A DNA stretch of 64,000 nucleotides from Acidovorax delafieldii (GTDB taxonomy: Bacteria > Pseudomonadota > Gammaproteobacteria > Burkholderiales > Burkholderiaceae_C), in contig NZ_VJWE01000012.1 of assembly GCF_007993815.1 (NCBI RefSeq), forward strand, positions 248,001-312,000. The letters are read 5' to 3'. Below are positions 1-64,000 of this stretch, piece by piece. Numbering within the stretch: position 1 is the stretch's first letter; every line of letters begins with the position of its first letter. The position numbers were made by a program, and so were the translations under genes. A model generated the notes under the pieces. That model worked only from the letters and a program-made list of their open reading frames with translations. It did no database searches and was not told where the DNA came from.

Positions 1-1
1 G

Positions 2-79
2 GCCGGCAACGTGTGCCGCTGCGGCACCTACGTGCGCATCCGCGCCGCCATCCACGACGCTGCCAAGACCCTGGCCTGA
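2..79 (+). CDS. (2Fe-2S)-binding subunit of a molybdenum hydroxylase, C-terminal end only
   Basis: Only the last 25 codons are in the window; the gene begins before base 1. The visible tail has the CRCG motif followed by an Ile/Arg/Ala-rich helix, which is the second [2Fe-2S] cluster end of the small subunit of xanthine-dehydrogenase-family enzymes such as IorA. It stops 15 bases before the large-subunit start, so the two are almost certainly one operon and one enzyme. The small subunit passes electrons from the molybdenum centre to an external acceptor. Confidence 0.8.
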   Translation, partial: AGNVCRCGTYVRIRAAIHDAAKTLA

Positions 80-94
80 TTGAAGGAGACCACC

Positions 95-2377
95 ATGCAC
101 TTCGAACCCCATGCCCTGCAGGGCCAGGCACAACATTTCATGCCAAAACACCTCCAAGCTTTAGTGGATAAAGCGCAGGGCGCTATGAATTCAGGAGCTT
201 TTGATGCGTCGGAAGGTGTGGCTCGCCGCACCTTCCTCAAGGTGTCTGCGGCCTCGGGCTTTGCGCTGGGCGCGTTTCCGCTGGTGTCTGCTGCGCAGGG
301 CGCAGCCGCTGCGACCCCAGCTGGCCTCAAGCCGCACGAGCAGCCCTCGGCCTTTGTGCGCATTGATGCCGATGGCACCGTCACCGTCACCATCAACCGG
401 CTGGACTTTGGCCAGGGCGTGCAAACCGGCCTGCCCATGATCCTGGCCGAGGAGCTGGATGCCGACTGGAGCAAGGTGCGCAGCGTGCACGGCGACGCCA
501 ACCCGGCTTATGCCGACCCTGCGTTCGGCATGCACCTCACGGGCGGCTCCAACTCCATCAAGAACTCGTACACCCAGTACCGCGAGCTGGGCGCGCGCAC
601 CCGAGCCATGTTGGTTTCGGCGGCGGCCGCCCAGTGGGGAGTGGACGCGTCGGCCCTGCGCACCAGCAACGGCTTTGTGGTCGGCCCCGGTGGCAAGAAG
701 CTGGGCTACGGTGCACTGGCCGAAGCCGCCATGAAGCAGCCCGTGCCTGAAAAGGTCGCACTCAAGGACCCCAAGCAATTCCGCCTGATCGGCAAACCCA
801 CCGGGCGGCTGGATGCCAAGGCCAAGTCGAGCGGCCAGCAGGACTACGGCATTGACGTGCGCCTGCCCGGCATGTTGACGGCCGTGGTAGCCCGCCCGCC
901 CGTGTTTGGTGCCAAGGTGAAGTCCCTGGACGACAGCGCCGCCAAGGCCATCAAGGGCGTAAAGGCCGTGCTGCGCGTGCCCACCGACCGGGGCGGCGAG
1001 GGCGTTGCCATCGTGGCCGACGGCTACTGGCCCGCCAAGCAGGGGCGCGACGCCCTCAAGGTGGAGTGGGACACCAGCGCGGTCACCAAGCCCGACACCA
1101 CTGCGCTGCTGGCGCAGTACCGCGAACTGGCCGCCAAGCCCGGCAATGTGGCCATGCAGGCCGACATGGCGCCGCTGGCGGGTGCACCCCACAAGATCAG
1201 TGCCGAGTTCGTCTTCCCGTACCTGGCGCACGCGCCCATGGAGCCGCTGAACTGCACTGTGAAGCTGGACGGGGACAAGGCCGAACTGTGGATGGGCACC
1301 CAGATGCCCGGCCTGGACGCGATGGCCGCCGCCAAGACGCTGGGTCTGCAGCCGCAGAACGTGAAGGTCAACACGCAGATGGCCGGTGGCGGCTTTGGCC
1401 GCCGCGCCATCCCCACCAGCGACTACGTGGTGGAGGCCTGCGGCGTGGCCAAGGCGGCCCACACCGCCGGCATCACCGCGCCCGTGCGCACGCTGTGGAG
1501 CCGCGAAGACGACATCAAGGGCGGCTATTACCGCCCCATGCAGGTGCACCGTGCCGAGATCGGCTTTGACGCCAAGGGCAAGATCCTGGCGTGGGACCAC
1601 ACCATCGTCGGCCAGTCCATCACCAAGGGCTCGCCGTTCGAGGCCTTCATGATCAAGAACGGCATTGACGCCACGGCCGTCGAGGGCATGAAAGAGCCGT
1701 ACGACGTGCCGATGAAGCTGTCGGTGCACCACCCGGATGTGAACGTGCCGGTGCTGTGGTGGCGCAGCGTGGGCTCCACCCACACGGCCTACGCCATGGA
1801 GACACTGATCGACGAAGTGGCCCGCACCACCAAGCAAGACCCCGTGGCCTACCGCCTGGCCCTGATGGGCGACAAGCACCCGCGCCACAAGGCGGCGCTG
1901 CAACTGGCCGTCGCCCAGTCGGGCTACGGCAAGAAGAAGCTGGCCGCAGGCCGTGCCTGGGGCGTGGCGGTGCACGAATCGTTCGAGTCGGTGGTGGCCT
2001 ATGTGGTCGAGGCCTCCGTCAAAGACGGAACGCCCAAGCTGCACAGCATCACCGCAGGCGTGCATTGCAACCTGGTGGTCAACCCCAAGAGCGTAGAAGC
2101 CCAGGTGCAAGGCGCCGCGCTGATGGGCCTGGGCACCTGCCTGCCCGGTGCAGCCATCACGCTCAAGGACGGTGTGGTGGAGCAGAGCAACTTCGGCGAC
2201 TACGCCGTGCCCCGCATCACCGACATGCCGCAGCTGACAGTGCACATCGTGCCCAGCGCCGATCCGCCGAAGGGCATGGGCGAACCGGGCCTGCCGCCGC
2301 TGGCGCCGGCGTTTGCCAATGCCATCGCGCAGATCACAGGCAAGACGCCGCGCGAGCTGCCGTTTAAGTTGGGTTGA
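95..2377 (+). CDS. Molybdopterin-binding large subunit, isoquinoline 1-oxidoreductase / aldehyde dehydrogenase type
   Basis: A 760-residue large subunit of a xanthine-dehydrogenase-family molybdenum hydroxylase. Near residues 44-68 there is a twin-arginine signal (ARRTFLKVSAASGFALG), so the enzyme is probably exported folded with its small subunit. The molybdopterin motif AGGGFGRR and a C-terminal GMGEPGLPP, whose Glu fits the catalytic glutamate of this family, are both present. Length matches IorB-type subunits (about 750-780). The ATG at 95 is preferred because AAGGAG lies just upstream; an in-frame TTG at 80 has no such site. Substrate cannot be read from sequence: N-heterocycles or aldehydes are the usual ones. 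A MocA-like cofactor nucleotidyltransferase lies 12 kb away at 14592. Confidence 0.9.
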   Translation: MHFEPHALQGQAQHFMPKHLQALVDKAQGAMNSGAFDASEGVARRTFLKVSAASGFALGAFPLVSAAQGAAAATPAGLKPHEQPSAFVRIDADGTVTVTINRLDFGQGVQTGLPMILAEELDADWSKVRSVHGDANPAYADPAFGMHLTGGSNSIKNSYTQYRELGARTRAMLVSAAAAQWGVDASALRTSNGFVVGPGGKKLGYGALAEAAMKQPVPEKVALKDPKQFRLIGKPTGRLDAKAKSSGQQDYGIDVRLPGMLTAVVARPPVFGAKVKSLDDSAAKAIKGVKAVLRVPTDRGGEGVAIVADGYWPAKQGRDALKVEWDTSAVTKPDTTALLAQYRELAAKPGNVAMQADMAPLAGAPHKISAEFVFPYLAHAPMEPLNCTVKLDGDKAELWMGTQMPGLDAMAAAKTLGLQPQNVKVNTQMAGGGFGRRAIPTSDYVVEACGVAKAAHTAGITAPVRTLWSREDDIKGGYYRPMQVHRAEIGFDAKGKILAWDHTIVGQSITKGSPFEAFMIKNGIDATAVEGMKEPYDVPMKLSVHHPDVNVPVLWWRSVGSTHTAYAMETLIDEVARTTKQDPVAYRLALMGDKHPRHKAALQLAVAQSGYGKKKLAAGRAWGVAVHESFESVVAYVVEASVKDGTPKLHSITAGVHCNLVVNPKSVEAQVQGAALMGLGTCLPGAAITLKDGVVEQSNFGDYAVPRITDMPQLTVHIVPSADPPKGMGEPGLPPLAPAFANAIAQITGKTPRELPFKLG

Positions 2378-2397
2378 TAAAGCTTGTTGGAATGAGA

Positions 2398-2430
2398 GCG
2401 CCGGGTTTGGGAAAACCCGGCGCTTTTTTT
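2398..2430 (+). terminator. Rho-independent terminator of the molybdenum hydroxylase operon
   Basis: A perfect 11-bp stem (GCGCCGGGTTT, 2398-2408, pairing with AAACCCGGCGC, 2413-2423), a 4-base loop and a run of seven T. It sits 20 bases after the stop codon. Confidence 0.93.
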
Positions 2431-3015
2431 ATGCCCCATCCATCTGCTTCAGTTCGGTGTCGACCATCGCATTGCTCTGGCTGTGTTTTGGCGCGCAGCT
2501 TTCGGCCTACTTCAAGCGGCAGGGAATTGGCTGCAATGCAGCGATTGCTGTCATCCAAACCGTGCCATCTAAGGCGCATTATCGGGCAGGAGCTGCCGCT
2601 GACGGTTTGAGAAAGCACTCGCTGAATGTTTGCATTCACTGGCAGCAGCAGGCCCTGAGTTCGCATGACGAGTCAAGCGCCTTAGGCTTTGCTCCATTTG
2701 CCATCCGGTTTACTGCGTCGGTATCGCGTTTGGACGATAGCGCGGCTCCTATATCCACGAGCTTCAGAGTATCTGGTCACAACGATGCCGAGCACTCTGC
2801 GATTAGTCCTCTGAACCAAAGCTGGGCGGGATGCGAGCCATTGCGCCGACGCAAAATCAGGTCAAATGCGATTTCAGGCAATGCGATCAGAGGCTGAAAA
2901 AACGCCAACTGGCGACCAGCCGGCGCCGGGCATGCTCGTCCGCCCCGGTCAGGCTAGCCGCCTTGCGGCCACCGCTTCAGGAAGAGCGTGTCTTGCCCAT
3001 AACCAGAAGGTTACG
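2431..3015. other. Intergenic stretch, no supported gene
   Basis: 585 bases between a strong terminator and the next likely start. Short open frames exist on both strands but none has a convincing start, ribosome site or recognisable protein, and composition is less GC-rich than the flanking genes. It may be decayed DNA. An ATG at 2866 is in frame with the following gene, but the ATG at 3016 has the better ribosome site and opens a signal peptide. Confidence 0.5.
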
Positions 3016-3606
3016 ATGAAAAGCCTCCTCGCTCTGCTGCTGGTCAGCGCCTGCTTCCAGGCGCAGTCCGCCGCCCTACCTCCCTGCGACAAGGCGGTGC
3101 GTTTCAGTGCGGCTTGGTTCGCCGACCCGGAAGTGGACAACGCCAAACCGGCCGCCGAACTGACGAAGATCGGCGCGGGCGCCGGCCGCAGCGGTACGCA
3201 ACTCGGCCACGTCGTTGTCGAGACCAAGCTGGCGGTGATGCCGCAGACCAGTTGCCAGGGCGTCGTCGTGCGGCTGGATTACACCAAACCGGTGCTGCGC
3301 GTAGCCAGCGAGATCCCGCCGGGCAGCTGTGCCTATGCGCACGTGATGAAACACGAGCAGACGCATGTGCGTATTCACCGCGACATCGCGCGCCAGTTCC
3401 GCGAGCTGGACTATCCCTGGGCCTCGGGCAGCAGCAGCGCGGGCGTCCTGCTCTACGCAAAACAGGAACTCGACCGCCTGATGCAAGCCCAGGTGCTGTT
3501 CGACAACCCCGAGGAGTACGCCCGCAACTTCAGCGCGTGCGGTGGTGAGATCGGGCGGCTGGTGAAGCCCGCGGCATCTACCAAGTCGGGGAAGACATCG
3601 GGTTAG
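3016..3606 (+). CDS. Secreted protein with a KHEQTHVRIH motif, function unknown
   Basis: A 196-residue protein. Residues 1-19 form a typical Sec signal peptide (MKSLLALLLVSACFQAQSA). The mature part contains CAYAHVMKHEQTHVRIHRD; HExxH is the zinc signature of gluzincin-type proteases and HEQTH fits it, so a metalloprotease-like fold (DUF922-like) is possible. Four cysteines in the mature region suggest periplasmic disulfides. AGAAGG lies six bases before the ATG. The gene stands alone between the hydroxylase operon and a convergent MFS gene. It is a real gene by codon pattern, but its role is not established. Confidence 0.7.
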   Translation: MKSLLALLLVSACFQAQSAALPPCDKAVRFSAAWFADPEVDNAKPAAELTKIGAGAGRSGTQLGHVVVETKLAVMPQTSCQGVVVRLDYTKPVLRVASEIPPGSCAYAHVMKHEQTHVRIHRDIARQFRELDYPWASGSSSAGVLLYAKQELDRLMQAQVLFDNPEEYARNFSACGGEIGRLVKPAASTKSGKTSG

Positions 3607-3907
3607 GCAACCGCCCTCCGCGAGGGCTGATTGGTCGCGCCTTGGGCTGGACCAGACTGATGCCGATGGTCAGGCTTGCTGCCGCCGACACCGGAGTGAG
3701 CCACCGCGCCGACCTTCGACTGCGCCCCTTTTTCCGCCCCCGCACCCAACAGGCGTGTGGGGATAGAGGCACTCGCGTGGCTCACGGGGTCGTCGGCACA
3801 TGAGTCAAAAGTGGCTTACTTCTAGCCGACATCTTCGAGCGCAACAGCCTGAACGACGCTCGTTGTCCGGAGTGCTGCAAGTGAGGGGCGCTTAGCCCTG
3901 CCCGCCT
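3607..3907. other. Intergenic stretch between convergent genes
   Basis: About 300 bases between the secreted-protein stop and the MFS stop. Small frames on the minus strand are not convincing. A short dyad CCTCCGCGAGG occurs near 3616 but has no T-run. Nothing else is supported. Confidence 0.4.
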
Positions 3908-5128
3908 TCAGGCCGGTTGTTTGAGGCGCACCCACAATGAAAGTGCAATGCCCACCACCGAAGCTACGCCCGTGACCGCCCAGGTGAAATGCCAGCCGCC
4001 CGCCAGACCCGCTACCCAGGCCACAAGCGGTGGACCCAGGAACTGGCCACAGGCTGAGCACTGCTGTACCCATCCCATCGTGGTGGACACCGTGTGCTCG
4101 CTGGGCGCCACCCGTACCGCCAGGGCAAACAAGGTGGCAGGAATCATCCCACCCACCGCCGAAAACGCCACCACAGCAGCGAAACGAAGGATCGGGCCAT
4201 CTCCACCCAAGGGGCTGAATGCCACCACCGTGGCCAATGCAGTGCCGCCGAAGCCGATGACTAACAGATGGTGCGTGCGCCAACCCGCCCGCATCAAGCC
4301 ACCGGCCACTAGGTTGCCCACCACGTTGGCCGCGCAGGCCAGTGCGGTCAACGCACCGGCGGCCACGCCGCTGACACCGGCCTGCATGTAGATGGAGGGC
4401 AGAAACCCGATGACGGCCAACCACTGGCAGGAGTACATACCAAAGGCCACTGCCACCACCCAGGGCCCGGGACTGGCCAGTGTCATCCGCAGCCGCCTCA
4501 CCAGAACCAACACCGCAGGAGATGGGGGGGCAGTGTGCGGACGGGCCACGGCGGCTCGCCGGGCATCCGGCCCAACGGCCCAGGCCAACCAGAGCCCCGC
4601 GCAGCCCGCAACTACCCCCAGCAGCCCCCACCAAGCCTCCCAGTTCCACCAGGCCATGACCACAGGCCCCGTCAGAAGCGCCAGAGCAACGCCAGCGGGC
4701 ATGTAGGCACCCCACAGCCCCATGAAGGCAGGCAGCCTCGCAGCAGGCACTAACTGCCGCATCAAGCTAGGCGCTGGGAGCACAACACACAGGAAACCCA
4801 ACCCCTCCAGCGCCCGCAATGCGAGCAGGTCGGAAGGCTGGCGAGCCCACACTCCCGCCAAACTGGCGAAACACAATACGAAAAGCCCACACAGCATGGT
4901 GCGCCGTAGGCCGAAGCCATCGGCCAGCGCCCCGACCAGAACGCCCAGAAGCATGCCTGCCAGTTGGACCGCCGACAGCAGGAAACCTGCCTCGACCAGC
5001 GAGACCCCCAACGCATCCCCCAACACGGCAATGGCGGGTGGAATTTTGCCGATGTGCACGGCGGCAGCGAGGCCCGCCACAAAGACAGCGATAGGTGCGC
5101 GCAGCGAAAAGGAAATCAACGATCGCAT
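3908..5128 (-). CDS. MFS transporter
   Basis: A 406-residue polytopic inner-membrane protein with about 12 hydrophobic segments. It has the MFS motif-A-like loop ADGFGLRRT between helices 2 and 3, and a PAxRLPAFMGLWGAYMPAG region typical of the cyanate/NNP-like branch. It is a proton-driven solute or drug transporter of unknown substrate. The gene is monocistronic and convergent with the upstream secreted protein. The ATG at 5128 begins a short cytoplasmic tail before helix 1. Confidence 0.85.
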   Translation of the reverse strand: MRSLISFSLRAPIAVFVAGLAAAVHIGKIPPAIAVLGDALGVSLVEAGFLLSAVQLAGMLLGVLVGALADGFGLRRTMLCGLFVLCFASLAGVWARQPSDLLALRALEGLGFLCVVLPAPSLMRQLVPAARLPAFMGLWGAYMPAGVALALLTGPVVMAWWNWEAWWGLLGVVAGCAGLWLAWAVGPDARRAAVARPHTAPPSPAVLVLVRRLRMTLASPGPWVVAVAFGMYSCQWLAVIGFLPSIYMQAGVSGVAAGALTALACAANVVGNLVAGGLMRAGWRTHHLLVIGFGGTALATVVAFSPLGGDGPILRFAAVVAFSAVGGMIPATLFALAVRVAPSEHTVSTTMGWVQQCSACGQFLGPPLVAWVAGLAGGWHFTWAVTGVASVVGIALSLWVRLKQPA

Positions 5129-5475
5129 TGCTTCAAGGCCTGGATACGGAAGGGGGCGGCGGACACGCAGTCGTCGTCCACACGATAGCAGGCAGCACCG
5201 CCACTACGAAACACCGCCGTCACTGGTGAGGCGTGTCATTGATCGGGCAGCCCCGGCCCAGCGTCGCGCTTGCAACAATCGCGGGCAGCGACGCATTCCA
5301 CACCGACCACGCCGAGCGAATGACCTGTAGGCTTTGCGGCGCTCCAGGCCCCCCCGATTGGCGCACTCGCGCTGCGCCAGCTTAAAGAGTTAATCGTTGC
5401 CATCCGATCGCTGACATTTCGGGGAGCCCTAGTCCACGCGGCCCTGCCCGCCGAGTGACTTCGCGCCCTTTTTAA
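5129..5475. other. Intergenic stretch, nothing recognised
   Basis: 347 bases containing the promoter side of the MFS gene and the 3' side of the esterase gene. No coding frame, repeat or clear terminator was supported. Confidence 0.4.
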
Positions 5476-7122
5476 TTATTGGTACCCCAAAAGGGCATCC
5501 CACACGCGCATCTGGGCGATCTTGGGCACCGTACCGAACGCGATGGACGAAGACGCTCCAGTGCCAATCAGCGCGGAGTTCGCACTACCGCTGCCGTAGC
5601 CTGGCCAGGCGGTGCCGTCCGCAAAAGTAGCAGTCCCGCTCTGGGCGAAGGTGGTCACAGCGCTCATCAAATGTCGACTGAGCTGCTGCTCTGCTGAGCC
5701 CGACCCGACTTTTTGACGGTAGTAATCAAGCCCATACGTGCCGAACAAGAAGGGCAACTCTGCACAATGTGGCACGCCCCGCCCCGGGGCTGGCAAGTCA
5801 TGCATGAAGGTTCCATATCGCACGTTGGCGCCTTGCTTTACAAGACTGTCAGCATAGCGGACGCAGAAGTTGCGCAGGTTGCGATCACCGTTGATTTCAA
5901 CCCACAGGTTACCCGGTGCTGAGGAGCGACCTTCGGCCAAGGCAGCATCCTGATAGGCAGCTATCACCTGGGAGGCCCGACTCGCAGAACCAGAAAGTGG
6001 CGCGACGAGGGCTGTGAGCGCCTCAATGGAGGAAGGCAGCGGAGCTGTGAGCGAGGCCTGCGTTGCTGGGTCGACTAAGTCAACAAAAAAAGATCCCTCG
6101 GTAAGCGTGTTCGTGATCAGCACCGGTACACGCTGGGGCCATCCCACCCGAGTCCAATCGGCGAACACGCTCTTCCCGTCCATCACGGGTGACGCCTTGA
6201 CGCCAAAGCCGGATCGGAATGTAGCGGGCAGCGGTTGAGCGTTCAATGCCAACTCGGCCGCATGCAATGTGGCCGCAGGGATGCCCAACAACCCTTTGGG
6301 TGTGGTCTTGAGGGTCGTGGCTAGCAGTTCGGTGTAGCTGGCCGCGTCTTGAAGGGAGAACCCTGCAGGCGCCGCAATACCGGCAGAACTGAACAAAACA
6401 GCTTTGTGCAGCCACTGGCTCCAGACGGGATGCTGCGCAATCAATGCCGCGTTGACAGCGCCCGCCGATTGCCCTGCGAGGCACACGTTGCCTGGGTCCC
6501 CGCCGAAACGAGCAATGTTCTCGTGCACCCACCGCAACGCGGCCGCCTGATCCTGCAGGCCCCAGTTCGCAGCAAGTCCGGTTTCAGGATCTGTGAAATC
6601 TGGGTGGGCCAGGCTGGACATTGAACCCAAGCGGTAGTTGACCGTGACGACAACCAGTCCCTGCTCAGCGAGCCTCTGCCCGTCCATCAGGGGCATGCTG
6701 GTCGCGCCCGTGCGCCACGCACCGCCATGGAGCCACACCATCACGGGGGCCTTGCTGACGTCGCGAGGTGCCCAGATGTTGAGAGTGAGACAGTCTTCAC
6801 TCTGCGCTTCAGGTTGCGTGTAGATCCAGGTCACATTCGCAGGGAGCGTCTGCAGGCTGGCAGGACCAAATGCTGTGGCTGGGGTCACCTGCGCTGTTGT
6901 GGGTGCATAGGGCTTTGGCGATTGAAACCGCAGCGCTCCAATAGGCGGACGCGCATACGGAATGCCTTTGTATACCGTCGTACTACCAAGCATAGTTCCG
7001 CTGAACTTACCGGATGTGGTGTCCACCACGGGCTTTTCATCGCCTCCGCCACCGCACCCTATTAACGAACCGGCAAGTGCCCCGGAGGAAACCTGTAGAA
7101 AGATCCTTCGCGTTGTCATCAT
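5476..7122 (-). CDS. Exported carboxylesterase (type B family)
   Basis: A 548-residue alpha/beta-hydrolase of the carboxylesterase/lipase type-B family. The N-terminus has a twin-arginine signal (TTRRIFLQVSSGALAG) ending in a lipobox-like SLIGC, then a Gly-rich linker, so it is probably a Tat-exported lipoprotein. Family landmarks are SEDCLTLNIWAP, the oxyanion region WLHGGAW and the nucleophile elbow AGQSAGA; the likely catalytic His is in VPHCAELPFLF. Two consecutive ATG codons open the frame; AGGAGA is better spaced for the second (7119). The divergent LysR gene at 7339 is the obvious candidate regulator. The ester substrate is unknown. Confidence 0.88.
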   Translation of the reverse strand: MMTTRRIFLQVSSGALAGSLIGCGGGGDEKPVVDTTSGKFSGTMLGSTTVYKGIPYARPPIGALRFQSPKPYAPTTAQVTPATAFGPASLQTLPANVTWIYTQPEAQSEDCLTLNIWAPRDVSKAPVMVWLHGGAWRTGATSMPLMDGQRLAEQGLVVVTVNYRLGSMSSLAHPDFTDPETGLAANWGLQDQAAALRWVHENIARFGGDPGNVCLAGQSAGAVNAALIAQHPVWSQWLHKAVLFSSAGIAAPAGFSLQDAASYTELLATTLKTTPKGLLGIPAATLHAAELALNAQPLPATFRSGFGVKASPVMDGKSVFADWTRVGWPQRVPVLITNTLTEGSFFVDLVDPATQASLTAPLPSSIEALTALVAPLSGSASRASQVIAAYQDAALAEGRSSAPGNLWVEINGDRNLRNFCVRYADSLVKQGANVRYGTFMHDLPAPGRGVPHCAELPFLFGTYGLDYYRQKVGSGSAEQQLSRHLMSAVTTFAQSGTATFADGTAWPGYGSGSANSALIGTGASSSIAFGTVPKIAQMRVWDALLGYQ

Positions 7123-7338
7123 GTCTCCTGGAATAGTTGGTCTAGATGTCAGTTGCTGACAAACTTATGCTAGATAACCAACCTTGCGGTGGCGAGACTC
7201 AGTGGTAGAACACCCCGTTGCAAAAACAGGCACATCGAAGAAGGCCTGGGCTGCAGCAACCTATGGCAAGCTGGGATTTGCACAGCGGTAGAGCTTGAAC
7301 CTCAGGCGCACGCGTTATTTGCACAACGACGATGACGG

Positions 7339-8286
7339 ATGGACCTAATGGACAACGTGTTGCTGGCTGTGGAAGACCTTCTGAGTTTTGTAGAGGTAGC
7401 CGACGCAGGAGGCTTCACCGCTGCCAGCAGGCGCACAGGCATACCGAAGTCGCGATTGAGTCGTCGCGTGGCGGCTCTTGAATCATTCCTTGGGGTTGCC
7501 CTGCTGCACCGCTATGCACGGCGGTTTGAATTGACCGATGTAGGGCAACGCATTTTTCTACATGGCCAGGCGGTGCGAGCTGAAACGCAAACGGCTATCT
7601 CCGTCGCACGTGAGAGCCTGGAGAGTCCCTGGGGACAACTACGGGTGGCTTGCCCAGCAGCCATTGCGGCATCCCTTGTTGGCCGAATAGCCCTGCAATT
7701 CAGCGCTCGCTATCCTCGCGTCACCCTGTCACTTCAAACCACGGACGGTCGTTTGCGCCCCTTGGACGACACAGTGGACCTCGTGATTCAGCCGACCACA
7801 CAGCCTCTGACGGACTCCAGCCTTGTCGCCAGACGGCTGGCAACGGTCCCCTATGGGTTGTATGCAAGTCCAGCGCTCGTTACAGCGCTCAACATCCCGG
7901 AGACACCATTGGCACTATCCCGCTGCGCTGCTGTGGGCTGGAGTATTACTGCGTCACTGGCTCGCTGGACACTGATCGGCCCCCAGAACGAAAGTGCGGA
8001 CGTTGAGCTGGACGTGCGCTTTGTGAGCGACAACCTGCTGTTGAACCGAGACGCAGCGCTTCAGGGGTTAGGGGTTGTGCAGCTTCCGAGGATCATGGCG
8101 GCCAGCTTTGTCGCGAGCGGACATCTGCTTCAGGTAGCGCCCGACTGGGTTCCCCCCGCGATGCACATCTACGCCCTTTATCCGTCGCGCCGCCACCTAA
8201 CGCTGGCGGGCCGCTGCTTTCTGGATATGCTGGAAGACGGAATGAAAGATGTAGGAAGCACTTCAGGTCAGCCGCACTCGGCGTGA
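7339..8286 (+). CDS. LysR-family transcriptional regulator
   Basis: A 315-residue LysR-type regulator. An N-terminal winged helix-turn-helix (residues about 12-75, FTAASRRTGIPKSRLSRRVAAL) is followed by a periplasmic-binding-like effector domain. It is divergent from the esterase across a 216-bp gap, the classical arrangement for control of the neighbouring gene. ATG 7339 and 7348 are both possible starts; neither has a strong ribosome site. Confidence 0.88.
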   Translation: MDLMDNVLLAVEDLLSFVEVADAGGFTAASRRTGIPKSRLSRRVAALESFLGVALLHRYARRFELTDVGQRIFLHGQAVRAETQTAISVARESLESPWGQLRVACPAAIAASLVGRIALQFSARYPRVTLSLQTTDGRLRPLDDTVDLVIQPTTQPLTDSSLVARRLATVPYGLYASPALVTALNIPETPLALSRCAAVGWSITASLARWTLIGPQNESADVELDVRFVSDNLLLNRDAALQGLGVVQLPRIMAASFVASGHLLQVAPDWVPPAMHIYALYPSRRHLTLAGRCFLDMLEDGMKDVGSTSGQPHSA

Positions 8287-9081
8287 GTCAGCGATGCATC
8301 TATCGTGAGTGAGGTAAGCCGCAATAGCGGCCATCTTCGCGCCTGCGAGTACGCCACGATGAAGGTTCTAGATCGGCGTCGGTGGGCATTGCATTTCAGC
8401 TGAGCGAACGCGCCTTTGCGATTTGCGCACACGCGCTGGAGTCCGGCGCTACCCTAGCTGTGCCCGATGCACAACGCCCCCCCCGCCTTGAAGATAACCC
8501 CCTGGTGCCGGGCATGCGGCATGGCGCTTTTATGTCTGCGTGCCGCTCGTCGCGCCCGAGGAATGATCTGAAGCCAGCGCCCGATCGAAGTGAACTCGAC
8601 AGCGTCGATGCCCTGCAAGCGCCGGGGGCCTACAGGCCTGGGATGAGTGCAACATTGGAGGGAAGGGTGGTTTAGTCAAGGTACCGTGTCATCGGCAGAC
8701 ACGCGATAAGCGTTCGGTCATGCCGTCTAAATGACCACCGATCAACCTTGACGATTGCCCCCTGACTACGCTGGCTATGTCAGTTCTTGAAGGCCAGAAC
8801 ATTGAGCGGCGATGTTCTTCACCGTCTGCTCCTGATCGCAGCCGTCGTTCGACGACTGCAAGTTGAGCGGCAGCAACCAGCCTATAGCGGTATCCGATCT
8901 CTCTCAACACCTTTGTAATCCGGAAAATGAAGACGCTTCAATTACCGTGCTTGGAAAGCATGCAAATCGGGGCAGGACCCGTGGCCAATTCTGCTTTTAG
9001 ATTGCGGAGATTGTTTTGACAATCATCGCCTGTTGTGCGCGGTCGCCAATGGTGGGTGTTGCGCCATGTGCGTGGCGGCGT
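8287..9081. other. Gene-poor stretch of about 800 bases
   Basis: No frame here has a believable start and protein. Short plus-strand (8382-8675) and minus-strand (8689-8910) open frames look random. Composition is mixed and the region may be degraded coding DNA from an old insertion; no inverted repeats or transposase fragments were recognised. Confidence 0.45.
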
Positions 9082-9321
9082 TCAGTACTTTAGGTTCACC
9101 CCCAGATCGCCCAGCTTTTTCGCAAAAGAGTCCCTGCGTTTTGCCGCCTTTGCCGCTGTTTCTGTGGCGGCTTGTATTGCCTTGGGGCCCTTGTTCGCAG
9201 CCGCTTGGATCAGTCCGAACTTGTGAGCGGCATCTGCCTCGGCCCGCTTGAATGTGGCAATCAGTTCAGCATGCGCAATGGTTGGATTCACATCGGCTCC
9301 TGTATCGATCAGCGCTGTCAC
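9082..9321 (-). CDS. Small Ala/Lys-rich protein, function unknown
   Basis: A 79-residue protein starting at GTG (9321), two bases after the TAA of the gene upstream, so translation is probably coupled. It is rich in Ala and Lys, largely helical in appearance (AAANKGPKAIQAATETAAKAAKRR segment) and basic, without a signal or membrane helix. No family recognised. It could be a nucleic-acid-binding partner of its neighbour, but that is speculation. Confidence 0.5.
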   Translation of the reverse strand: MTALIDTGADVNPTIAHAELIATFKRAEADAAHKFGLIQAAANKGPKAIQAATETAAKAAKRRDSFAKKLGDLGVNLKY

Positions 9322-9323
9322 GC

Positions 9324-9737
9324 TTAAATTTGGACGTTGGCGCGAAGCAAGGCCGTTCTCAATTCGCGCGTGGCCGGTTTGGAAATATCCACCTTTTGCG
9401 CCGCCAGATCGAACGAAGAGCCTGGCTTGATGCTGGCGGGCAGTATCTTTTTGGCTGGAAGCTTGGCAGGGTGGGTGCCTTTACCCGGGCACATGCGAAC
9501 GGAAAACCCGAATTCTTCGAGCAGGCCTTTTGCATACAACTCCGCCAATTGATGAAACGATACGAAGGTGGAGCGTTTCACGTCTTTGAGTCCGGGCTGG
9601 CTGACGTCGCGAACGAGCTCGAATTTGCCCAGTGAATCGCGCTGTGTATCAGTGAAAGGATGCAGCAAGAAAGTCTGGCGAACGCCATCCTTTTTAGACA
9701 CCAAAGTGTGCTCGACGGCTATATCGGTTAGCAGCAT
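9324..9737 (-). CDS. Conserved-looking protein of unknown function
   Basis: A 137-residue soluble protein (begins MLLTDIAVEHTLVSKKDGVR). The ATG at 9737 is favoured over an in-frame GTG at 9770 because GGAG lies upstream of it. It has no signal peptide, membrane helix or motif that I recognise. It forms a two-gene unit with the 79-residue protein downstream, with only two bases between them. The pair sits alone in a gene-poor 1.9-kb stretch. Confidence 0.5.
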   Translation of the reverse strand: MLLTDIAVEHTLVSKKDGVRQTFLLHPFTDTQRDSLGKFELVRDVSQPGLKDVKRSTFVSFHQLAELYAKGLLEEFGFSVRMCPGKGTHPAKLPAKKILPASIKPGSSFDLAAQKVDISKPATRELRTALLRANVQI

Positions 9738-10185
9738 ATTTTTTCTATCTCCGCGAGTTGCGGTTTGCACGGCCGCATCCGCCGGCGAGCCTCACCCAAA
9801 GTCGCAGATTTTGTTTTCGAACCCCGTCACCGGGGAGCACGATGCGGTCAAAAATCGCCCGCGGGGCGGGGACTTTAACTGAAGGGCCGCCCATGGCAGG
9901 TCCATAGTGCACGGCAAACACACCGGTTCGGGCCAAAAACTGCCTGCCAATGGTGGTCGAGTGAAAGTTCGAAATCAGCCCAAGGCCGTCTGTGGCGCTG
10001 CAGACCATTACTAATCAATGAAAAGTGCTGCTAGCGCTTTTCCGATAGGTGCTGACTGCTATCAATATTGAAGTGATCAACAGGATTTTTGCCTGCGCCG
10101 CCATCACTTCATTTCAAACTACGCTGATGGCGCTTTGCTCCCCAGCTTGATCAGGCCCCCGCAGGGAAGCGTGCGCCGCAGTCCG
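9738..10185. other. Intergenic stretch with one dispersed repeat
   Basis: About 450 bases upstream of the small gene pair and downstream of the hydroxy-acid dehydrogenase. A minus-strand frame at 9745-10008 was considered and not accepted. The only structured element is the repeat copy at 10021-10070. Confidence 0.4.
10021..10070. repeat. Dispersed short repeat, GATAGCT/TAGCGC family, copy 1
   Basis: Contains GCTGCTAGCGCTTTT and, about 20 bases on, GACTGCTATCAAT, the two arms shared with copies at 21841, 52848 and 56588. Arms are partly complementary, so the unit can fold as an imperfect hairpin. Intergenic copy. Confidence 0.65.
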
Positions 10186-11421
10186 CTACGGTGCTCGGCG
10201 GTCCATGAGATGCTCTGGCCCCAGCGCTGCGCAGGAGGTGGCGCCCAGCATTGCCAAGTTGCGGTCCACCTCGGCGCGCAATAGATCGATGGCCGCTGTA
10301 ACGCCTGCCTCGCCGTCCACTGCTGCTGCGTAGTTGAAGGGCCGCCCCACAAACACTGCCTGCGCGCCCAGCGCCAGGGCCTTGATCACGTCGGTGCCCC
10401 GGCGGATGCCGCCGTCCAACATCACTGTCATGCCGCTGCCAGCCTGCTCGGCAATGGCGGGCAGCACGCGCAGCGGGGCCACGGCGCCATCGAGCTGGCG
10501 ACCGCCGTGGTTGCTGACGATGATCCCGTCCACCCCGTGCTGGCGGGCGAGGGCGGCATCCTGCGGGCTGAGGATGCCCTTGACGACCAGCGGGCCGCGC
10601 CACTGGCGGCGGATGTGGGCGATGTGGCTCCAGTCAAAGTGGTCACGCGCGGCAAAGTCGCGCTGTATACGTGAGGACAGGATGGGCGCGCCGCGCTCGG
10701 CAAACGAGTTTTCAAAATGCGGCATGCCGTGGTGTGCCAGCGTGCGCAGCAGTGTGCCTGCCAGCCAGCGCGGGCGCACCATGCCGTCCCACGCCAGGCG
10801 AAGGCTGGGGCGCAGCGGGGTGGAGAAGCCCGCGCGGATGTTGTTCTCGCGGTTGCCCGCCACGGGGATGTCCACCGTCACTACGAGGGTCTGCACACCG
10901 GCCGCGATCACGCGCCACAGCAAGGCATCGATGCGTTCGGGGGTGCCGGGCAGGTAGGCCTGGAACCAGGTGCCGGGGGCGGCGGCCATCACTTCTTCCA
11001 GCCGGATGAGGGAGCTGCCGCTTTGCACAGCCGGGATGCCCGCCGCTGCCGCCGCACGGGCGAGCACGATGTCGCCCCGGTAGGCCGATAGCGCCGCGAT
11101 ACCCATGGGCGCGATGCCAAAGGGGCTGGCATAGCGCTGGCCGAACAGGGTCACGCCCTGGTCGCGTTGGGCCACGTTGCGCAGCACGCGGGGCACGAGG
11201 GCGATCTCGCGGAACGCCTGGCGGTTGTCGTCCAGGGCCAGGTTGTCTTCCGCCGCCCCGGCCACGTAGCCAAAGATAGGGCGGGGTAGCACGCGGCGGG
11301 CAGCGGCTTCAAAGTCGTCTAGCGACAGCAGATGGGACGTGCGGCCACTGCGATGCGTTCCGTTGAAGGCGCTCCAGGCATTGGTGGGGGGCTGTTGGGG
11401 CGTGGTGGAGGGGGTGGGCAT
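10186..11421 (-). CDS. FMN-dependent alpha-hydroxy-acid dehydrogenase (lactate-dehydrogenase-like)
   Basis: A 411-residue member of the FMN-dependent alpha-hydroxy-acid oxidase/dehydrogenase family (L-lactate dehydrogenase, glycolate oxidase, mandelate dehydrogenase). Diagnostic motifs are SNHGGRQLDGA, which carries the catalytic His and an Arg for the substrate carboxylate, and the FMN phosphate site LDGGIRRGTDVIKALALGA followed by VGRP. The N-terminal motif RPIFGYVAGAAEDN is also typical. ATG 11421 follows TGGAG with good spacing; an in-frame TTG at 11478 is less likely. A divergent LysR gene 119 bp away probably regulates it. The exact 2-hydroxy acid is unknown. Confidence 0.88.
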   Translation of the reverse strand: MPTPSTTPQQPPTNAWSAFNGTHRSGRTSHLLSLDDFEAAARRVLPRPIFGYVAGAAEDNLALDDNRQAFREIALVPRVLRNVAQRDQGVTLFGQRYASPFGIAPMGIAALSAYRGDIVLARAAAAAGIPAVQSGSSLIRLEEVMAAAPGTWFQAYLPGTPERIDALLWRVIAAGVQTLVVTVDIPVAGNRENNIRAGFSTPLRPSLRLAWDGMVRPRWLAGTLLRTLAHHGMPHFENSFAERGAPILSSRIQRDFAARDHFDWSHIAHIRRQWRGPLVVKGILSPQDAALARQHGVDGIIVSNHGGRQLDGAVAPLRVLPAIAEQAGSGMTVMLDGGIRRGTDVIKALALGAQAVFVGRPFNYAAAVDGEAGVTAAIDLLRAEVDRNLAMLGATSCAALGPEHLMDRRAP

Positions 11422-11540
11422 AGCGTGACTCCAGGCAAGAGCTAACGAGGGCTGGAAAGCAGTGTCCTGAAACCGCAATAATCAAGAAAGCGAATTTATT
11501 GCTAATAATTTGTTCTCCAAATTGAAAATACATTCACGAC

Positions 11541-12440
11541 ATGACCCTTAAGCAGCTCGAAGCCTTCTACTGGGCCGCCACCTGCAGCAGCTTTGCCATG
11601 GCTGCGGAGCGGGTGCACCTGTCGGTGTCCTCCCTGTCTAAGCGGATCGCCGAACTGGAGGCATCGCTGGGTCAGGTGCTCTTTGACCGCGCCGGGCACC
11701 GCGCGGCTTTGACGGAGTCGGGCACGCGACTGCTGCCCCTGGCGGGCGCGTTGCTGCAGCAGGCAGACCGTTTGCAGCAGGACATGGGTAGCACCACCGG
11801 CCTGCGCGGCCCCTGCCGCCTGGGGGTGGGCGAGCTGACGGCGATCACCTGGCTGCCGCGCCTGGTGGAAGCCCTGGCGGCGGTGCACCCGACACTGGAG
11901 GTGTCGGTGCACGTGGATGTGGGCGCTGCCCTGGCAGAGCGGTTGGACAAGGGCGAGCTGGATGTGGCCGTGATCGCCGGCCCCGCCAGCCGCAGTGCGC
12001 TGACCTCGGTGCCGCTGGCGCATGCGCGCTTTGCCTGGTGCGCTGGCCCTGGCGTGGCGCACGGCCTGCGCCAGATGGATGCCGATGCGATGCAGTCGCA
12101 ACCGCTGGTAACGCTGCCGCAAGGCTCGGGGGTGACCCACCTCATCGACGACTGGCTGCGGCAGGCCGATGCACGCCCCGCGCGCAGATTGGTGTGCAAC
12201 CACTGGGGCGCCATCGTGGGCTTGCTCGCACAGGGCAGCGGCATTGGCCTGCTGCCCGAGGGCTGGGCGCAAGCCCTGCACGCCAGGGAGGTGTTGCAGG
12301 TGTTGCCCAGCCCTGCGCCGCTGGGGTCGCTCGGCTATGCGTTGCACAGTCGGCGTGATGACCTGCGGCCGCTGGTGAGCATGCTGCACGGGCTGGCAGC
12401 GCAGCATGCGGATTTCACGGTGGCGAGTGGCGCGTTCTGA
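11541..12440 (+). CDS. LysR-family transcriptional regulator
   Basis: A 299-residue LysR regulator with an N-terminal winged helix (MTLKQLEAFYWAATCSSFAM, then AERVHLSVSSLSKRIAELE) and a C-terminal effector-binding domain. It is divergent from the FMN dehydrogenase; the AT-rich 119-bp intergenic region (around 11480-11530) is the likely shared promoter/operator zone. Confidence 0.88.
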   Translation: MTLKQLEAFYWAATCSSFAMAAERVHLSVSSLSKRIAELEASLGQVLFDRAGHRAALTESGTRLLPLAGALLQQADRLQQDMGSTTGLRGPCRLGVGELTAITWLPRLVEALAAVHPTLEVSVHVDVGAALAERLDKGELDVAVIAGPASRSALTSVPLAHARFAWCAGPGVAHGLRQMDADAMQSQPLVTLPQGSGVTHLIDDWLRQADARPARRLVCNHWGAIVGLLAQGSGIGLLPEGWAQALHAREVLQVLPSPAPLGSLGYALHSRRDDLRPLVSMLHGLAAQHADFTVASGAF

Positions 12441-12595
12441 ACTGCACCGTCGCAACCGTCACTTGAAAAACCGTAGGCATTCGGGGTGTACTCGGCTCAA
12501 AGCGGCTGCACAGGCCCGCTAGAACCTGACACCACTTGTCCGACAAAGCCAAGCCACCCTGCAGGGGGTTGGCATCGTGAGGTCGTGCTCACCGC

Positions 12596-14323
12596 TCAGC
12601 CGTTCGGTCGTTTTCGCATTTGCCCCATCCCCAACGTTGCAATGCAGCAAGCAACGAGCATTAGCGCCCATTGGCCCAATGTCGGGATAGACGTTGCCAC
12701 GGGGGCCGCAACGGCTATGCTAAAACTCTGGGTGGTGGTGGCCTTAGTCTGACTGGCCAACGTTTGTGTTGCGCTGTTGTCAGTCACGGTAACGGAGAAA
12801 ATCGATGTCCCTGCCGTAGTGGGTGTGCCTGAGATCACGCCGGTTGTCGGATTGAGACTTAATCCGTCGGGCAGGCTACCGCTGACACTGAACGCAAACG
12901 GCGGGAGGCCGCCAGAAATGCCAATTGGGACGTTGTAAGCCTGTCCTACCGTAGCTTGAGCCAAAGGAATCGTCCCCGAAGTGCCGCCTACAAAAACCAA
13001 GTCTGCTCTAGGGGTGACCGAATTGCTCTGCACAGATGGCTGGCTATTTCCCACAGCGTTGGTCGCCACAACGGAAAAGGTATAGGCCGTTCCGTTGTTT
13101 AAATTCGGGACGTTGCACGTTGTGGCGGGCGGTGCCCCGCTCACCGAACATGTTCCGCCAGGTAATCCGGTGACTAAATACGCAGTAATGGGCGCTCCTC
13201 CGTCGTCGCTGGGGGCCGACCAAGAAACTGTAGCTTGCGCGTTGCCAGGCGTCGCCACGGCGTTGGTGGGTGGAGCCGAGGGTGCTGCAGTCGCGCAGGT
13301 CACTTGCAGCGAGGAAACATCGCCACCAGACAACGTTCCAGATCCATTGATGACAGAACAAAACTGTGCTGGCGTTGTCGGCTGCGATGCCACAGTCACG
13401 GAATAGCTCGCTCCATCTGCCATGGCAGGAAACTGGAATGCGCCATTGCCGGTGATCAATAAGTCGTTGGCTCCGTTGAGTTGCAGTTTCAAGCCAGTAC
13501 CGGCAAGTCCTGATACCGAACCGCCCACGATGTATGTGGGAGGAAGACACAGTGAACTGACATTGGAATCGACCCAATTAGATACCGTGCCGGTCAAGGC
13601 AAAGTTATTGAGTGTTCCTGGTGCTGAGCCTACGCCATCTGTCAAAGTGGTGACACCGACATTGTTACCATTGGCCGCACCTGCGTCAAAGGAATAGGAA
13701 TGCGAGGCGCTAGGTGGGTAAATGCACTGCGTGCCAGCACGCAGAATCTGTGTCTCGGACAGCGCAGAACTGTATATGGCCATCCGGTCCAGGCTGCCTG
13801 CGAAATATTGCGCTCCCCCTGAACGCGATCCCAACGCCATTTGGCCGTCGATGCCTGTGGAACTCGATCCTCCGCTAACTCCCGGAGCCTGCACCCCGTT
13901 CACAAAGACAGAAAGAGACTGGTCCGTAGATTTCCACACCACCGCCACGTGAACCCAACTGCCCGAAGCCCCTATGGGGTTGACGGTTGCGACGGAGCGG
14001 GTCAAGCCGTTGGCAACAACATAAGCATAGATCGTTTCACCGGTATTGCGCGCGATCGAGACGTAGTTGGAACTATTTTGCTGCGCAAAGAGAATTCGCT
14101 GGAAGCTGGAAGTGCCGCCTAGACGGACCCAGGTCAAGATTGTGAAATCGCTGCTGGCAGGGTTTTGAAATGGCGCCGGCACGGACATGCTGACATAGTC
14201 ATCCACGCCATCAAACGCCAAAGCGTTATCCGGCCCCGCGGGCTGGGCGCGAGCCTCTGTGTACAGGCAAGCAAGCAATACCAGCAAAGTGGCGAAAAAT
14301 CGAACAGTTGAGGGAAGTACCAT
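12596..14323 (-). CDS. Surface-type LamG/fibronectin-III protein with IPTL-CTERM sorting signal
   Basis: A 575-residue secreted protein. A signal peptide (VRFFATLLVLLACLYTEARA) is followed by a LamG/concanavalin-like domain (ALAFDGVDDYVSM, typical opening), a segment resembling a fibronectin type III domain (APSAPPTNAVATPGNAQATVSWSAP, split here only by description), and an Ig-like putative-Ig repeat (GTIPLAQATVGQAYNVPIG). The C-terminus is SIPTLGQWALMLVA then a hydrophobic helix and a basic tail, the IPTL-CTERM sorting signal of betaproteobacteria. The ATG at 14323 has GGAG eight bases upstream. It is probably processed by an exosortase-type system and exposed at the cell surface; no such enzyme is in the window. 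Confidence 0.85.
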   Translation of the reverse strand: MVLPSTVRFFATLLVLLACLYTEARAQPAGPDNALAFDGVDDYVSMSVPAPFQNPASSDFTILTWVRLGGTSSFQRILFAQQNSSNYVSIARNTGETIYAYVVANGLTRSVATVNPIGASGSWVHVAVVWKSTDQSLSVFVNGVQAPGVSGGSSSTGIDGQMALGSRSGGAQYFAGSLDRMAIYSSALSETQILRAGTQCIYPPSASHSYSFDAGAANGNNVGVTTLTDGVGSAPGTLNNFALTGTVSNWVDSNVSSLCLPPTYIVGGSVSGLAGTGLKLQLNGANDLLITGNGAFQFPAMADGASYSVTVASQPTTPAQFCSVINGSGTLSGGDVSSLQVTCATAAPSAPPTNAVATPGNAQATVSWSAPSDDGGAPITAYLVTGLPGGTCSVSGAPPATTCNVPNLNNGTAYTFSVVATNAVGNSQPSVQSNSVTPRADLVFVGGTSGTIPLAQATVGQAYNVPIGISGGLPPFAFSVSGSLPDGLSLNPTTGVISGTPTTAGTSIFSVTVTDNSATQTLASQTKATTTQSFSIAVAAPVATSIPTLGQWALMLVACCIATLGMGQMRKRPNG

Positions 14324-14591
14324 GAACACATTCTCCGGCTCAGTCATACAGGTCACTGATTCCGGGGAGCATTCCATCCAGGGGCCTAACTTTTGTCAAT
14401 CCGCTAAACGGGTGAATTGACATTTTGGCAACCACTGTTTAACGCGCGAATGCGTCGAGCTGGCCCGAGGAATTCCTCCTTTTTATCGACTGAAGGAGAA
14501 CATCAGGGTTTCATCCCGCAGGCGCGAAAAATGTTGGAATGGGAACATGGTTGCATCATGAAATAGTACGATTGCGACGTTGACTTCCGCC

Positions 14592-15143
14592 ATGCTCCAG
14601 CACATACCTACCGTCCTCGTTCTCGCTTCCGGCCGGGGCGAGCGCTTCCAAAAATCGGGTGGAAGCATTCACAAGTTGCATGCCTCTTTGGCCGGTAAAA
14701 CTGTGCTGCAGCACACGTTGTCAGCTGTTCGCGCCAGTGGTTTACCATGGCACGTGGAAGATGCAGGCCACCCAGGCATGGGGGATTCCATTGCCGCTGC
14801 GGTAGGCGCTACGGCTGATGCGCCAGGCTGGATGGTTTTGCCCGGAGACTTGCCACTGATCCGTCCTGACACCCTGCGCACCATTGCTGAGGCCCTTGCC
14901 GACTGCACCGTAGTTATGCCTGTGTACCAGGGCGAGCTCGGTCACCCAGTTGGGTTTTCGGCCGCATGCTTGTCCAGCCTGTTGGCGCTGACCGGCGAGC
15001 AGGGCGCCGCCCGTGTGGTGCGCGCGCAGGCGCAGCAGGGCAGGGTACGGCAGGTGGAGGTGGATGATGAAGGCACAGTGACCGACATAGACACCGTGCA
15101 AGACCTGGAGCGCGCCGCGCAGTTGCTGGCGGCGCGCGGGTAA
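14592..15143 (+). CDS. MobA/MocA-like nucleotidyltransferase (probable molybdenum cofactor cytidylyltransferase)
   Basis: A 183-residue NTP-transferase-like protein. The N-terminal LVLASGRGERFQKSGG is the nucleotide-binding loop of the MobA/MocA family, and LPGDLPLIRPDTL carries the metal-binding Asp motif. MocA-type enzymes add CMP to molybdopterin for xanthine-dehydrogenase-family enzymes, which suits the molybdenum hydroxylase at 95-2377, although the two are 12 kb apart. The ATG at 14592 is used; an in-frame TTG at 14580 is an alternative and neither has a clear ribosome site. The lysine in GGSIHKLHASLAG matches the substrate-binding Lys position of the family. Confidence 0.75.
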   Translation: MLQHIPTVLVLASGRGERFQKSGGSIHKLHASLAGKTVLQHTLSAVRASGLPWHVEDAGHPGMGDSIAAAVGATADAPGWMVLPGDLPLIRPDTLRTIAEALADCTVVMPVYQGELGHPVGFSAACLSSLLALTGEQGAARVVRAQAQQGRVRQVEVDDEGTVTDIDTVQDLERAAQLLAARG

Positions 15144-15160
15144 CGGCGACGAAGGCCGCT

Positions 15161-15685
15161 TTATTTGGAAGCAATCACCGCGCAAGCCAGGCGTGGTCCT
15201 GCGTTGCCGGTGGGTTGGGTCTTGTAGTCGTCGGGGTCGCGGTGAACGATCAAGCCCTTGCCGACGATGTTGTTGTCGGTGGAACCCACGCGAATGGTTT
15301 TCGACTCGAAGTTGAAGGTGGCAACACCGTTGGCATCGGCCTTGAGGCTGGGTAGATCACCCGTGTGGTGATCGCCGGCACCGTGGCTGCCATGCGGCTT
15401 GCCGCCAGGGTTGAAATGGCCGCCAGTGCTCATACCATCACCGCTGCTGCAGTCGCCTTTTTCGTGCACATGGAAGCCATGTTCCGCGCCTGGCTTCAGA
15501 CCGCTGATGCTGCCCGATACCTTCACCACGTCGCCCGATTGCACAAAGGTCACCGTTCCGGCGGCGGTGTTGCCGCGGGTGGGCTCAAGTTTTGCGGTCG
15601 CGCTGGGGCCCGACGAATACGCAGCACAGCCCACCAGAGCGAAGGACGCGACGGATGAAAGCACAAAAGCAAAACGAGTGTTCAT
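15161..15685 (-). CDS. sodC: Cu/Zn superoxide dismutase, periplasmic lipoprotein type
   Basis: A 174-residue protein with a lipobox (FALVGC) at the end of its signal peptide. It has the complete SodC ligand set: HGFHVHEKGDC, GGHFNPGGKPHG, HHTGDLP and LIVHRDPDDY, plus the C-terminal GNAGPRLACAVI in which Cys completes the structural disulfide. It converts superoxide to peroxide and oxygen in the periplasm or at the membrane. The gene is single and convergent with the MocA-like gene 17 bases away. Confidence 0.95.
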   Translation of the reverse strand: MNTRFAFVLSSVASFALVGCAAYSSGPSATAKLEPTRGNTAAGTVTFVQSGDVVKVSGSISGLKPGAEHGFHVHEKGDCSSGDGMSTGGHFNPGGKPHGSHGAGDHHTGDLPSLKADANGVATFNFESKTIRVGSTDNNIVGKGLIVHRDPDDYKTQPTGNAGPRLACAVIASK

Positions 15686-15784
15686 GACTCAAACTCCTTG
15701 ATACGTTGAAAGAACGCGGTATTGAACCAGTTGCCAGGGGGCCATCGGCCAGCCAGCACCCTATGTATGCAGCAAAAGAGTGCA

Positions 15785-16378
15785 CTATGCCTCTTTTTGG
15801 GCCAAGGCGATCAACCGAGCCAAAGCCCTGTCGTGGATGCCGTGCTTGCGCAACTCGTCATAGGTGGCCTGGGCGTAGTCGCGGGTGGTGCCGTAGCGTC
15901 CACAGGCCTGCTCGAAAATGCGGCAGTATTCGTGGTCGGGTAACTCGCCCGTGTGGTTGGGACTTTTGCGCGACAGGGTAAAGGCCAGCGCCCGCACCGG
16001 GCCATGGGGCGTGTGGCACACCAGCCAGCGCGGGTCGTAGACAGCGGTGACCATCTCGCGCTGCCACAGGTTGATCATCACCTGCCGTGCGTACGCCTTG
16101 TCCACGCGAAACACCATGCCCCGGCAGCTTCCGCCCGACAGCATGCCGAACACCAGCCCCGGGCACTCGGGCGTGCCGCGGTTGATACGGCTCCACATCT
16201 TGAGCGCCCGGTGCCAGCCGTGGACCTTGGCCGGGCGCCGCTCGACGTAGTCAAAATCCGGTCGCCAGATGAGCGACCCATAGCCAAAAATCCACAGGTC
16301 CTGATGGCCACCCCATTCCTGGAGGGCACGCTCCAGCATCGGCGCCGGGTCTCGCAGTGGGGCGGGCAGATTCGTCAT
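15785..16378 (-). CDS. chaC: ChaC-family gamma-glutamylcyclotransferase (glutathione-degrading)
   Basis: A 197-residue ChaC-like protein. IFGYGSLIWRPDFDY is the glycine-rich substrate loop, and NLWQREMVTAVYDPRWL holds the catalytic Glu of the family (REM). These enzymes cleave glutathione to 5-oxoproline and Cys-Gly in the cytosol. Length and motif order are normal. The start at 16378 is a clear ATG; the divergent OmpA-like gene begins 107 bases away. Confidence 0.9.
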   Translation of the reverse strand: MTNLPAPLRDPAPMLERALQEWGGHQDLWIFGYGSLIWRPDFDYVERRPAKVHGWHRALKMWSRINRGTPECPGLVFGMLSGGSCRGMVFRVDKAYARQVMINLWQREMVTAVYDPRWLVCHTPHGPVRALAFTLSRKSPNHTGELPDHEYCRIFEQACGRYGTTRDYAQATYDELRKHGIHDRALARLIALAQKEA

Positions 16379-16485
16379 GCCTTCACTCTACAATCGAAAG
16401 CTTTGCTGCAAGCGGCCGGGGCCTTGTTTTCGCAACGCCTGCATTGGCCGTCCAACCACTTTATTCATCACTACAGGGATCTTCC

Positions 16486-17010
16486 ATGTCCAGCTCTGAC
16501 GACGATAGCCAACAACGTTTTGCCCTCGGTTTTCTGTTTGCACTGATTGCGTTGGTGATCTCCGTGGTGGTGGGCACCGTGGTGGTCAAGCGTCTGGGCG
16601 CCAAAGCACCGGTCCGGCCTGCCGCCGTTGCAGCCAGCAACACGCCCGCAGCACCCGCCGTAGCCGTGGAAGAAGATATTGCCAGCGTGCGCGTGGAAAA
16701 CGGCGTGGTGAAGTTCTACTTTGCCACCGCCAAGGCCGAACTGGCCGCGGGTGCCAACGAAGCCCTGGCCGACGTGGTCAAGGGTGTGGCTGAAGGCAAG
16801 AAGGCCGTCATTTCCGGCTTCCACGATGCCACGGGCGACGCAGCACTGAATGCAGAACTGGCCAAACAGCGCGCAGTGGCCGTGGCCGAAGCGCTCAAGG
16901 CCCTGGGCGTGGCCGAAGACAAGGTGGAGCTGAAGAAGCCAGAAGAAACCACCGCGACCGGCAGCAACGCCGAAGCCCGCCGCGTGGAAGTGACGCTGGG
17001 CGCCCTGTAA
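16486..17010 (+). CDS. Inner-membrane-anchored OmpA-domain protein
   Basis: A 174-residue protein with a single transmembrane helix (residues about 13-35, FALGFLFALIALVISVVVG), an Ala/Pro-rich linker and an OmpA-like C-terminal domain whose final Arg-Arg-Val-Glu-Val matches the peptidoglycan-binding fold. The second half of the domain keeps the HDATGDAALNAELAKQRA pattern corresponding to the NxxLSxxRA motif of the family. It probably tethers the inner membrane to peptidoglycan. CAGGGA lies seven bases before the chosen ATG, while an earlier in-frame start at 16357 overlaps chaC and is less likely. Confidence 0.8.
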   Translation: MSSSDDDSQQRFALGFLFALIALVISVVVGTVVVKRLGAKAPVRPAAVAASNTPAAPAVAVEEDIASVRVENGVVKFYFATAKAELAAGANEALADVVKGVAEGKKAVISGFHDATGDAALNAELAKQRAVAVAEALKALGVAEDKVELKKPEETTATGSNAEARRVEVTLGAL

Positions 17011-17030
17011 GCGCCGCCTGCTTCTCCAAC

Positions 17031-17058
17031 AAAAAACCCGGCGCTGCCGGGTTTTTTT
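17031..17058 (+). terminator. Rho-independent terminator after the OmpA-like gene
   Basis: An AAAACCCGGC / GCCGGGTTTT stem with a three-base loop and a T7 tract. An A-run on the left side allows it to act in both directions, which suits the convergent glyoxalase gene. Confidence 0.92.
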
Positions 17059-17095
17059 GGGCCAAATGGCCGCATGCGTTAGTGGAATATGCGTC

Positions 17096-17117
17096 AATAG
17101 CTATCTATTTGATAGCA
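17096..17117. repeat. Dispersed short repeat, partial copy 2
   Basis: AATAGCTATC and GATAGCAAAT face each other across six bases, matching the outer arms of the GATAGCT repeat family but lacking the TAGCGC core. It lies just after the gloA stop codon. Confidence 0.45.
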
Positions 17118-17121
17118 AATA

Positions 17122-17535
17122 TTACCGCAGGCCCTGGCCGCCTGCGCCTTCGGCGCGCTGGATCAACTCGATCTTGTAGCCATCGGGGTCGGTCACAAAC
17201 GCGATCACCGTGGTGCCGCCCTTGACCGGACCTGCTTCGCGCGTCACGTTGCCGCCCGAGGCCTTGATCTTTTCGCACGCGGCATACGCATCGGGCACGC
17301 CCAGCGCGATGTGGCCGTAGGCCGTGCCCATGTCGTAGCTTTCCACGCCCCAGTTGTAGGTCAGCTCGATCTCGGCCTGGTGGGGGTTACCGCCCTCAAA
17401 GCCCAGAAAGGCCAGCGAGTATTTGTACTCGGGGTTCTCGGACTGGCGCAGCAGTTGCATACCCAGCACCTGGGTGTAGAAATCAATCGAGCGTTGAAGG
17501 TTGCCAACGCGCAGCATCGTGTGGAGGAATTTCAT
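17122..17535 (-). CDS. gloA: Glyoxalase I (lactoylglutathione lyase)
   Basis: A 137-residue enzyme of the short nickel-dependent GloA type. Metal ligand regions are visible: [24 protein letters not shown] and YKIELIQRA. It converts the hemithioacetal of methylglyoxal and glutathione to S-lactoylglutathione. Its ATG overlaps the TGA of the thioesterase gene upstream by four bases, so the two are translationally coupled. The functional link to a thioesterase is unclear, since the usual partner GloB is a metallo-hydrolase. Confidence 0.93.
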
Positions 17536-18083
17536 CCCTTCGATTGTGCAGGCAGATCGAAAACCAGACAGGTGGTGGTGGCGTGGGCATACAGCGTACC
17601 GTCCGGCCCCACCAGGCGCGCCTCGGCCGTGGCCAGCTGGCGCCCGCTGTGGATCACCCGGCCCTCGGCGCGCACGCGCTGTACCTTGGGCGTGATGGCC
17701 TTGACCAGGTTGATGCCCAGCTCGGCCGTGGTGTAGCCGCGCCCAGGTTCCATGCGCGTGTGGATGGAGCAGCCCAGGGCGGAGTCGAGCAAGGTGGCAA
17801 ACCAGCCGCCATGCACCGTGCCCATGGGGTTCAGGTGCTCTGCGCGGGGTGTGCCCTGGAAAATGGCCGTACCTTCTCCCACTTCGACGATCAGGAAATC
17901 CAGCGTCTTGGCAATGGCCGCGTAGGGCAGCTCACCCCGCAGCATGGCCTGCATCTGCTGCAGGCCGTTCAGGTGAGCGATTTGCTCGCGGCGGGCCACG
18001 CCCGGACCGGGGCCTGCATCCAGCGTGGCCAGGATGTCGCGCTCCTGTGCCAGCCAGTCTTCAAGGTGGTTGTGCTGTGTCAT
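17532..18083 (-). CDS. PaaI-family hotdog thioesterase
   Basis: A 183-residue acyl-CoA thioesterase of the PaaI/YdiI hotdog type. The signature is [20 protein letters not shown], followed by [14 protein letters not shown] and a C-terminal [16 protein letters not shown]. The start at 18083 ([12 protein letters not shown]) is favoured; the frame extends further upstream into the marR promoter region, which is not credible. It probably hydrolyses a medium or aromatic acyl-CoA. It is coupled to gloA and divergent from a MarR regulator, with a perfect palindrome between them. Confidence 0.82.
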
Positions 18084-18121
18084 GGGGTGTCCTGGTTGGT
18101 AGCGGGGTTGAAATGCATGAG

Positions 18122-18133
18122 TTGCATATGCAA
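18122..18133. promoter_or_regulatory. Palindromic probable MarR operator
   Basis: TTGCATATGCAA is a perfect 12-bp palindrome in the 73-bp gap between divergent thioesterase and marR starts; a related TTATTGCAGATA follows. MarR dimers typically bind such palindromes and repress their own gene and the divergent one. Confidence 0.55.
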
Positions 18134-18156
18134 TTATTGCAGATACAATCAAATCC

Positions 18157-18636
18157 ATGCAAGCCAACCCATCCACCCTGGCCCCTGTGCTGCCGCAGGG
18201 CTGCACCAACTTCAAGCTGCGCCAGCTGATGCGCCGCGTGGCCAACCACTACGACGCCGAAATGGCGAAATGTGGACTCAAGACCACGCAGTACTCGCTG
18301 CTGTCGCATGTGCTCAAGCTGGGCCCGATTCGCCCGGGTGATCTGGCCACGGAGATGAAGATGGATGCGTCCACGCTGACCCGCAACCTGCGCCCGTTGG
18401 TGGATGCGGGCTGGGTGACGCTGAGGGCGGGCACGGACGCACGCAGCCGCCTGGTGCACATCACCGACGCAGGCCGCGACAAGCGCGCGGAAGCGCAACG
18501 CCACTGGAAGGCCGCACAACTGGCGCTGAACGAGGCACTGGGCGTGGAACGCGTGATGGCTTTGCACGCGTTGGTGGACGACTCGCTCGATCTGCTGGCT
18601 GCACTGCCAGTGCAGGAGACTGCGCATGACGAATAA
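18157..18636 (+). CDS. MarR-family transcriptional regulator
   Basis: A 159-residue winged-helix regulator: FKLRQLMRRVANHYDAEMA dimer helix, HTH region QYSLLSHVLKLGPIRPGDLA and wing with TDARSRLVHITDAGRD (the conserved D-x-R-S loop). Its end overlaps the MFS gene start by 11 bases, so it probably controls the downstream efflux-type genes as well as the divergent thioesterase. Confidence 0.92.
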   Translation: MQANPSTLAPVLPQGCTNFKLRQLMRRVANHYDAEMAKCGLKTTQYSLLSHVLKLGPIRPGDLATEMKMDASTLTRNLRPLVDAGWVTLRAGTDARSRLVHITDAGRDKRAEAQRHWKAAQLALNEALGVERVMALHALVDDSLDLLAALPVQETAHDE

Positions 18637-19888
18637 CCACACCCCGCAGGCGACGGCAACCAAGCCCGCCGCACCGCTGGCCCTGTGGCTCGTGCTGCTG
18701 GCGGCCGCAGGCGCCTTTGCACTGACCATGGGCACGCGCCAGACTATGGGTCTGTTCCTGTCCGCACTCAACACCTCCACGGGCCTGGGCATCGGCAGCA
18801 TCAGCCTGGCGTTTGCGTTTGGCCAACTGTGGTGGGGGCTGACCCAGCCGTTTGCCGGGGCTGTGGCCGACCGCATCGGCACGGGTCGTGTGATCCTGAT
18901 CGGTGTGGCGCTGGTGGCGCTGGGCACCTTCATCACGCCGTATATGACCACCACGGCCGGGTTGATTTTTGCGATTGGCGTGTTGGCCGCAGGCGGCGCA
19001 GGCATGGCTGGGCCGTCTGTGCTGATGGCGGCCACTGCCCGGCTGGTGCCTGTTCAAAAGCGCGGGCTGGCCAGCGGCATCGTCAACGCGGGCGGCTCGT
19101 TCGGGCAGTTTTTGATGGCGCCCATCGCCATCAGCCTGACCGCCGCCGTGGGCTGGGCCAGTGCGATGCAGTGGCTGGGCGTGCTGGTGCTGCTGGCGCT
19201 GCCGGCGGTGTGGGTGCTCAAGGGCAACTCCAACGCCCTGGCGGCACAGGCTGCTGCGGTATCCGGCCAGAAGGCATTGACCGCGCGCGAGGCCATTGCC
19301 CAGGCCCTGGCCACACCGAGCTACCGGTATCTGGCGGCAGGCTTTCTGGTGTGCGGCTTTCACGTGGCGTTCCTGGCCACGCACTTGCCCGGCGTGATCG
19401 CAGCGTGCGGGTTGGCGCCCGAAGTAGGGGGCTGGTCGCTGGCGGTGATCGGGCTGTTCAACATTGTGGGCAGCCTGGCCATGGGCTGGGCGGTAGGGCG
19501 CTGGCGCATGAAGTCGCTGCTGTCGCTGCTGTACGCCACGCGAGGTCTTGCGGTACTGATTTTCCTGTTTGCTCCCAAGACACCGGCCGTGGTGCTGGTC
19601 TTTGCCGCCGTCATGGGCATCACCTTCCTGTCCACCGTACCACCCACGGCCGGACTGGTCGCCAAGATGTTTGGCACGGCCAACATGGCAATGCTGTTCG
19701 GCATCGTGATGCTGTCGCACCAGATTGGCGGATTCCTGGGGGCCTACCTGGGCGGCAGCGTGTTCCAGGCCACCGGCAGCTATGACTGGGTCTGGTACAT
19801 CGACATCGTGCTGGCCGTGGGCGCAGCGCTGGTCAACCTGCCGATCCGAGAAGCGCGCGTGGCGCGCCCCGCCGCCAAGGCGGCCTGA
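18626..19888 (+). CDS. MFS transporter in a MarR-controlled operon
   Basis: A 420-residue protein with 12 predicted helices. TRQTMGLFLSALNTSTGLG and the motif-A region VADRIGTGRV are typical of the oxalate/formate-antiporter-like MFS branch. It overlaps marR and is followed by a MaoC hydratase after 32 bases. Substrate unknown; monocarboxylates are common for this branch. Confidence 0.87.
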   Translation: MTNNHTPQATATKPAAPLALWLVLLAAAGAFALTMGTRQTMGLFLSALNTSTGLGIGSISLAFAFGQLWWGLTQPFAGAVADRIGTGRVILIGVALVALGTFITPYMTTTAGLIFAIGVLAAGGAGMAGPSVLMAATARLVPVQKRGLASGIVNAGGSFGQFLMAPIAISLTAAVGWASAMQWLGVLVLLALPAVWVLKGNSNALAAQAAAVSGQKALTAREAIAQALATPSYRYLAAGFLVCGFHVAFLATHLPGVIAACGLAPEVGGWSLAVIGLFNIVGSLAMGWAVGRWRMKSLLSLLYATRGLAVLIFLFAPKTPAVVLVFAAVMGITFLSTVPPTAGLVAKMFGTANMAMLFGIVMLSHQIGGFLGAYLGGSVFQATGSYDWVWYIDIVLAVGAALVNLPIREARVARPAAKAA

Positions 19889-19920
19889 CCAACCACCTTC
19901 TCTCCACGAAAGCCATCGAC

Positions 19921-20424
19921 ATGACGCAGACCCCCGCCAGCAACGTTTCGACAGCCCCCACGTCCCCGATTTACCTGGACGACCTGTCTGTCGGCGACCA
20001 GTTCCAAAGCGGCGAACACGCCATGGACGAAGCGCAGATCACCACCTTTGCCGCGCAGTTCGACCCGCAGCCCTTTCACCTGGACGACGCTGCTGCGCGC
20101 GAGACGCTGTTTGGCGGTCTGGCCGCCAGCGGCTGGCACACGGCGGCCGTGACCATGCGCTTGCAAGTGACCAGTGGGCTGCCGATTGCGGGCGGCATCA
20201 TCGGTGCGGGGGGCGAACTGAGCTGGCCCCGGCCCACGCGCGCCACCGATGTGCTGCATGTGGTGAGCGAGGTGGTGCAGATCCAGCCCTCCAAGTCCAA
20301 GCCCGACCGGGGCATGGTCACGGTGCGCAGCGAGACCCGCAACCAGCACGGCGATGTGCTGCAGCTGTCTACCGTGCGCATCGTGGTGCCACGCCGGCCT
20401 GCAGCCGGTGGGGCAGGGGCCTGA
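19921..20424 (+). CDS. MaoC-family (R)-specific hydratase-like protein
   Basis: A 167-residue hotdog-fold protein. DEAQITTFAAQFDPQPFHLD is the MaoC/PhaJ hydratase signature with the active-site Asp and His, and FGGLAASGWHTAAVTMRL is the second conserved block. It probably hydrates an enoyl-CoA. It sits between an MFS and a MATE transporter in one plus-strand run, so it may modify or release a substrate related to them. Confidence 0.85.
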   Translation: MTQTPASNVSTAPTSPIYLDDLSVGDQFQSGEHAMDEAQITTFAAQFDPQPFHLDDAAARETLFGGLAASGWHTAAVTMRLQVTSGLPIAGGIIGAGGELSWPRPTRATDVLHVVSEVVQIQPSKSKPDRGMVTVRSETRNQHGDVLQLSTVRIVVPRRPAAGGAGA

Positions 20425-20425
20425 T

Positions 20426-21832
20426 GTGACCGAGGCCCTGAATCCGCGCACCCGCATGCTGCTGGAGGCGCCCATTGCGCCCACCTTGCTGCGGCTGGCT
20501 GCGCCCAACGTGCTGGTGATGCTGGCGCAGGCGGGCGTCGGGCTGATCGAGACCTACTTTGTCGGCCAGCTGGGCACCGATGCGCTGGCGGGCATGGCGC
20601 TGGTGTTTCCGGTGGTCATGCTGATGCAGATGACCTCGGCGGGCGCCATGGGCGGAGGCATTGCTTCGGCCATTGCACGCGCCCTGGGCGCACGGCGGCG
20701 GGACGATGCCGACGCGCTGGTGCTGCATGCACTGGCCATTGCGGCGGTGTTTTCGCTGGTCTTTACCGTGGGCGTGGTGGGAGGAGGGCGCTGGCTCTAC
20801 ACCCGCATGGGCGGCACGGGCGGCGCACTGAATGCGGCACTGGTCTATTCCAACTGGGTGTTTGCGGGGGCGTTTCTGGTGTGGCTGTTCAACACGCTGT
20901 CGGCCGTGATCCGGGGCACGGGCAACATGGCCGTGCCAGCCTACGTCACGGTGCTGGGCGCGGTTGTACTAGTGCCGCTTTCGCCACTGTTCATCTTTGG
21001 CTGGGGCCCCATGCCGGGCCTGGGCATTGCCGGGGGCGCCATTGCGCTGATGGCGTATTACCTGATCGGCAGCGCAGTGCTGGCCGCATACCTGTGGTCG
21101 CCGCGCAGCCTGCTGCGGCCGTCGCTGGCGCACATCCGGTTTCGTTGGGTGCTGTTCAAAGACATCCTGCGGGTGGGTCTGGTGGGCACGGTGTCTACCG
21201 TCGCCACCAATCTGGCGATTGGCGTCACGACGGCATTGGTGGGTGGTTTTGGCACAGCGGCCATCGCGGGCTACGGCACCGCATCGCGGCTGGAATACCT
21301 GCTGGTGCCGCTGGTGTTTGGCCTGGGCGCGCCGCTGGTGGCCATGGTCGGCACATGCATCGGCGCTGGCCAGCGCGAGCGCGCCTTGCGCGCCACCTGG
21401 ATTGGCGCGGCCATGGCGTTTGTGATGGCCGAGGCGATTGGCCTGTGGGCGGCAGCCTCTCCCAACGGGTGGCTGTCCCTGTTCAACAGCGACCCCGCCA
21501 TGCTGGAAGCGGGTGCGCTGTATCTGCGCACCGTCGGCCCCGTGTACGGCTTCTTCGGCCTGGGCCTGGTGCTGTACTTTGCCTCGCAAGGGGCAGGGCG
21601 CCTGCTCTGGCCGGTGATCGGCAACATCGTGCGCCTGGCGGTGGCCGTCACCGGCGGCTGGCTGGCGCTGCGCTGGGGCGGTGGACTTGCCGCCGTGTTT
21701 GCAGCGCAGGGGGCGGCGCTGGTGCTTTACGGCTTGGTCAACGCCTGGGCGATAGCTGGCGGCGCCTGGTTCGGTCCGGTGGGCTGGCCGCGCAGTACCA
21801 CCCGGCTGTTGCAGCGCATGCCACAGGCCTGA
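20426..21832 (+). CDS. MATE-family efflux transporter
   Basis: A 468-residue polytopic protein with about 12 helices and two homologous halves, as in MATE (NorM/DinF-like) cation-coupled efflux pumps. Landmarks are LLRLAAPNVLVMLAQAGVGL and the internal GYGTASRLEYLLVPLVFGLG. The start is a GTG at 20426, two bases after the MaoC stop; the next in-frame ATG (20456) is an alternative. Likely exports an organic cation or metabolite. Confidence 0.87.
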   Translation: MTEALNPRTRMLLEAPIAPTLLRLAAPNVLVMLAQAGVGLIETYFVGQLGTDALAGMALVFPVVMLMQMTSAGAMGGGIASAIARALGARRRDDADALVLHALAIAAVFSLVFTVGVVGGGRWLYTRMGGTGGALNAALVYSNWVFAGAFLVWLFNTLSAVIRGTGNMAVPAYVTVLGAVVLVPLSPLFIFGWGPMPGLGIAGGAIALMAYYLIGSAVLAAYLWSPRSLLRPSLAHIRFRWVLFKDILRVGLVGTVSTVATNLAIGVTTALVGGFGTAAIAGYGTASRLEYLLVPLVFGLGAPLVAMVGTCIGAGQRERALRATWIGAAMAFVMAEAIGLWAAASPNGWLSLFNSDPAMLEAGALYLRTVGPVYGFFGLGLVLYFASQGAGRLLWPVIGNIVRLAVAVTGGWLALRWGGGLAAVFAAQGAALVLYGLVNAWAIAGGAWFGPVGWPRSTTRLLQRMPQA

Positions 21833-21840
21833 AAGCGATG

Positions 21841-21889
21841 AAAACAGCTGCTAGCGCTAGTGAATCATGCGCTTGCAGCTATCAAAAAA
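21841..21889. repeat. Dispersed short repeat, copy 3
   Basis: AACAGCTGCTAGCGCTAG, then TGAATCATGCGCTTGCAGCTATCAAA in two parts. The arms CAGCTGCTAGCGC and GCGCTTGCAGCT are complementary, so it forms a hairpin. Its right half (AATCATGCGCTTGCAGCTAT) closely matches the complement of copy 56588. It lies between convergent MATE and SDR genes. Confidence 0.75.
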
Positions 21890-21907
21890 GGAGTGGCCAG
21901 AAGTGCG

Positions 21908-22705
21908 TCAGACCGGCACGGTGTAGTTGAGCGTCATGCGCCCACCGTCCACAGTCACGATCTCGCCGGTCACATAGCTGGCCGCATCGCTGGCCAGCCA
22001 GGCCACCACATCGGCAATCTCGGACGGCTCGCCCAGCCGCTTCATGGGCGTGCGGCTCATGATCTTGTTCTTGGCCTCATCGCTGGTCAGCACGGCCTTG
22101 GCGGCCAGCTCGGTGGCGATGGTGCCCGGCGCCACCGCGTTCACGCGGATGTTCTTGTCGGCCAATGCCAGCGCCATCACCCGCGAGAGCTGGTTCACGC
22201 CGCCTTTGCTCACGTTGTAGCTGGAGATATTGGGAATGGTCAGCACACCGTTGACCGAGCTCATGTTCACGATCGAACCGCCTCCCGATACCACCATGGC
22301 CCGCGCCACCGCCTGGCCGACCAGGAACGAGCCCTTGAGGTTGACCCGCAGCACCGCGTCAAAGTCGGCCTCGGTTACCTCCAGAAAGTCTGCCGCGCGA
22401 AAGATGCCCGCGTTGTTCACCAGCACGTCGATGCGCCCATGGGCCGCCAGGGTCTGGGCCACCAGTGCATCCACCTGCGATTTATCGCCCACATCGCAGC
22501 GCACATACAGCGCGCCCAGCTCCTGTGCCAGCGCCTGGCCACGCGCATCGTCCACGTCGACGATCACCGGCTTGGCGCCTTCGGCCGCAAAGCGGCGGAC
22601 ACAGGCCTCGCCAATGCCTTGGGCGCCACCCGTGACGATGCAGACGCGGCCCTGATGACCGAAGTGGATGGACGATGTAGAAGGTGCTTGGGTGGGAAGG
22701 TTCAT
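21908..22705 (-). CDS. Short-chain dehydrogenase/reductase
   Basis: A 265-residue classical SDR: cofactor loop TGGAQGIGEA, NNAG (VLVNNAGIF), catalytic Ser in VNMSSVNG, the YNVSK Tyr-Lys pair and PGTIATEL. The Asp after beta-2 (VIVDVDD) points to NAD(H) rather than NADP(H). The ATG at 22705 is used because upstream residues are an unlikely Arg-rich extension. It is the last host gene before the prophage. Substrate unknown. Confidence 0.88.
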   Translation of the reverse strand: MNLPTQAPSTSSIHFGHQGRVCIVTGGAQGIGEACVRRFAAEGAKPVIVDVDDARGQALAQELGALYVRCDVGDKSQVDALVAQTLAAHGRIDVLVNNAGIFRAADFLEVTEADFDAVLRVNLKGSFLVGQAVARAMVVSGGGSIVNMSSVNGVLTIPNISSYNVSKGGVNQLSRVMALALADKNIRVNAVAPGTIATELAAKAVLTSDEAKNKIMSRTPMKRLGEPSEIADVVAWLASDAASYVTGEIVTVDGGRMTLNYTVPV

Positions 22706-22782
22706 GGACGGTGATGGTAGCGGCTTGAGCAAGAGGCAGCGCCGACGGCGCATTGGCGCTTCGTTGGGATGACATCGTTAAT

Positions 22783-22810
22783 GTTAGATACGATGTATAG
22801 AATCGTTAAC
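22783..22810. other. Left prophage junction, dif-like site with altered right arm (attL)
   Basis: Left arm GTTAGATACGA, centre TGTATA, right arm GAATCGTTAAC. The 15 bases TAGATACGATGTATA (22785-22799) recur exactly at 28985-28999. The right arm differs from the XerD-type arm TTATGTTAAAT at the other junction, so it is probably the phage-derived arm. Confidence 0.8.
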
Positions 22811-23158
22811 GTTGGCGTCATTCTTTGCTATTGTTTCCATAGCTGAAGTCGAGTCTCCGCTGTAGGAACACACCAACAGACCCGCCACGCCAGCGGCTAT
22901 GGCCTTTCCCAATATCTCACGCAGCACGCCTTCCCGGCGTGTCCCTTTTGCGCTCTCGATCACCGCTGCGATCGCAGCCTCCCTCGCATCCTCTCCGGCG
23001 ATATCTGCCAGCTCCGCCGCTGTAGCTGGTGATACGGCTCGTTTTCCTGATCGCATCAGCGACAGGTTAGGGCGCTCTATCCCCATTCGTTCCGCAAGTG
23101 CCGTATCGCTACCGCACACTTTTGAGGCTTTGTCAATAAGGTCTTTTACGGATTGCAT
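22784..23158 (-). CDS. Prophage repressor-like HTH protein, shortened by integration
   Basis: A 124-residue protein with an N-terminal helix-turn-helix (SDTALAERMGIERPNLSLMRSG, seen in two adjoining helices) followed by VSPATAAELADIAGED, as in DUF3693-type proteins of filamentous phages. A weakly hydrophobic helix (AIAAGVAGLLVC) follows. It is divergent from the phage replication operon and is the likely lysogeny regulator. The stop codon (22784-22786) uses one host base at the junction. In the circular phage the base there is G, the frame stays open for 28 more codons and ends with TGA at 28900-28902, giving 152 residues. Confidence 0.8.
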   Translation of the reverse strand: MQSVKDLIDKASKVCGSDTALAERMGIERPNLSLMRSGKRAVSPATAAELADIAGEDAREAAIAAVIESAKGTRREGVLREILGKAIAAGVAGLLVCSYSGDSTSAMETIAKNDANVNDSIHRI

Positions 23159-23188
23159 GTATCACTCCTGATATCTGAGACTCTACCA

Positions 23189-23208
23189 CTGTATCGATAT
23201 TGATACAG
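23189..23208. promoter_or_regulatory. Probable phage operator between repressor and replication genes
   Basis: CTGTATC and GATACAG form a perfect 7-bp inverted repeat separated by six bases, in the 67-bp gap between divergent repressor and ssDNA-binding protein genes. Position and symmetry suit the binding site of the HTH protein; the GGAG ribosome site of the next gene starts just after it. Confidence 0.6.
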
Positions 23209-23225
23209 CCACGGAGTTATCAAAC

Positions 23226-23531
23226 ATGATCCAAGTATCGGTGACATCGACCGAAGTGCGCAACCAACGCGGCACAGCCAAGGCAAGCGGCAAGGCTTAC
23301 GACCTCAACTTTCAAACCGTCTGGTTCCACACTCACGACCGGGCAGGCAACAAAAACCCGTACCCCGAAAAGTCGGAAATCATCCTCGAAAAGAACGAAC
23401 AGGGCGCCCCCCTGTTTTGGCCCATCGGTGAATACACCCTGGCGCCTTCCTCGGTGTACGTGGACCGCTCGGGCAATCTCGCAATCGCTCCGCGCCTCGT
23501 TGCTCTCAAGCCCAAAGCCGTCGCGGCCTGA
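23226..23531 (+). CDS. Filamentous phage ssDNA-binding protein (gpV-like)
   Basis: A 101-residue protein. The beta-rich sequence with aromatic residues (KAYDLNFQTVWFHTHD, LFWPIGEYTL) and its position directly before the small genes and replication protein fit gene V / helix-destabilising proteins that coat the ssDNA during rolling-circle replication and hand it to the assembly machine. GGAG lies 10 bases before the ATG. Confidence 0.8.
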   Translation: MIQVSVTSTEVRNQRGTAKASGKAYDLNFQTVWFHTHDRAGNKNPYPEKSEIILEKNEQGAPLFWPIGEYTLAPSSVYVDRSGNLAIAPRLVALKPKAVAA

Positions 23532-23536
23532 GCATC

Positions 23537-23731
23537 ATGCAAGAGGCCATGCACGCGGCCCGCTTGGTCGCTGCTCAATCGGCACTGCTCGCCCTGCTCA
23601 TTGAGCAGCGGGGCGACCACATCGAAAACGTTGACGGTGTGTCCGTCACGCTCGCTTTTGACGGCGAGACAACCGGCCTCGATGTGATCTACACATCCAA
23701 CGGCATGCCAGTGGGCGGTGAGGGCGCATGA
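23537..23731 (+). CDS. Small phage protein of unknown function
   Basis: A 64-residue acidic protein, five bases after gpV and overlapping the next gene by ATGA. N-terminal helix rich in Ala and Leu, then a hydrophilic beta-like part (VDGVSVTLAFDGETTGLDVI). No family recognised; position in the replication operon suggests a role in replication or its control. Confidence 0.6.
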   Translation: MQEAMHAARLVAAQSALLALLIEQRGDHIENVDGVSVTLAFDGETTGLDVIYTSNGMPVGGEGA

Positions 23732-23883
23732 GCGAATCCGCCCGCCGCGTCCTCGTTCTTCGCTACTGGCTTGAAGCCATGGAAGAGAAGGGCGCCACAT
23801 CGTCCTACGCAGTCCAGCAGGTGTACATCACCGAGCCCAAGCTGCGTGAGGCCGCTTCGTTCGTCATCGGCTGGGGCTGCTGA
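23728..23883 (+). CDS. 51-residue phage protein, unknown function
   Basis: A short gene coupled at both ends: its ATG overlaps the previous stop (ATGA) and its TGA shares one base with the replication-gene ATG. The product starts MSESARRVLVLRYWLEAMEE and ends in FVIGWGC; it looks like a small soluble helical protein. Tight coupling in the operon supports that it is translated. Confidence 0.6.
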   Translation: MSESARRVLVLRYWLEAMEEKGATSSYAVQQVYITEPKLREAASFVIGWGC

Positions 23884-24842
23884 TGGTCGCCGCAGTTTCC
23901 AACCTCCTGCACTTCGACAGCACGCCCGGAATGGTGCGCGCTGCTCACGTTGCGCACGCCCGTTCGTGCGCTCGTTTCGAGGCGCAGCGTGTCCAGCAGG
24001 AGGCGCGCAGCGCCTCCGGGCTTGTCTCAGTATCAACAACTTGCACAAGCGGGTCTGTTGTTGTCGATTGGGCTGAAAACTGCATAACCATTGACCCCAA
24101 AGCCTCCCGCGTTACCCGCTTGCGCAAGGGCCTTGGTATCGCTGCGAAGCAGCTTCACAACCAGGGCGATAAAAACCAAACGATCTGGATGCAGACCCTG
24201 ACCTACAAAGGCGACAACCGCCAATGGAGGCCAGAGCACATCAGTCGTTACCTTGATGCACTTCGCAAGTGGCACTACGCCCGCACAGGCTCCAAGGCCG
24301 TCCGTTACGCCTGGGTAGCCGAGCTTCAACAACGCGGCGTCATCCACTATCACGTGATTGTGTGGCTCGGCGCTGGACTGACCCCTCCCAAGCCCGACCA
24401 GCCTTGGCACAGCAAGGACCGCAAGGGCCTTAAGCAGTGGCACCCCCCTATGTGGTCGCACGGCATGTCTAACCGCCTGCGCTCAACCGCTCCAGTGGCC
24501 TACCTCATGAAGTACGCCAGCAAGATCGAATCCAAGAACGTTGGCACCTTCCCTCACGGTGCCCGAATTCATGGGGCAGGGGGTCTAGACACCTCCGGTC
24601 GTGCCATTCGTCGCTGGGTCCTCTGGCCTGCCTATGTCCAGTGCAATGCCTCAGTCGCTGACCACTTCAAGCCCGCTACTGGCGGCGGCTATATCAACGA
24701 ATCGACCGGGGAAGTCCTCTTGCCTGAGTTCGCCCCAACTGGCGGCGGCTTCACCAGCTTTATCCGCATCAGAACCACTCCACGCCGTATCGACCCGGCT
24801 GGCCCTTTCTCCTGGCTACCAACTTCCACACAGGTGCATTGA
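23883..24842 (+). CDS. Rolling-circle replication initiation protein (gpII-like, HUH endonuclease)
   Basis: A 319-residue Rep protein. GVIHYHVIVWL is the HUH metal-binding motif (His-hydrophobic-His) and AYLMKYASKIE supplies the downstream catalytic Tyr with a Lys (YxxK type). The protein nicks the phage plus origin and starts rolling-circle synthesis. The first 60 residues are less conserved in appearance. The ATG overlaps the preceding stop by one base. Confidence 0.85.
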   Translation: MVAAVSNLLHFDSTPGMVRAAHVAHARSCARFEAQRVQQEARSASGLVSVSTTCTSGSVVVDWAENCITIDPKASRVTRLRKGLGIAAKQLHNQGDKNQTIWMQTLTYKGDNRQWRPEHISRYLDALRKWHYARTGSKAVRYAWVAELQQRGVIHYHVIVWLGAGLTPPKPDQPWHSKDRKGLKQWHPPMWSHGMSNRLRSTAPVAYLMKYASKIESKNVGTFPHGARIHGAGGLDTSGRAIRRWVLWPAYVQCNASVADHFKPATGGGYINESTGEVLLPEFAPTGGGFTSFIRIRTTPRRIDPAGPFSWLPTSTQVH

Positions 24843-25048
24843 TGGAAATCGACCTCTCATTTTTCGCCCATCGCGTTGCAATGCTCGCCTGCCTTTCTGG
24901 CTTCGTCGGCGGTCTGCTGTTCGTGCTGGTGCATGGCGCAGTAGTCGCCCTCTCTGAGCGTCTGCGCTCTCGCGCACACCGTGCCGAACGCATCGCCCAG
25001 GCACGCATTCGCCAGCAGTCAATCATGCGGGCCATGCCACGTGGCTGA
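24842..25048 (+). CDS. Small phage membrane protein
   Basis: A 68-residue protein with one transmembrane helix (VAMLACLSGFVGGLLFVLVHG) followed by a strongly basic, Arg-rich helical tail. The ATG shares one base with the replication-gene stop. A membrane helix with a positive tail at this place in the genome suits a minor coat or assembly protein (gpVII/gpIX position), but no family is recognised. Confidence 0.6.
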   Translation: MEIDLSFFAHRVAMLACLSGFVGGLLFVLVHGAVVALSERLRSRAHRAERIAQARIRQQSIMRAMPRG

Positions 25049-25253
25049 CCCCACTGTTATCGAATGCCCCGGCACCTGCACGGTGACTGTGGTGCATGAA
25101 TTAAGCCTCCCTCCGCTGCAACTCGATACAGCGGATGGAGCAGCCATCGCGGGCGCCGTCCTCGCGGTCTGGGCTGTCGGCTGGGCATTTCGCATGCTCA
25201 TTCGCACCCTGAACATTGACGGCAATTCATCAACTTCATCTGAGGAAAACTGA
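25041..25253 (+). CDS. Small phage membrane protein, probable minor coat component
   Basis: A 70-residue protein starting at GTG 25041, overlapping the previous stop. It has one central hydrophobic helix (GAAIAGAVLAVWAVGWAFRML) and a polar C-terminus rich in Ser/Glu/Asn. An N-terminal pair of Cys (ECPGTC) is notable. Located directly before the major coat gene, where Ff phages have gpVII and gpIX. An earlier in-frame ATG (24981) would overlap the previous gene deeply and is less likely. Confidence 0.6.
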   Translation: MADPTVIECPGTCTVTVVHELSLPPLQLDTADGAAIAGAVLAVWAVGWAFRMLIRTLNIDGNSSTSSEEN

Positions 25254-25254
25254 C

Positions 25255-25458
25255 ATGCAAAAAACCTTCAATCGCTCGCTCGTCGCCGTTGTCGCTCTGG
25301 CCGGTGCTGCTGCTGCCAATGCCGCTGCTGTGGATGTGACCGCCGTCACTACAGACATTGCCGCACAGGCCGCACCTATCGCCGCTGTCGGCGCTGCCGT
25401 GCTGGTGCTCTACGTTGGCATCAAGGCGTTCAAGTGGGTGCGCAAGGCTCTGTCCTAA
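25255..25458 (+). CDS. Major coat protein precursor (gpVIII-like)
   Basis: A 67-residue precursor: signal peptide MQKTFNRSLVAVVALAGAAA ending near ANA, then an acidic amphipathic stretch (AVDVTAVTTDIAAQAAP), a transmembrane helix (VGAAVLVLYVGIKAFKWV) and a basic Lys-rich C-terminus that faces the DNA. This is the exact architecture of filamentous phage major coat proteins. GAGGA lies nine bases before the ATG. Confidence 0.93.
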   Translation: MQKTFNRSLVAVVALAGAAAANAAAVDVTAVTTDIAAQAAPIAAVGAAVLVLYVGIKAFKWVRKALS

Positions 25459-25503
25459 GCCCTCACTGCATCAGTCCCTGACCGGCCGGCAGGGGCCTTG
25501 CAA

Positions 25504-25524
25504 AAGCTCACGAGGGGTGAGCTT
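25504..25524 (+). terminator. Hairpin between coat and adsorption genes
   Basis: AAGCTCAC and GTGAGCTT form a perfect 8-bp stem with a 5-base loop. A second, weaker GC-rich dyad (CCCTG/CAGGG) sits at about 25479. There is no T-run, so it may be a weak terminator or an RNA-stabilising structure, as found after gene VIII in Ff phages to give high coat-protein expression. Confidence 0.6.
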
Positions 25525-25542
25525 CTACAAGGTGCAAAACAA

Positions 25543-25602
25543 ATGGGCCTCTTCGTCATCATCGCCATCCTGGGGGCCGCATGGCTGATCTTTACCGCCT
25601 GA
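25543..25602 (+). CDS. Possible 19-residue hydrophobic phage peptide
   Basis: ATG 25543 follows AAGGTG at 25529-25534. The product, MGLFVIIAILGAAWLIFTA, is almost entirely one membrane helix and its end overlaps the start of the adsorption gene (25581) in another frame. It would be shorter than Ff pIX (32 residues). Evidence is only position, ribosome site and composition, so it is tentative. Confidence 0.4.
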   Translation: MGLFVIIAILGAAWLIFTA

Positions 25603-27242
25603 TCGTCGCGGTCCTCCTGCTGTGCTTCGGACCTCCCGCGTTGGCCGATGGTGGCCCCTTCCCTGCAACGCCTGGGCAGTGGAATACAGCCTATTGCAAC
25701 TCCACCAATTTCCCTGTCGGTCAACTGGGCGCCGGTATCTCCGCCAGTTGGACGTGCAAGGCCACGGCTAATCCCAATGTGCAGGACTGCGGCTACACAT
25801 ACAACAACGGGTATTACGACGGCAAATGCACCCAGCAAAAGGGGCCGGACTCTTGCCCCTCCGGCTCAACCATGAGCACTAGCGGTTCTGGCGCCTCTGT
25901 CTGCACATGCGGCGCTGGCTTGGTCCCTTTCAATGGCGGTTGTCAGCAAAAGCCACAGTGCCCCGAAGGCACGCACGAAGAGGGCGGTGCATGCGTTCCA
26001 AACGACTGCAAACCCGATGAAACCCGCGTCAATGGTGTGTGCGTCAAAGACCCGCCGTGCCCTGCCGGTGAAACCCGCATCAATGGCGTGTGCAAGAAAA
26101 ACAAATGCAAGGCGGGCGCCTCCGCAGGTGACTACACGGATCTGAGCGATAGCGTCACCTATCTTTGCGAAATGTCCGATGGCATGAATTGCCAAGTGCG
26201 TATCAAGCCCACCATCTGCGTCAAGATTGACGGCATTGAGAGCTGTACTGGTGCGGGCACCTTCACAGGTGCCACCTGCTCCGGTGGCAATGGAGGCACA
26301 GGCGGCGGCAATGGCAGCGGCGATGCTGGCGGAAACAATGGTGGCAATGGTTCTGGCCCTGGCACTGGTGGCGGCGGTAATGGTTCAAATGGCACTGGCT
26401 CTGGTGGCACAGGTACAGGTGGCGGCGGCACTGGCACAGGTACTGGCGGGGGTGGAACAGGCACAGGCGGCGGCGGCACGGGCTCAGGCGGGACCGGTAG
26501 CGGTGGTACCGGCTCAGGGGGCACCGGGGATGGTGGCACTGGCAACGGCGGCACCGGCACAGGCACCGGAAATGGCGGCTCCGGTCCGGGCTCCGGGTCA
26601 GGGGGGCCTAACTTGCCACCCCCCATCGTCATTCCTCCAGCTCCTGAAGGTGTTTGCCCTGACGGCTATCACAAAAGTGGCAATTGGTGCGTGAAGAACC
26701 CGGTTCCTCCCGATGGCAACGGCGGTTGCCCTCAAGGCTCCGTGAAGATCAACGGCAATTGCGTTTACACGGAACCTCCATCCGGTGGCGGTGGCGGCAC
26801 CGGCACAGGTGGCGGCGGCACTGGCACAGGTTCAGGTAATGGTGAAGGCGAGGAGGGCAACGGCTTTGGCGGCTCCTGCATTTCTGGCTTCGCCTGTGAA
26901 GGAGACGCCATTCAATGCGCCATAGCGAAGGAGCAGTACGCCCGTAACTGCAAGCTGTTTGACGATACAAGCGCCGAATCTGACCTCTACAACGCCAACA
27001 AGGGCAAGACCGGCAACCAGACCGGCGATCTACCCGGAAACGAAACCATCAGCCTGAGCGGTCGCATCGACACATCGGACCCGCTCGGCGGTGGTGGCTG
27101 CATCGGAGATTTGAGCATCACCGTGTGGGGCCATGGCGTTTCCTTACCCCTTTCCAACCTCTGCCAGTACCTTGCCATGCTCGGCAATATCTTGGTGGCT
27201 GTGTCGATGCTCATGGCCGCCCGCATCGTCACAAGGGGATAA
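25581..27242 (+). CDS. Adsorption protein, pIII/TspB-like
   Basis: A 553-residue virion-tip protein. Signal peptide (about residues 1-22, cleavage after PPALA), a Cys-rich N-terminal region with repeated short modules (KPDETRVNGVCVKD, PAGETRINGVCKKN, PQGSVKINGNCVYT), a long Gly/Ser/Thr linker (roughly residues 230-350) made of GGTGTGGG-type repeats, another Cys module, and a C-terminal anchor helix (LCQYLAMLGNILVAVSMLMA). This resembles Neisseria TspB and Ff pIII: receptor-binding domains, flexible Gly linker, membrane anchor. It determines host range; the pilus or receptor is unknown. Confidence 0.88.
   Translation: MADLYRLIVAVLLLCFGPPALADGGPFPATPGQWNTAYCNSTNFPVGQLGAGISASWTCKATANPNVQDCGYTYNNGYYDGKCTQQKGPDSCPSGSTMSTSGSGASVCTCGAGLVPFNGGCQQKPQCPEGTHEEGGACVPNDCKPDETRVNGVCVKDPPCPAGETRINGVCKKNKCKAGASAGDYTDLSDSVTYLCEMSDGMNCQVRIKPTICVKIDGIESCTGAGTFTGATCSGGNGGTGGGNGSGDAGGNNGGNGSGPGTGGGGNGSNGTGSGGTGTGGGGTGTGTGGGGTGTGGGGTGSGGTGSGGTGSGGTGDGGTGNGGTGTGTGNGGSGPGSGSGGPNLPPPIVIPPAPEGVCPDGYHKSGNWCVKNPVPPDGNGGCPQGSVKINGNCVYTEPPSGGGGGTGTGGGGTGTGSGNGEGEEGNGFGGSCISGFACEGDAIQCAIAKEQYARNCKLFDDTSAESDLYNANKGKTGNQTGDLPGNETISLSGRIDTSDPLGGGGCIGDLSITVWGHGVSLPLSNLCQYLAMLGNILVAVSMLMAARIVTRG
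26280..26610 (+). repeat. Low-complexity glycine-linker repeats inside the adsorption gene
   Basis: Tandem imperfect units of GGC/GGT/GGA with ACT/ACA/TCA codons code for a Gly-Thr/Ser linker. The block is in frame throughout, so it is a protein linker and not an independent element. A shorter second block lies at about 26790-26840. Such tracts can change length by slippage. Confidence 0.75.
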
Positions 27243-27246
27243 CACC

Positions 27247-27546
27247 ATGCCTATTTTTGTTGCTGCCATTGGCGGCATGTTGATTAACCTCGTTGGCACC
27301 CTCGCGGGCCGCATCCTGATCGCCTTGGGCATCAGTGTTGTGACCTATACCGGCGTGTCATCGTCCCTCGATTGGATGAAAGCCGGGGCGCTGGCCGCGC
27401 TCGGTGGCCTACCTGCTGAAATGATCGGCCTGATTGGCTTCATGAAAGTAGGGGTGTGCATCAGCATCATCACCAGCGCAATCGCTGCGCGGGCAGTCGT
27501 CAGCGGCATCAGCGGCGACAGCTTCAAGAAGTGGGTCATGAAATGA
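27247..27546 (+). CDS. DUF2523 minor coat protein (gpVI-like)
   Basis: A 99-residue hydrophobic protein with three membrane segments (AIGGMLINLVGTLAGRILIAL, then ALAALGGLPAEMIGLIGFM, and a short third), as in DUF2523/gpVI proteins that cap the adsorption end of filamentous virions. It starts 4 bases after the adhesin stop and overlaps the zot start by ATGA. Confidence 0.85.
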   Translation: MPIFVAAIGGMLINLVGTLAGRILIALGISVVTYTGVSSSLDWMKAGALAALGGLPAEMIGLIGFMKVGVCISIITSAIAARAVVSGISGDSFKKWVMK

Positions 27547-28733
27547 TCTATCTGACCACCGGAGCGAACGGCGCCGGAAAAACGCTGATCACCCTGCGCG
27601 ATGTGCGCGCCCAGCAACTCAAGGAAAACCGCCCGGTCTACTATCACGGCTTCGATATGGACGAGGCCAAGGCAGTGGAATTCGGCTGGCAGAAGTTCGA
27701 CCCCAAGAAGTGGCAAGACCTGCCTGATGGCTCCATCTGCGTGATGGACGAATGCCAAAACGAATTCCCGCTCAGGCGCTCAGGCTCTGACGTTCCGGAC
27801 TACGTGCAAGCCATCGCCCAGCATCGGCGGCGTCGCGGCTTTGACTTCTGGATGATCTGCCCGCACCCATCGCTGATTGATGTGTTTGTGCGTCGCCTGA
27901 TCGACAAGCCTTCATGGCACCGCCACCTGAAACGGGCCTTTGGCGCCGATGTGGTGAGCGTTCTTCGCTTCTCAAGCCCGGACATGAAGTGCGAAGAACC
28001 CGGCGCAGGCGCACGCGGTGAAGTCTCGATGGTGGGCTATCCGAAGGAGGTTTACAGTTGGTATCGCTCGGCCAGCTTGCACACCGGGAAAAAGAAAATC
28101 CCTCGGGCCGTCTTTGTCCTGGCCGCGTGCGCCATCGCCGTTCCTGCGGCTCTGTACTTCGCTATCACTGGCGTTTACAAGAACGCCACGAAGCAAGCAA
28201 AGCCAGCTACAGAAACCATAGCAAACCAGCCAGGCACAAATGCCGCCGCTTCACCTAGTCAAAACCTGCGCCAAGTCGCCCAGGTGATGACCGCAGATGA
28301 ATACATTGCGCAGCGTTCGCCCAGGTTGAAAGACTTCGCTCACACGGCACCGGCTTATGACGAAGTGACGAAACCGACAGAGGCGCCGTACCCTGCGGCG
28401 TGCGTCCAAATGGGCAAAACCTGCAAGTGCTACACCCAGCAGGCCACGCTATTGCAGGTCAGCGGGGCCGTGTGCCTCCAGATCGTGGCGCAAGGCTTTT
28501 TCATGGACTGGAAAACGGCCAGCAAGGGGGAATACAGCCACCGCGACAGGGGCGACTATCAGCAGGGCCGCAACATGCCGCCAACGGGCCAGCAAATGGC
28601 CCAAGCGGCCCCGGTTCGCACCGTGCCAGTGCCCGACCCAGCGCACAAGCATCCGCAGGTGCAATCGACGTCTGAATGGGCGCAAGGTCTTGCAGCGCGC
28701 AATGCACAGGTGCGCTCCAGCTTGACCCAGTGA
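27543..28733 (+). CDS. zot: Zot-domain assembly ATPase (gpI-like)
   Basis: A 396-residue protein with an N-terminal Zot/gpI P-loop ATPase domain (TGANGAGKT Walker A; SICVMDECQNEF Walker B), a basic stretch, one transmembrane helix near residues 186-206 (AVFVLAACAIAVPAALYF) and a periplasmic C-terminal half with Cys pair CKCY. It drives virion extrusion across the inner membrane and would join a host secretin. In Vibrio CTX phage the homologue is called zonula occludens toxin; here the phage assembly role is the supported one. Confidence 0.93.
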   Translation: MIYLTTGANGAGKTLITLRDVRAQQLKENRPVYYHGFDMDEAKAVEFGWQKFDPKKWQDLPDGSICVMDECQNEFPLRRSGSDVPDYVQAIAQHRRRRGFDFWMICPHPSLIDVFVRRLIDKPSWHRHLKRAFGADVVSVLRFSSPDMKCEEPGAGARGEVSMVGYPKEVYSWYRSASLHTGKKKIPRAVFVLAACAIAVPAALYFAITGVYKNATKQAKPATETIANQPGTNAAASPSQNLRQVAQVMTADEYIAQRSPRLKDFAHTAPAYDEVTKPTEAPYPAACVQMGKTCKCYTQQATLLQVSGAVCLQIVAQGFFMDWKTASKGEYSHRDRGDYQQGRNMPPTGQQMAQAAPVRTVPVPDPAHKHPQVQSTSEWAQGLAARNAQVRSSLTQ

Positions 28734-28853
28734 GGCCGCTTCTTCATTGAGAGACAACGGGGACCCGGACCGGAGACCTTGTGTCGTAGGTTTGGGGCGG
28801 GGGTATGGGGCCGCAGGGCACCATGTAGGACCGTTGCACAACCCTTACCCCAT
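28734..28853. other. Phage intergenic region, possible origin of replication
   Basis: The only sizeable non-coding block in the prophage. It holds G-rich and C-rich runs (around 28793-28806 and 28842-28852) and a CCGG dyad near 28771. Filamentous phages keep the plus origin and packaging signal in such a region, but I cannot identify a nick site. Confidence 0.4.
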
Positions 28854-28877
28854 AAAAAAAGCCCGCGATCTGCGGGC
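28854..28877 (-). terminator. Rho-independent terminator on the minus strand, probable native repressor terminator
   Basis: GCCCGC (28861-28866) and GCGGGC (28872-28877) pair around GATCT, with seven A to the left, so the T-run follows the stem on the minus strand. No minus-strand gene precedes it in the integrated form. In the circular phage the repressor frame crosses the attachment core and ends at 28900, 22 bases before this stem. Confidence 0.8.
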
Positions 28878-28982
28878 CACTCAATAAACCGGGTCAGTCT
28901 CAGCAAGTAGCCGCCGAGGATGCGCCACAGGGATGCAAGCGCAGCGCAGCCCGGAGGCGTACCGCAGCGCGGCGTAATAGCG

Positions 28983-29010
28983 AGTAGATACGATGTATAT
29001 TATGTTAAAT
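28983..29010. other. dif: dif site / right prophage junction (attR)
   Basis: Left arm AGTAGATACGA, centre TGTATA, right arm TTATGTTAAAT. From the end of the left arm the last 18 bases are identical to E. coli dif, and the spacing 11-6-11 is that of a XerC-XerD site. XerCD resolve chromosome dimers here, activated by FtsK, and filamentous phages use such sites to integrate. Because the XerD arm is intact, this junction is the one likely to stay functional. Confidence 0.88.
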
Positions 29011-29191
29011 ATCAAACACACACTCTGTGCGGTGTCGAACAGACACTCCACGACCCCCAACCGCACCATGCGTCGGCCTTGGGGGCACCTGCTGTGGCGG
29101 CGTTCTCCCAAGTCTTCCTTCCGAAAAGTCCGTCTGGACTGGTTCCAACGCCTCCCACCAAAACGCGAGCGCCGCTGCGTTGAAAGAACCC

Positions 29192-30361
29192 ATGACCACT
29201 TACCTTGCGTGTTTAGGCACCCGCCCTGAGATCATCAAGATGGCACCGTTGCATCGCGAGCTAAAGCTGCGTGGCCACCGCGTGGTGGTGCTCCACACCG
29301 GGCAGCACGCCGAGGTGGCCGAGGTGCTTTACCGATTTTTTGATATGGGGCCAGACCTGCGCTTGGCACTGGAGCGGCGCACACCGAGGTTGGGCGACCT
29401 CACGGCGCTGTTGCTGGAGGGAGTGGACAGGCTGGTGGACGAAACCCAGCCTGATGTGGTGCTGGTGCAGGGCGACACGACGTCTGCGCTGGTCGGAGCG
29501 CTGAGTGGCTACTACAACGACAAGCCGGTCGCCCACATCGAGGCGGGTTTGCGCACAGGCACACGCGAGCCGTTTCCGGAGGAAAAAAACCGGGAGCTGA
29601 TTGCACGGCTCGCCCACTGGCACTTCGCACCGACGGCGCGGACCCGGGACAACCTTTTGCGCGAAGGCATAGCAGACGCCTGTATCTCCGTCGTCGGCAA
29701 TACGGTGATTGACGCGGCGCGCTGGACGCAGGAGCGCCTGCAGACCAATGCATCGTCCGCGCCTTCTGTCTTGTCGTCCGGTTTGTCTTCAGTGGTACCA
29801 GCCATGGTCGCAGAGTTTCTAGATCAGCAAATTAACCAGCGGCTTCTGTTGGTGACCGCCCACCGCCGAGAGAACTGGGGCGACCCCATACGCAATATCG
29901 CCACTGCCATCGGGCAGTTGCTGGCGGCCCATGGCGATCTGGTTGTGGTCTGGCCGCTTCACCCCAACCCAGCCGTCAGTCAGGCGGTGAGGCCGGTGAT
30001 CGACGCATTGCCGGACGACCTGCGCCAACGGGTGTGTCTGACCGAACCCATGGACTACCCTGCCCTCATCAGCCTGCTGCAACGCTGTTACTTCACGCTG
30101 ACGGACTCGGGCGGCATTCAGGAAGAAGCCTCTGCGCTGAGGCGGCCAGTGCTGATTGCGCGCGACAGCACCGAGCGGCAGGAGCTGGTGGAAGCTGGTG
30201 GTGCGGTACTGGTTGGCACAGACATCCGCCGCATGGTGACTGAGGCGGCACGCCTGCTGCGCGACGATGGGGCGTACCGCAGCATGCAGCTGGAAAGCAG
30301 CCCGTTTGGCGATGGCCACACCGCGCAGCACATTGCAGACCGGCTCTGCACGGTGGACTGA
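29192..30361 (+). CDS. wecB: UDP-N-acetylglucosamine 2-epimerase, non-hydrolysing
   Basis: A 389-residue enzyme of the WecB type that converts UDP-GlcNAc to UDP-ManNAc. Visible motifs are TRPEIIKMAPL, HTGQH, VQGDTTSALVGAL, HIEAGLRTG, VTAHRRENWG and DSGGIQEEA. Length is near the usual 370-380. It starts 180 bases after the dif site and is convergent with glmM. With GlmM it would supply amino-sugar nucleotides for the polysaccharide locus that follows. Confidence 0.94.
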   Translation: MTTYLACLGTRPEIIKMAPLHRELKLRGHRVVVLHTGQHAEVAEVLYRFFDMGPDLRLALERRTPRLGDLTALLLEGVDRLVDETQPDVVLVQGDTTSALVGALSGYYNDKPVAHIEAGLRTGTREPFPEEKNRELIARLAHWHFAPTARTRDNLLREGIADACISVVGNTVIDAARWTQERLQTNASSAPSVLSSGLSSVVPAMVAEFLDQQINQRLLLVTAHRRENWGDPIRNIATAIGQLLAAHGDLVVVWPLHPNPAVSQAVRPVIDALPDDLRQRVCLTEPMDYPALISLLQRCYFTLTDSGGIQEEASALRRPVLIARDSTERQELVEAGGAVLVGTDIRRMVTEAARLLRDDGAYRSMQLESSPFGDGHTAQHIADRLCTVD

Positions 30362-30412
30362 CAGCGCTTGCGGCCCCACCGCCATCCAGGATGGTGCGGG
30401 GACGACGGCCGG

Positions 30413-31798
30413 TCAGGCGGTAGCTGTATCCAGCGCCGCGGGTGCGGTCAGCAGTTGGCTGACCTCTTTGGCAAACCGGCTGGCCATCCGCTGCGCCCTG
30501 AGTGCAGTACGGCACTCCACCAGCACCCGCACAACAGGCTCGGTGCCCGAGGCACGCAGCAGCACCCGCCCATCGTCGCCCAGCAACTTTTCGGCCCGCA
30601 GCTGGAAGTGGGGCATCCAGGTGTTGTCGGCCATCCCCGCACCACGGGTCACGGGCACATTGACCAGGCACTGAGCGTTCATGCGCAGATCGCTGCACAG
30701 CTGCGACAAGCTGCGCTGCGAGCGCTTCATGGCAGCCACCACCCGCAAGGCTGACATCACGCCGTCGCCGGTGCTGTGCCAGTCTAGCCCGATCAGGTGG
30801 CCCGAGCCCTCGCCGCCCAAGCGCCAACCCCGCTGCTTGAGCAGCTCCAGGACATGTCGGTCACCCACGGCAGACCTTGCAAAGTCCAGCCCACGGCGCA
30901 GCAGCGCTTGCTCCAGCCCCTGGTTGCTCATCACCGTGCCCACCACCCCACCCTGCAAGCCATCGTTGGTCTGGGCATCCACGGCCAGCACGTACAGCAG
31001 CTCGTCACCCGCATAGATGCGGCCCTCGCTGTCCACCATCACCAACCGGTCTCCATCGCCGTCCAGCGCCACGCCGACATCTGCCTGGTGAGCCAGCACG
31101 GCCTCGCTCAGGTGCTTGGGCGACGTGGCGCCCACGTTGTCGTTGATGTTCTGCCCATCAGGCGTGGCGCCCACCGCAACCACCTCCGCGCCCAACTGTC
31201 GGAACACCTCGGGGGCGATGCGGTGGCAGGCGCCATGGGCGGCGTCGATGACGATCTTCATACCCTGCAGGTGCAAACCTGCCGGCAATGCCTGCCTGCA
31301 AAACTGGATGTACAGATCGGAGGCCTCCGGCAGCAGGGACACGCGGCCCAACCGTGACGATGGCAAACAGACCATGGGCTGGACCATGGTGCGTTCGATC
31401 TCGGCCTCCATGCCGTCGGGCAACTTGTCACCTGTGGCCGAAAAGAACTTCACCCCGTTGTCCTCACAAGGGTTGTGCGATGCACTCACCACCACACCCG
31501 CCTGGTAGCCGCGCAAGCGCGTCAGGTAGGCCGCGCCGGGTGTGGGCAACTCGCCGCACATCACCGTGTCCACACCGGCCGCAGAAAACCCCGCCTGCAA
31601 GGCCGCCTCAAACATGGGGGCCGACCCGCGCGTGTCGGTGCCCACTGCCACCACAGGTCGCGGGTTCAGTCCCGTGTGCTGACGGCTAAGCAGCTGGCCG
31701 CAGGCGTGTGCCAGCCGCATGATGGTCTGGGGGGTCATGGGCTCCATACCCACTGGGGCGCGCACGCCGTCGGTTCCGAACATCTTTTGCGTTGTCAT
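30413..31798 (-). CDS. glmM: Phosphoglucosamine/phosphohexose mutase, GlmM type
   Basis: A 461-residue alpha-phosphohexomutase. FGTDGVRAPVG starts the protein; the phosphoserine loop VVVSASHNPCEDNGVKF, the metal loop DGDGDRLVMVD, the sugar-specificity loop GGEGSGHLIG and the phosphate loop RASGTEPVVRVLVE are all present. The GEGSGH form and overall length point to phosphoglucosamine mutase (GlcN-6-P to GlcN-1-P) rather than phosphomannomutase. As it lies in an exopolysaccharide locus it may be a second, dedicated copy; whether another glmM exists elsewhere cannot be seen. Confidence 0.88.
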   Translation of the reverse strand: MTTQKMFGTDGVRAPVGMEPMTPQTIMRLAHACGQLLSRQHTGLNPRPVVAVGTDTRGSAPMFEAALQAGFSAAGVDTVMCGELPTPGAAYLTRLRGYQAGVVVSASHNPCEDNGVKFFSATGDKLPDGMEAEIERTMVQPMVCLPSSRLGRVSLLPEASDLYIQFCRQALPAGLHLQGMKIVIDAAHGACHRIAPEVFRQLGAEVVAVGATPDGQNINDNVGATSPKHLSEAVLAHQADVGVALDGDGDRLVMVDSEGRIYAGDELLYVLAVDAQTNDGLQGGVVGTVMSNQGLEQALLRRGLDFARSAVGDRHVLELLKQRGWRLGGEGSGHLIGLDWHSTGDGVMSALRVVAAMKRSQRSLSQLCSDLRMNAQCLVNVPVTRGAGMADNTWMPHFQLRAEKLLGDDGRVLLRASGTEPVVRVLVECRTALRAQRMASRFAKEVSQLLTAPAALDTATA

Positions 31799-31954
31799 GG
31801 GTAGTCCTGTTGAATGAGATTCGCCAGATAACCCGCACCCCAGGCCAAGGCGAACACCGACGGTGGGGCCTTGGACCGAAACGGTCTGTGCGCTATCGAA
31901 CCCGCCACGTTATGTACGGCATCGAACAGACAGCGCTGTGCCTACACGCTGACC

Positions 31955-33037
31955 ATGGCTTTTCATGCCACGGATCACCCATTGACACCAGACTCTCTAG
32001 CTCCCAAGTGCCTTCATCTGTCACAGACCCACTCTGGCCTGAAGCGCTGGATAGGCAACGCTCTGGCGTGCTTCGTTCTTGCAGCACCACTTTGTACGTC
32101 GGCTGCTGTGCTCGATCTGGAGGGGTATGCCGATACCTCGGGCGCCATCTCGGTGCAGCACCAGGGCGACACGGTAGATCCCTACTTTGCCTTGCAGGCA
32201 CTGTTGCTGGCTCACAGCCATGGGCTGGATATTTCCACGCCTGCCAAGGCCTGGGGCGCCTGGCTGGTACAGCGGCAAAAGCCCGACGCGACCTTTGACC
32301 GTTTTTGCCGCAACGGCCCTGTGTGGGCCCCATGTAAAACCGCCGATGCCGACGACTCCGTACTCGGCCTGTGGCTGGCGTTCATGGACAGCATGCCTGC
32401 CTCACAACGCAGCCAGGCCAGTTGGGTGCGCAGCCGCATGGCTACCAGTGCGGCGCTGGCCAAGTTGGTAGACCCCAACCGGGGAATTTACCTGGTCTCA
32501 CCGGTGTACCAACATGGGTTGCTCATGGACAACCTGGAGCTGTGGGCCTACCCGCTCACCCACAAGGCGGCACAAAACGCGCGCCACCCCAACTTCACCA
32601 AAACTCTGGCGGTCGTGTTCTGGGACGATCAGCGCAAGCGCTACCTGGTTTCCACCCAGCCCGGACAGCGTGAGACCGCACATGCCTTCTACCCCGACGC
32701 CGTGGCGCAGATCTTTCCGCTGTTGGTGCGTTTTCCGCTGATCCCTGGTGGGGCGCCCGCGCATTACCGCCGCTGGATGGCTGAGCACCGCAACGAATGG
32801 CTGGCCCAGGTGAAGGACGACTTTGCCTGGGGTCTGGTGGCTGTGGTGGCACTGCAGCAAGGCGACATCCCCTCTGCCCGCTGTTGGCTTCGTACCGCCC
32901 TGCCCCATCGGCACGGCGCCCACTGGACGGTGACGGACGAAGTCGCCGCGCAAATCTTGCAGTCCAAGGCCATCACTGCCGCCGTGGACACAACTAACTG
33001 CACCAGTCCTCGTCACACCCCCGCACGGTCACCATGA
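31955..33037 (+). CDS. Secreted helical-toroid protein, glycosidase-like, in polysaccharide locus (toroid A)
   Basis: A 360-residue exported protein. After a 30-residue N-terminal extension there is a signal-type helix (IGNALACFVLAAPLCTSAAV). The body is helical with paired-helix repeats and two conspicuous blocks, TADADDSVLGLWLAFMDSM and HAFYPDAVAQIFPLLV, which suggest an alpha/alpha-toroid (six-hairpin glycosidase-like) fold. The protein at 34682-35755 carries matching blocks. It overlaps yaiO by ATGA, so they are translationally coupled. Possible role: trimming or binding nascent polymer in the periplasm. The ATG at 31955 lacks a good ribosome site; an earlier start at 31871 is possible. 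Confidence 0.65.
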   Translation: MAFHATDHPLTPDSLAPKCLHLSQTHSGLKRWIGNALACFVLAAPLCTSAAVLDLEGYADTSGAISVQHQGDTVDPYFALQALLLAHSHGLDISTPAKAWGAWLVQRQKPDATFDRFCRNGPVWAPCKTADADDSVLGLWLAFMDSMPASQRSQASWVRSRMATSAALAKLVDPNRGIYLVSPVYQHGLLMDNLELWAYPLTHKAAQNARHPNFTKTLAVVFWDDQRKRYLVSTQPGQRETAHAFYPDAVAQIFPLLVRFPLIPGGAPAHYRRWMAEHRNEWLAQVKDDFAWGLVAVVALQQGDIPSARCWLRTALPHRHGAHWTVTDEVAAQILQSKAITAAVDTTNCTSPRHTPARSP

Positions 33038-33852
33038 ACACCCACTACATCCACCGCCCTGTCCCGTCCCTTGTTCTGGCACTGGGGTTGCTGGCCCATG
33101 CCTTACCTGCAGCCCATGCGCAAGACGTTGCAGACCTGCCGGCCCCGGTCCGGCGCATTGAGGCCTACACCAGCCGCCACACCCTCACCAACGGGTATGG
33201 CAACTGGCATGAAGCTGGCGTGCGCGGCCAATGGGGTGTGAACAGCCAGTTGCTCGGCATGGAAATCGCCACCATGCGGCGGTTTGGAGAGTCGGGCCGG
33301 TTCATCGGGCTGTCGGACACTATGACCTGGAACGAAGACTGGTTCTCCATGCTATCGGTGGGCGCAGGCGATGGTGCTGCTTACCTGCCGCGCTACCGTG
33401 TGGACGGGTTCATCAACCGCAAGTTGCTGCCCACACGCCAATGGGTGGCCACCCTGGGGGCAGGTTACTACCGAGCGCCAGACGGCCACATCGACCGCAA
33501 CATCAGCCTCGGGTCCACTTACTATTTCGATCTGCCGTGGGTGGTACAGGCAGAAATACGCTTCAACAACAGCTCCCCCGGTGGCGTGCGTACCCATCAG
33601 CAGTTTGTGGCGGCCACCTGGGGGCGCGTGCACCACACGCAGATCATTGCCCGCCACGGCTGGGGGGCCGAGGGCTATCAGGCCATTGGCAATGGGGTAT
33701 CTCTGGTCAACTTTGACAGTCGCCAGTCACAGCTCACACTGCGGCAGTGGCTGGGCCCACAGTGGGGCATTACTGCGGGCGCAGAGCGCTACCGCAACCC
33801 CTACTATTCCCGCAACGGCGCCAAGCTGTCGCTGTTTTGGGAACTGCCCTAG
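33034..33852 (+). CDS. YaiO-family outer-membrane beta-barrel protein
   Basis: A 272-residue protein with signal peptide (LVLALGLLAHALPAAHA) and alternating beta strands ending in an aromatic residue (KLSLFWELP), as for outer-membrane barrels. The repeated GxGxYR, SxxYYFD and RYRNPYYS strand patterns match the YaiO family. In E. coli yaiO lies beside the glycosyltransferase gene yaiP; here a GT2 synthase is in the same locus. Likely role: polymer passage or anchoring at the outer membrane. Confidence 0.8.
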   Translation: MNTHYIHRPVPSLVLALGLLAHALPAAHAQDVADLPAPVRRIEAYTSRHTLTNGYGNWHEAGVRGQWGVNSQLLGMEIATMRRFGESGRFIGLSDTMTWNEDWFSMLSVGAGDGAAYLPRYRVDGFINRKLLPTRQWVATLGAGYYRAPDGHIDRNISLGSTYYFDLPWVVQAEIRFNNSSPGGVRTHQQFVAATWGRVHHTQIIARHGWGAEGYQAIGNGVSLVNFDSRQSQLTLRQWLGPQWGITAGAERYRNPYYSRNGAKLSLFWELP

Positions 33853-33872
33853 GTTGTCCGAGCCTGCAGCGT

Positions 33873-34685
33873 CTAAGCGACAGCGCCTGACATGACCCGT
33901 TCATAGGTCTCCAGATCCTGGTCAAAGCACCCACAGCTTTGCGCCAGCAATGCCTCTCGGTCCAGCACAAGGATATGCCCGCGCGTGTACTGGATTACAC
34001 CGCTCTCTTGCAGCTTGCCGGCCGCCAGCGTCACACCGGCCCGGCGTACCCCCAGCAGGTGCGCCAGCGTCTCGTGCGTCATCTGAATGTCGGGGGTGCG
34101 CAGCCGCGTTTCGCTCATCAGCAGAAACCGCGCCAGACGCTGCTCCAGCGAATGAAAGTGCCCGCAGGCCACCATCGTGCCCATTTGCGATAGCTCGACA
34201 TACAGATAGCGGGTGGTCAGCAGGCTCAGCGTCCGGCTGGCCAAACAATGGCTGCGCCACGCATCCAGCTGGATTCGCCATGCCTGGCCTGCCCCCGAAA
34301 CCACCGCATCAAAGGCCGAGGCCGTCACCCCAAGCCCTGCGCTGGCACCCAACATGCCCTCAAAGCCGATCTGTCCGGCCTCGAAGTGCCGCGCGCCCTC
34401 CAGGTTGGAGAGCAAAGAGATCATGCTGTTGGTGGGAAAGTACACATGGCTGAGTCGTTCACCCGCTCGCCCCAATACTTGCTGGCTTTCCAGTTCGACC
34501 CACTCGGCAACGGACAGCAGGCGCGACCGCTCTGTAGGCCGCAAAAGGGCCAGCAGTCGGTTCGCGAGGGATTGGTCGATGTGTGGCTTCTTGACAGCAG
34601 GACGGGATCGTTTTGAATTCTCGGAGGAGACGCCGTCTCTGTCTGTCTGCTGGCGTACATGGAGCTTACGCAGGCCCGCCCTCAT
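33873..34685 (-). CDS. Crp/Fnr-family transcriptional regulator
   Basis: A 270-residue regulator with a cyclic-nucleotide-binding-like beta-roll (ERLSHVYFPTNSMISLLSNL), a long dimer helix and a C-terminal winged HTH (MTHETLAHLLGVRRAGVTLA). The beta-roll lacks the Arg-Thr/Ser-Ala cAMP-contact motif of true CRP, so the ligand is unknown. Its ATG overlaps the stop of the secreted toroid gene upstream, making it the last gene of the polysaccharide operon and a candidate autoregulator of it. Confidence 0.88.
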   Translation of the reverse strand: MRAGLRKLHVRQQTDRDGVSSENSKRSRPAVKKPHIDQSLANRLLALLRPTERSRLLSVAEWVELESQQVLGRAGERLSHVYFPTNSMISLLSNLEGARHFEAGQIGFEGMLGASAGLGVTASAFDAVVSGAGQAWRIQLDAWRSHCLASRTLSLLTTRYLYVELSQMGTMVACGHFHSLEQRLARFLLMSETRLRTPDIQMTHETLAHLLGVRRAGVTLAAGKLQESGVIQYTRGHILVLDREALLAQSCGCFDQDLETYERVMSGAVA

Positions 34686-35755
34686 GCCGCCGTGCTCCCG
34701 CCCAACACGGCTTTGGTGCGCAGATAGAAACCCAATTCGTTGATGGTGACCAGGCTGCGGTTGGCCGCAAAGGTTTTTTCAATCACCGCCAGTTGTGTAC
34801 GCGCCTGGCTGCCCTGCCCTCGAAGCGCGGCAACGTACCCGAGGATGGCCCACGGGAAAGGGTCATAGCGCCCGATTTCCCAGCCTGGTGAGCGCGTGTT
34901 GAGACAGTTCCACCCTGCTGCAAACAGCCCGGTCAGCTCGCGCAATCCAAAGGCCTGCGGGTACACCTGACAAGTGGTGCCAGGGTAAAACTCTGCGCTG
35001 GGTGCCAGCGCGGCGTCGCTGGCCAAAAATGACTGCTCTGGGGCCTTGTAGAGCTGGCGCGCAATGCCTTCTGCGGTATTGGTCGCCAGCAGGTCATAGT
35101 AGTTGGCTTCAGACAGTTCGCTGCGCGACCGCAGCACCGCCGCAAAGTCGCGCAGACCTCGGTAACCTTCGCAGTTGTCCATGAGGTAGCCGCTGGCGTT
35201 GGTCTGGTTGCGCGGCGCCTGAAACACTGCAGTCAGCCCCGAAGACTTGGCAGTCAATGCCAGGTTGCGGTAAGCGATATTTTTGAGGGCCGCTTTGCGC
35301 GCCTCCCACCAGGCCCAATTGCCACTGGCCGCCACATAGCGCGACGCCAGGGACAGAAAGGTGGATGCATAGGCGTCGTCCGAGTCAGCCAGCACCTTCT
35401 TGACCACCGATGTATTGGCCCGGCCATAGGGGAACTCAATATCCGCAATGGTGCTGGTGGCAGGATCGGTGCTGGCCAGGTACAGATTCAGATACGGGAG
35501 GATGTATGTTTGCAAATCCGCCGCACTGAGCATGGGCACCAAGGGCAACAACCCCAGGTTGGCGAAGTACCAGTTCAGGCGTCCATTGGGCGCCAGCTCG
35601 TAGCCACCGGCATAGGGGCCCGACAGGATGCGCAATGCCTTGATTTCCGCCACTGCATCGATGGGTGCGGGAGCTTCTGACGCCCAGCTGGCCGAACACA
35701 AAAGCAGCCCAGCCCCCAATGCTGGCACCTTTTCTAGCAATGAACGACGCCGCAT
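34682..35755 (-). CDS. Secreted helical-toroid protein, glycosidase-like (toroid B)
   Basis: A 357-residue exported protein. The N-terminus MRRRSLLEKVPALGAGLLLC resembles a Tat/Sec signal. The body is helical, with LADSDDAYASTFLSLASRY and EFYPGTTCQVYPQAFGL; these align by pattern with DADDSVLGLWLAFMDS and FYPDAVAQIFPLL of the toroid protein at 31955. Both are likely alpha/alpha-toroid glycan-active proteins. GGAG lies eight bases before ATG 35755. It follows the membrane protein gene after 230 bases and is coupled to the Crp/Fnr gene. Confidence 0.7.
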   Translation of the reverse strand: MRRRSLLEKVPALGAGLLLCSASWASEAPAPIDAVAEIKALRILSGPYAGGYELAPNGRLNWYFANLGLLPLVPMLSAADLQTYILPYLNLYLASTDPATSTIADIEFPYGRANTSVVKKVLADSDDAYASTFLSLASRYVAASGNWAWWEARKAALKNIAYRNLALTAKSSGLTAVFQAPRNQTNASGYLMDNCEGYRGLRDFAAVLRSRSELSEANYYDLLATNTAEGIARQLYKAPEQSFLASDAALAPSAEFYPGTTCQVYPQAFGLRELTGLFAAGWNCLNTRSPGWEIGRYDPFPWAILGYVAALRGQGSQARTQLAVIEKTFAANRSLVTINELGFYLRTKAVLGGSTAA

Positions 35756-35985
35756 GTGCACGATCTCCGAACGCAAGCCCGGACACCGCTTTCAACATCT
35801 GGAGAGCAACAGCGCAAAAAGAAGCGCACTGCCAGGAAGGCCGACACCCCCGGGTGAAGGGTGGCGTACTTATTTTGCAGAAGATGCCTTCGATTTCTTC
35901 ACTGCGTACGCAGGCGTACAGACAAGTGAACCTGGCGGCGCCGCAGAGGGTACGGCTGAACAGACCCGACAGGGGAATGAGCGCT

Positions 35986-36822
35986 CTAATGTGTAGCGGA
36001 CAAGGGGGCCGTGCTGGCCGCCCATGCATACAGAGCCACAAACACCATCATGTCGAACAGCGCCCCGAAACACAGGTACAGCACTGGCATGAACACCACC
36101 GACAAGTGCTGCAGAACCAGCAGGTGCACCATGGCTTGCTGCGGCACCATGACCCCAAAGAACAACAAGATAAGCAGGGTATGCACGACCTTGGCCTGCC
36201 AGCTGATCTGCAGCGGGTAGTAGCCGAGCGCCATCAGCACCGGTATGGCCAGAATGAGCAGATAGCCAGCATCCAGCAGGTCCATGACATGGTTCAGCAC
36301 CAAGTGCGGGAACGGCATCGGCGCAAACCAGAAGTACAGCAGCGCCAGCGCCTGCACCACGCACAGCACCCGCACCAGATACTGCCCGGGAAGCCATCGC
36401 CCTCGCAGGCGCAGTGCCAGCCCCCAGGCCACCACAATCAGCACGGCAGCCAGGGCAGCACCGGTGGTGATGGACAGCCCCAGGTCACTCGCGCCTGGCA
36501 ACCAGCTCATTCCCAACAGGTCCTGGCGTGATGACACTGCCGCTGGCTGCAGCGGCATATGCAGCCACTGCGCCCAGGTGAGCAGGTAGCTGCGCCAAAA
36601 ACCGTACAGAGGCTCCCGCAAAGCGTAGATCAGAGACAACCACACCACCGGCAGCCCCACTATTTGCAAAAGCAGCCATGGGTTGAGCCGGATGCGGCTG
36701 AGAGCACGGTGGGGCAACTGGTGCCTGTGGGTTTGTTGGGCCTGCGCCAACAGGCCGCGCGCAGCATTGAAAGCCAGCTCGCGGTCTTGGCGGCTGTGGG
36801 GAATAACGGTGGGATGTGGCAA
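35986..36822 (-). CDS. Polytopic inner-membrane protein of the polysaccharide locus
   Basis: A 278-residue protein with about six hydrophobic helices after a 45-residue cytoplasmic, basic N-terminus. No enzyme motif or family was recognised. It lies downstream of the GT2 synthase and bactofilin-like genes on the same strand, so it may be an accessory subunit of the synthase, comparable in position to PgaD-type proteins but larger and with more helices. Confidence 0.7.
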   Translation of the reverse strand: MPHPTVIPHSRQDRELAFNAARGLLAQAQQTHRHQLPHRALSRIRLNPWLLLQIVGLPVVWLSLIYALREPLYGFWRSYLLTWAQWLHMPLQPAAVSSRQDLLGMSWLPGASDLGLSITTGAALAAVLIVVAWGLALRLRGRWLPGQYLVRVLCVVQALALLYFWFAPMPFPHLVLNHVMDLLDAGYLLILAIPVLMALGYYPLQISWQAKVVHTLLILLFFGVMVPQQAMVHLLVLQHLSVVFMPVLYLCFGALFDMMVFVALYAWAASTAPLSATH

Positions 36823-36908
36823 GGGTAAGCCCTCTGTGGCGCTTTAGCGGATGGAACAATGCGAGGGTGCAGGCCACCGACCGGCCATGCAATGCGGGTG
36901 CGCCGCGT

Positions 36909-37946
36909 TCACGCCGACCACACAATGCCCAGTTGGCGGGCCCACACGGTGCCATGCGCCCGGGCGCCCGCCTCCGCCATGATGGTTTCTGCGCTGACGG
37001 TGGTGAGGGCCTGCGGCGAGCCCACCTGTACCCCAGCGCCGAGCAGGATGCCCGATTCGGACACCACGGGTCCGGCCACCTGGGCATGGTCCAGGAGCTG
37101 GATCTGCTTTTCACTGCATAGCGAGCCCTGCACCCGCGCGTGGTCGCCCATGACGATGCCGCCACGGGCTTTCACGTCGCCTTCAATCACGGTGCCAGCC
37201 CCAATGAGCAAACGCCCCGTGACCACCAGCGAGCCGTGATACCGGTGCGTGCGTGGCAGTTTACAGTCGCCGCGCACGAGCGTCACATGCTCGCTCTGGC
37301 GAAGAGCACCCTCCAACCGATCAAAGCTGGCCTCGATCAAAGGCGCGTGCTCCCGTTCAGGTTGCAGGGCCGCATCACCACCAAAGCGGATGTGTGGCGC
37401 CTGGATCCGCTCAAAACAGCAATCGGCCTCCAGCTCCACGGCGGTCGATGAAGACAGGCGCCGCAGCCCCGAACAGCCCTGAGCCAGATGCAGGGACGCG
37501 TCGGCATGTGCCCACTGCCCCACATCGCTACCCGCACCCAGCCGGATACGGCCCTGCGCCAATAGGCCCACAAAGCGGCTGCGGGCTGGTGCTTCGAAGT
37601 CACCATGCACGAACAGCGGTACAGCACATTGGATCGCTGTCTGCGGCTTGACCGAGCCGAGGCAAACCAGTGGCCGCAGCATGCCGGCCCAGTTCACGCC
37701 CTCCAGTGACACCGGCGCAAAATCAAACTCGTTGGCATAAGGACCCGGCACTTGCGCCTGGTGGGCCTGCACCAGCGCGCGGAACCGGTCAGCGAAATGG
37801 TCGATGTCGGTGGTGTAGTGCGGCAACACCTGCAACGCCTCGGTATCGGTGGGGTGCCGCCACTCGCGCCAGGTGGGACCAAAGGCAATCACCATCAATC
37901 CCGAGCTGATCAATACAAAGGCCAGGTAGAACAGGGCGGTGTTCAT
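36909..37946 (-). CDS. Membrane-anchored bactofilin-like (polymer-forming cytoskeletal) protein
   Basis: A 345-residue protein with an N-terminal transmembrane helix (ALFYLAFVLISSGLMVIAFG), a middle domain, and a C-terminal half with the regular short beta-strand pattern of a bactofilin right-handed beta-helix (GSLVVTGRLLIGAGTVIEG, then GDVKARGGIVMGDHARVQGS). Bactofilins polymerise on membranes and can place envelope-synthesis enzymes. The start codon overlaps the GT2 stop (ATGA). A transmembrane anchor fused to the beta-helix is not the usual small soluble form. Confidence 0.78.
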   Translation of the reverse strand: MNTALFYLAFVLISSGLMVIAFGPTWREWRHPTDTEALQVLPHYTTDIDHFADRFRALVQAHQAQVPGPYANEFDFAPVSLEGVNWAGMLRPLVCLGSVKPQTAIQCAVPLFVHGDFEAPARSRFVGLLAQGRIRLGAGSDVGQWAHADASLHLAQGCSGLRRLSSSTAVELEADCCFERIQAPHIRFGGDAALQPEREHAPLIEASFDRLEGALRQSEHVTLVRGDCKLPRTHRYHGSLVVTGRLLIGAGTVIEGDVKARGGIVMGDHARVQGSLCSEKQIQLLDHAQVAGPVVSESGILLGAGVQVGSPQALTTVSAETIMAEAGARAHGTVWARQLGIVWSA

Positions 37947-39412
37947 TGTTCGACGCTCGGTTGCCGGTAGCGCACGGTCTTGTCCCACACCATGTCGCGG
38001 CGCAGCAGCTTGTCCATCAACTGCCCCCACACCGATGACGATATGGCAAACAGGCTGATCACGAAGCCCAGCAGGCTTAGCGGCAGCAGCCGCAACCGCC
38101 TGCGTTTGCCGTCCAGCAGCACCGCTACGGCGATCTCAAAAAACGCGGCGAAGTTACCCAGCGTGCCATAGGCCATGAGCGCAAACAAGGAGATCAGCCC
38201 CGTTAGCATGTCCCCGGCATTGAAAAAATACAGGCCCAGCGCCAGCAGCCAACCCACCAGCAGCAATGGCGGCAGCACAAAAACACACAAAAGCAGCAGC
38301 CCGTCCAGGCGTTCTCGCCAGCTCAGGTAGGGACTGAATGCAAAGCGCAAGCCATAACGCACCATCACTTGGTTGTGCCCCTTGGCCCAGCGCTTGATCT
38401 GTTTGATGCGCACCTGCCAGTCCTGAGGCACCTCTTCATAGCACTCGGACCTATTGGTGTAGACAGTCTTCCAGCCGTTGAGCAACAGCCGATAAGTAAT
38501 GTCCGTGTCTTCGGCCAGCGTATCGTCGTGCCAGCCGCCCACCGCAGCCACAGCCGAGCAGCGCACGCCACCCACGGTGCCGCCGTACTGGGGCACCAGG
38601 CGAAGGTTCATACGAGCCTGCTGGTCCACCTGGTAGCCGCCGCTTCGCTCCAGATCCAGCATGCGTGTGAGCAGGTTCACCCCCGTGTTGACCGGCACCA
38701 CGCGGCCCATCACTGCCCCCACCTCGGGGTCGAAAAATGGCGCTACCAACTGCTTTAGCAGCCCACGGCCGGGCACATAGTCGGCATCGAAGATGATCAC
38801 AATGTCGCCCTGCGCGTGCTGCAGGGCATCCTTGAGCGCTGCCGCCTTGCCTGGCTTGCCCTTGGTACGGTGAAACGGCACGATTCGCCCAGGGTAACGG
38901 CCTACCCAGTCATCGATGATGGCGCGCGTGCCATCGGTAGACCGGTCGTTGACCGGCACCACCTTCAGCCGGTCGAGCGGGTAATTGGTGTCCAGCAGGG
39001 CCTGCAAGCATCCAGCGATCACCTGTTCTTCGTTGTGGGCAGCGATGAACACCGTGATCAGAGGCCAGTCTGCCTGATCGATGTCCAGGTACGGGTGGCG
39101 CTGGTGCCCTAGCAGGCGGTTCAGTGTGAGCACTCCATGCCGGGTGGCATACACCATCATCACCACGATGATCATGGCCAGCAGCGCCGCCATGGTGGAC
39201 AGCACCGCATATGCCACAGGGCCAGGCACCCACCGCTGACTGAGCGCTTCGATGGATTCAAGAGGCTGCGTCATCCGGGCCGCCCACGTACTGGCGCTGC
39301 CCAACAGGGTGGCAAATGCCGTCGCAAACCACAGCCACCGCGCCGGGGGAACATGGGGTGCAGCGCTGCGCTCGGCATCAACAAGCCGCCGGCTGTCTCG
39401 ATTCAAGTGCAT
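37943..39412 (-). CDS. Processive GT2 family glycosyltransferase (polysaccharide synthase)
   Basis: A 489-residue inner-membrane synthase of the cellulose/PNAG/hyaluronan type. Two N-terminal helices (WLWFATAFATLLG; VAYAVLSTMAALLAMIIVVM) precede the GT-A domain with HNEEQVI, VPVNDRSTDGT, IIFDADYVPG (DxD), LAEDTDITYRLL (TED-like) and QIKRWAKGHNQ (Q-x-x-R-W). Three to four C-terminal helices follow. All catalytic residues are present. It is the first gene of a five-gene minus-strand run, coupled to the bactofilin-like gene. The polymer is unknown; UDP-GlcNAc or UDP-ManNAc are plausible donors given WecB and GlmM nearby. Confidence 0.88.
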   Translation of the reverse strand: MHLNRDSRRLVDAERSAAPHVPPARWLWFATAFATLLGSASTWAARMTQPLESIEALSQRWVPGPVAYAVLSTMAALLAMIIVVMMVYATRHGVLTLNRLLGHQRHPYLDIDQADWPLITVFIAAHNEEQVIAGCLQALLDTNYPLDRLKVVPVNDRSTDGTRAIIDDWVGRYPGRIVPFHRTKGKPGKAAALKDALQHAQGDIVIIFDADYVPGRGLLKQLVAPFFDPEVGAVMGRVVPVNTGVNLLTRMLDLERSGGYQVDQQARMNLRLVPQYGGTVGGVRCSAVAAVGGWHDDTLAEDTDITYRLLLNGWKTVYTNRSECYEEVPQDWQVRIKQIKRWAKGHNQVMVRYGLRFAFSPYLSWRERLDGLLLLCVFVLPPLLLVGWLLALGLYFFNAGDMLTGLISLFALMAYGTLGNFAAFFEIAVAVLLDGKRRRLRLLPLSLLGFVISLFAISSSVWGQLMDKLLRRDMVWDKTVRYRQPSVEQ

Positions 39413-39638
39413 AGAACGCCTTTTGTTCCGACCACTGCTGGACCCTGTGCACAGGACGTGGAGCGGCGGCGTCTTGCGACCCCGTTACGTCACACCCTGC
39501 AGGGATGTGAGACGGAATGTAAGCAGCAGGCGGGGCACGGTCTGTTCGATGGCGAACACAGGCAAAGTCCAAACGCAAAAGGGCCGTGGATGGGGCTCAA
39601 TGCACCCGTGCCGTCAGTCGCCGTCCACCCACTGCACG

Positions 39639-41375
39639 CTATCGAGCCAGCGATGGCGATGGGTTGGGCGAGACAGTCGCCTCGCGGTTTGCAAATTGGA
39701 ACGCTGCATGGGTGCTCAGAAACACCCTGCCCTCCAAACGCAGCCCCAGCGGCGTGGTCTGCAGGCGGTCCAGCACAGGCCCTTTGACCTCTGCCAGCAG
39801 CAATGCCATGCCGCGCTGGGCCAGGCTGCGCTCCAGGTCGGTGAGCACACCCAAGGCTGTGGTGTCGATCTGGTTGATGGCCGAGCACACCAACAGCACA
39901 TAGTGCGTGTCAGGCTGTGCCGCCACCAGAGACTCCACCTTATCGAGCAACGCGTCCGAATTGGCGAAATACAGGCTTTCGTCGACCCGCACGGCAATCA
40001 GGCCGGGTTCGGTAGTGACTGCATGGCGGGCGACGTTGCGGAAATGCTCCGTGCCTGGCACGCGCCCCACGACCGCAATGTGCGGATGGCTGCTGCGCCA
40101 CACCAAAGTGCCCAGCGACAACGCCACCCCCATCAGGATGCCGACTTCCACGCCCAAAGCGATCACTCCCCCTGCGGTGGCCAGCAGGGCCATGGCATCC
40201 GCCTTGTCGTAATGCCAGGCCTCGCGCAGTGTCTCTAAGTCAATCAGGGACACCACCGCCACGATGATGGTGGCTGCCAACACGGCGTGGGGTAAATAGT
40301 GAAACAGCCCCGTCAACGCGGCAATCACCACCCCCATCAGCATGGCAGAAATGACACCTGCCAGGGGCGTGTTGGCCCCAGCCGCAAAATTGACGACCGA
40401 GCGCGCAAAGCCGCCCGTGACGGGGAAACCACCCGACAGCGCGCTGGCAACGTTGGCCGCCCCCAGGCCCAGCAGTTCCCGGTTGGGCTGAATGCGCTGC
40501 TGACGCTTGAGCGCAAGCGATTGCGCCACCGACACGCTTTCCACAAAGCCCACCAGTGAGATCAACAGTGCAGGCAACCACAGCGAGCCCACAGACGCCA
40601 TCGAAACCGCCGGCAACCCGAGCTGCGGCAGGCCTTGGGGCACCGTGCCCACAATGCTGACCCCTGCCGTCTGGTCCCAGCGCATGGCGGCGACCAAGGC
40701 GGTGGACACCATCACCGCCAGCATCGGCGCCAGCTTGGATGCGATATCCGCCAGGCGGGGGGTGGCACCCAGGCGGACCAGCCATGGAGACAAGGACTTG
40801 CGCGCCAGCACCAGAAACAACACGCTGCCCGCACCAATCCCCAGCGTTAAAAGGTTGGTCCCAGGCGCGGCGTGGACCAGCTGAACCACGGTATCAAAGA
40901 CATCGGTGCCGCCCGCCTTCACGCCCAGCAGGTGCTTGACCTGCCCCACAGCAATGAGCACAGCCGAGCCAGAGATAAAACCGCTGATCACCGGATGGCT
41001 CAGAAAATGGGCCAGAAAACCCAGCCGCAACACCCCAAACAGCAGCAACATGCCCCCGGAGAGCAGCGACAGCAACATGGCCAGCGCCACGTAGTCGGGC
41101 GAGCCAGCGGCAGCCAGGGGCTGCAGGGCGCTCGCCGTCATGAGCGAGGCCACTGCCACCGGGCCCACTGCCAGCGTCATGCTGGACCCCAGCGCGGCAT
41201 ACGCGATGATCGGCAGAATGCTGGCGTACAAGCCCACCTCGGGTGGCAAGCCCGCCAGCAGCGCGTAGGCCAGGCTCTGCGGGATCAGCATCACCGTCAC
41301 GATCACGCCGGCGACCATGTCGCCGGAGAGCCAGGACTTCTGGTAGTTGCGGACCCAGCCGGGAATGAAGTTCAT
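39639..41375 (-). CDS. SulP-family anion permease with STAS domain
   Basis: A 578-residue protein: 10-12 membrane helices with the SulP signature (AYALLAGLPPEVGLYASILP), then a cytoplasmic STAS domain from about residue 430. It transports sulfate or another anion such as bicarbonate. It is directly downstream of the DUF442 gene (16 bases), in a sulfur-oxidation gene set, which favours sulfate or a related sulfur oxyanion. Confidence 0.9.
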   Translation of the reverse strand: MNFIPGWVRNYQKSWLSGDMVAGVIVTVMLIPQSLAYALLAGLPPEVGLYASILPIIAYAALGSSMTLAVGPVAVASLMTASALQPLAAAGSPDYVALAMLLSLLSGGMLLLFGVLRLGFLAHFLSHPVISGFISGSAVLIAVGQVKHLLGVKAGGTDVFDTVVQLVHAAPGTNLLTLGIGAGSVLFLVLARKSLSPWLVRLGATPRLADIASKLAPMLAVMVSTALVAAMRWDQTAGVSIVGTVPQGLPQLGLPAVSMASVGSLWLPALLISLVGFVESVSVAQSLALKRQQRIQPNRELLGLGAANVASALSGGFPVTGGFARSVVNFAAGANTPLAGVISAMLMGVVIAALTGLFHYLPHAVLAATIIVAVVSLIDLETLREAWHYDKADAMALLATAGGVIALGVEVGILMGVALSLGTLVWRSSHPHIAVVGRVPGTEHFRNVARHAVTTEPGLIAVRVDESLYFANSDALLDKVESLVAAQPDTHYVLLVCSAINQIDTTALGVLTDLERSLAQRGMALLLAEVKGPVLDRLQTTPLGLRLEGRVFLSTHAAFQFANREATVSPNPSPSLAR

Positions 41376-41391
41376 GAGGGTTCCCGGGTGA

Positions 41392-41748
41392 TCAGGACGT
41401 TTCAGCGTCCAAGTTCTGCGTCAGCCCAAACAATTGGGCAGACCGGGCGCCCGAACGGCAAAACGCCAATGTGGGCTTGGGGGCAGAGATCAGGACCTTG
41501 TGCATGGCCTGCACCTGTTCTGGCGTGATAGAGCCGCTGACCACCGGCAGATATACATAGTGCAGCCCGGCCACCGTGGCAGCGCGCTCCATTTCAGGGC
41601 TGGTGGGCTGTGCGCCACCGCCCTCCCCGTCTGGCCGGTTATTGATGACGGTCTTGAAGCCTTGCTGGACCAAAGAGGCAAAGTCCGTGGTCGCCAGCTG
41701 CGGCGACACAGCGAAGTCAGGGGTCAAGGCAATGATTTGCAGCGGCAT
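41392..41748 (-). CDS. DUF442 / TIGR01244-family phosphatase-like sulfur protein
   Basis: A 118-residue protein with a Cys-x5-Arg loop (LAFCRSGARSAQL) as in dual-specificity phosphatases and rhodaneses, and the family opening LTPDFAVSPQL. This domain is often fused to persulfide dioxygenase (as in Blh) or is next to it. Here it is one base downstream of a YeeE/YedE gene, and the dioxygenase-like gene lies across the ArsR promoter. Probable role: sulfur transfer or persulfide chemistry. Confidence 0.85.
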   Translation of the reverse strand: MPLQIIALTPDFAVSPQLATTDFASLVQQGFKTVINNRPDGEGGGAQPTSPEMERAATVAGLHYVYLPVVSGSITPEQVQAMHKVLISAPKPTLAFCRSGARSAQLFGLTQNLDAETS

Positions 41749-41749
41749 A

Positions 41750-42199
41750 TCAGCGGGCTCCGGTCTGGGTGGATGGGGTACGGTGGGACATGCGTTCGGC
41801 CAGTTCGAACAGCCACATGCCTGCCAGCATGGCGATCACAAACACGATGGCTTTGGGCTGGCCCGCACCCGCCGAAACGATGGCCGGCCCCGGGCAAAAA
41901 CCGGCAATGCCCCAGCCCGCGCCAAAGATGAGGCTCCCGACCACCAGACGGCGATCAATGTCGCGCGACGTGGGCAAGTGCATGGCAGCTCCCAGGAAAC
42001 TGGTGGTGCGTTTCTTGGCCACGGCGAACGCAAAGACGCCCACCGCAATGGCTCCGCCCATCACAAACGCCAGCGATGGGTCCCACAAGCCAGCCAGGTC
42101 CAGAAAGCCCAGCACCTTGCCAGGGTCGGTCATGCCCGAAACGATCAGACCCAGGCCAAAAATCAGGCCCACCACAAACTCCGAAATACGATTTTTCAT
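41750..42199 (-). CDS. YeeE/YedE-family membrane protein, second half-size subunit
   Basis: A 149-residue membrane protein with four helices and the signature GWGIAGFCPGPAIVSAGAG, whose Cys is conserved in thiosulfate transporters (TsuA/YeeE). It pairs with the first half-size protein encoded 32 bases upstream. The ATG at 42199 (MKNRISEF) is used; a longer frame to 42334 overlaps the preceding gene. Confidence 0.88.
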   Translation of the reverse strand: MKNRISEFVVGLIFGLGLIVSGMTDPGKVLGFLDLAGLWDPSLAFVMGGAIAVGVFAFAVAKKRTTSFLGAAMHLPTSRDIDRRLVVGSLIFGAGWGIAGFCPGPAIVSAGAGQPKAIVFVIAMLAGMWLFELAERMSHRTPSTQTGAR

Positions 42200-42231
42200 A
42201 GCGATCAATGCTCCGATGAATGGGGATGCGT

Positions 42232-42663
42232 TCAGGCCAGCGCGTGCCGGATGAGGAAGACGGTGACGAACCCGGCACCCATGAAGGCCAAGGTGGCTAC
42301 CAGAGACCGGGGCGACATGCGCGAGAGTCCGCACACGCCGTGGCCGCTGGTGCAGCCCGATCCGTAACGGGTGCCGACACCCACCAACAGGCCAGCGATC
42401 ACCACCATGCCCCAGTTCGCATCAATGCGCGGCTGCGTGGGGCCAAGCACCAGCCAGTAAAGGCCAGGCGCCACCAACATGCCCAGCACAAAAGCCAGGC
42501 GCCAGCCCATGTCACCCGCGCGGGGACGCAACAGCCCACCCACAATGCCGCTGATGCCCAGGATGCGCCCGTTGAGGAGCACAAAAAGCGCCGAGGCAAG
42601 GCCCAGCAAAACGCCACCGGCAAGGGCGGCCCAAGGGGTGAAATGGGTCCAATCGATCAGCAT
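42232..42663 (-). CDS. YeeE/YedE-family membrane protein, first half-size subunit
   Basis: A 143-residue membrane protein with four helices and the motif YGSGCTSGHGVCGLSR, with two conserved Cys. Together with the next gene it makes a complete YeeE-like sulfur-compound transporter split in two (PmpA/PmpB-like). Its start overlaps the end of the ArsR gene by seven bases. Confidence 0.88.
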   Translation of the reverse strand: MLIDWTHFTPWAALAGGVLLGLASALFVLLNGRILGISGIVGGLLRPRAGDMGWRLAFVLGMLVAPGLYWLVLGPTQPRIDANWGMVVIAGLLVGVGTRYGSGCTSGHGVCGLSRMSPRSLVATLAFMGAGFVTVFLIRHALA

Positions 42664-42992
42664 GGTTTGCTCTCCTGGGCGGGGCCACAAAATTGTTCAA
42701 ACAGAACGTTCATCACCGCCAGGGCCTGGGGGCTGGCGATCTCGTAATAGATGTTTTTGCCTTCGCGGCGGGTGTTGACAAGGCCCTCCTCGCGCAAAAC
42801 GCCCAACTGCTGCGACAAGGTGGGCTGGGAGATGCCCACCAGTTCCTCCAGCTCGCCCACCCGCTTTTCACCCTGCGTCAGCTGGCACAGCAGCAGCAGG
42901 CGGTCGGGGTTGGACAGAACCTTCATCAAGCGGCAAGCGCTGTCGGCGGACCTGCGCAAGGCTTCCAGGTCCATTTGTGCTTCTGCGTGCAT
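42657..42992 (-). CDS. ArsR-family regulator, BigR/SqrR-like candidate sulfide sensor
   Basis: A 111-residue winged-helix repressor (LMKVLSNPDRLLLLCQLTQGEKRV; HTH VGISQPTLSQQLGVLREEGLV; wing REGKNIYYEIAS). Cysteines at CRLMK, LLLCQL and EQFCGP are placed so that a pair could form the persulfide/tetrasulfide switch of BigR/SqrR; arsenic-type metal motifs are absent. It heads the sulfur operon and is divergent from the MBL dioxygenase-like gene. Confidence 0.85.
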   Translation of the reverse strand: MHAEAQMDLEALRRSADSACRLMKVLSNPDRLLLLCQLTQGEKRVGELEELVGISQPTLSQQLGVLREEGLVNTRREGKNIYYEIASPQALAVMNVLFEQFCGPAQESKPC

Positions 42993-43012
42993 GGTGGCGC
43001 GCTCCTTTTCAA

Positions 43013-43072
43013 ATTCGATGTTGATATTCTATTGACTAACAATCTATCTGTCAATAAACTATCAATATCGAA
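43013..43072. promoter_or_regulatory. Nested dyad in the ArsR/MBL divergent promoter region
   Basis: An AT-rich stretch in GC-rich DNA. ATTGAC (43031-43036) pairs with GTCAAT (43050-43055), and outside it ATTCGATGTTGATA (43013-43026) faces the near-complement TATCAATATCGAA (43060-43072). This is the likely operator of the ArsR-type regulator, controlling both directions. Confidence 0.6.
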
Positions 43073-43092
43073 ATTAAACACGGAGCCCTTCG

Positions 43093-43953
43093 ATGAAGCC
43101 CCAGATAGAAGCCTTCTTTGATGACGCCACCTGGACGGTGAGCTATGTGGTGTTCGATGAGCCCGGCGGCCACTGCGCGGTGGTGGATTCGGTGCTGGAC
43201 TACGACCCGAAGTCGGGCCGCACCCGCACGCGGTCTGCTGACAAGATCGTGGCGTTTGTGCAAAGTCAGGGGTTGACGGTGCAATGGATTCTGGAAACCC
43301 ATGCCCATGCAGACCATCTGTCGGCAGCACATTACCTTCGCGACAAGCTGGGCGGAAAAATCGCCATTGGCGCGTCCATCACGCAGGTGCAGGACGTGTT
43401 CAAGAAGGTCTTTCATTTGGAGCCCGAGTTCCGCCCGGATGGCAGCCAGTTCGACCAGCTTCTGCACAACAACGAGGTGTTCCACATCGGCCAGCTGGAG
43501 GCCCAAGCGGTGGCAGTGCCCGGCCATACCCCCGCATGTATGGCGTACCAGGTCGGTGATGCAGTGTTTGTGGGCGACACCCTGTTCATGCCCGACGTGG
43601 GCACAGCACGCTGCGACTTCCCTGGCGGCAATGCCCACACGCTGTACCAATCGGTGCGCAAGTTGCTCAGCCTGCCGGATGAAACCCGCCTGTTCATGTG
43701 CCACGACTACCCACCTGCAGGGCGCGCCGTGGCGTGGCAAACCACCGTTGCCGACCAACGGGCCAAGAACATCCATGTGCACGACGGGGTGAGCGAGGAA
43801 GCCTTTGTGGCGCTGCGCACCCAGCGCGACGCGACGCTGGAGATGCCCGTGCTCATCCTGCCCTCGGTGCAGGTCAACATCCGTGCGGGTGAAATGCCGC
43901 CGCCAGAAGCCAATGGAGTGACCTATCTCAAGATTCCCGTCAACGCGCTGTGA
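43093..43953 (+). CDS. Persulfide-dioxygenase-like MBL-fold hydrolase (ETHE1/Blh family)
   Basis: A 286-residue metallo-beta-lactamase-fold protein. ETHAHADHLSAAHYLRDKLG is the metal site (HxHxDH), with PGHTPACMAYQVGD, FVGDTLFMPDVGTARCDFPGG and CHDYPP supplying the remaining ligands. The DxGTARCDFPGG block and GHTPAC are characteristic of ETHE1-like persulfide dioxygenases rather than glyoxalase II. The reaction would oxidise glutathione persulfide to sulfite. GGAG lies seven bases before the ATG, with a rhodanese gene downstream. Confidence 0.88.
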   Translation: MKPQIEAFFDDATWTVSYVVFDEPGGHCAVVDSVLDYDPKSGRTRTRSADKIVAFVQSQGLTVQWILETHAHADHLSAAHYLRDKLGGKIAIGASITQVQDVFKKVFHLEPEFRPDGSQFDQLLHNNEVFHIGQLEAQAVAVPGHTPACMAYQVGDAVFVGDTLFMPDVGTARCDFPGGNAHTLYQSVRKLLSLPDETRLFMCHDYPPAGRAVAWQTTVADQRAKNIHVHDGVSEEAFVALRTQRDATLEMPVLILPSVQVNIRAGEMPPPEANGVTYLKIPVNAL

Positions 43954-43999
43954 CACGCTGCCGCATCCGCACCACCCTACCCACCGCAGGAACGCCGAC

Positions 44000-44380
44000 A
44001 TGAAAACAGCCCACGATCTCGTCACCGCCGCCAAGGCCCTGGTGCAAGAGGTCCCACTGGACCAGGCAGACGAAGCCATCCGCACCGCCGACGTGCTGAT
44101 CGATGTGCGAGAGGCCGACGAATACCAAGCAGGACACATCCCTGGCGCGATTCACGCCTCTCGCGGGGTGCTGGAGTTCCGCCTCAGCAGCACACCCGAA
44201 CTCAGCGCACGCGACCTCAAGGTGGTGCTGTACTGCAAGACCAGCGGCCGTGCCGCACTGGCCACGCGCGCCATGCAGGACATGGGCTATCTGCAGGTGC
44301 AGTCCATTGCCGGCGGCTTTGACGCCTGGGTGGCTGCAGGCAAGCCTGTCGCGGCGCCTGCATCTCCCTCATTCGACTGA
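44000..44380 (+). CDS. Single-domain rhodanese sulfurtransferase
   Basis: A 126-residue rhodanese domain (VLIDVREADEYQAGHIPGA) with active-site loop YCKTSGRAA carrying the catalytic Cys. It probably moves persulfide sulfur between thiols in partnership with the dioxygenase-like enzyme 46 bases upstream. Confidence 0.92.
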   Translation: MKTAHDLVTAAKALVQEVPLDQADEAIRTADVLIDVREADEYQAGHIPGAIHASRGVLEFRLSSTPELSARDLKVVLYCKTSGRAALATRAMQDMGYLQVQSIAGGFDAWVAAGKPVAAPASPSFD

Positions 44381-44465
44381 CCGTGCAGCGAGCGCATTTC
44401 GCGTTCGCTGCGCTTGTGCAAGCAGGGCCCATCCCGGGCCGCAACCTCAGAGCAAGGAAATCATC

Positions 44466-44657
44466 ATGAACATCAACGTAGGAACCGTGGACCGCGTGCT
44501 GCGCGTCTTGGCAGGCCTGGTCTTGATTGCACTGGCCGCCACCGGCACGGTGGGCTGGTGGGGATGGCTGGGCGCGGTGCCACTGGCCACCGGCCTGTTC
44601 CGCTTCTGCCCGGCTTACACGCTGCTTGGCATCAACACCTGTCCCATGAAGAAGTAA
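44466..44657 (+). CDS. DUF2892 small membrane protein
   Basis: A 63-residue protein: MNINVGTVDRVLRVLAGLVL opens the DUF2892 family pattern, then a second helix and CPAYTLLGINTCPMKK. Such proteins are common next to rhodaneses and are thought to assist sulfur handling in the membrane. AAGGAA lies six bases before the ATG. Confidence 0.88.
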   Translation: MNINVGTVDRVLRVLAGLVLIALAATGTVGWWGWLGAVPLATGLFRFCPAYTLLGINTCPMKK

Positions 44658-44722
44658 ACCGCCGGCAGGCGCCGGCACACGCAGAGGCCGGTGCCCTCAA
44701 GGCCCCAGCAAGGAACCATTCC

Positions 44723-45088
44723 ATGAGTACGTTCGACCACACGAGCCTGATCCAGGGCATCAACGAAAGCCTGGCCACCTTCCGCAAGGCACAGCCTGAC
44801 GCCATGCGGGGCTTTGCGCAGCTTGCGCAGGCCTCTATGGCGGAAGGGGCGTTGACCAGCAAGCACAAGGAGCTGATTGCCCTGGCCATCGGAGTCACCC
44901 AGCGCTGCTCCGGGTGCATCGGTTTTCATGTCAAGGCACTGCAAAAGCTCGGTGCAACCCGCGCAGAGCTGGAAGAAATGTTGGCCGTGTGCGTTTACAT
45001 GGGCGGCGGCCCGGCACTCATGTACACGGCCGAGGCCCTGAAGGCCTGGGACACCATGGCCGCCGCCAGCGCCCCCGCCGCAGCCTGA
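44723..45088 (+). CDS. AhpD-like carboxymuconolactone-decarboxylase-family protein
   Basis: A 121-residue protein with HKELIALAIGVTQRCSGCIGFHVKA: the Cys-x-x-Cys plus His arrangement of AhpD-type thiol peroxidase/disulfide reductases. Located last in the sulfur run, it may serve in thiol or peroxide defence. The ATG at 44723 is preceded by AAGGAA. Confidence 0.88.
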   Translation: MSTFDHTSLIQGINESLATFRKAQPDAMRGFAQLAQASMAEGALTSKHKELIALAIGVTQRCSGCIGFHVKALQKLGATRAELEEMLAVCVYMGGGPALMYTAEALKAWDTMAAASAPAAA

Positions 45089-45227
45089 CGCCGCAGCCCC
45101 GCCACCCGTCCGCTGCCGTCGCACGCTCGACACCCCGGCAGGCCATCCGTCAAACCGATGGTGATAAATCGGTTTACATTTTGGGCATCTATCCGCGAGA
45201 CTGTTACCAAAACAGGAGGGGGTGTCC

Positions 45228-45764
45228 ATGCAATCTCATCGTCGTCATGGGTTGGAACGGGTGTTGTCCAAGGCATGGGCCGCATGGGTCATCGGCGCGG
45301 CATTGCTGGCCGCGAGCAACGCGCAGGCACTGGAGCCGCCCACCGGCCCTGTCGTCCTCACCATCGACGGCGCCATCACGCAGACTAACCGGGGCCCGCA
45401 GGCGCAGTTCGACATGAAGATGCTGGAGAAGCTGCCGCAGCACAGCTTCTCCACCCAGACCCCCTGGTACCCCAGCGCCGTCACTTTCACAGGCCCCTTG
45501 CTCCGCGATGTGCTGGCTGCGGTGGGCGCCAAGGGCACCAAGATCACGGCAGTGGCACTCAATGACTACAAGACCGAGATCCCGGCAGACGACGCCACCA
45601 AGCACGACGTGATCGTGGCGCGCCTGATGAACAACAGGCCCATGCCCATCCGCGAAAAAGGCCCGCTGTTCATCGTGTACCCGTTCGATACCAAGGCCGA
45701 GTTGCGCAGCGAGCTGTACTACAACCGGGCGGCCTGGCAGCTCAACGCACTGCACATCCGGTAG
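45228..45764 (+). CDS. Exported molybdopterin-domain-like protein without the molybdenum-ligand Cys
   Basis: A 178-residue protein with a signal peptide (WVIGAALLAASNAQA) and a sulfite-oxidase-type molybdopterin-domain pattern (VVLTIDGAI, FTGPLLRDVLAAVGA, and a C-terminal YYNRAAWQLNAL). The mature sequence has no cysteine at all, so the normal molybdenum-ligating Cys is missing and catalysis is unlikely. AGGAGG precedes the ATG by nine bases. It is immediately upstream of a hybrid histidine kinase, so a sensing or ligand-binding role in the periplasm is a reasonable inference. Confidence 0.78.
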   Translation: MQSHRRHGLERVLSKAWAAWVIGAALLAASNAQALEPPTGPVVLTIDGAITQTNRGPQAQFDMKMLEKLPQHSFSTQTPWYPSAVTFTGPLLRDVLAAVGAKGTKITAVALNDYKTEIPADDATKHDVIVARLMNNRPMPIREKGPLFIVYPFDTKAELRSELYYNRAAWQLNALHIR

Positions 45765-45791
45765 TCGCCCTCCCCGCCCCGGCCCACCCGT

Positions 45792-48870
<3,079 letters not shown>

Positions 48871-48878
<8 letters not shown>

Positions 48879-50061
48879 CCCATTCGCACCCAGCGGCAAA
48901 TGCACGGTGCTGGTCGTAGACGACACGCCAGACAACCTCTCGCTGATGAGCGACCTCCTGCGCACCGACTACAAGGTCAAGCTCGCGCCCAGTGGCGAGC
49001 GTGCGCTGCAGATCGTGGCGGGCGACAGCAAGCCCGACCTGATCCTGCTGGACATCATGATGCCGGACATGGACGGTTACGAGGTGCTGCGCCGCCTGCA
49101 GTTCAATCCCGACACCGAAGACATTCCCGTGATCTTCCTCACCGCCATGAGCGCGGCCGAGGACGAGAGCATTGGCCTGGAGCTGGGCGCGGTGGACTAC
49201 ATCACCAAGCCCATCAACCCCGCCATCGTGATGGCACGGGTGCGCAACCACCTGCAGCTCAAGCGCGCGCGCGACTTTCTGGCTCAGCACAACCATTTTC
49301 TGGAGCAAGAGGTGGCCAACCGCACGCGCGCCATGGCCGAGCTGCAGGACGCCACCATTCGCGCCATGGCCTCGCTGGCCGAAACGCGCGACAACGAAAC
49401 GGGCAACCACATCCGGCGCACACAGCACTACATGGAGACGCTGGCCCGCCACCTGCAGAACCACCCGCGCTTCAAGGAAGAGCTGACCGACGACGCCATC
49501 GAGACCATCTTCAAGTCCGCCCCGCTGCACGACATTGGCAAGGTGGGCATCCCCGACCGCATCCTGCTCAAGCCCGGCAAGCTCACGCCGGAAGAGTTCG
49601 AGATCATGAAGACGCACACCACCCTGGGGCGCGACGCCATCATCGCGGCCGAGACGGGCACCACGCTGGACAACCCGTTTTTCCGGTATGCCAAGGAGAT
49701 CGCCTACAGCCACCAGGAGAAATGGGACGGCTCAGGCTACCCCGAGGGCCTGCTGGGCAACACCATCCCGCTGTCTGCGCGGCTGATGGCAGTGGCCGAT
49801 GTGTATGACGCACTGATCTCCGAACGCGTCTACAAGCCCGCCTACTCCCACGAGCAGGCGGTAGAGATCATCCGCGACGGCCGGGGCAGCCACTTCGACC
49901 CCGACATGGTCGATGCCTTCCTGACCTTGTCCGAGGAGTTCCGGCGCATCGCCCAACAGTTTGCCGACGCCGAACCTGCGCGGCTGGCCGAGGTGGACCG
50001 CCTGGCCGCCGATCTGCCCATGGAACGCATCGAACTGACTTCGCGCGAAGAGCCGCTCTGA
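48871..50061 (+). CDS. Response regulator with HD-GYP domain (probable c-di-GMP phosphodiesterase)
   Basis: A 396-residue protein: receiver domain with VVDDTPDN and phospho-acceptor Asp in [13 protein letters not shown], then an HD-GYP domain with [10 protein letters not shown] and [13 protein letters not shown]. All signature residues are present. The architecture is that of RpfG-type c-di-GMP phosphodiesterases. ATG 48871 overlaps the kinase stop and follows AGGAGG, so it is the cognate output of the kinase. Lower c-di-GMP would be expected to affect adhesion or polysaccharide production. Confidence 0.92.
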
Positions 50062-50088
50062 GTGGCTGTGCCCTGCGCGGGGGGGGCC

Positions 50089-51132
50089 TCAAGCGCTGTG
50101 GCTGTGCCCGTCCAGGGTGGTGGTCGTTGTGCGGTGCCCATTCAGCCCCAGCTTGGCCAGCAGTTGCACATCGGCATCCACATCGGGGTTGCCCGTCACC
50201 AGCAGCTTGTCGCCGTAAAAGATGGAATTGGCCCCGGCCATGAAGCACAGAGCCTGCACGGCATCGCCCAGTTGCTGCCGCCCGGCCGACAGGCGCACGC
50301 GCGCCTTGGGCATGGTGATGCGGGCCACGGCAATCACGCGCACGAAGTCAAATGGGCCGATGGGTTCGCTGTCGGCCAGCGGTGTGCCGGGTACGCGCAC
50401 TAGGCTGTTGATGGGCACCGACTCAGGGTACGGCTGCAGGTTGGCCAGCTGCGCAATCAGGCCCGCACGGTGCACCGGCGCCTCGCCCATGCCCACAATG
50501 CCACCGCAGCACACGCTGATGCCCGCGTTGCGCACGTTCTGCAGCGTGTCCAGCCGGTCCTGGTAAGCGCGGGTGCTCACCACGTCGGTGTAGTACTCGG
50601 GCGCGGTGTCCAGGTTGTGGTTGTAGTAGTCCAGCCCTGCGTCTTTGAGCGCCTGCGCTTGGTGCGATTCGAGCATCCCCAGCGTGGCGCAGGTCTGCAA
50701 GCCCAGGCCCTTCACCGCACCAATCAGCGCGCTAACTTTTTCAATGTCGCGGTCCTTGGGCGCACGCCAGGCCGCACCCATGCAAAAGCGTGTGGCGCCA
50801 GCGTCCTTGGCGGCCTGGGCGGCACGCACCACCTCCTCCACTTCCATGAGTTTTTCGGCTTTCACGCCCGTGTCGAACTCGGCCGCCTGCGGGCAGTAGC
50901 CACAGTTTTCAGGGCAGCCGCCAGTTTTCACTGACAGCAGCGTGGCCAGTTCGATGTCGCCTGCGGGCCAGTGCTGGCGGTGCACGGTTTGCGCTTCAAA
51001 CAGCAGGTCCATCAAGGGCTTATCGAGCAGCGACTGGATGGCCTCGACCGACCACTCACCCTGCACGGCCGGCGCAGGGACGGGGCGATGAATCTGGATG
51101 GGCTGGGGGGCGGAGAGGGTTGCATTGGCCAT
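50089..51132 (-). CDS. bioB: Biotin synthase
   Basis: A 347-residue radical-SAM enzyme. [14 protein letters not shown] is the Cx3Cx2C cluster motif; [25 protein letters not shown] and [16 protein letters not shown] are further BioB blocks. It inserts sulfur into dethiobiotin. The ATG at 51132 (MANATLSA) is used; an in-frame codon at 51165 lacks a ribosome site. It is convergent with the HD-GYP gene. Biotin is needed by the carboxylase encoded at 52947. Confidence 0.96.
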
Positions 51133-51486
51133 GGGTGGATTCCTTTCGAGAGCCTGCTGCTGCAAGCACCAGAGATTGCATCAGTGATCACACAAAGCGC
51201 CACATCACGGTGCTCCAAAGAGCCGCCCTGCGTCGCTATCACCATGATTTTGAAGGAGATTTTGGTGCAATTACCTTCAACATGGTCACAAAAGGTGCCA
51301 CTGTTTCTAGGCCCACAACTGCCCCGATCTTTCCGGACAAAAACGCAGAAAAAAGCGGCCGTTGGCCGCTGTAGAGCGCACGTTAAAGCAGCGACAAAAA
51401 CCGCCCGCACAACATGCTTCCAACGGGCGGCTTTGGCTTTCATCTTGCAGCAGGGGCCCGCTTGCGCGGCCCGAAGTTAGACCAAG
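51133..51486. other. Intergenic stretch upstream of bioB
   Basis: About 350 bases holding the bioB promoter side and the terminator of the next gene. Short frames here are not convincing. Confidence 0.4.
51349..51370 (-). terminator. Rho-independent terminator for the small membrane-protein gene
   Basis: AGCGGCC and GGCCGCT pair around GTT with an A6 run on the left, giving a U-run after the stem on the minus strand. It lies 117 bases beyond the stop of the gene at 51487. Confidence 0.8.
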
Positions 51487-51876
51487 TTAGATGCGGGCTG
51501 CGGCCCGCTCGGACCGCGCTCTGGCCACCGCGCCCGCAACCAGGCACACCAACGCCAGCCCGTCAGCCACCACAACGCGCTGCAAATGTGTGTTGAAGCC
51601 GCCGGTGGACCACGCCAGCAGCAGGAACGAGAGAACACTGACCACGCCCACAGTCAGCCCCAGCCACTGGTAGGCAGGCTTGAACGCCGCCCCCAGGCAG
51701 ATGCCACCCACAATGCCAAACAGCACGGCACGGTGGCGCAACAGGATGAGGGTGTTCGGATCAGAAGGGGTTGTGCCGTAGAGGCTGGCCAGTGGCGCTG
51801 CGCCGAGCACGCCGAGCAATGGAATCAGATGGATGGCACCTGCGAGCAGCAGGGCCAGAGAAGCAATTTTTTGCAT
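51487..51876 (-). CDS. Small four-helix membrane protein, unknown function
   Basis: A 129-residue protein with four transmembrane segments (LALLLAGAIHLIPLLGVLG; AVLFGIVGGICLGAAF; LTVGVVSVLSFLLLAW; GLALVCLVAGAVA) and short loops. No motif was recognised; similar proteins are usually annotated only as membrane proteins. Confidence 0.75.
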   Translation of the reverse strand: MQKIASLALLLAGAIHLIPLLGVLGAAPLASLYGTTPSDPNTLILLRHRAVLFGIVGGICLGAAFKPAYQWLGLTVGVVSVLSFLLLAWSTGGFNTHLQRVVVADGLALVCLVAGAVARARSERAAARI

Positions 51877-51966
51877 GGGCAGGCGACACCAAAGACAAGG
51901 TGCCGCTGTTGTAGCCCCCGTCGGGGCTGGCGACCATGACGTGCCCGGTCATGGACGCCGCGCGGT

Positions 51967-52344
51967 TCAGCGCCCCAGCATCTGCTCCAGCGCCTCGCGG
52001 ATGGCGCGGGGTTTGTTGCCCCCATCATCCATTGCAGAGCATGTGGGGCTGCGCTCTACCTCCGGGCCGCTGGTGCCGACCCGGGCGAACAGGCGTTCGC
52101 AGTCGCAACGCAGCGTGGCCAGCGTCTTGCGAGACCGCTGGTGTTTCACTTCCGCCACCCAGCAGCGGTCTGCGCAGCCGCAAGACCGGTACTGCAAGGT
52201 TTCCCCCGCCCTGCCCCAATCGAGCGGATAGGCGCCGGTGCCACCTGCGGCTCCGGCCCCTTGCCCTGCCAGCGCCACCACGAGCGCGCCACACACCCTG
52301 GTGCCGACCCGAAGCGCACGCTGCAGAGAAAACACGGAATGCAC
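51967..52344 (-). CDS. Cys-rich exported protein, unknown function
   Basis: A 125-residue frame starting at GTG 52344. A signal-type segment (VCGALVVALAGQGAGAAGG) leads to a mature part with six Cys in the pattern CGCADRC, CDC and SPTC, which suggests disulfides or metal binding. There is no clear ribosome site, so the start and even the coding status are uncertain. Confidence 0.5.
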   Translation of the reverse strand: MHSVFSLQRALRVGTRVCGALVVALAGQGAGAAGGTGAYPLDWGRAGETLQYRSCGCADRCWVAEVKHQRSRKTLATLRCDCERLFARVGTSGPEVERSPTCSAMDDGGNKPRAIREALEQMLGR

Positions 52345-52365
52345 GGGAGTTGGTGATCGCGCCGT

Positions 52366-52836
52366 TCAGCCCAGCGCCGCAATCACATCCGCCGGGGCTT
52401 GCACCAGCTCGATCAGCACGCCCTCACCGGCAATCGGAAACTCGTCATTGCTCTTGGGGTGCAAAAACGTGATGTCGTAGCCCGCCGCCCCCTTGCGGAT
52501 GCCGCCGGGCGCAAAGCGCACGCCTTTGGCCGTGAGCCATTCAACCGCCTTGGGCAAGTCATCGATCCACAGGCCGATGTGGTTGAGCGGCGTGGTGTGC
52601 ACGGCGGGCTTCTTGTCGATGTCCAGCGGCTGCATGATGTCCACCTCCACCTTGAAGGCGCCTTTGCCCATGGCCAGGATGTCTTCATCGACGTTTTCGC
52701 GCTCGCTCTGGAAAGTGCCGGTCTGTTCGAGGCCCAGCATGTCCACCCACAGCGTCTTCATCCGCTGCTTGTCGGTGCCGCCAATGGCCACCTGCTGGAT
52801 GCCCAGGACCTTGAAGGGGCGTGGGGTTGTGCTCAT
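52366..52836 (-). CDS. VOC-superfamily protein, candidate methylmalonyl-CoA epimerase
   Basis: A 156-residue vicinal-oxygen-chelate protein ([53 protein letters not shown]), with metal ligand positions of the glyoxalase/epimerase fold. Its place just downstream of propionyl-CoA carboxylase and methylmalonyl-CoA mutase genes suggests methylmalonyl-CoA epimerase, which that route needs. It is somewhat longer than classical epimerases (about 135-150), so other VOC functions remain open. AGGAG precedes the ATG; a repeat copy and a terminator separate it from the carboxylase gene. Confidence 0.7.
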
Positions 52837-52847
52837 GATTACTCCTG

Positions 52848-52889
52848 ATTTGATAGCTACCAGCGCATATTCTTCTAGCGCTAGCGGCC
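52848..52889. repeat. Dispersed short repeat, copy 4
   Basis: ATTTGATAGCTACCAGCGCA, then TTCTAGCGCTAGCGG. The first 20 bases match copy 6 at 56588 except one position. It sits just upstream of the ribosome site of the VOC gene. Confidence 0.75.
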
Positions 52890-52898
52890 AAAAAGACT

Positions 52899-52920
52899 AA
52901 AAAAGGGGCGCAAGGCCCCT
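52899..52920 (-). terminator. Rho-independent terminator after the carboxylase operon
   Basis: AGGGGC and GCCCCT pair around five bases, with an A6 run on the left, so the U-run follows the stem on the minus strand. It lies 27 bases after the stop of the biotin-carboxylase subunit gene. Confidence 0.85.
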
Positions 52921-52946
52921 CTGGATGGGTTGTGGGACCCTTGGGA

Positions 52947-54995
<2,049 letters not shown>

Positions 54996-55016
54996 GTTCT
55001 TATGCTCCTTGTCCGC

Positions 55017-56549
55017 TCACAGTGGGATGTTGCCGTGCTTGCGCCACGGGTTTTCGAGCTTTTTGTCGCGCAGCATCACCAATGAGCGGCAGATGCGCTT
55101 GCGTGTCTCGTGCGGCAGGATCACATCGTCGATAAAGCCGCGTGCACCGGCCACAAACGGGTTGGCAAAACGCTGCTTGTATTCCGCCTCACGCGCGGCC
55201 AGCTTCACCGGGTCGTTCTTGTCCTCGCGGAAGATGATCTCCACCGCGCCCTTGGCACCCATCACCGCAATCTCGGCGTTGGGCCAGGCCAGGTTCACGT
55301 CGCCGCGCAGGTGCTTGGAGCTCATCACGTCGTACGCACCGCCGTAGGCCTTGCGGGTGATGACGGTGATCTTGGGCACCGTGCACTCGGCGTACGCGTA
55401 GAGCAGCTTGGCACCGTGCTTGATGATGCCGCCGTACTCCTGGCTGGTGCCGGGCATGAAGCCGGGCACGTCCACAAAGGTGACGACCGGGATGTTGAAC
55501 GCATCGCAAAAGCGCACAAAGCGCGCGGCCTTGATGCTCGACTTAATGTCCAGGCAACCGGCCAGCACCAGCGGCTGATTGGCCACGATGCCCACGGTCT
55601 GGCCTTCCATGCGGGCAAAACCGATGAGGATGTTCTTGGCGTACTCGGGCTGCAGCTCGAAAAAGTCCCCATCGTCCACCGTCTTGAGGATCAGCTCCTT
55701 CATGTCGTAGGGCTTGTTGGGGTTCTCGGGCACCAGGGTGTCCAGGCTCAGATCCATGCGGTCGGCCGGGTCGTTGCTGGGGCGCACCGGGGCCTTCTCG
55801 CGGTTGTTGAGCGGCAGGTAGTTGTACAGGCGGCGCAGCATCATCAGCGCCTCCACGTCATTCTCAAACGCCATGTCGGCCACACCACTCTTGGTGGTGT
55901 GCGTCACGGCGCCGCCCAGCTCTTCGGCCGTGACTTCTTCGTGCGTCACGGTCTTGACCACTTCGGGGCCGGTCACGAACATGTAGCTCGAATCCTTGAC
56001 CATGAAGATGAAGTCCGTCATGGCGGGCGAGTACACGGCGCCACCGGCGCTGGGGCCCATGATCATGCTGATCTGCGGAATCACGCCGCTGGCCAGCACG
56101 TTCTTCTGGAACACGTCGGCATAACCGCCCAGGGACGCGACGCCTTCCTGGATGCGCGCACCGCCCGAGTCGTTCAGGCCGATAACCGGCGCACCAACCT
56201 TCATGGCCTGGTCCATCACCTTGCAGATCTTCTCGGCATGGGTTTCAGACAGCGCACCACCAAACACCGTGAAGTCCTGGCTGAACACGAACACGAGGCG
56301 GCCGTTGATCATGCCGTAGCCCGTCACCACACCGTCGCCGGGGATCTTGTTGTCCTCCATGCCAAAGTCGGTGCAGCGGTGCTCGACGAACATGTCCCAT
56401 TCCTCGAACGTGCCGTCGTCCAGCAGCAGCTCGATGCGCTCGCGCGCGGTGAGCTTGCCCTTGGCGTGCTGCGCATCAATGCGCTTTTGCCCGCCGCCCA
56501 GGCGTGCCAGCGCACGCTTTTTCTCCAGTTGATCCAGGATGTCTTGCAT
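55017..56549 (-). CDS. pccB: Propionyl-CoA carboxylase beta subunit (carboxyltransferase)
   Basis: A 510-residue carboxyltransferase with the two crotonase-like halves of Pcc[81 protein letters not shown] and [15 protein letters not shown]. It transfers the carboxyl group from carboxybiotin to propionyl-CoA. GGACGACC precedes the ATG at 56549; a longer frame to 56900 runs antiparallel to meaB coding and is not used. It lies 21 bases before the alpha subunit. Confidence 0.93.
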
Positions 56550-56584
56550 GGTCGTCCTTTGGTGAATGGGTTGGTGTCTACTAT

Positions 56585-57609
56585 TTATTTGATAGCTGCC
56601 AGCGCATGATTTGATTGCGCTTGGAGCAGATTTCGTGCTGCAGTGGATGCCGCAATGCGCCCCGCGGCCACATCGGCCTGCATCTGGGGCAGCAGCTCGC
56701 GCACCTGCGGGTGCTGGCGAAACGCGAGCTTGAGGCCCGCGTCGATACGCTCCCACATCCAGGCCAGCGCCTGCTTTTCGCGCCGTGTGCCGATACGGCC
56801 ATTGGCGGTTTGCAGCTGGCGGAACTGCGTCACGGCGGCCCAGAAGCAGTCCACGCCCTGCCCCAGCAGCGCGCTGATCTGCACGACTTTGGGGTGCCAC
56901 AGCGTTTCGTCGTGGTGCGCGTTCTCGGGGTTGCCGTGCTGGCTCAGTAGGCGTAGGCTCGACGTGATCTGCGCCTCGGCACGCGTGGCGGCGTTCTTGT
57001 CGATGTCGGCCTTGTTGATGACCACCAGATCGGCAATCTCCATCACGCCCTTCTTGATGGCCTGCAGGTCGTCGCCCGCGTTGGGCAGCTGCATCAGCAC
57101 AAACATGTCCGTCATGCCTGCCACCGCGATCTCGCTCTGGCCCACGCCCACGGTTTCGACGATCACCACGTCGTAGCCTGCGGCCTCGCAGACCAGCATG
57201 GCTTCGCGGGTCTTCTCGGCCACGCCGCCCAGCGTGCCGCTGGAGGGGCTGGGGCGGATGTAGGCCTTTTCGTGCACGGAGAGATGTTCCATGCGCGTCT
57301 TGTCGCCCAGGATGGAACCGCCCGATACGGTGCTGGACGGGTCGATGGTGAGCACGGCCACGCGGTGGCCTTGGCCGATGAGGTACAGGCCCAAGGCTTC
57401 GATGAAGGTGGATTTGCCCACGCCGGGCACGCCGCTGATACCCAGGCGGAAGGCCTTGCCGGTGTGCGGGAGCAGCTGGGTCAGCAGCTCGTCGGCCTGG
57501 GCGCGGTGGTCCACCCGCGTCGATTCGAGCAGCGTGATGGCTTTGGACATGGCCCTGCGTTGCACCGCCGCCGTGCCCTGCACCACCCCATCAAGAAGCG
57601 CCGCAGGTG

Positions 57610-57613
<4 letters not shown>
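56585..57613 (-). CDS. meaB: MeaB/ArgK-type GTPase, methylmalonyl-CoA mutase chaperone
   Basis: A 342-residue G3E-class GTPase: Walker [12 protein letters not shown], switch region [30 protein letters not shown] and NKAD. MeaB loads and protects the cobalamin cofactor of methylmalonyl-CoA mutase. The ATG overlaps the mutase stop (ATGA). The C-terminal residues [14 protein letters not shown] are encoded by a dispersed repeat copy, so the natural C-terminus may have been replaced or extended. Confidence 0.93.
56588..56629. repeat. Dispersed short repeat, copy 6, encoding the MeaB C-terminus
   Basis: TTTGATAGCTGCCAGCGCAT then GATTTGATTGCGCTTGGAGCAG. It matches copies at 52848 and 21841, and provides the last 14 codons of meaB just before its stop. 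Confidence 0.75.
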
Positions 57614-59778
<2,165 letters not shown>

Positions 59779-59921
59779 GGCAAAAGCTACTCCGAAGATG
59801 GCGTTGGGGCGTCCAACACAGCGCACAGGCGGTGACCGCACAGGTGCAGTGGTGTGGCGGCGAGTTTACATCATTCATAATTATTGATTCAAAATATTCC
59901 GCCCAGCTTACAATCCACCCC

Positions 59922-60557
59922 ATGTCTGCCCTCACCCTTACTCCCCGCGCGCTCTACGAAGAAGTGGCCGAGCAATTGCGCCAGCGCATCTTCCGGCGCG
60001 AACTGGAGCCGGGCAGCTGGATTGACGAACTCAAGATTGCCGAGGAATTCGGCATCAGCCGCACCCCCCTGCGCGAGGCGCTGAAGGTGCTGGCCGCTGA
60101 AGGCCTGGTCACGATGAAGGTGCGGCGTGGCGCCTATGTGACGGAGATGAGCGAAAAAGACCTGCGCGACGTGTACCACCTGCTCAGCCTGCTCGAGAGC
60201 GACGCCGCCGGTGTGGTGGCCGAACACGCCACCGAGGCGCAGTTGAAAACGCTGCAGGACCTGCACGCCGAGCTGGAAGCCGCCGTGGCTGATCGCGAAA
60301 AATTCTTCGCCGTCAACGAACGCTTTCACATGCACCTGCTGGAGATGGCCGACAACCGCTGGCGCAGCCAGATGGTGGCGGATCTGCGCAAGGTGATGAA
60401 GCTCAACCGCCACAACTCGCTGTTCAAGCAAGGGCGCATTGAAGATTCATTGAGCGAACACCGTGCCATCCTGGCCGCGATGGTGGCGCGTGACGCCAAG
60501 GCCACGGTCAAGGCTATGCAGGCGCATTTTGCGCAAGGGCTGGAAGCGGCAACCTGA
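59922..60557 (+). CDS. GntR-family transcriptional regulator (FadR/FCD subgroup)
   Basis: A 211-residue regulator: N-terminal winged HTH (ALYEEVAEQLRQRIFRREL; ISRTPLREALKVLAAEGLV) and an all-helical FCD effector domain with the metal-binding Asp/His positions (NERFHMHLLEM, SEHRAILAAM). It is divergent from the mutase operon; the AT-rich 143-bp gap (around 59866-59900) is the likely operator region. Probably senses a propionate-pathway metabolite. Confidence 0.9.
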   Translation: MSALTLTPRALYEEVAEQLRQRIFRRELEPGSWIDELKIAEEFGISRTPLREALKVLAAEGLVTMKVRRGAYVTEMSEKDLRDVYHLLSLLESDAAGVVAEHATEAQLKTLQDLHAELEAAVADREKFFAVNERFHMHLLEMADNRWRSQMVADLRKVMKLNRHNSLFKQGRIEDSLSEHRAILAAMVARDAKATVKAMQAHFAQGLEAAT

Positions 60558-60741
60558 GGTGCTGCGGGCCGTGCTGAACCGTACCCACGTGTCCGCGATC
60601 ATTCCGCAAACAGGAACGCACCATTTGCAACACATGGGGTGATCGCTCGCAGCCCGGCCACGGCTTCGCTCGTTATCATCCTTCGGGTTTCCACCGAGGC
60701 CGTGGCGCCGCTCGCCACCGCAGCCTCTACCGCCGAGTTTG

Positions 60742-62595
60742 ATGACTTCTACCCCCGCCGATATCGCCAGCGTGCAAACGCTGCCCCAGCTCCTGGCCTA
60801 CCGCGCCGCGCGTACCCCCCATGCCGAGGCCTACCGGGCTTTTGATCCCGCCCGCCAGGCATGGGGCAGCCTGACCTGGGCACAAACCGCAGAGCGCGTG
60901 AGCACGTGGGCCCAGGCCCTGGCCGCCATGCAGTTGCCCCCGGCAGCCCGCGTGGCCATCTTGCTGCCCAACGGCCTCAATGCCATGTGCGCAGACCAGG
61001 CCACGCTGGCCGTCGGCGGAGTGCCTGTGCCTCTGCACGCAATCGACAACCCCGGCAGCATCGCCTACATCCTGGGGGACTGCGAGGCATCGATGCTGAT
61101 CGTGAGCCAGGCCGAGCAATGGGAAAAGATCCGCGCCGTGGGCACGCCCTTCCCGGCCCTGCGCGCCGTGGTGATCACTGATGACGACGACGCGTTCAAG
61201 GCCACCCCGGCGTCGGGCGACAGCCCGGCCGTGGGCTCGCTCGCGCAATGGCTGACGGGCGCGGCACAAACGGACGCGTCCACCGCGGCCACAGGCCCGC
61301 AGGCCGATGACCTGGCGGCCATCGTCTACACCTCCGGCACCACCGGCAAACCCAAGGGCGTGATGCTGACCCACCGCAACGTGGTCAGCGATGTGAAGGC
61401 CGTGCTGGAGCGCATTGCACCCACAGTGGACGACGTGTTCCTGTCGTTCCTGCCGCTGTCGCACACCTTTGAGCGCACGGGCGGCTACTACCTGCCGATT
61501 GCGGCGGGCAGTTGCGTGGCCTATGCCCGCTCGGTGGCCCAGCTGGCGGAAGACCTGAAAACCATACGCCCCACCGTGCTGGTGTCGGTGCCGCGCATCT
61601 ACGAGCGCATCCACGCCAAGCTCCTCGAAAAACTCTCGCCCACGCCCTGGAAGATGCAGCTGTACGAAGCCGCGCAGAACAAAGGCTGGGCCCGCTTCTG
61701 TGCCGTGCAAGGCCTGCCCGCCCCGGCAGCCAGCGAAGGCCAGGCCGCAGGCTGGATGGCCGCCTTGCCCTGGCCCGTGCTGCAGGCCCTGGTGGCCAAG
61801 CCTTTGTTGGCCCAGTTTGGCGGCCGCGTGCGGGTGGCGGTGAGTGGCGGCGCACCGCTGTCGCCCACCATTGCCAAGTGTTTTCTGGGCCTGGGGCTGC
61901 CGCTGATCCAGGGCTACGGCATGACCGAGACCGCACCGGTGGTGTCGGTCAACGCACTGGACGACAACGACCCCGCCTGCGTGGGCAAGGCCCTGCCCGG
62001 CGTCGAAGTGCGTATCGGCGACAACCACGAGCTGCAGGTGCGCGGCCCCATCGTGATGAAGGGCTACTGGAAGCGCCCCGAAGACACCGCACGCATCCTG
62101 AGCACCGACGGCTGGCTGGGCACCGGCGACCAGGCCGACATCGTGAATGGCCGCATCTACATCAAGGGCCGCATCAAGGAAATCATCGTCACATCCACCG
62201 GCGAAAAGATCCCGCCGGGCGACCTGGAACTGGCCCTGCTGGCCGACCCGCTGCTGGAGCAGGCGTTTGTGGTGGGCGAAAACCGCCCCTTCATCGCCTG
62301 TGTGGCCGTGCTGAACCCGGGCGAGTGGCAGCGCCTGGCGGCCGACCTGGGCCTGAACCCCCAGGCCGCTGACAGCCTGAACCACCCCAGCGTGCACCGT
62401 GCTGTGCTGGCGCGCATCGAAAAGAACACCGCCAGCTTTGCCCGCTATGCCGTGCCGCGCACGGTGCACCTGACGCTCACGCCTTGGACGATTGAAAACA
62501 CATTCATGACGCCCACGCTCAAGCTCAAGCGCAACAACCTGATGGCGCACTTTGCCGAAGCCATTGAGGGCATGTACCAGAAGCCGGGGCGCTGA
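60742..62595 (+). CDS. Long-chain-type acyl-CoA ligase (AMP-forming)
   Basis: A 617-residue ANL-superfamily enzyme. IVYTSGTTGKPKGVMLTHRN is the AMP-binding P-loop, GYGMTETAPVVS and GWLGTGDQADIV the A5 and A8 motifs, and GRIKEIIVTSTGEKIPP includes the catalytic hinge with a Lys downstream. The length and sequence style suit FadD15-type long-chain-fatty-acid CoA ligases. ATG 60742 follows an in-frame TTG; no strong ribosome site. Chain length preference unknown. Confidence 0.9.
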   Translation: MTSTPADIASVQTLPQLLAYRAARTPHAEAYRAFDPARQAWGSLTWAQTAERVSTWAQALAAMQLPPAARVAILLPNGLNAMCADQATLAVGGVPVPLHAIDNPGSIAYILGDCEASMLIVSQAEQWEKIRAVGTPFPALRAVVITDDDDAFKATPASGDSPAVGSLAQWLTGAAQTDASTAATGPQADDLAAIVYTSGTTGKPKGVMLTHRNVVSDVKAVLERIAPTVDDVFLSFLPLSHTFERTGGYYLPIAAGSCVAYARSVAQLAEDLKTIRPTVLVSVPRIYERIHAKLLEKLSPTPWKMQLYEAAQNKGWARFCAVQGLPAPAASEGQAAGWMAALPWPVLQALVAKPLLAQFGGRVRVAVSGGAPLSPTIAKCFLGLGLPLIQGYGMTETAPVVSVNALDDNDPACVGKALPGVEVRIGDNHELQVRGPIVMKGYWKRPEDTARILSTDGWLGTGDQADIVNGRIYIKGRIKEIIVTSTGEKIPPGDLELALLADPLLEQAFVVGENRPFIACVAVLNPGEWQRLAADLGLNPQAADSLNHPSVHRAVLARIEKNTASFARYAVPRTVHLTLTPWTIENTFMTPTLKLKRNNLMAHFAEAIEGMYQKPGR

Positions 62596-62617
62596 ACCCC
62601 GGCTTGCCCAGGCTCCC

Positions 62618-63739
62618 TCAAAGCACCAGCTCGCCCTCCCGGGCGTAGGCGGAGCCAAAGCGGTTGGACAGAAAGTCCGCAAGCGCCACGGACTCCTGCC
62701 CGACAAAGCCCTGCTGCGGCAACTTGCCTTGCGCCACCAGGTCCAGCGCCGTGCAGATGCCTGCGGCCGTGGTGAGCTGGATGGCGCTCAGCGTGTGCCC
62801 AGCCACCAGCGTGCCCACGATACGGGCCGAGTACGAGTCCTGCACCAGCCGCCCGCCCTTAAGGCCTGATGCGGAGGCAAACACCACGATCACGTCCTGG
62901 TCCGTGGTGGGGATGGCGGTTTCCAGAATGTCCTTGAGCAGATCGCGCCGGTCGCGCAGGCGCAGGTCATTGAGCAGCAGCTTGAGGATGGCGTTGTGGC
63001 CAGGGTAGCGGATGGACTGGTAGTCCACCTGCCGCGCCTTGCCCGCCAACGTTTCTGTCAGCGTGCCCAGGCCACCCGAGGTGTTGAAGGCCTCGTACTC
63101 CACGCCGTCCAGCGCAAAGGTTTCCAGCCCCTCCAGCGCGGGCACCGTGGTGCGCACGCCGTCCACAATGGCTTCGCAGGGGTTGCAGTACTCGTTGATG
63201 AGGCCCTCGGTACTCCAGGTCAGGTTGTAACGCAGGGCACCCTGTGGGTAGCGGGGCAGCGCCCCCACGCGCATGCGCAGCGTGTGCAGCGTGTCAAAAC
63301 GCCGGGCCAGGTCGTTGCCCACAATGCCGATGAACCCAGGCGCCAGGCCGCACTGAGGCATCAGCACGCTGCGGGCATGGGCCGCCAGCGTGCGGATGGT
63401 CTGGGTGCTGGCCACGTCCTCGGTCAGGTCAAAGTAATGCACACCTGCGCGTGCACACGACGTGGCCACGGGCACGGCGCGGTGGAACGGCAATGCGTTC
63501 AGCGCGGCAAAACGGCCGTCGATGGCGGCCTGCAGGCTCGCGTCGTCTGTGGCCAATCGGGTGGAAATACCCAAATTTGCCACCTCGGCCAGCCGCACCG
63601 GGTCGCGGTCCACCACCAGGATGTCGTAGTCGCCCGACCGCTGCAGCAAGAGCGCCATGGCAAAGCCGATGTGGCCCGCCCCCAGGATGGTGATGGGGCG
63701 GCGGGAGGTGGAGTGCGAGGAAATGTCGAAGGTGGTCAT
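62618..63739 (-). CDS. Saccharopine dehydrogenase-family protein
   Basis: A 373-residue protein with an N-terminal Rossmann motif (ITILGAGHIGFAMALLLQRSG, VVDRDP) and a C-terminal domain with GLAPGFIGIVGNDLA and STEGLINEYCNPCEAIV, which matches the lysine-dehydrogenase/saccharopine-reductase family. A divergent Lrp/AsnC gene 168 bases away suggests amino-acid-controlled expression, with lysine or a related amino acid as a likely substrate. Confidence 0.85.
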   Translation of the reverse strand: MTTFDISSHSTSRRPITILGAGHIGFAMALLLQRSGDYDILVVDRDPVRLAEVANLGISTRLATDDASLQAAIDGRFAALNALPFHRAVPVATSCARAGVHYFDLTEDVASTQTIRTLAAHARSVLMPQCGLAPGFIGIVGNDLARRFDTLHTLRMRVGALPRYPQGALRYNLTWSTEGLINEYCNPCEAIVDGVRTTVPALEGLETFALDGVEYEAFNTSGGLGTLTETLAGKARQVDYQSIRYPGHNAILKLLLNDLRLRDRRDLLKDILETAIPTTDQDVIVVFASASGLKGGRLVQDSYSARIVGTLVAGHTLSAIQLTTAAGICTALDLVAQGKLPQQGFVGQESVALADFLSNRFGSAYAREGELVL

Positions 63740-63907
63740 GGCAGTGCTCCCGGTAGTGTTCGCCGCACATGGCGGAGAGGTGTTGTGGATGCCTTGATGC
63801 TAGGCAACAGCGCTGTCAATGTGTAGCGTTCAAAACGTCGAAAGCTGTTCTTTGATTTGCCATAACGGCGAATATGATGGGCGTTATGACTTTTTGAGGA
63901 AATGCGC

Positions 63908-64000
63908 ATGACCCAGTCCCTGGATGACACCGACCGGCAACTGCTCAGCCTGCTGCAGACCAATGCGCGCGAGGGCACGGCTACGCTGGCGCGCAAGCTC
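63908..64000 (+). CDS. Lrp/AsnC-family regulator, N-terminal part only
   Basis: The first 31 codons are in the window: MTQSLDDTDRQLLSLLQTN, then AREGTATLARKL, the first helices of an Lrp-type winged HTH. GAGGA (63896-63900) is well spaced for the ATG at 63908; another in-frame ATG at 63902 is too close to it. The gene continues beyond the window and is divergent from the saccharopine-dehydrogenase-like gene, its probable target. Confidence 0.82.
   Translation, partial: MTQSLDDTDRQLLSLLQTNAREGTATLARKL

Follow-up and report, generated by a model that had tools for sequence, protein, structure and literature searches.

Placement of the phage attachment site within a regulatory gene has been described for the Ralstonia phage phiRSS0, whose attP lies in ORF13; according to the published account, integration creates a stop codon that shortens the product from 156 to 130 residues (Yamada 2013, PMC3816273). 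Different roles for the two forms of ORF13 were proposed in that account, as a hypothesis (PMC3816273). The attP of XacF1 is described as lying within ORF12 (PMC4076744), and the phiRSM phages are reported to encode their own serine recombinase and to carry attP between genes (PMC3816273).

In the mycobacteriophage BPs, attP is located in the ORF of the repressor gp33, and integration reduces this protein from 136 to 103 residues. As reported for BPs, immunity depends on integration (this was tested experimentally), the integrase gene lies next to the repressor gene, and the long form carries an ssrA-like degradation tag (PMC4557955).

Here we describe a prophage in a stretch of 64,000 nucleotides of the Acidovorax delafieldii genome (referred to below as the window), in which the attachment core crosses the end of the repressor gene. 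Sequence analysis confirms this arrangement, which is also found in relatives. It has already been published for a similar phage, phiRSS0, and the regulatory reading was already proposed in the account of that phage (PMC3816273). As in phiRSS0, a dif-like core lies within the ORF of a reverse-strand regulator of the circular phage, and integration at dif creates a new stop codon, with a loss of 26 residues in phiRSS0 and 28 in the window (PMC3816273). phiRSS0 is compared by its published description, and the exact host stop and the operators are described here only, for the clade of the window phage.

As in BPs, attP is inside the repressor ORF and the C-terminus is shortened by integration (PMC4557955). 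Unlike BPs as published, the window phage, known here from its sequence, has no ssrA-like tag and no integrase gene beside the repressor gene, the neighbours of which are ssb and, past attP, zot. In the open-access literature, no paper was found that joins filamentous phage, integration-dependent and XerC.

A filamentous-phage prophage at a dif-like site

The prophage occupies positions 22785-28984 of the window (6,200 bp) and is inserted at a dif-like site (Table 1). It is flanked by two copies of a 15-bp core, TAGATACGATGTATA, with no exact match elsewhere in the 5.02-Mb genome; the flanking bases are T at 22784 and G at 28984. When rejoined, the host flanks read GTTAGATACGA-TGTATA-TTATGTTAAAT, a dif-like attB, which we take to resemble the dif site of E. 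coli. In a congener whose dif-like site is empty (L141, genome G262), the core is adjoined by an SDR gene 95.8% identical to the SDR gene of the window, and base 22784 is therefore host DNA.

The gene set is that of a dif-integrating filamentous phage (Rep, ssb, coat B, DUF2523 and Zot). No integrase family was found among the eight prophage proteins scanned, no tRNA gene was detected in the window (ARAGORN), and the glycine-rich protein matched no Pfam family above the cut-off. Integration presumably proceeds via the host XerCD.

Table 1. Features of the prophage and its attachment cores (window coordinates)
Feature	Position	Strand	Remarks
Repressor gene, prophage form	22784..23158	-	124 residues, HTH regulator (phrog_638)
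attL core	22785..22799		minus-strand reading: IHRI, then TA of the stop codon
Palindrome CTGTATC-N6-GATACAG	23189..23208		between repressor and ssb genes; candidate operator (putative function)
ssDNA-binding protein (ssb)	23226..23531	+	Phage_DNA_bind
Replication protein (rep)	23883..24842	+	REP_ORF2-G2P
Coat protein	25255..25458	+	Phage_Coat_B
Glycine-rich protein	25581..27242	+	putatively adsorption-protein-like, by position
DUF2523 protein	27247..27546	+	
Zot-domain (gene I-like) assembly protein	27543..28733	+	
Intrinsic terminator-like stem, then TTTTTT	28860..28878	-	starts 21 nt past the long-form stop
Repressor tail segment, circular phage	28900..28984	-	begins at the shared Tyr codon; 28 residues and a TGA stop
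attR core	28985..28999		second copy of the 15-bp core

Two forms of the repressor

The sequence-only reading had claimed that the repressor of the prophage ends at a TAA completed by host base 22784, and that the circular phage encodes a longer protein. Both claims hold. The prophage form terminates in IHRI, with the TA of its stop codon contributed by the core, and it retains an intact DNA-binding domain. Joining 28984 to 22785 in silico converts the stop codon into TAC, and the frame then continues to a TGA at 28900-28902, i.e. for 28 codons past the core, the Tyr codon included. The lysogen and the circle encode proteins with different C-termini, of 124 and 152 residues, respectively, and a repressor annotated from the prophage is not the one encoded by the free phage.

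In GC-rich DNA an open stretch of 28 codons would be no surprise taken alone; the weight rests on the comparative data. The possibility that the tail of the long form is a chance ORF was rejected, as relatives keep the frame open through the core.

Phage-side and host-side junctions in relatives

The repressor was searched in viral contigs, the core in viral contigs (99 stretches), and both also in genomes. Ten phage sides of the clade were readable (the window, L004, L005, L007, L008, L048, L095, L096, L135 and L167), with redundant rows merged: L006 is the phage of L166, L003 and L056 represent the phage of the window itself, L095/L136 and L007/L060 are one contig each, and L138 is part of L167.

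In all ten phage sides the frame extends beyond the core, by 17-43 codons (Tyr included), and a repressor ending before the core was found in none of them (0/10). The sequence-only reading had proposed a search for free phages carrying the long form, and three relatives were identified (L005, L048 and L095), in which the repressor runs unbroken through the core; the terminal repeats of these contigs (127, 127 and 88 bases, respectively) led us to presume that they are circles.

The base directly after the core is C or T, giving Tyr, in nine of the ten. The exception, L008, has a G at this position, and uses another reading frame through the core that avoids TAG and extends 27.7 codons past it. 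We infer that this junction is a phage side, because the end of its tail (CMGDFTGVNRALAFG) resembles that of L135 (CMGAFAKANRALASG).

At the host-side junctions of the window, L166, L135 and L167 the core is followed by A, A, G and G, respectively, and in all four cases the protein stops immediately at IHRI. L094 was rejected as a fifth host-side junction: its frame stops at the core (TAG), yet what adjoins it is a second dif-borne element and not host DNA. L009, whose contig ends five codons after the core, enters no junction count. L012 and L013 (56% identical) had no core in the DNA examined.

Among 399 genomes of the family, ACATAATATACATCGTATNTA is followed by a purine in 17 and by a pyrimidine in 8, which counts against a universal stop-making base. 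One of the eight pyrimidine sites is the attR of the window prophage; no second core was found within 8 to 16 kb around the other seven, which therefore look like empty sites. A purine after the host core is not an absolute property of the host.

The repressor and its candidate operators

The repressor matches the PHROG profile phrog_638 (transcriptional regulator; E 1.4e-18) over its HTH part, and the same profile is matched by phiLf gp10 and by the regulator of L118. In a search of solved structures the best match was an HTH protein (E 0.0014), the rest being weak and many of them histones; plasmids gave no match to the L005 repressor. Structure prediction for the long form of L005 gave a poor model (mean pLDDT 59.8), with a low-confidence helix (121-139) that begins at the core-coded residues.

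Ahead of the core, five xanthomonad phages have a TM-like segment (best mean over 19 residues, 1.84 to 2.23); it is borderline in the window (1.63) and absent in L095, L009 and L167. In the repressors of L168, L169, L182, L184 and L185, this segment lies between the HTH part and the core, and in some of them it is followed by an AxA motif, presumably like a signal-peptidase site. These five repressors are possibly membrane-tethered.

The palindrome between the repressor and ssb genes faces the ssb/rep operon in the phages of the clade, about 50 bases before the repressor start (about 68 in L048, L009, L094 and L135, in which the match begins at an internal codon). Its sequence varies from phage to phage. 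In ten phages (the window, L004, L006, L007, L008, L009, L048, L095, L096 and L135) a second site resembles the half-sites of the same phage more closely than those of the others, with a mean match of 10.9/12 vs 8.1/12. This second operator-like site is near the ribosome-binding site in nine of the ten; in the window it is weak (9/12) and located elsewhere.

The paired candidate operators support a repressor role for the protein, and the phage-specific pattern of palindrome and second site is what would be expected of separate immunity groups.

A proposed link between integration and immunity

The sequence shows that the phage, which has no recognised integrase gene, enters a dif-like site and that its attP core is part of the 3′-terminal coding sequence of the repressor. 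The circle encodes the 152-residue repressor with its 28-residue cationic tail and a terminator just behind, and upon integration the first host base converts the shared codon to a stop, giving the 124-residue protein. On this basis we propose the following. The short form would be a stable lysogenic repressor acting on the operators ahead of the replication operon; the long form, made from the circle only, would repress or persist less well. Firm immunity would follow only after integration, in a BPs-like manner without an ssrA-like tag.

To the reading in which the short form is the stable lysogenic repressor, the long form is weaker and immunity follows integration, we assign a probability of roughly 0.42. 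In its favour we counted (i) the unbroken long form, (ii) the open frames, (iii) the host stops, (iv) the composition and length of the tails, (v) the paired operators, and (vi) the published analogues. Against it we counted the null result at codon level, the non-ssrA ends, the arbitrary tails of the Xanthomonas phages and the pyrimidine-bearing dif-like sites of hosts. That integration state is coupled to repressor activity or stability, as the sequence-only reading had suggested, is plausible.

A more specific form of this proposal, which we consider doubtful, is that the host dif serves as a one-base stop-codon switch (pyrimidine and Tyr in the phage, purine and stop in the chromosome) by which the cationic tail is shed; integration-dependent immunity would then have arisen independently of the mycobacteriophages and without an ssrA tag.

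The tail in the clade and in the Xanthomonas phages

The 28-residue tail is cationic. In 13 representative tails from both branches, acidic residues account for 7 of 371 positions (1.9%), vs 5.3% in shuffled sequences, none of 2000 shuffles being as low; K+R residues number 67 (18.1% vs 13.7% when shuffled; P 0.006), and all 13 tails have a net positive charge. Since the compared tails are related, these probabilities are optimistic. An ssrA-like degron is unsupported: none of the 13 representative tails ends in AA, and the long form of the window ends in AATC.

An explanation that we place somewhat short of even odds is that the end of the repressor gene, situated between the conserved domain and the convergent zot, is dispensable and merely tolerates attP; the tail would be whatever frame follows, and both forms would repress alike. 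The protein conservation of the repressor drops before the core, in agreement with this, and so is the weak codon signal: no purifying selection was detected in the tail at codon level (35 synonymous and 43 nonsynonymous changes in the six pairs of the window, L004, L005 and L048, the placement of changes in the true frame differing from random in none of the pairs; lowest P 0.10). It is opposed by the presence of the tail in 10/10 phage sides of the clade, with constrained length and composition. Tails of 15-45 codons are found in all ten of these, vs 1 of 15 junctions of Xanthomonas-phage type.

The Xanthomonas-phage branch also speaks for tolerance. Like the window phage, XacF1, Cf1c, phiLf, phiXv2 and Cf2 have attP inside an HTH regulator next to zot; unlike the clade of the window, they vary in the frame of the core and in tail length, and their host junctions often lengthen the protein. 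The dif-like motif lies inside the 3′ part of the HTH regulator in eight phages (phiLf, XacF1, Cf1c, phiXv2, Cf2, phiSHP2, SMA6 and SMA7), with two orientations and more than one frame represented; existing annotation marks it as a recombination or attachment site in phiLf, phiXv2 and Cf2, and it was located by motif in the other five.

From 58 loci of Xanthomonas-phage type, 48 were read (L216 and L234 are unclassified); they were split into host and phage sides by a regular expression, which possibly misfiled L219 and L231. Junctions were taken as distinct when they differed in the 60 bases on either side, so that close relatives are counted apart. In 16 distinct phage-side junctions the core is read in frames 1, 2 and 0 in 7, 6 and 3 cases, respectively; in 15 of the 16 a stop follows, 0.3 to 136 codons after the core (3 to 4 codons in 8 of these 15). 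On the host side, 25 distinct junctions gave 3 to 107 codons after the core in the 24 with a stop, and the regulator is often lengthened in the lysogens. In L194, L228 and L230 (phage side) the repressor frame does not end until over 110 codons beyond the core, and apparently enters the next gene.

Frame and tail of the Xanthomonas phages are arbitrary in both states, and therefore the repressor family needs no tail. A universal integration switch in this regulator family was rejected on these grounds. On the sequences compared, the placement of attP at this gene end is shared, and the orderly tail and exact stop are traits of the window's clade.

Other contigs and small elements at dif

Thirteen further contigs contain the core together with a Zot or Rep match. 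Two of them, L111 and L118, have an opposite-strand regulator that spans the core; no regulator spanning it was seen in the remaining 11, several of which are lysogen ends and uninformative. L118 (terminal repeat 121), L111 and L245 have a regulator crossing the dif core in the opposite core orientation, the core giving a DTMY-type reading in L118 and L111, and apparently represent cases in which attP came to lie in this gene end independently. Among five regulators of L118 type, L246, L247 and L248 lacked a core detectable by motif, and a Vibrio regulator contained a single partial motif, near its start.

Small elements without a Zot, Rep or repressor match were also found at dif (L134, 7815-11735; L094, 5382-7133; L064, 6507-7762). 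L134 has cores at 7819, 9777 and 11735, which delimit two tandem units of 1,958 bp (94% alike), and in L094 a copy of this unit (86% alike) adjoins the phage. A stretch of about 50-67 bases is common to the small elements and the phage rep gene (window 23979-24045); it may be a replication origin, and the elements are possible satellites of these phages.

Terminator and neighbouring host gene

The sequence-only reading had also placed a minus-strand terminator at 28854-28877, behind the long-form stop. Its presence was borne out but its coordinates were not, the stem lying at 28878-28860, where it ranks first among 12 matches between 22600 and 29200 (mean of 6.3 in shuffled sequences, sd 2.6). 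In the direction of zot, which is on the opposite strand, the stem lacks a T-run. Integration does separate the repressor gene from this terminator, as had been stated, by 6.1 kb in the prophage.

Downstream of the repressor stop, at a distance of 31 bases and on the same strand, lies a host SDR-family gene (window 21908-22753). An SDR gene is also present beside the core in the lysogen L166, again on the same strand as the repressor, and at the empty dif of L141. Integration may split the SDR gene from its promoter and place the repressor transcript upstream of it.

It could accordingly be argued that the effect of integration is on the transcript: parted from its terminator, the repressor mRNA would read into the host SDR gene, altering mRNA stability or the expression of the neighbour. 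The same terminator element, at similar spacing, is found behind the long-form stop in L004, L005 and L048, and the position of the SDR gene in the window and L166 is compatible with this idea. However, only four of the ten phage sides, the window included, showed the motif (judged by eye in the relatives, the terminator tool having been run on the window), and host neighbours differ, with no SDR match beside the core in L135 or L167. We consider this explanation improbable.

Very little likelihood attaches to a role of the long form on host genes during infection, with the short form serving immunity and the long form being no weaker a repressor: such a role has been proposed for phiRSS0 ORF13 in the published account (PMC3816273), but the tail is outside the DNA-binding domain.

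Significance

The 124- and 152-residue proteins constitute a small, testable system. If the tail does not matter, the locus shows how freely a compact genome keeps its attachment site inside a gene. If it does, filamentous phages join the mycobacteriophages in tying immunity to integration, with the stop codon supplied by the host dif.
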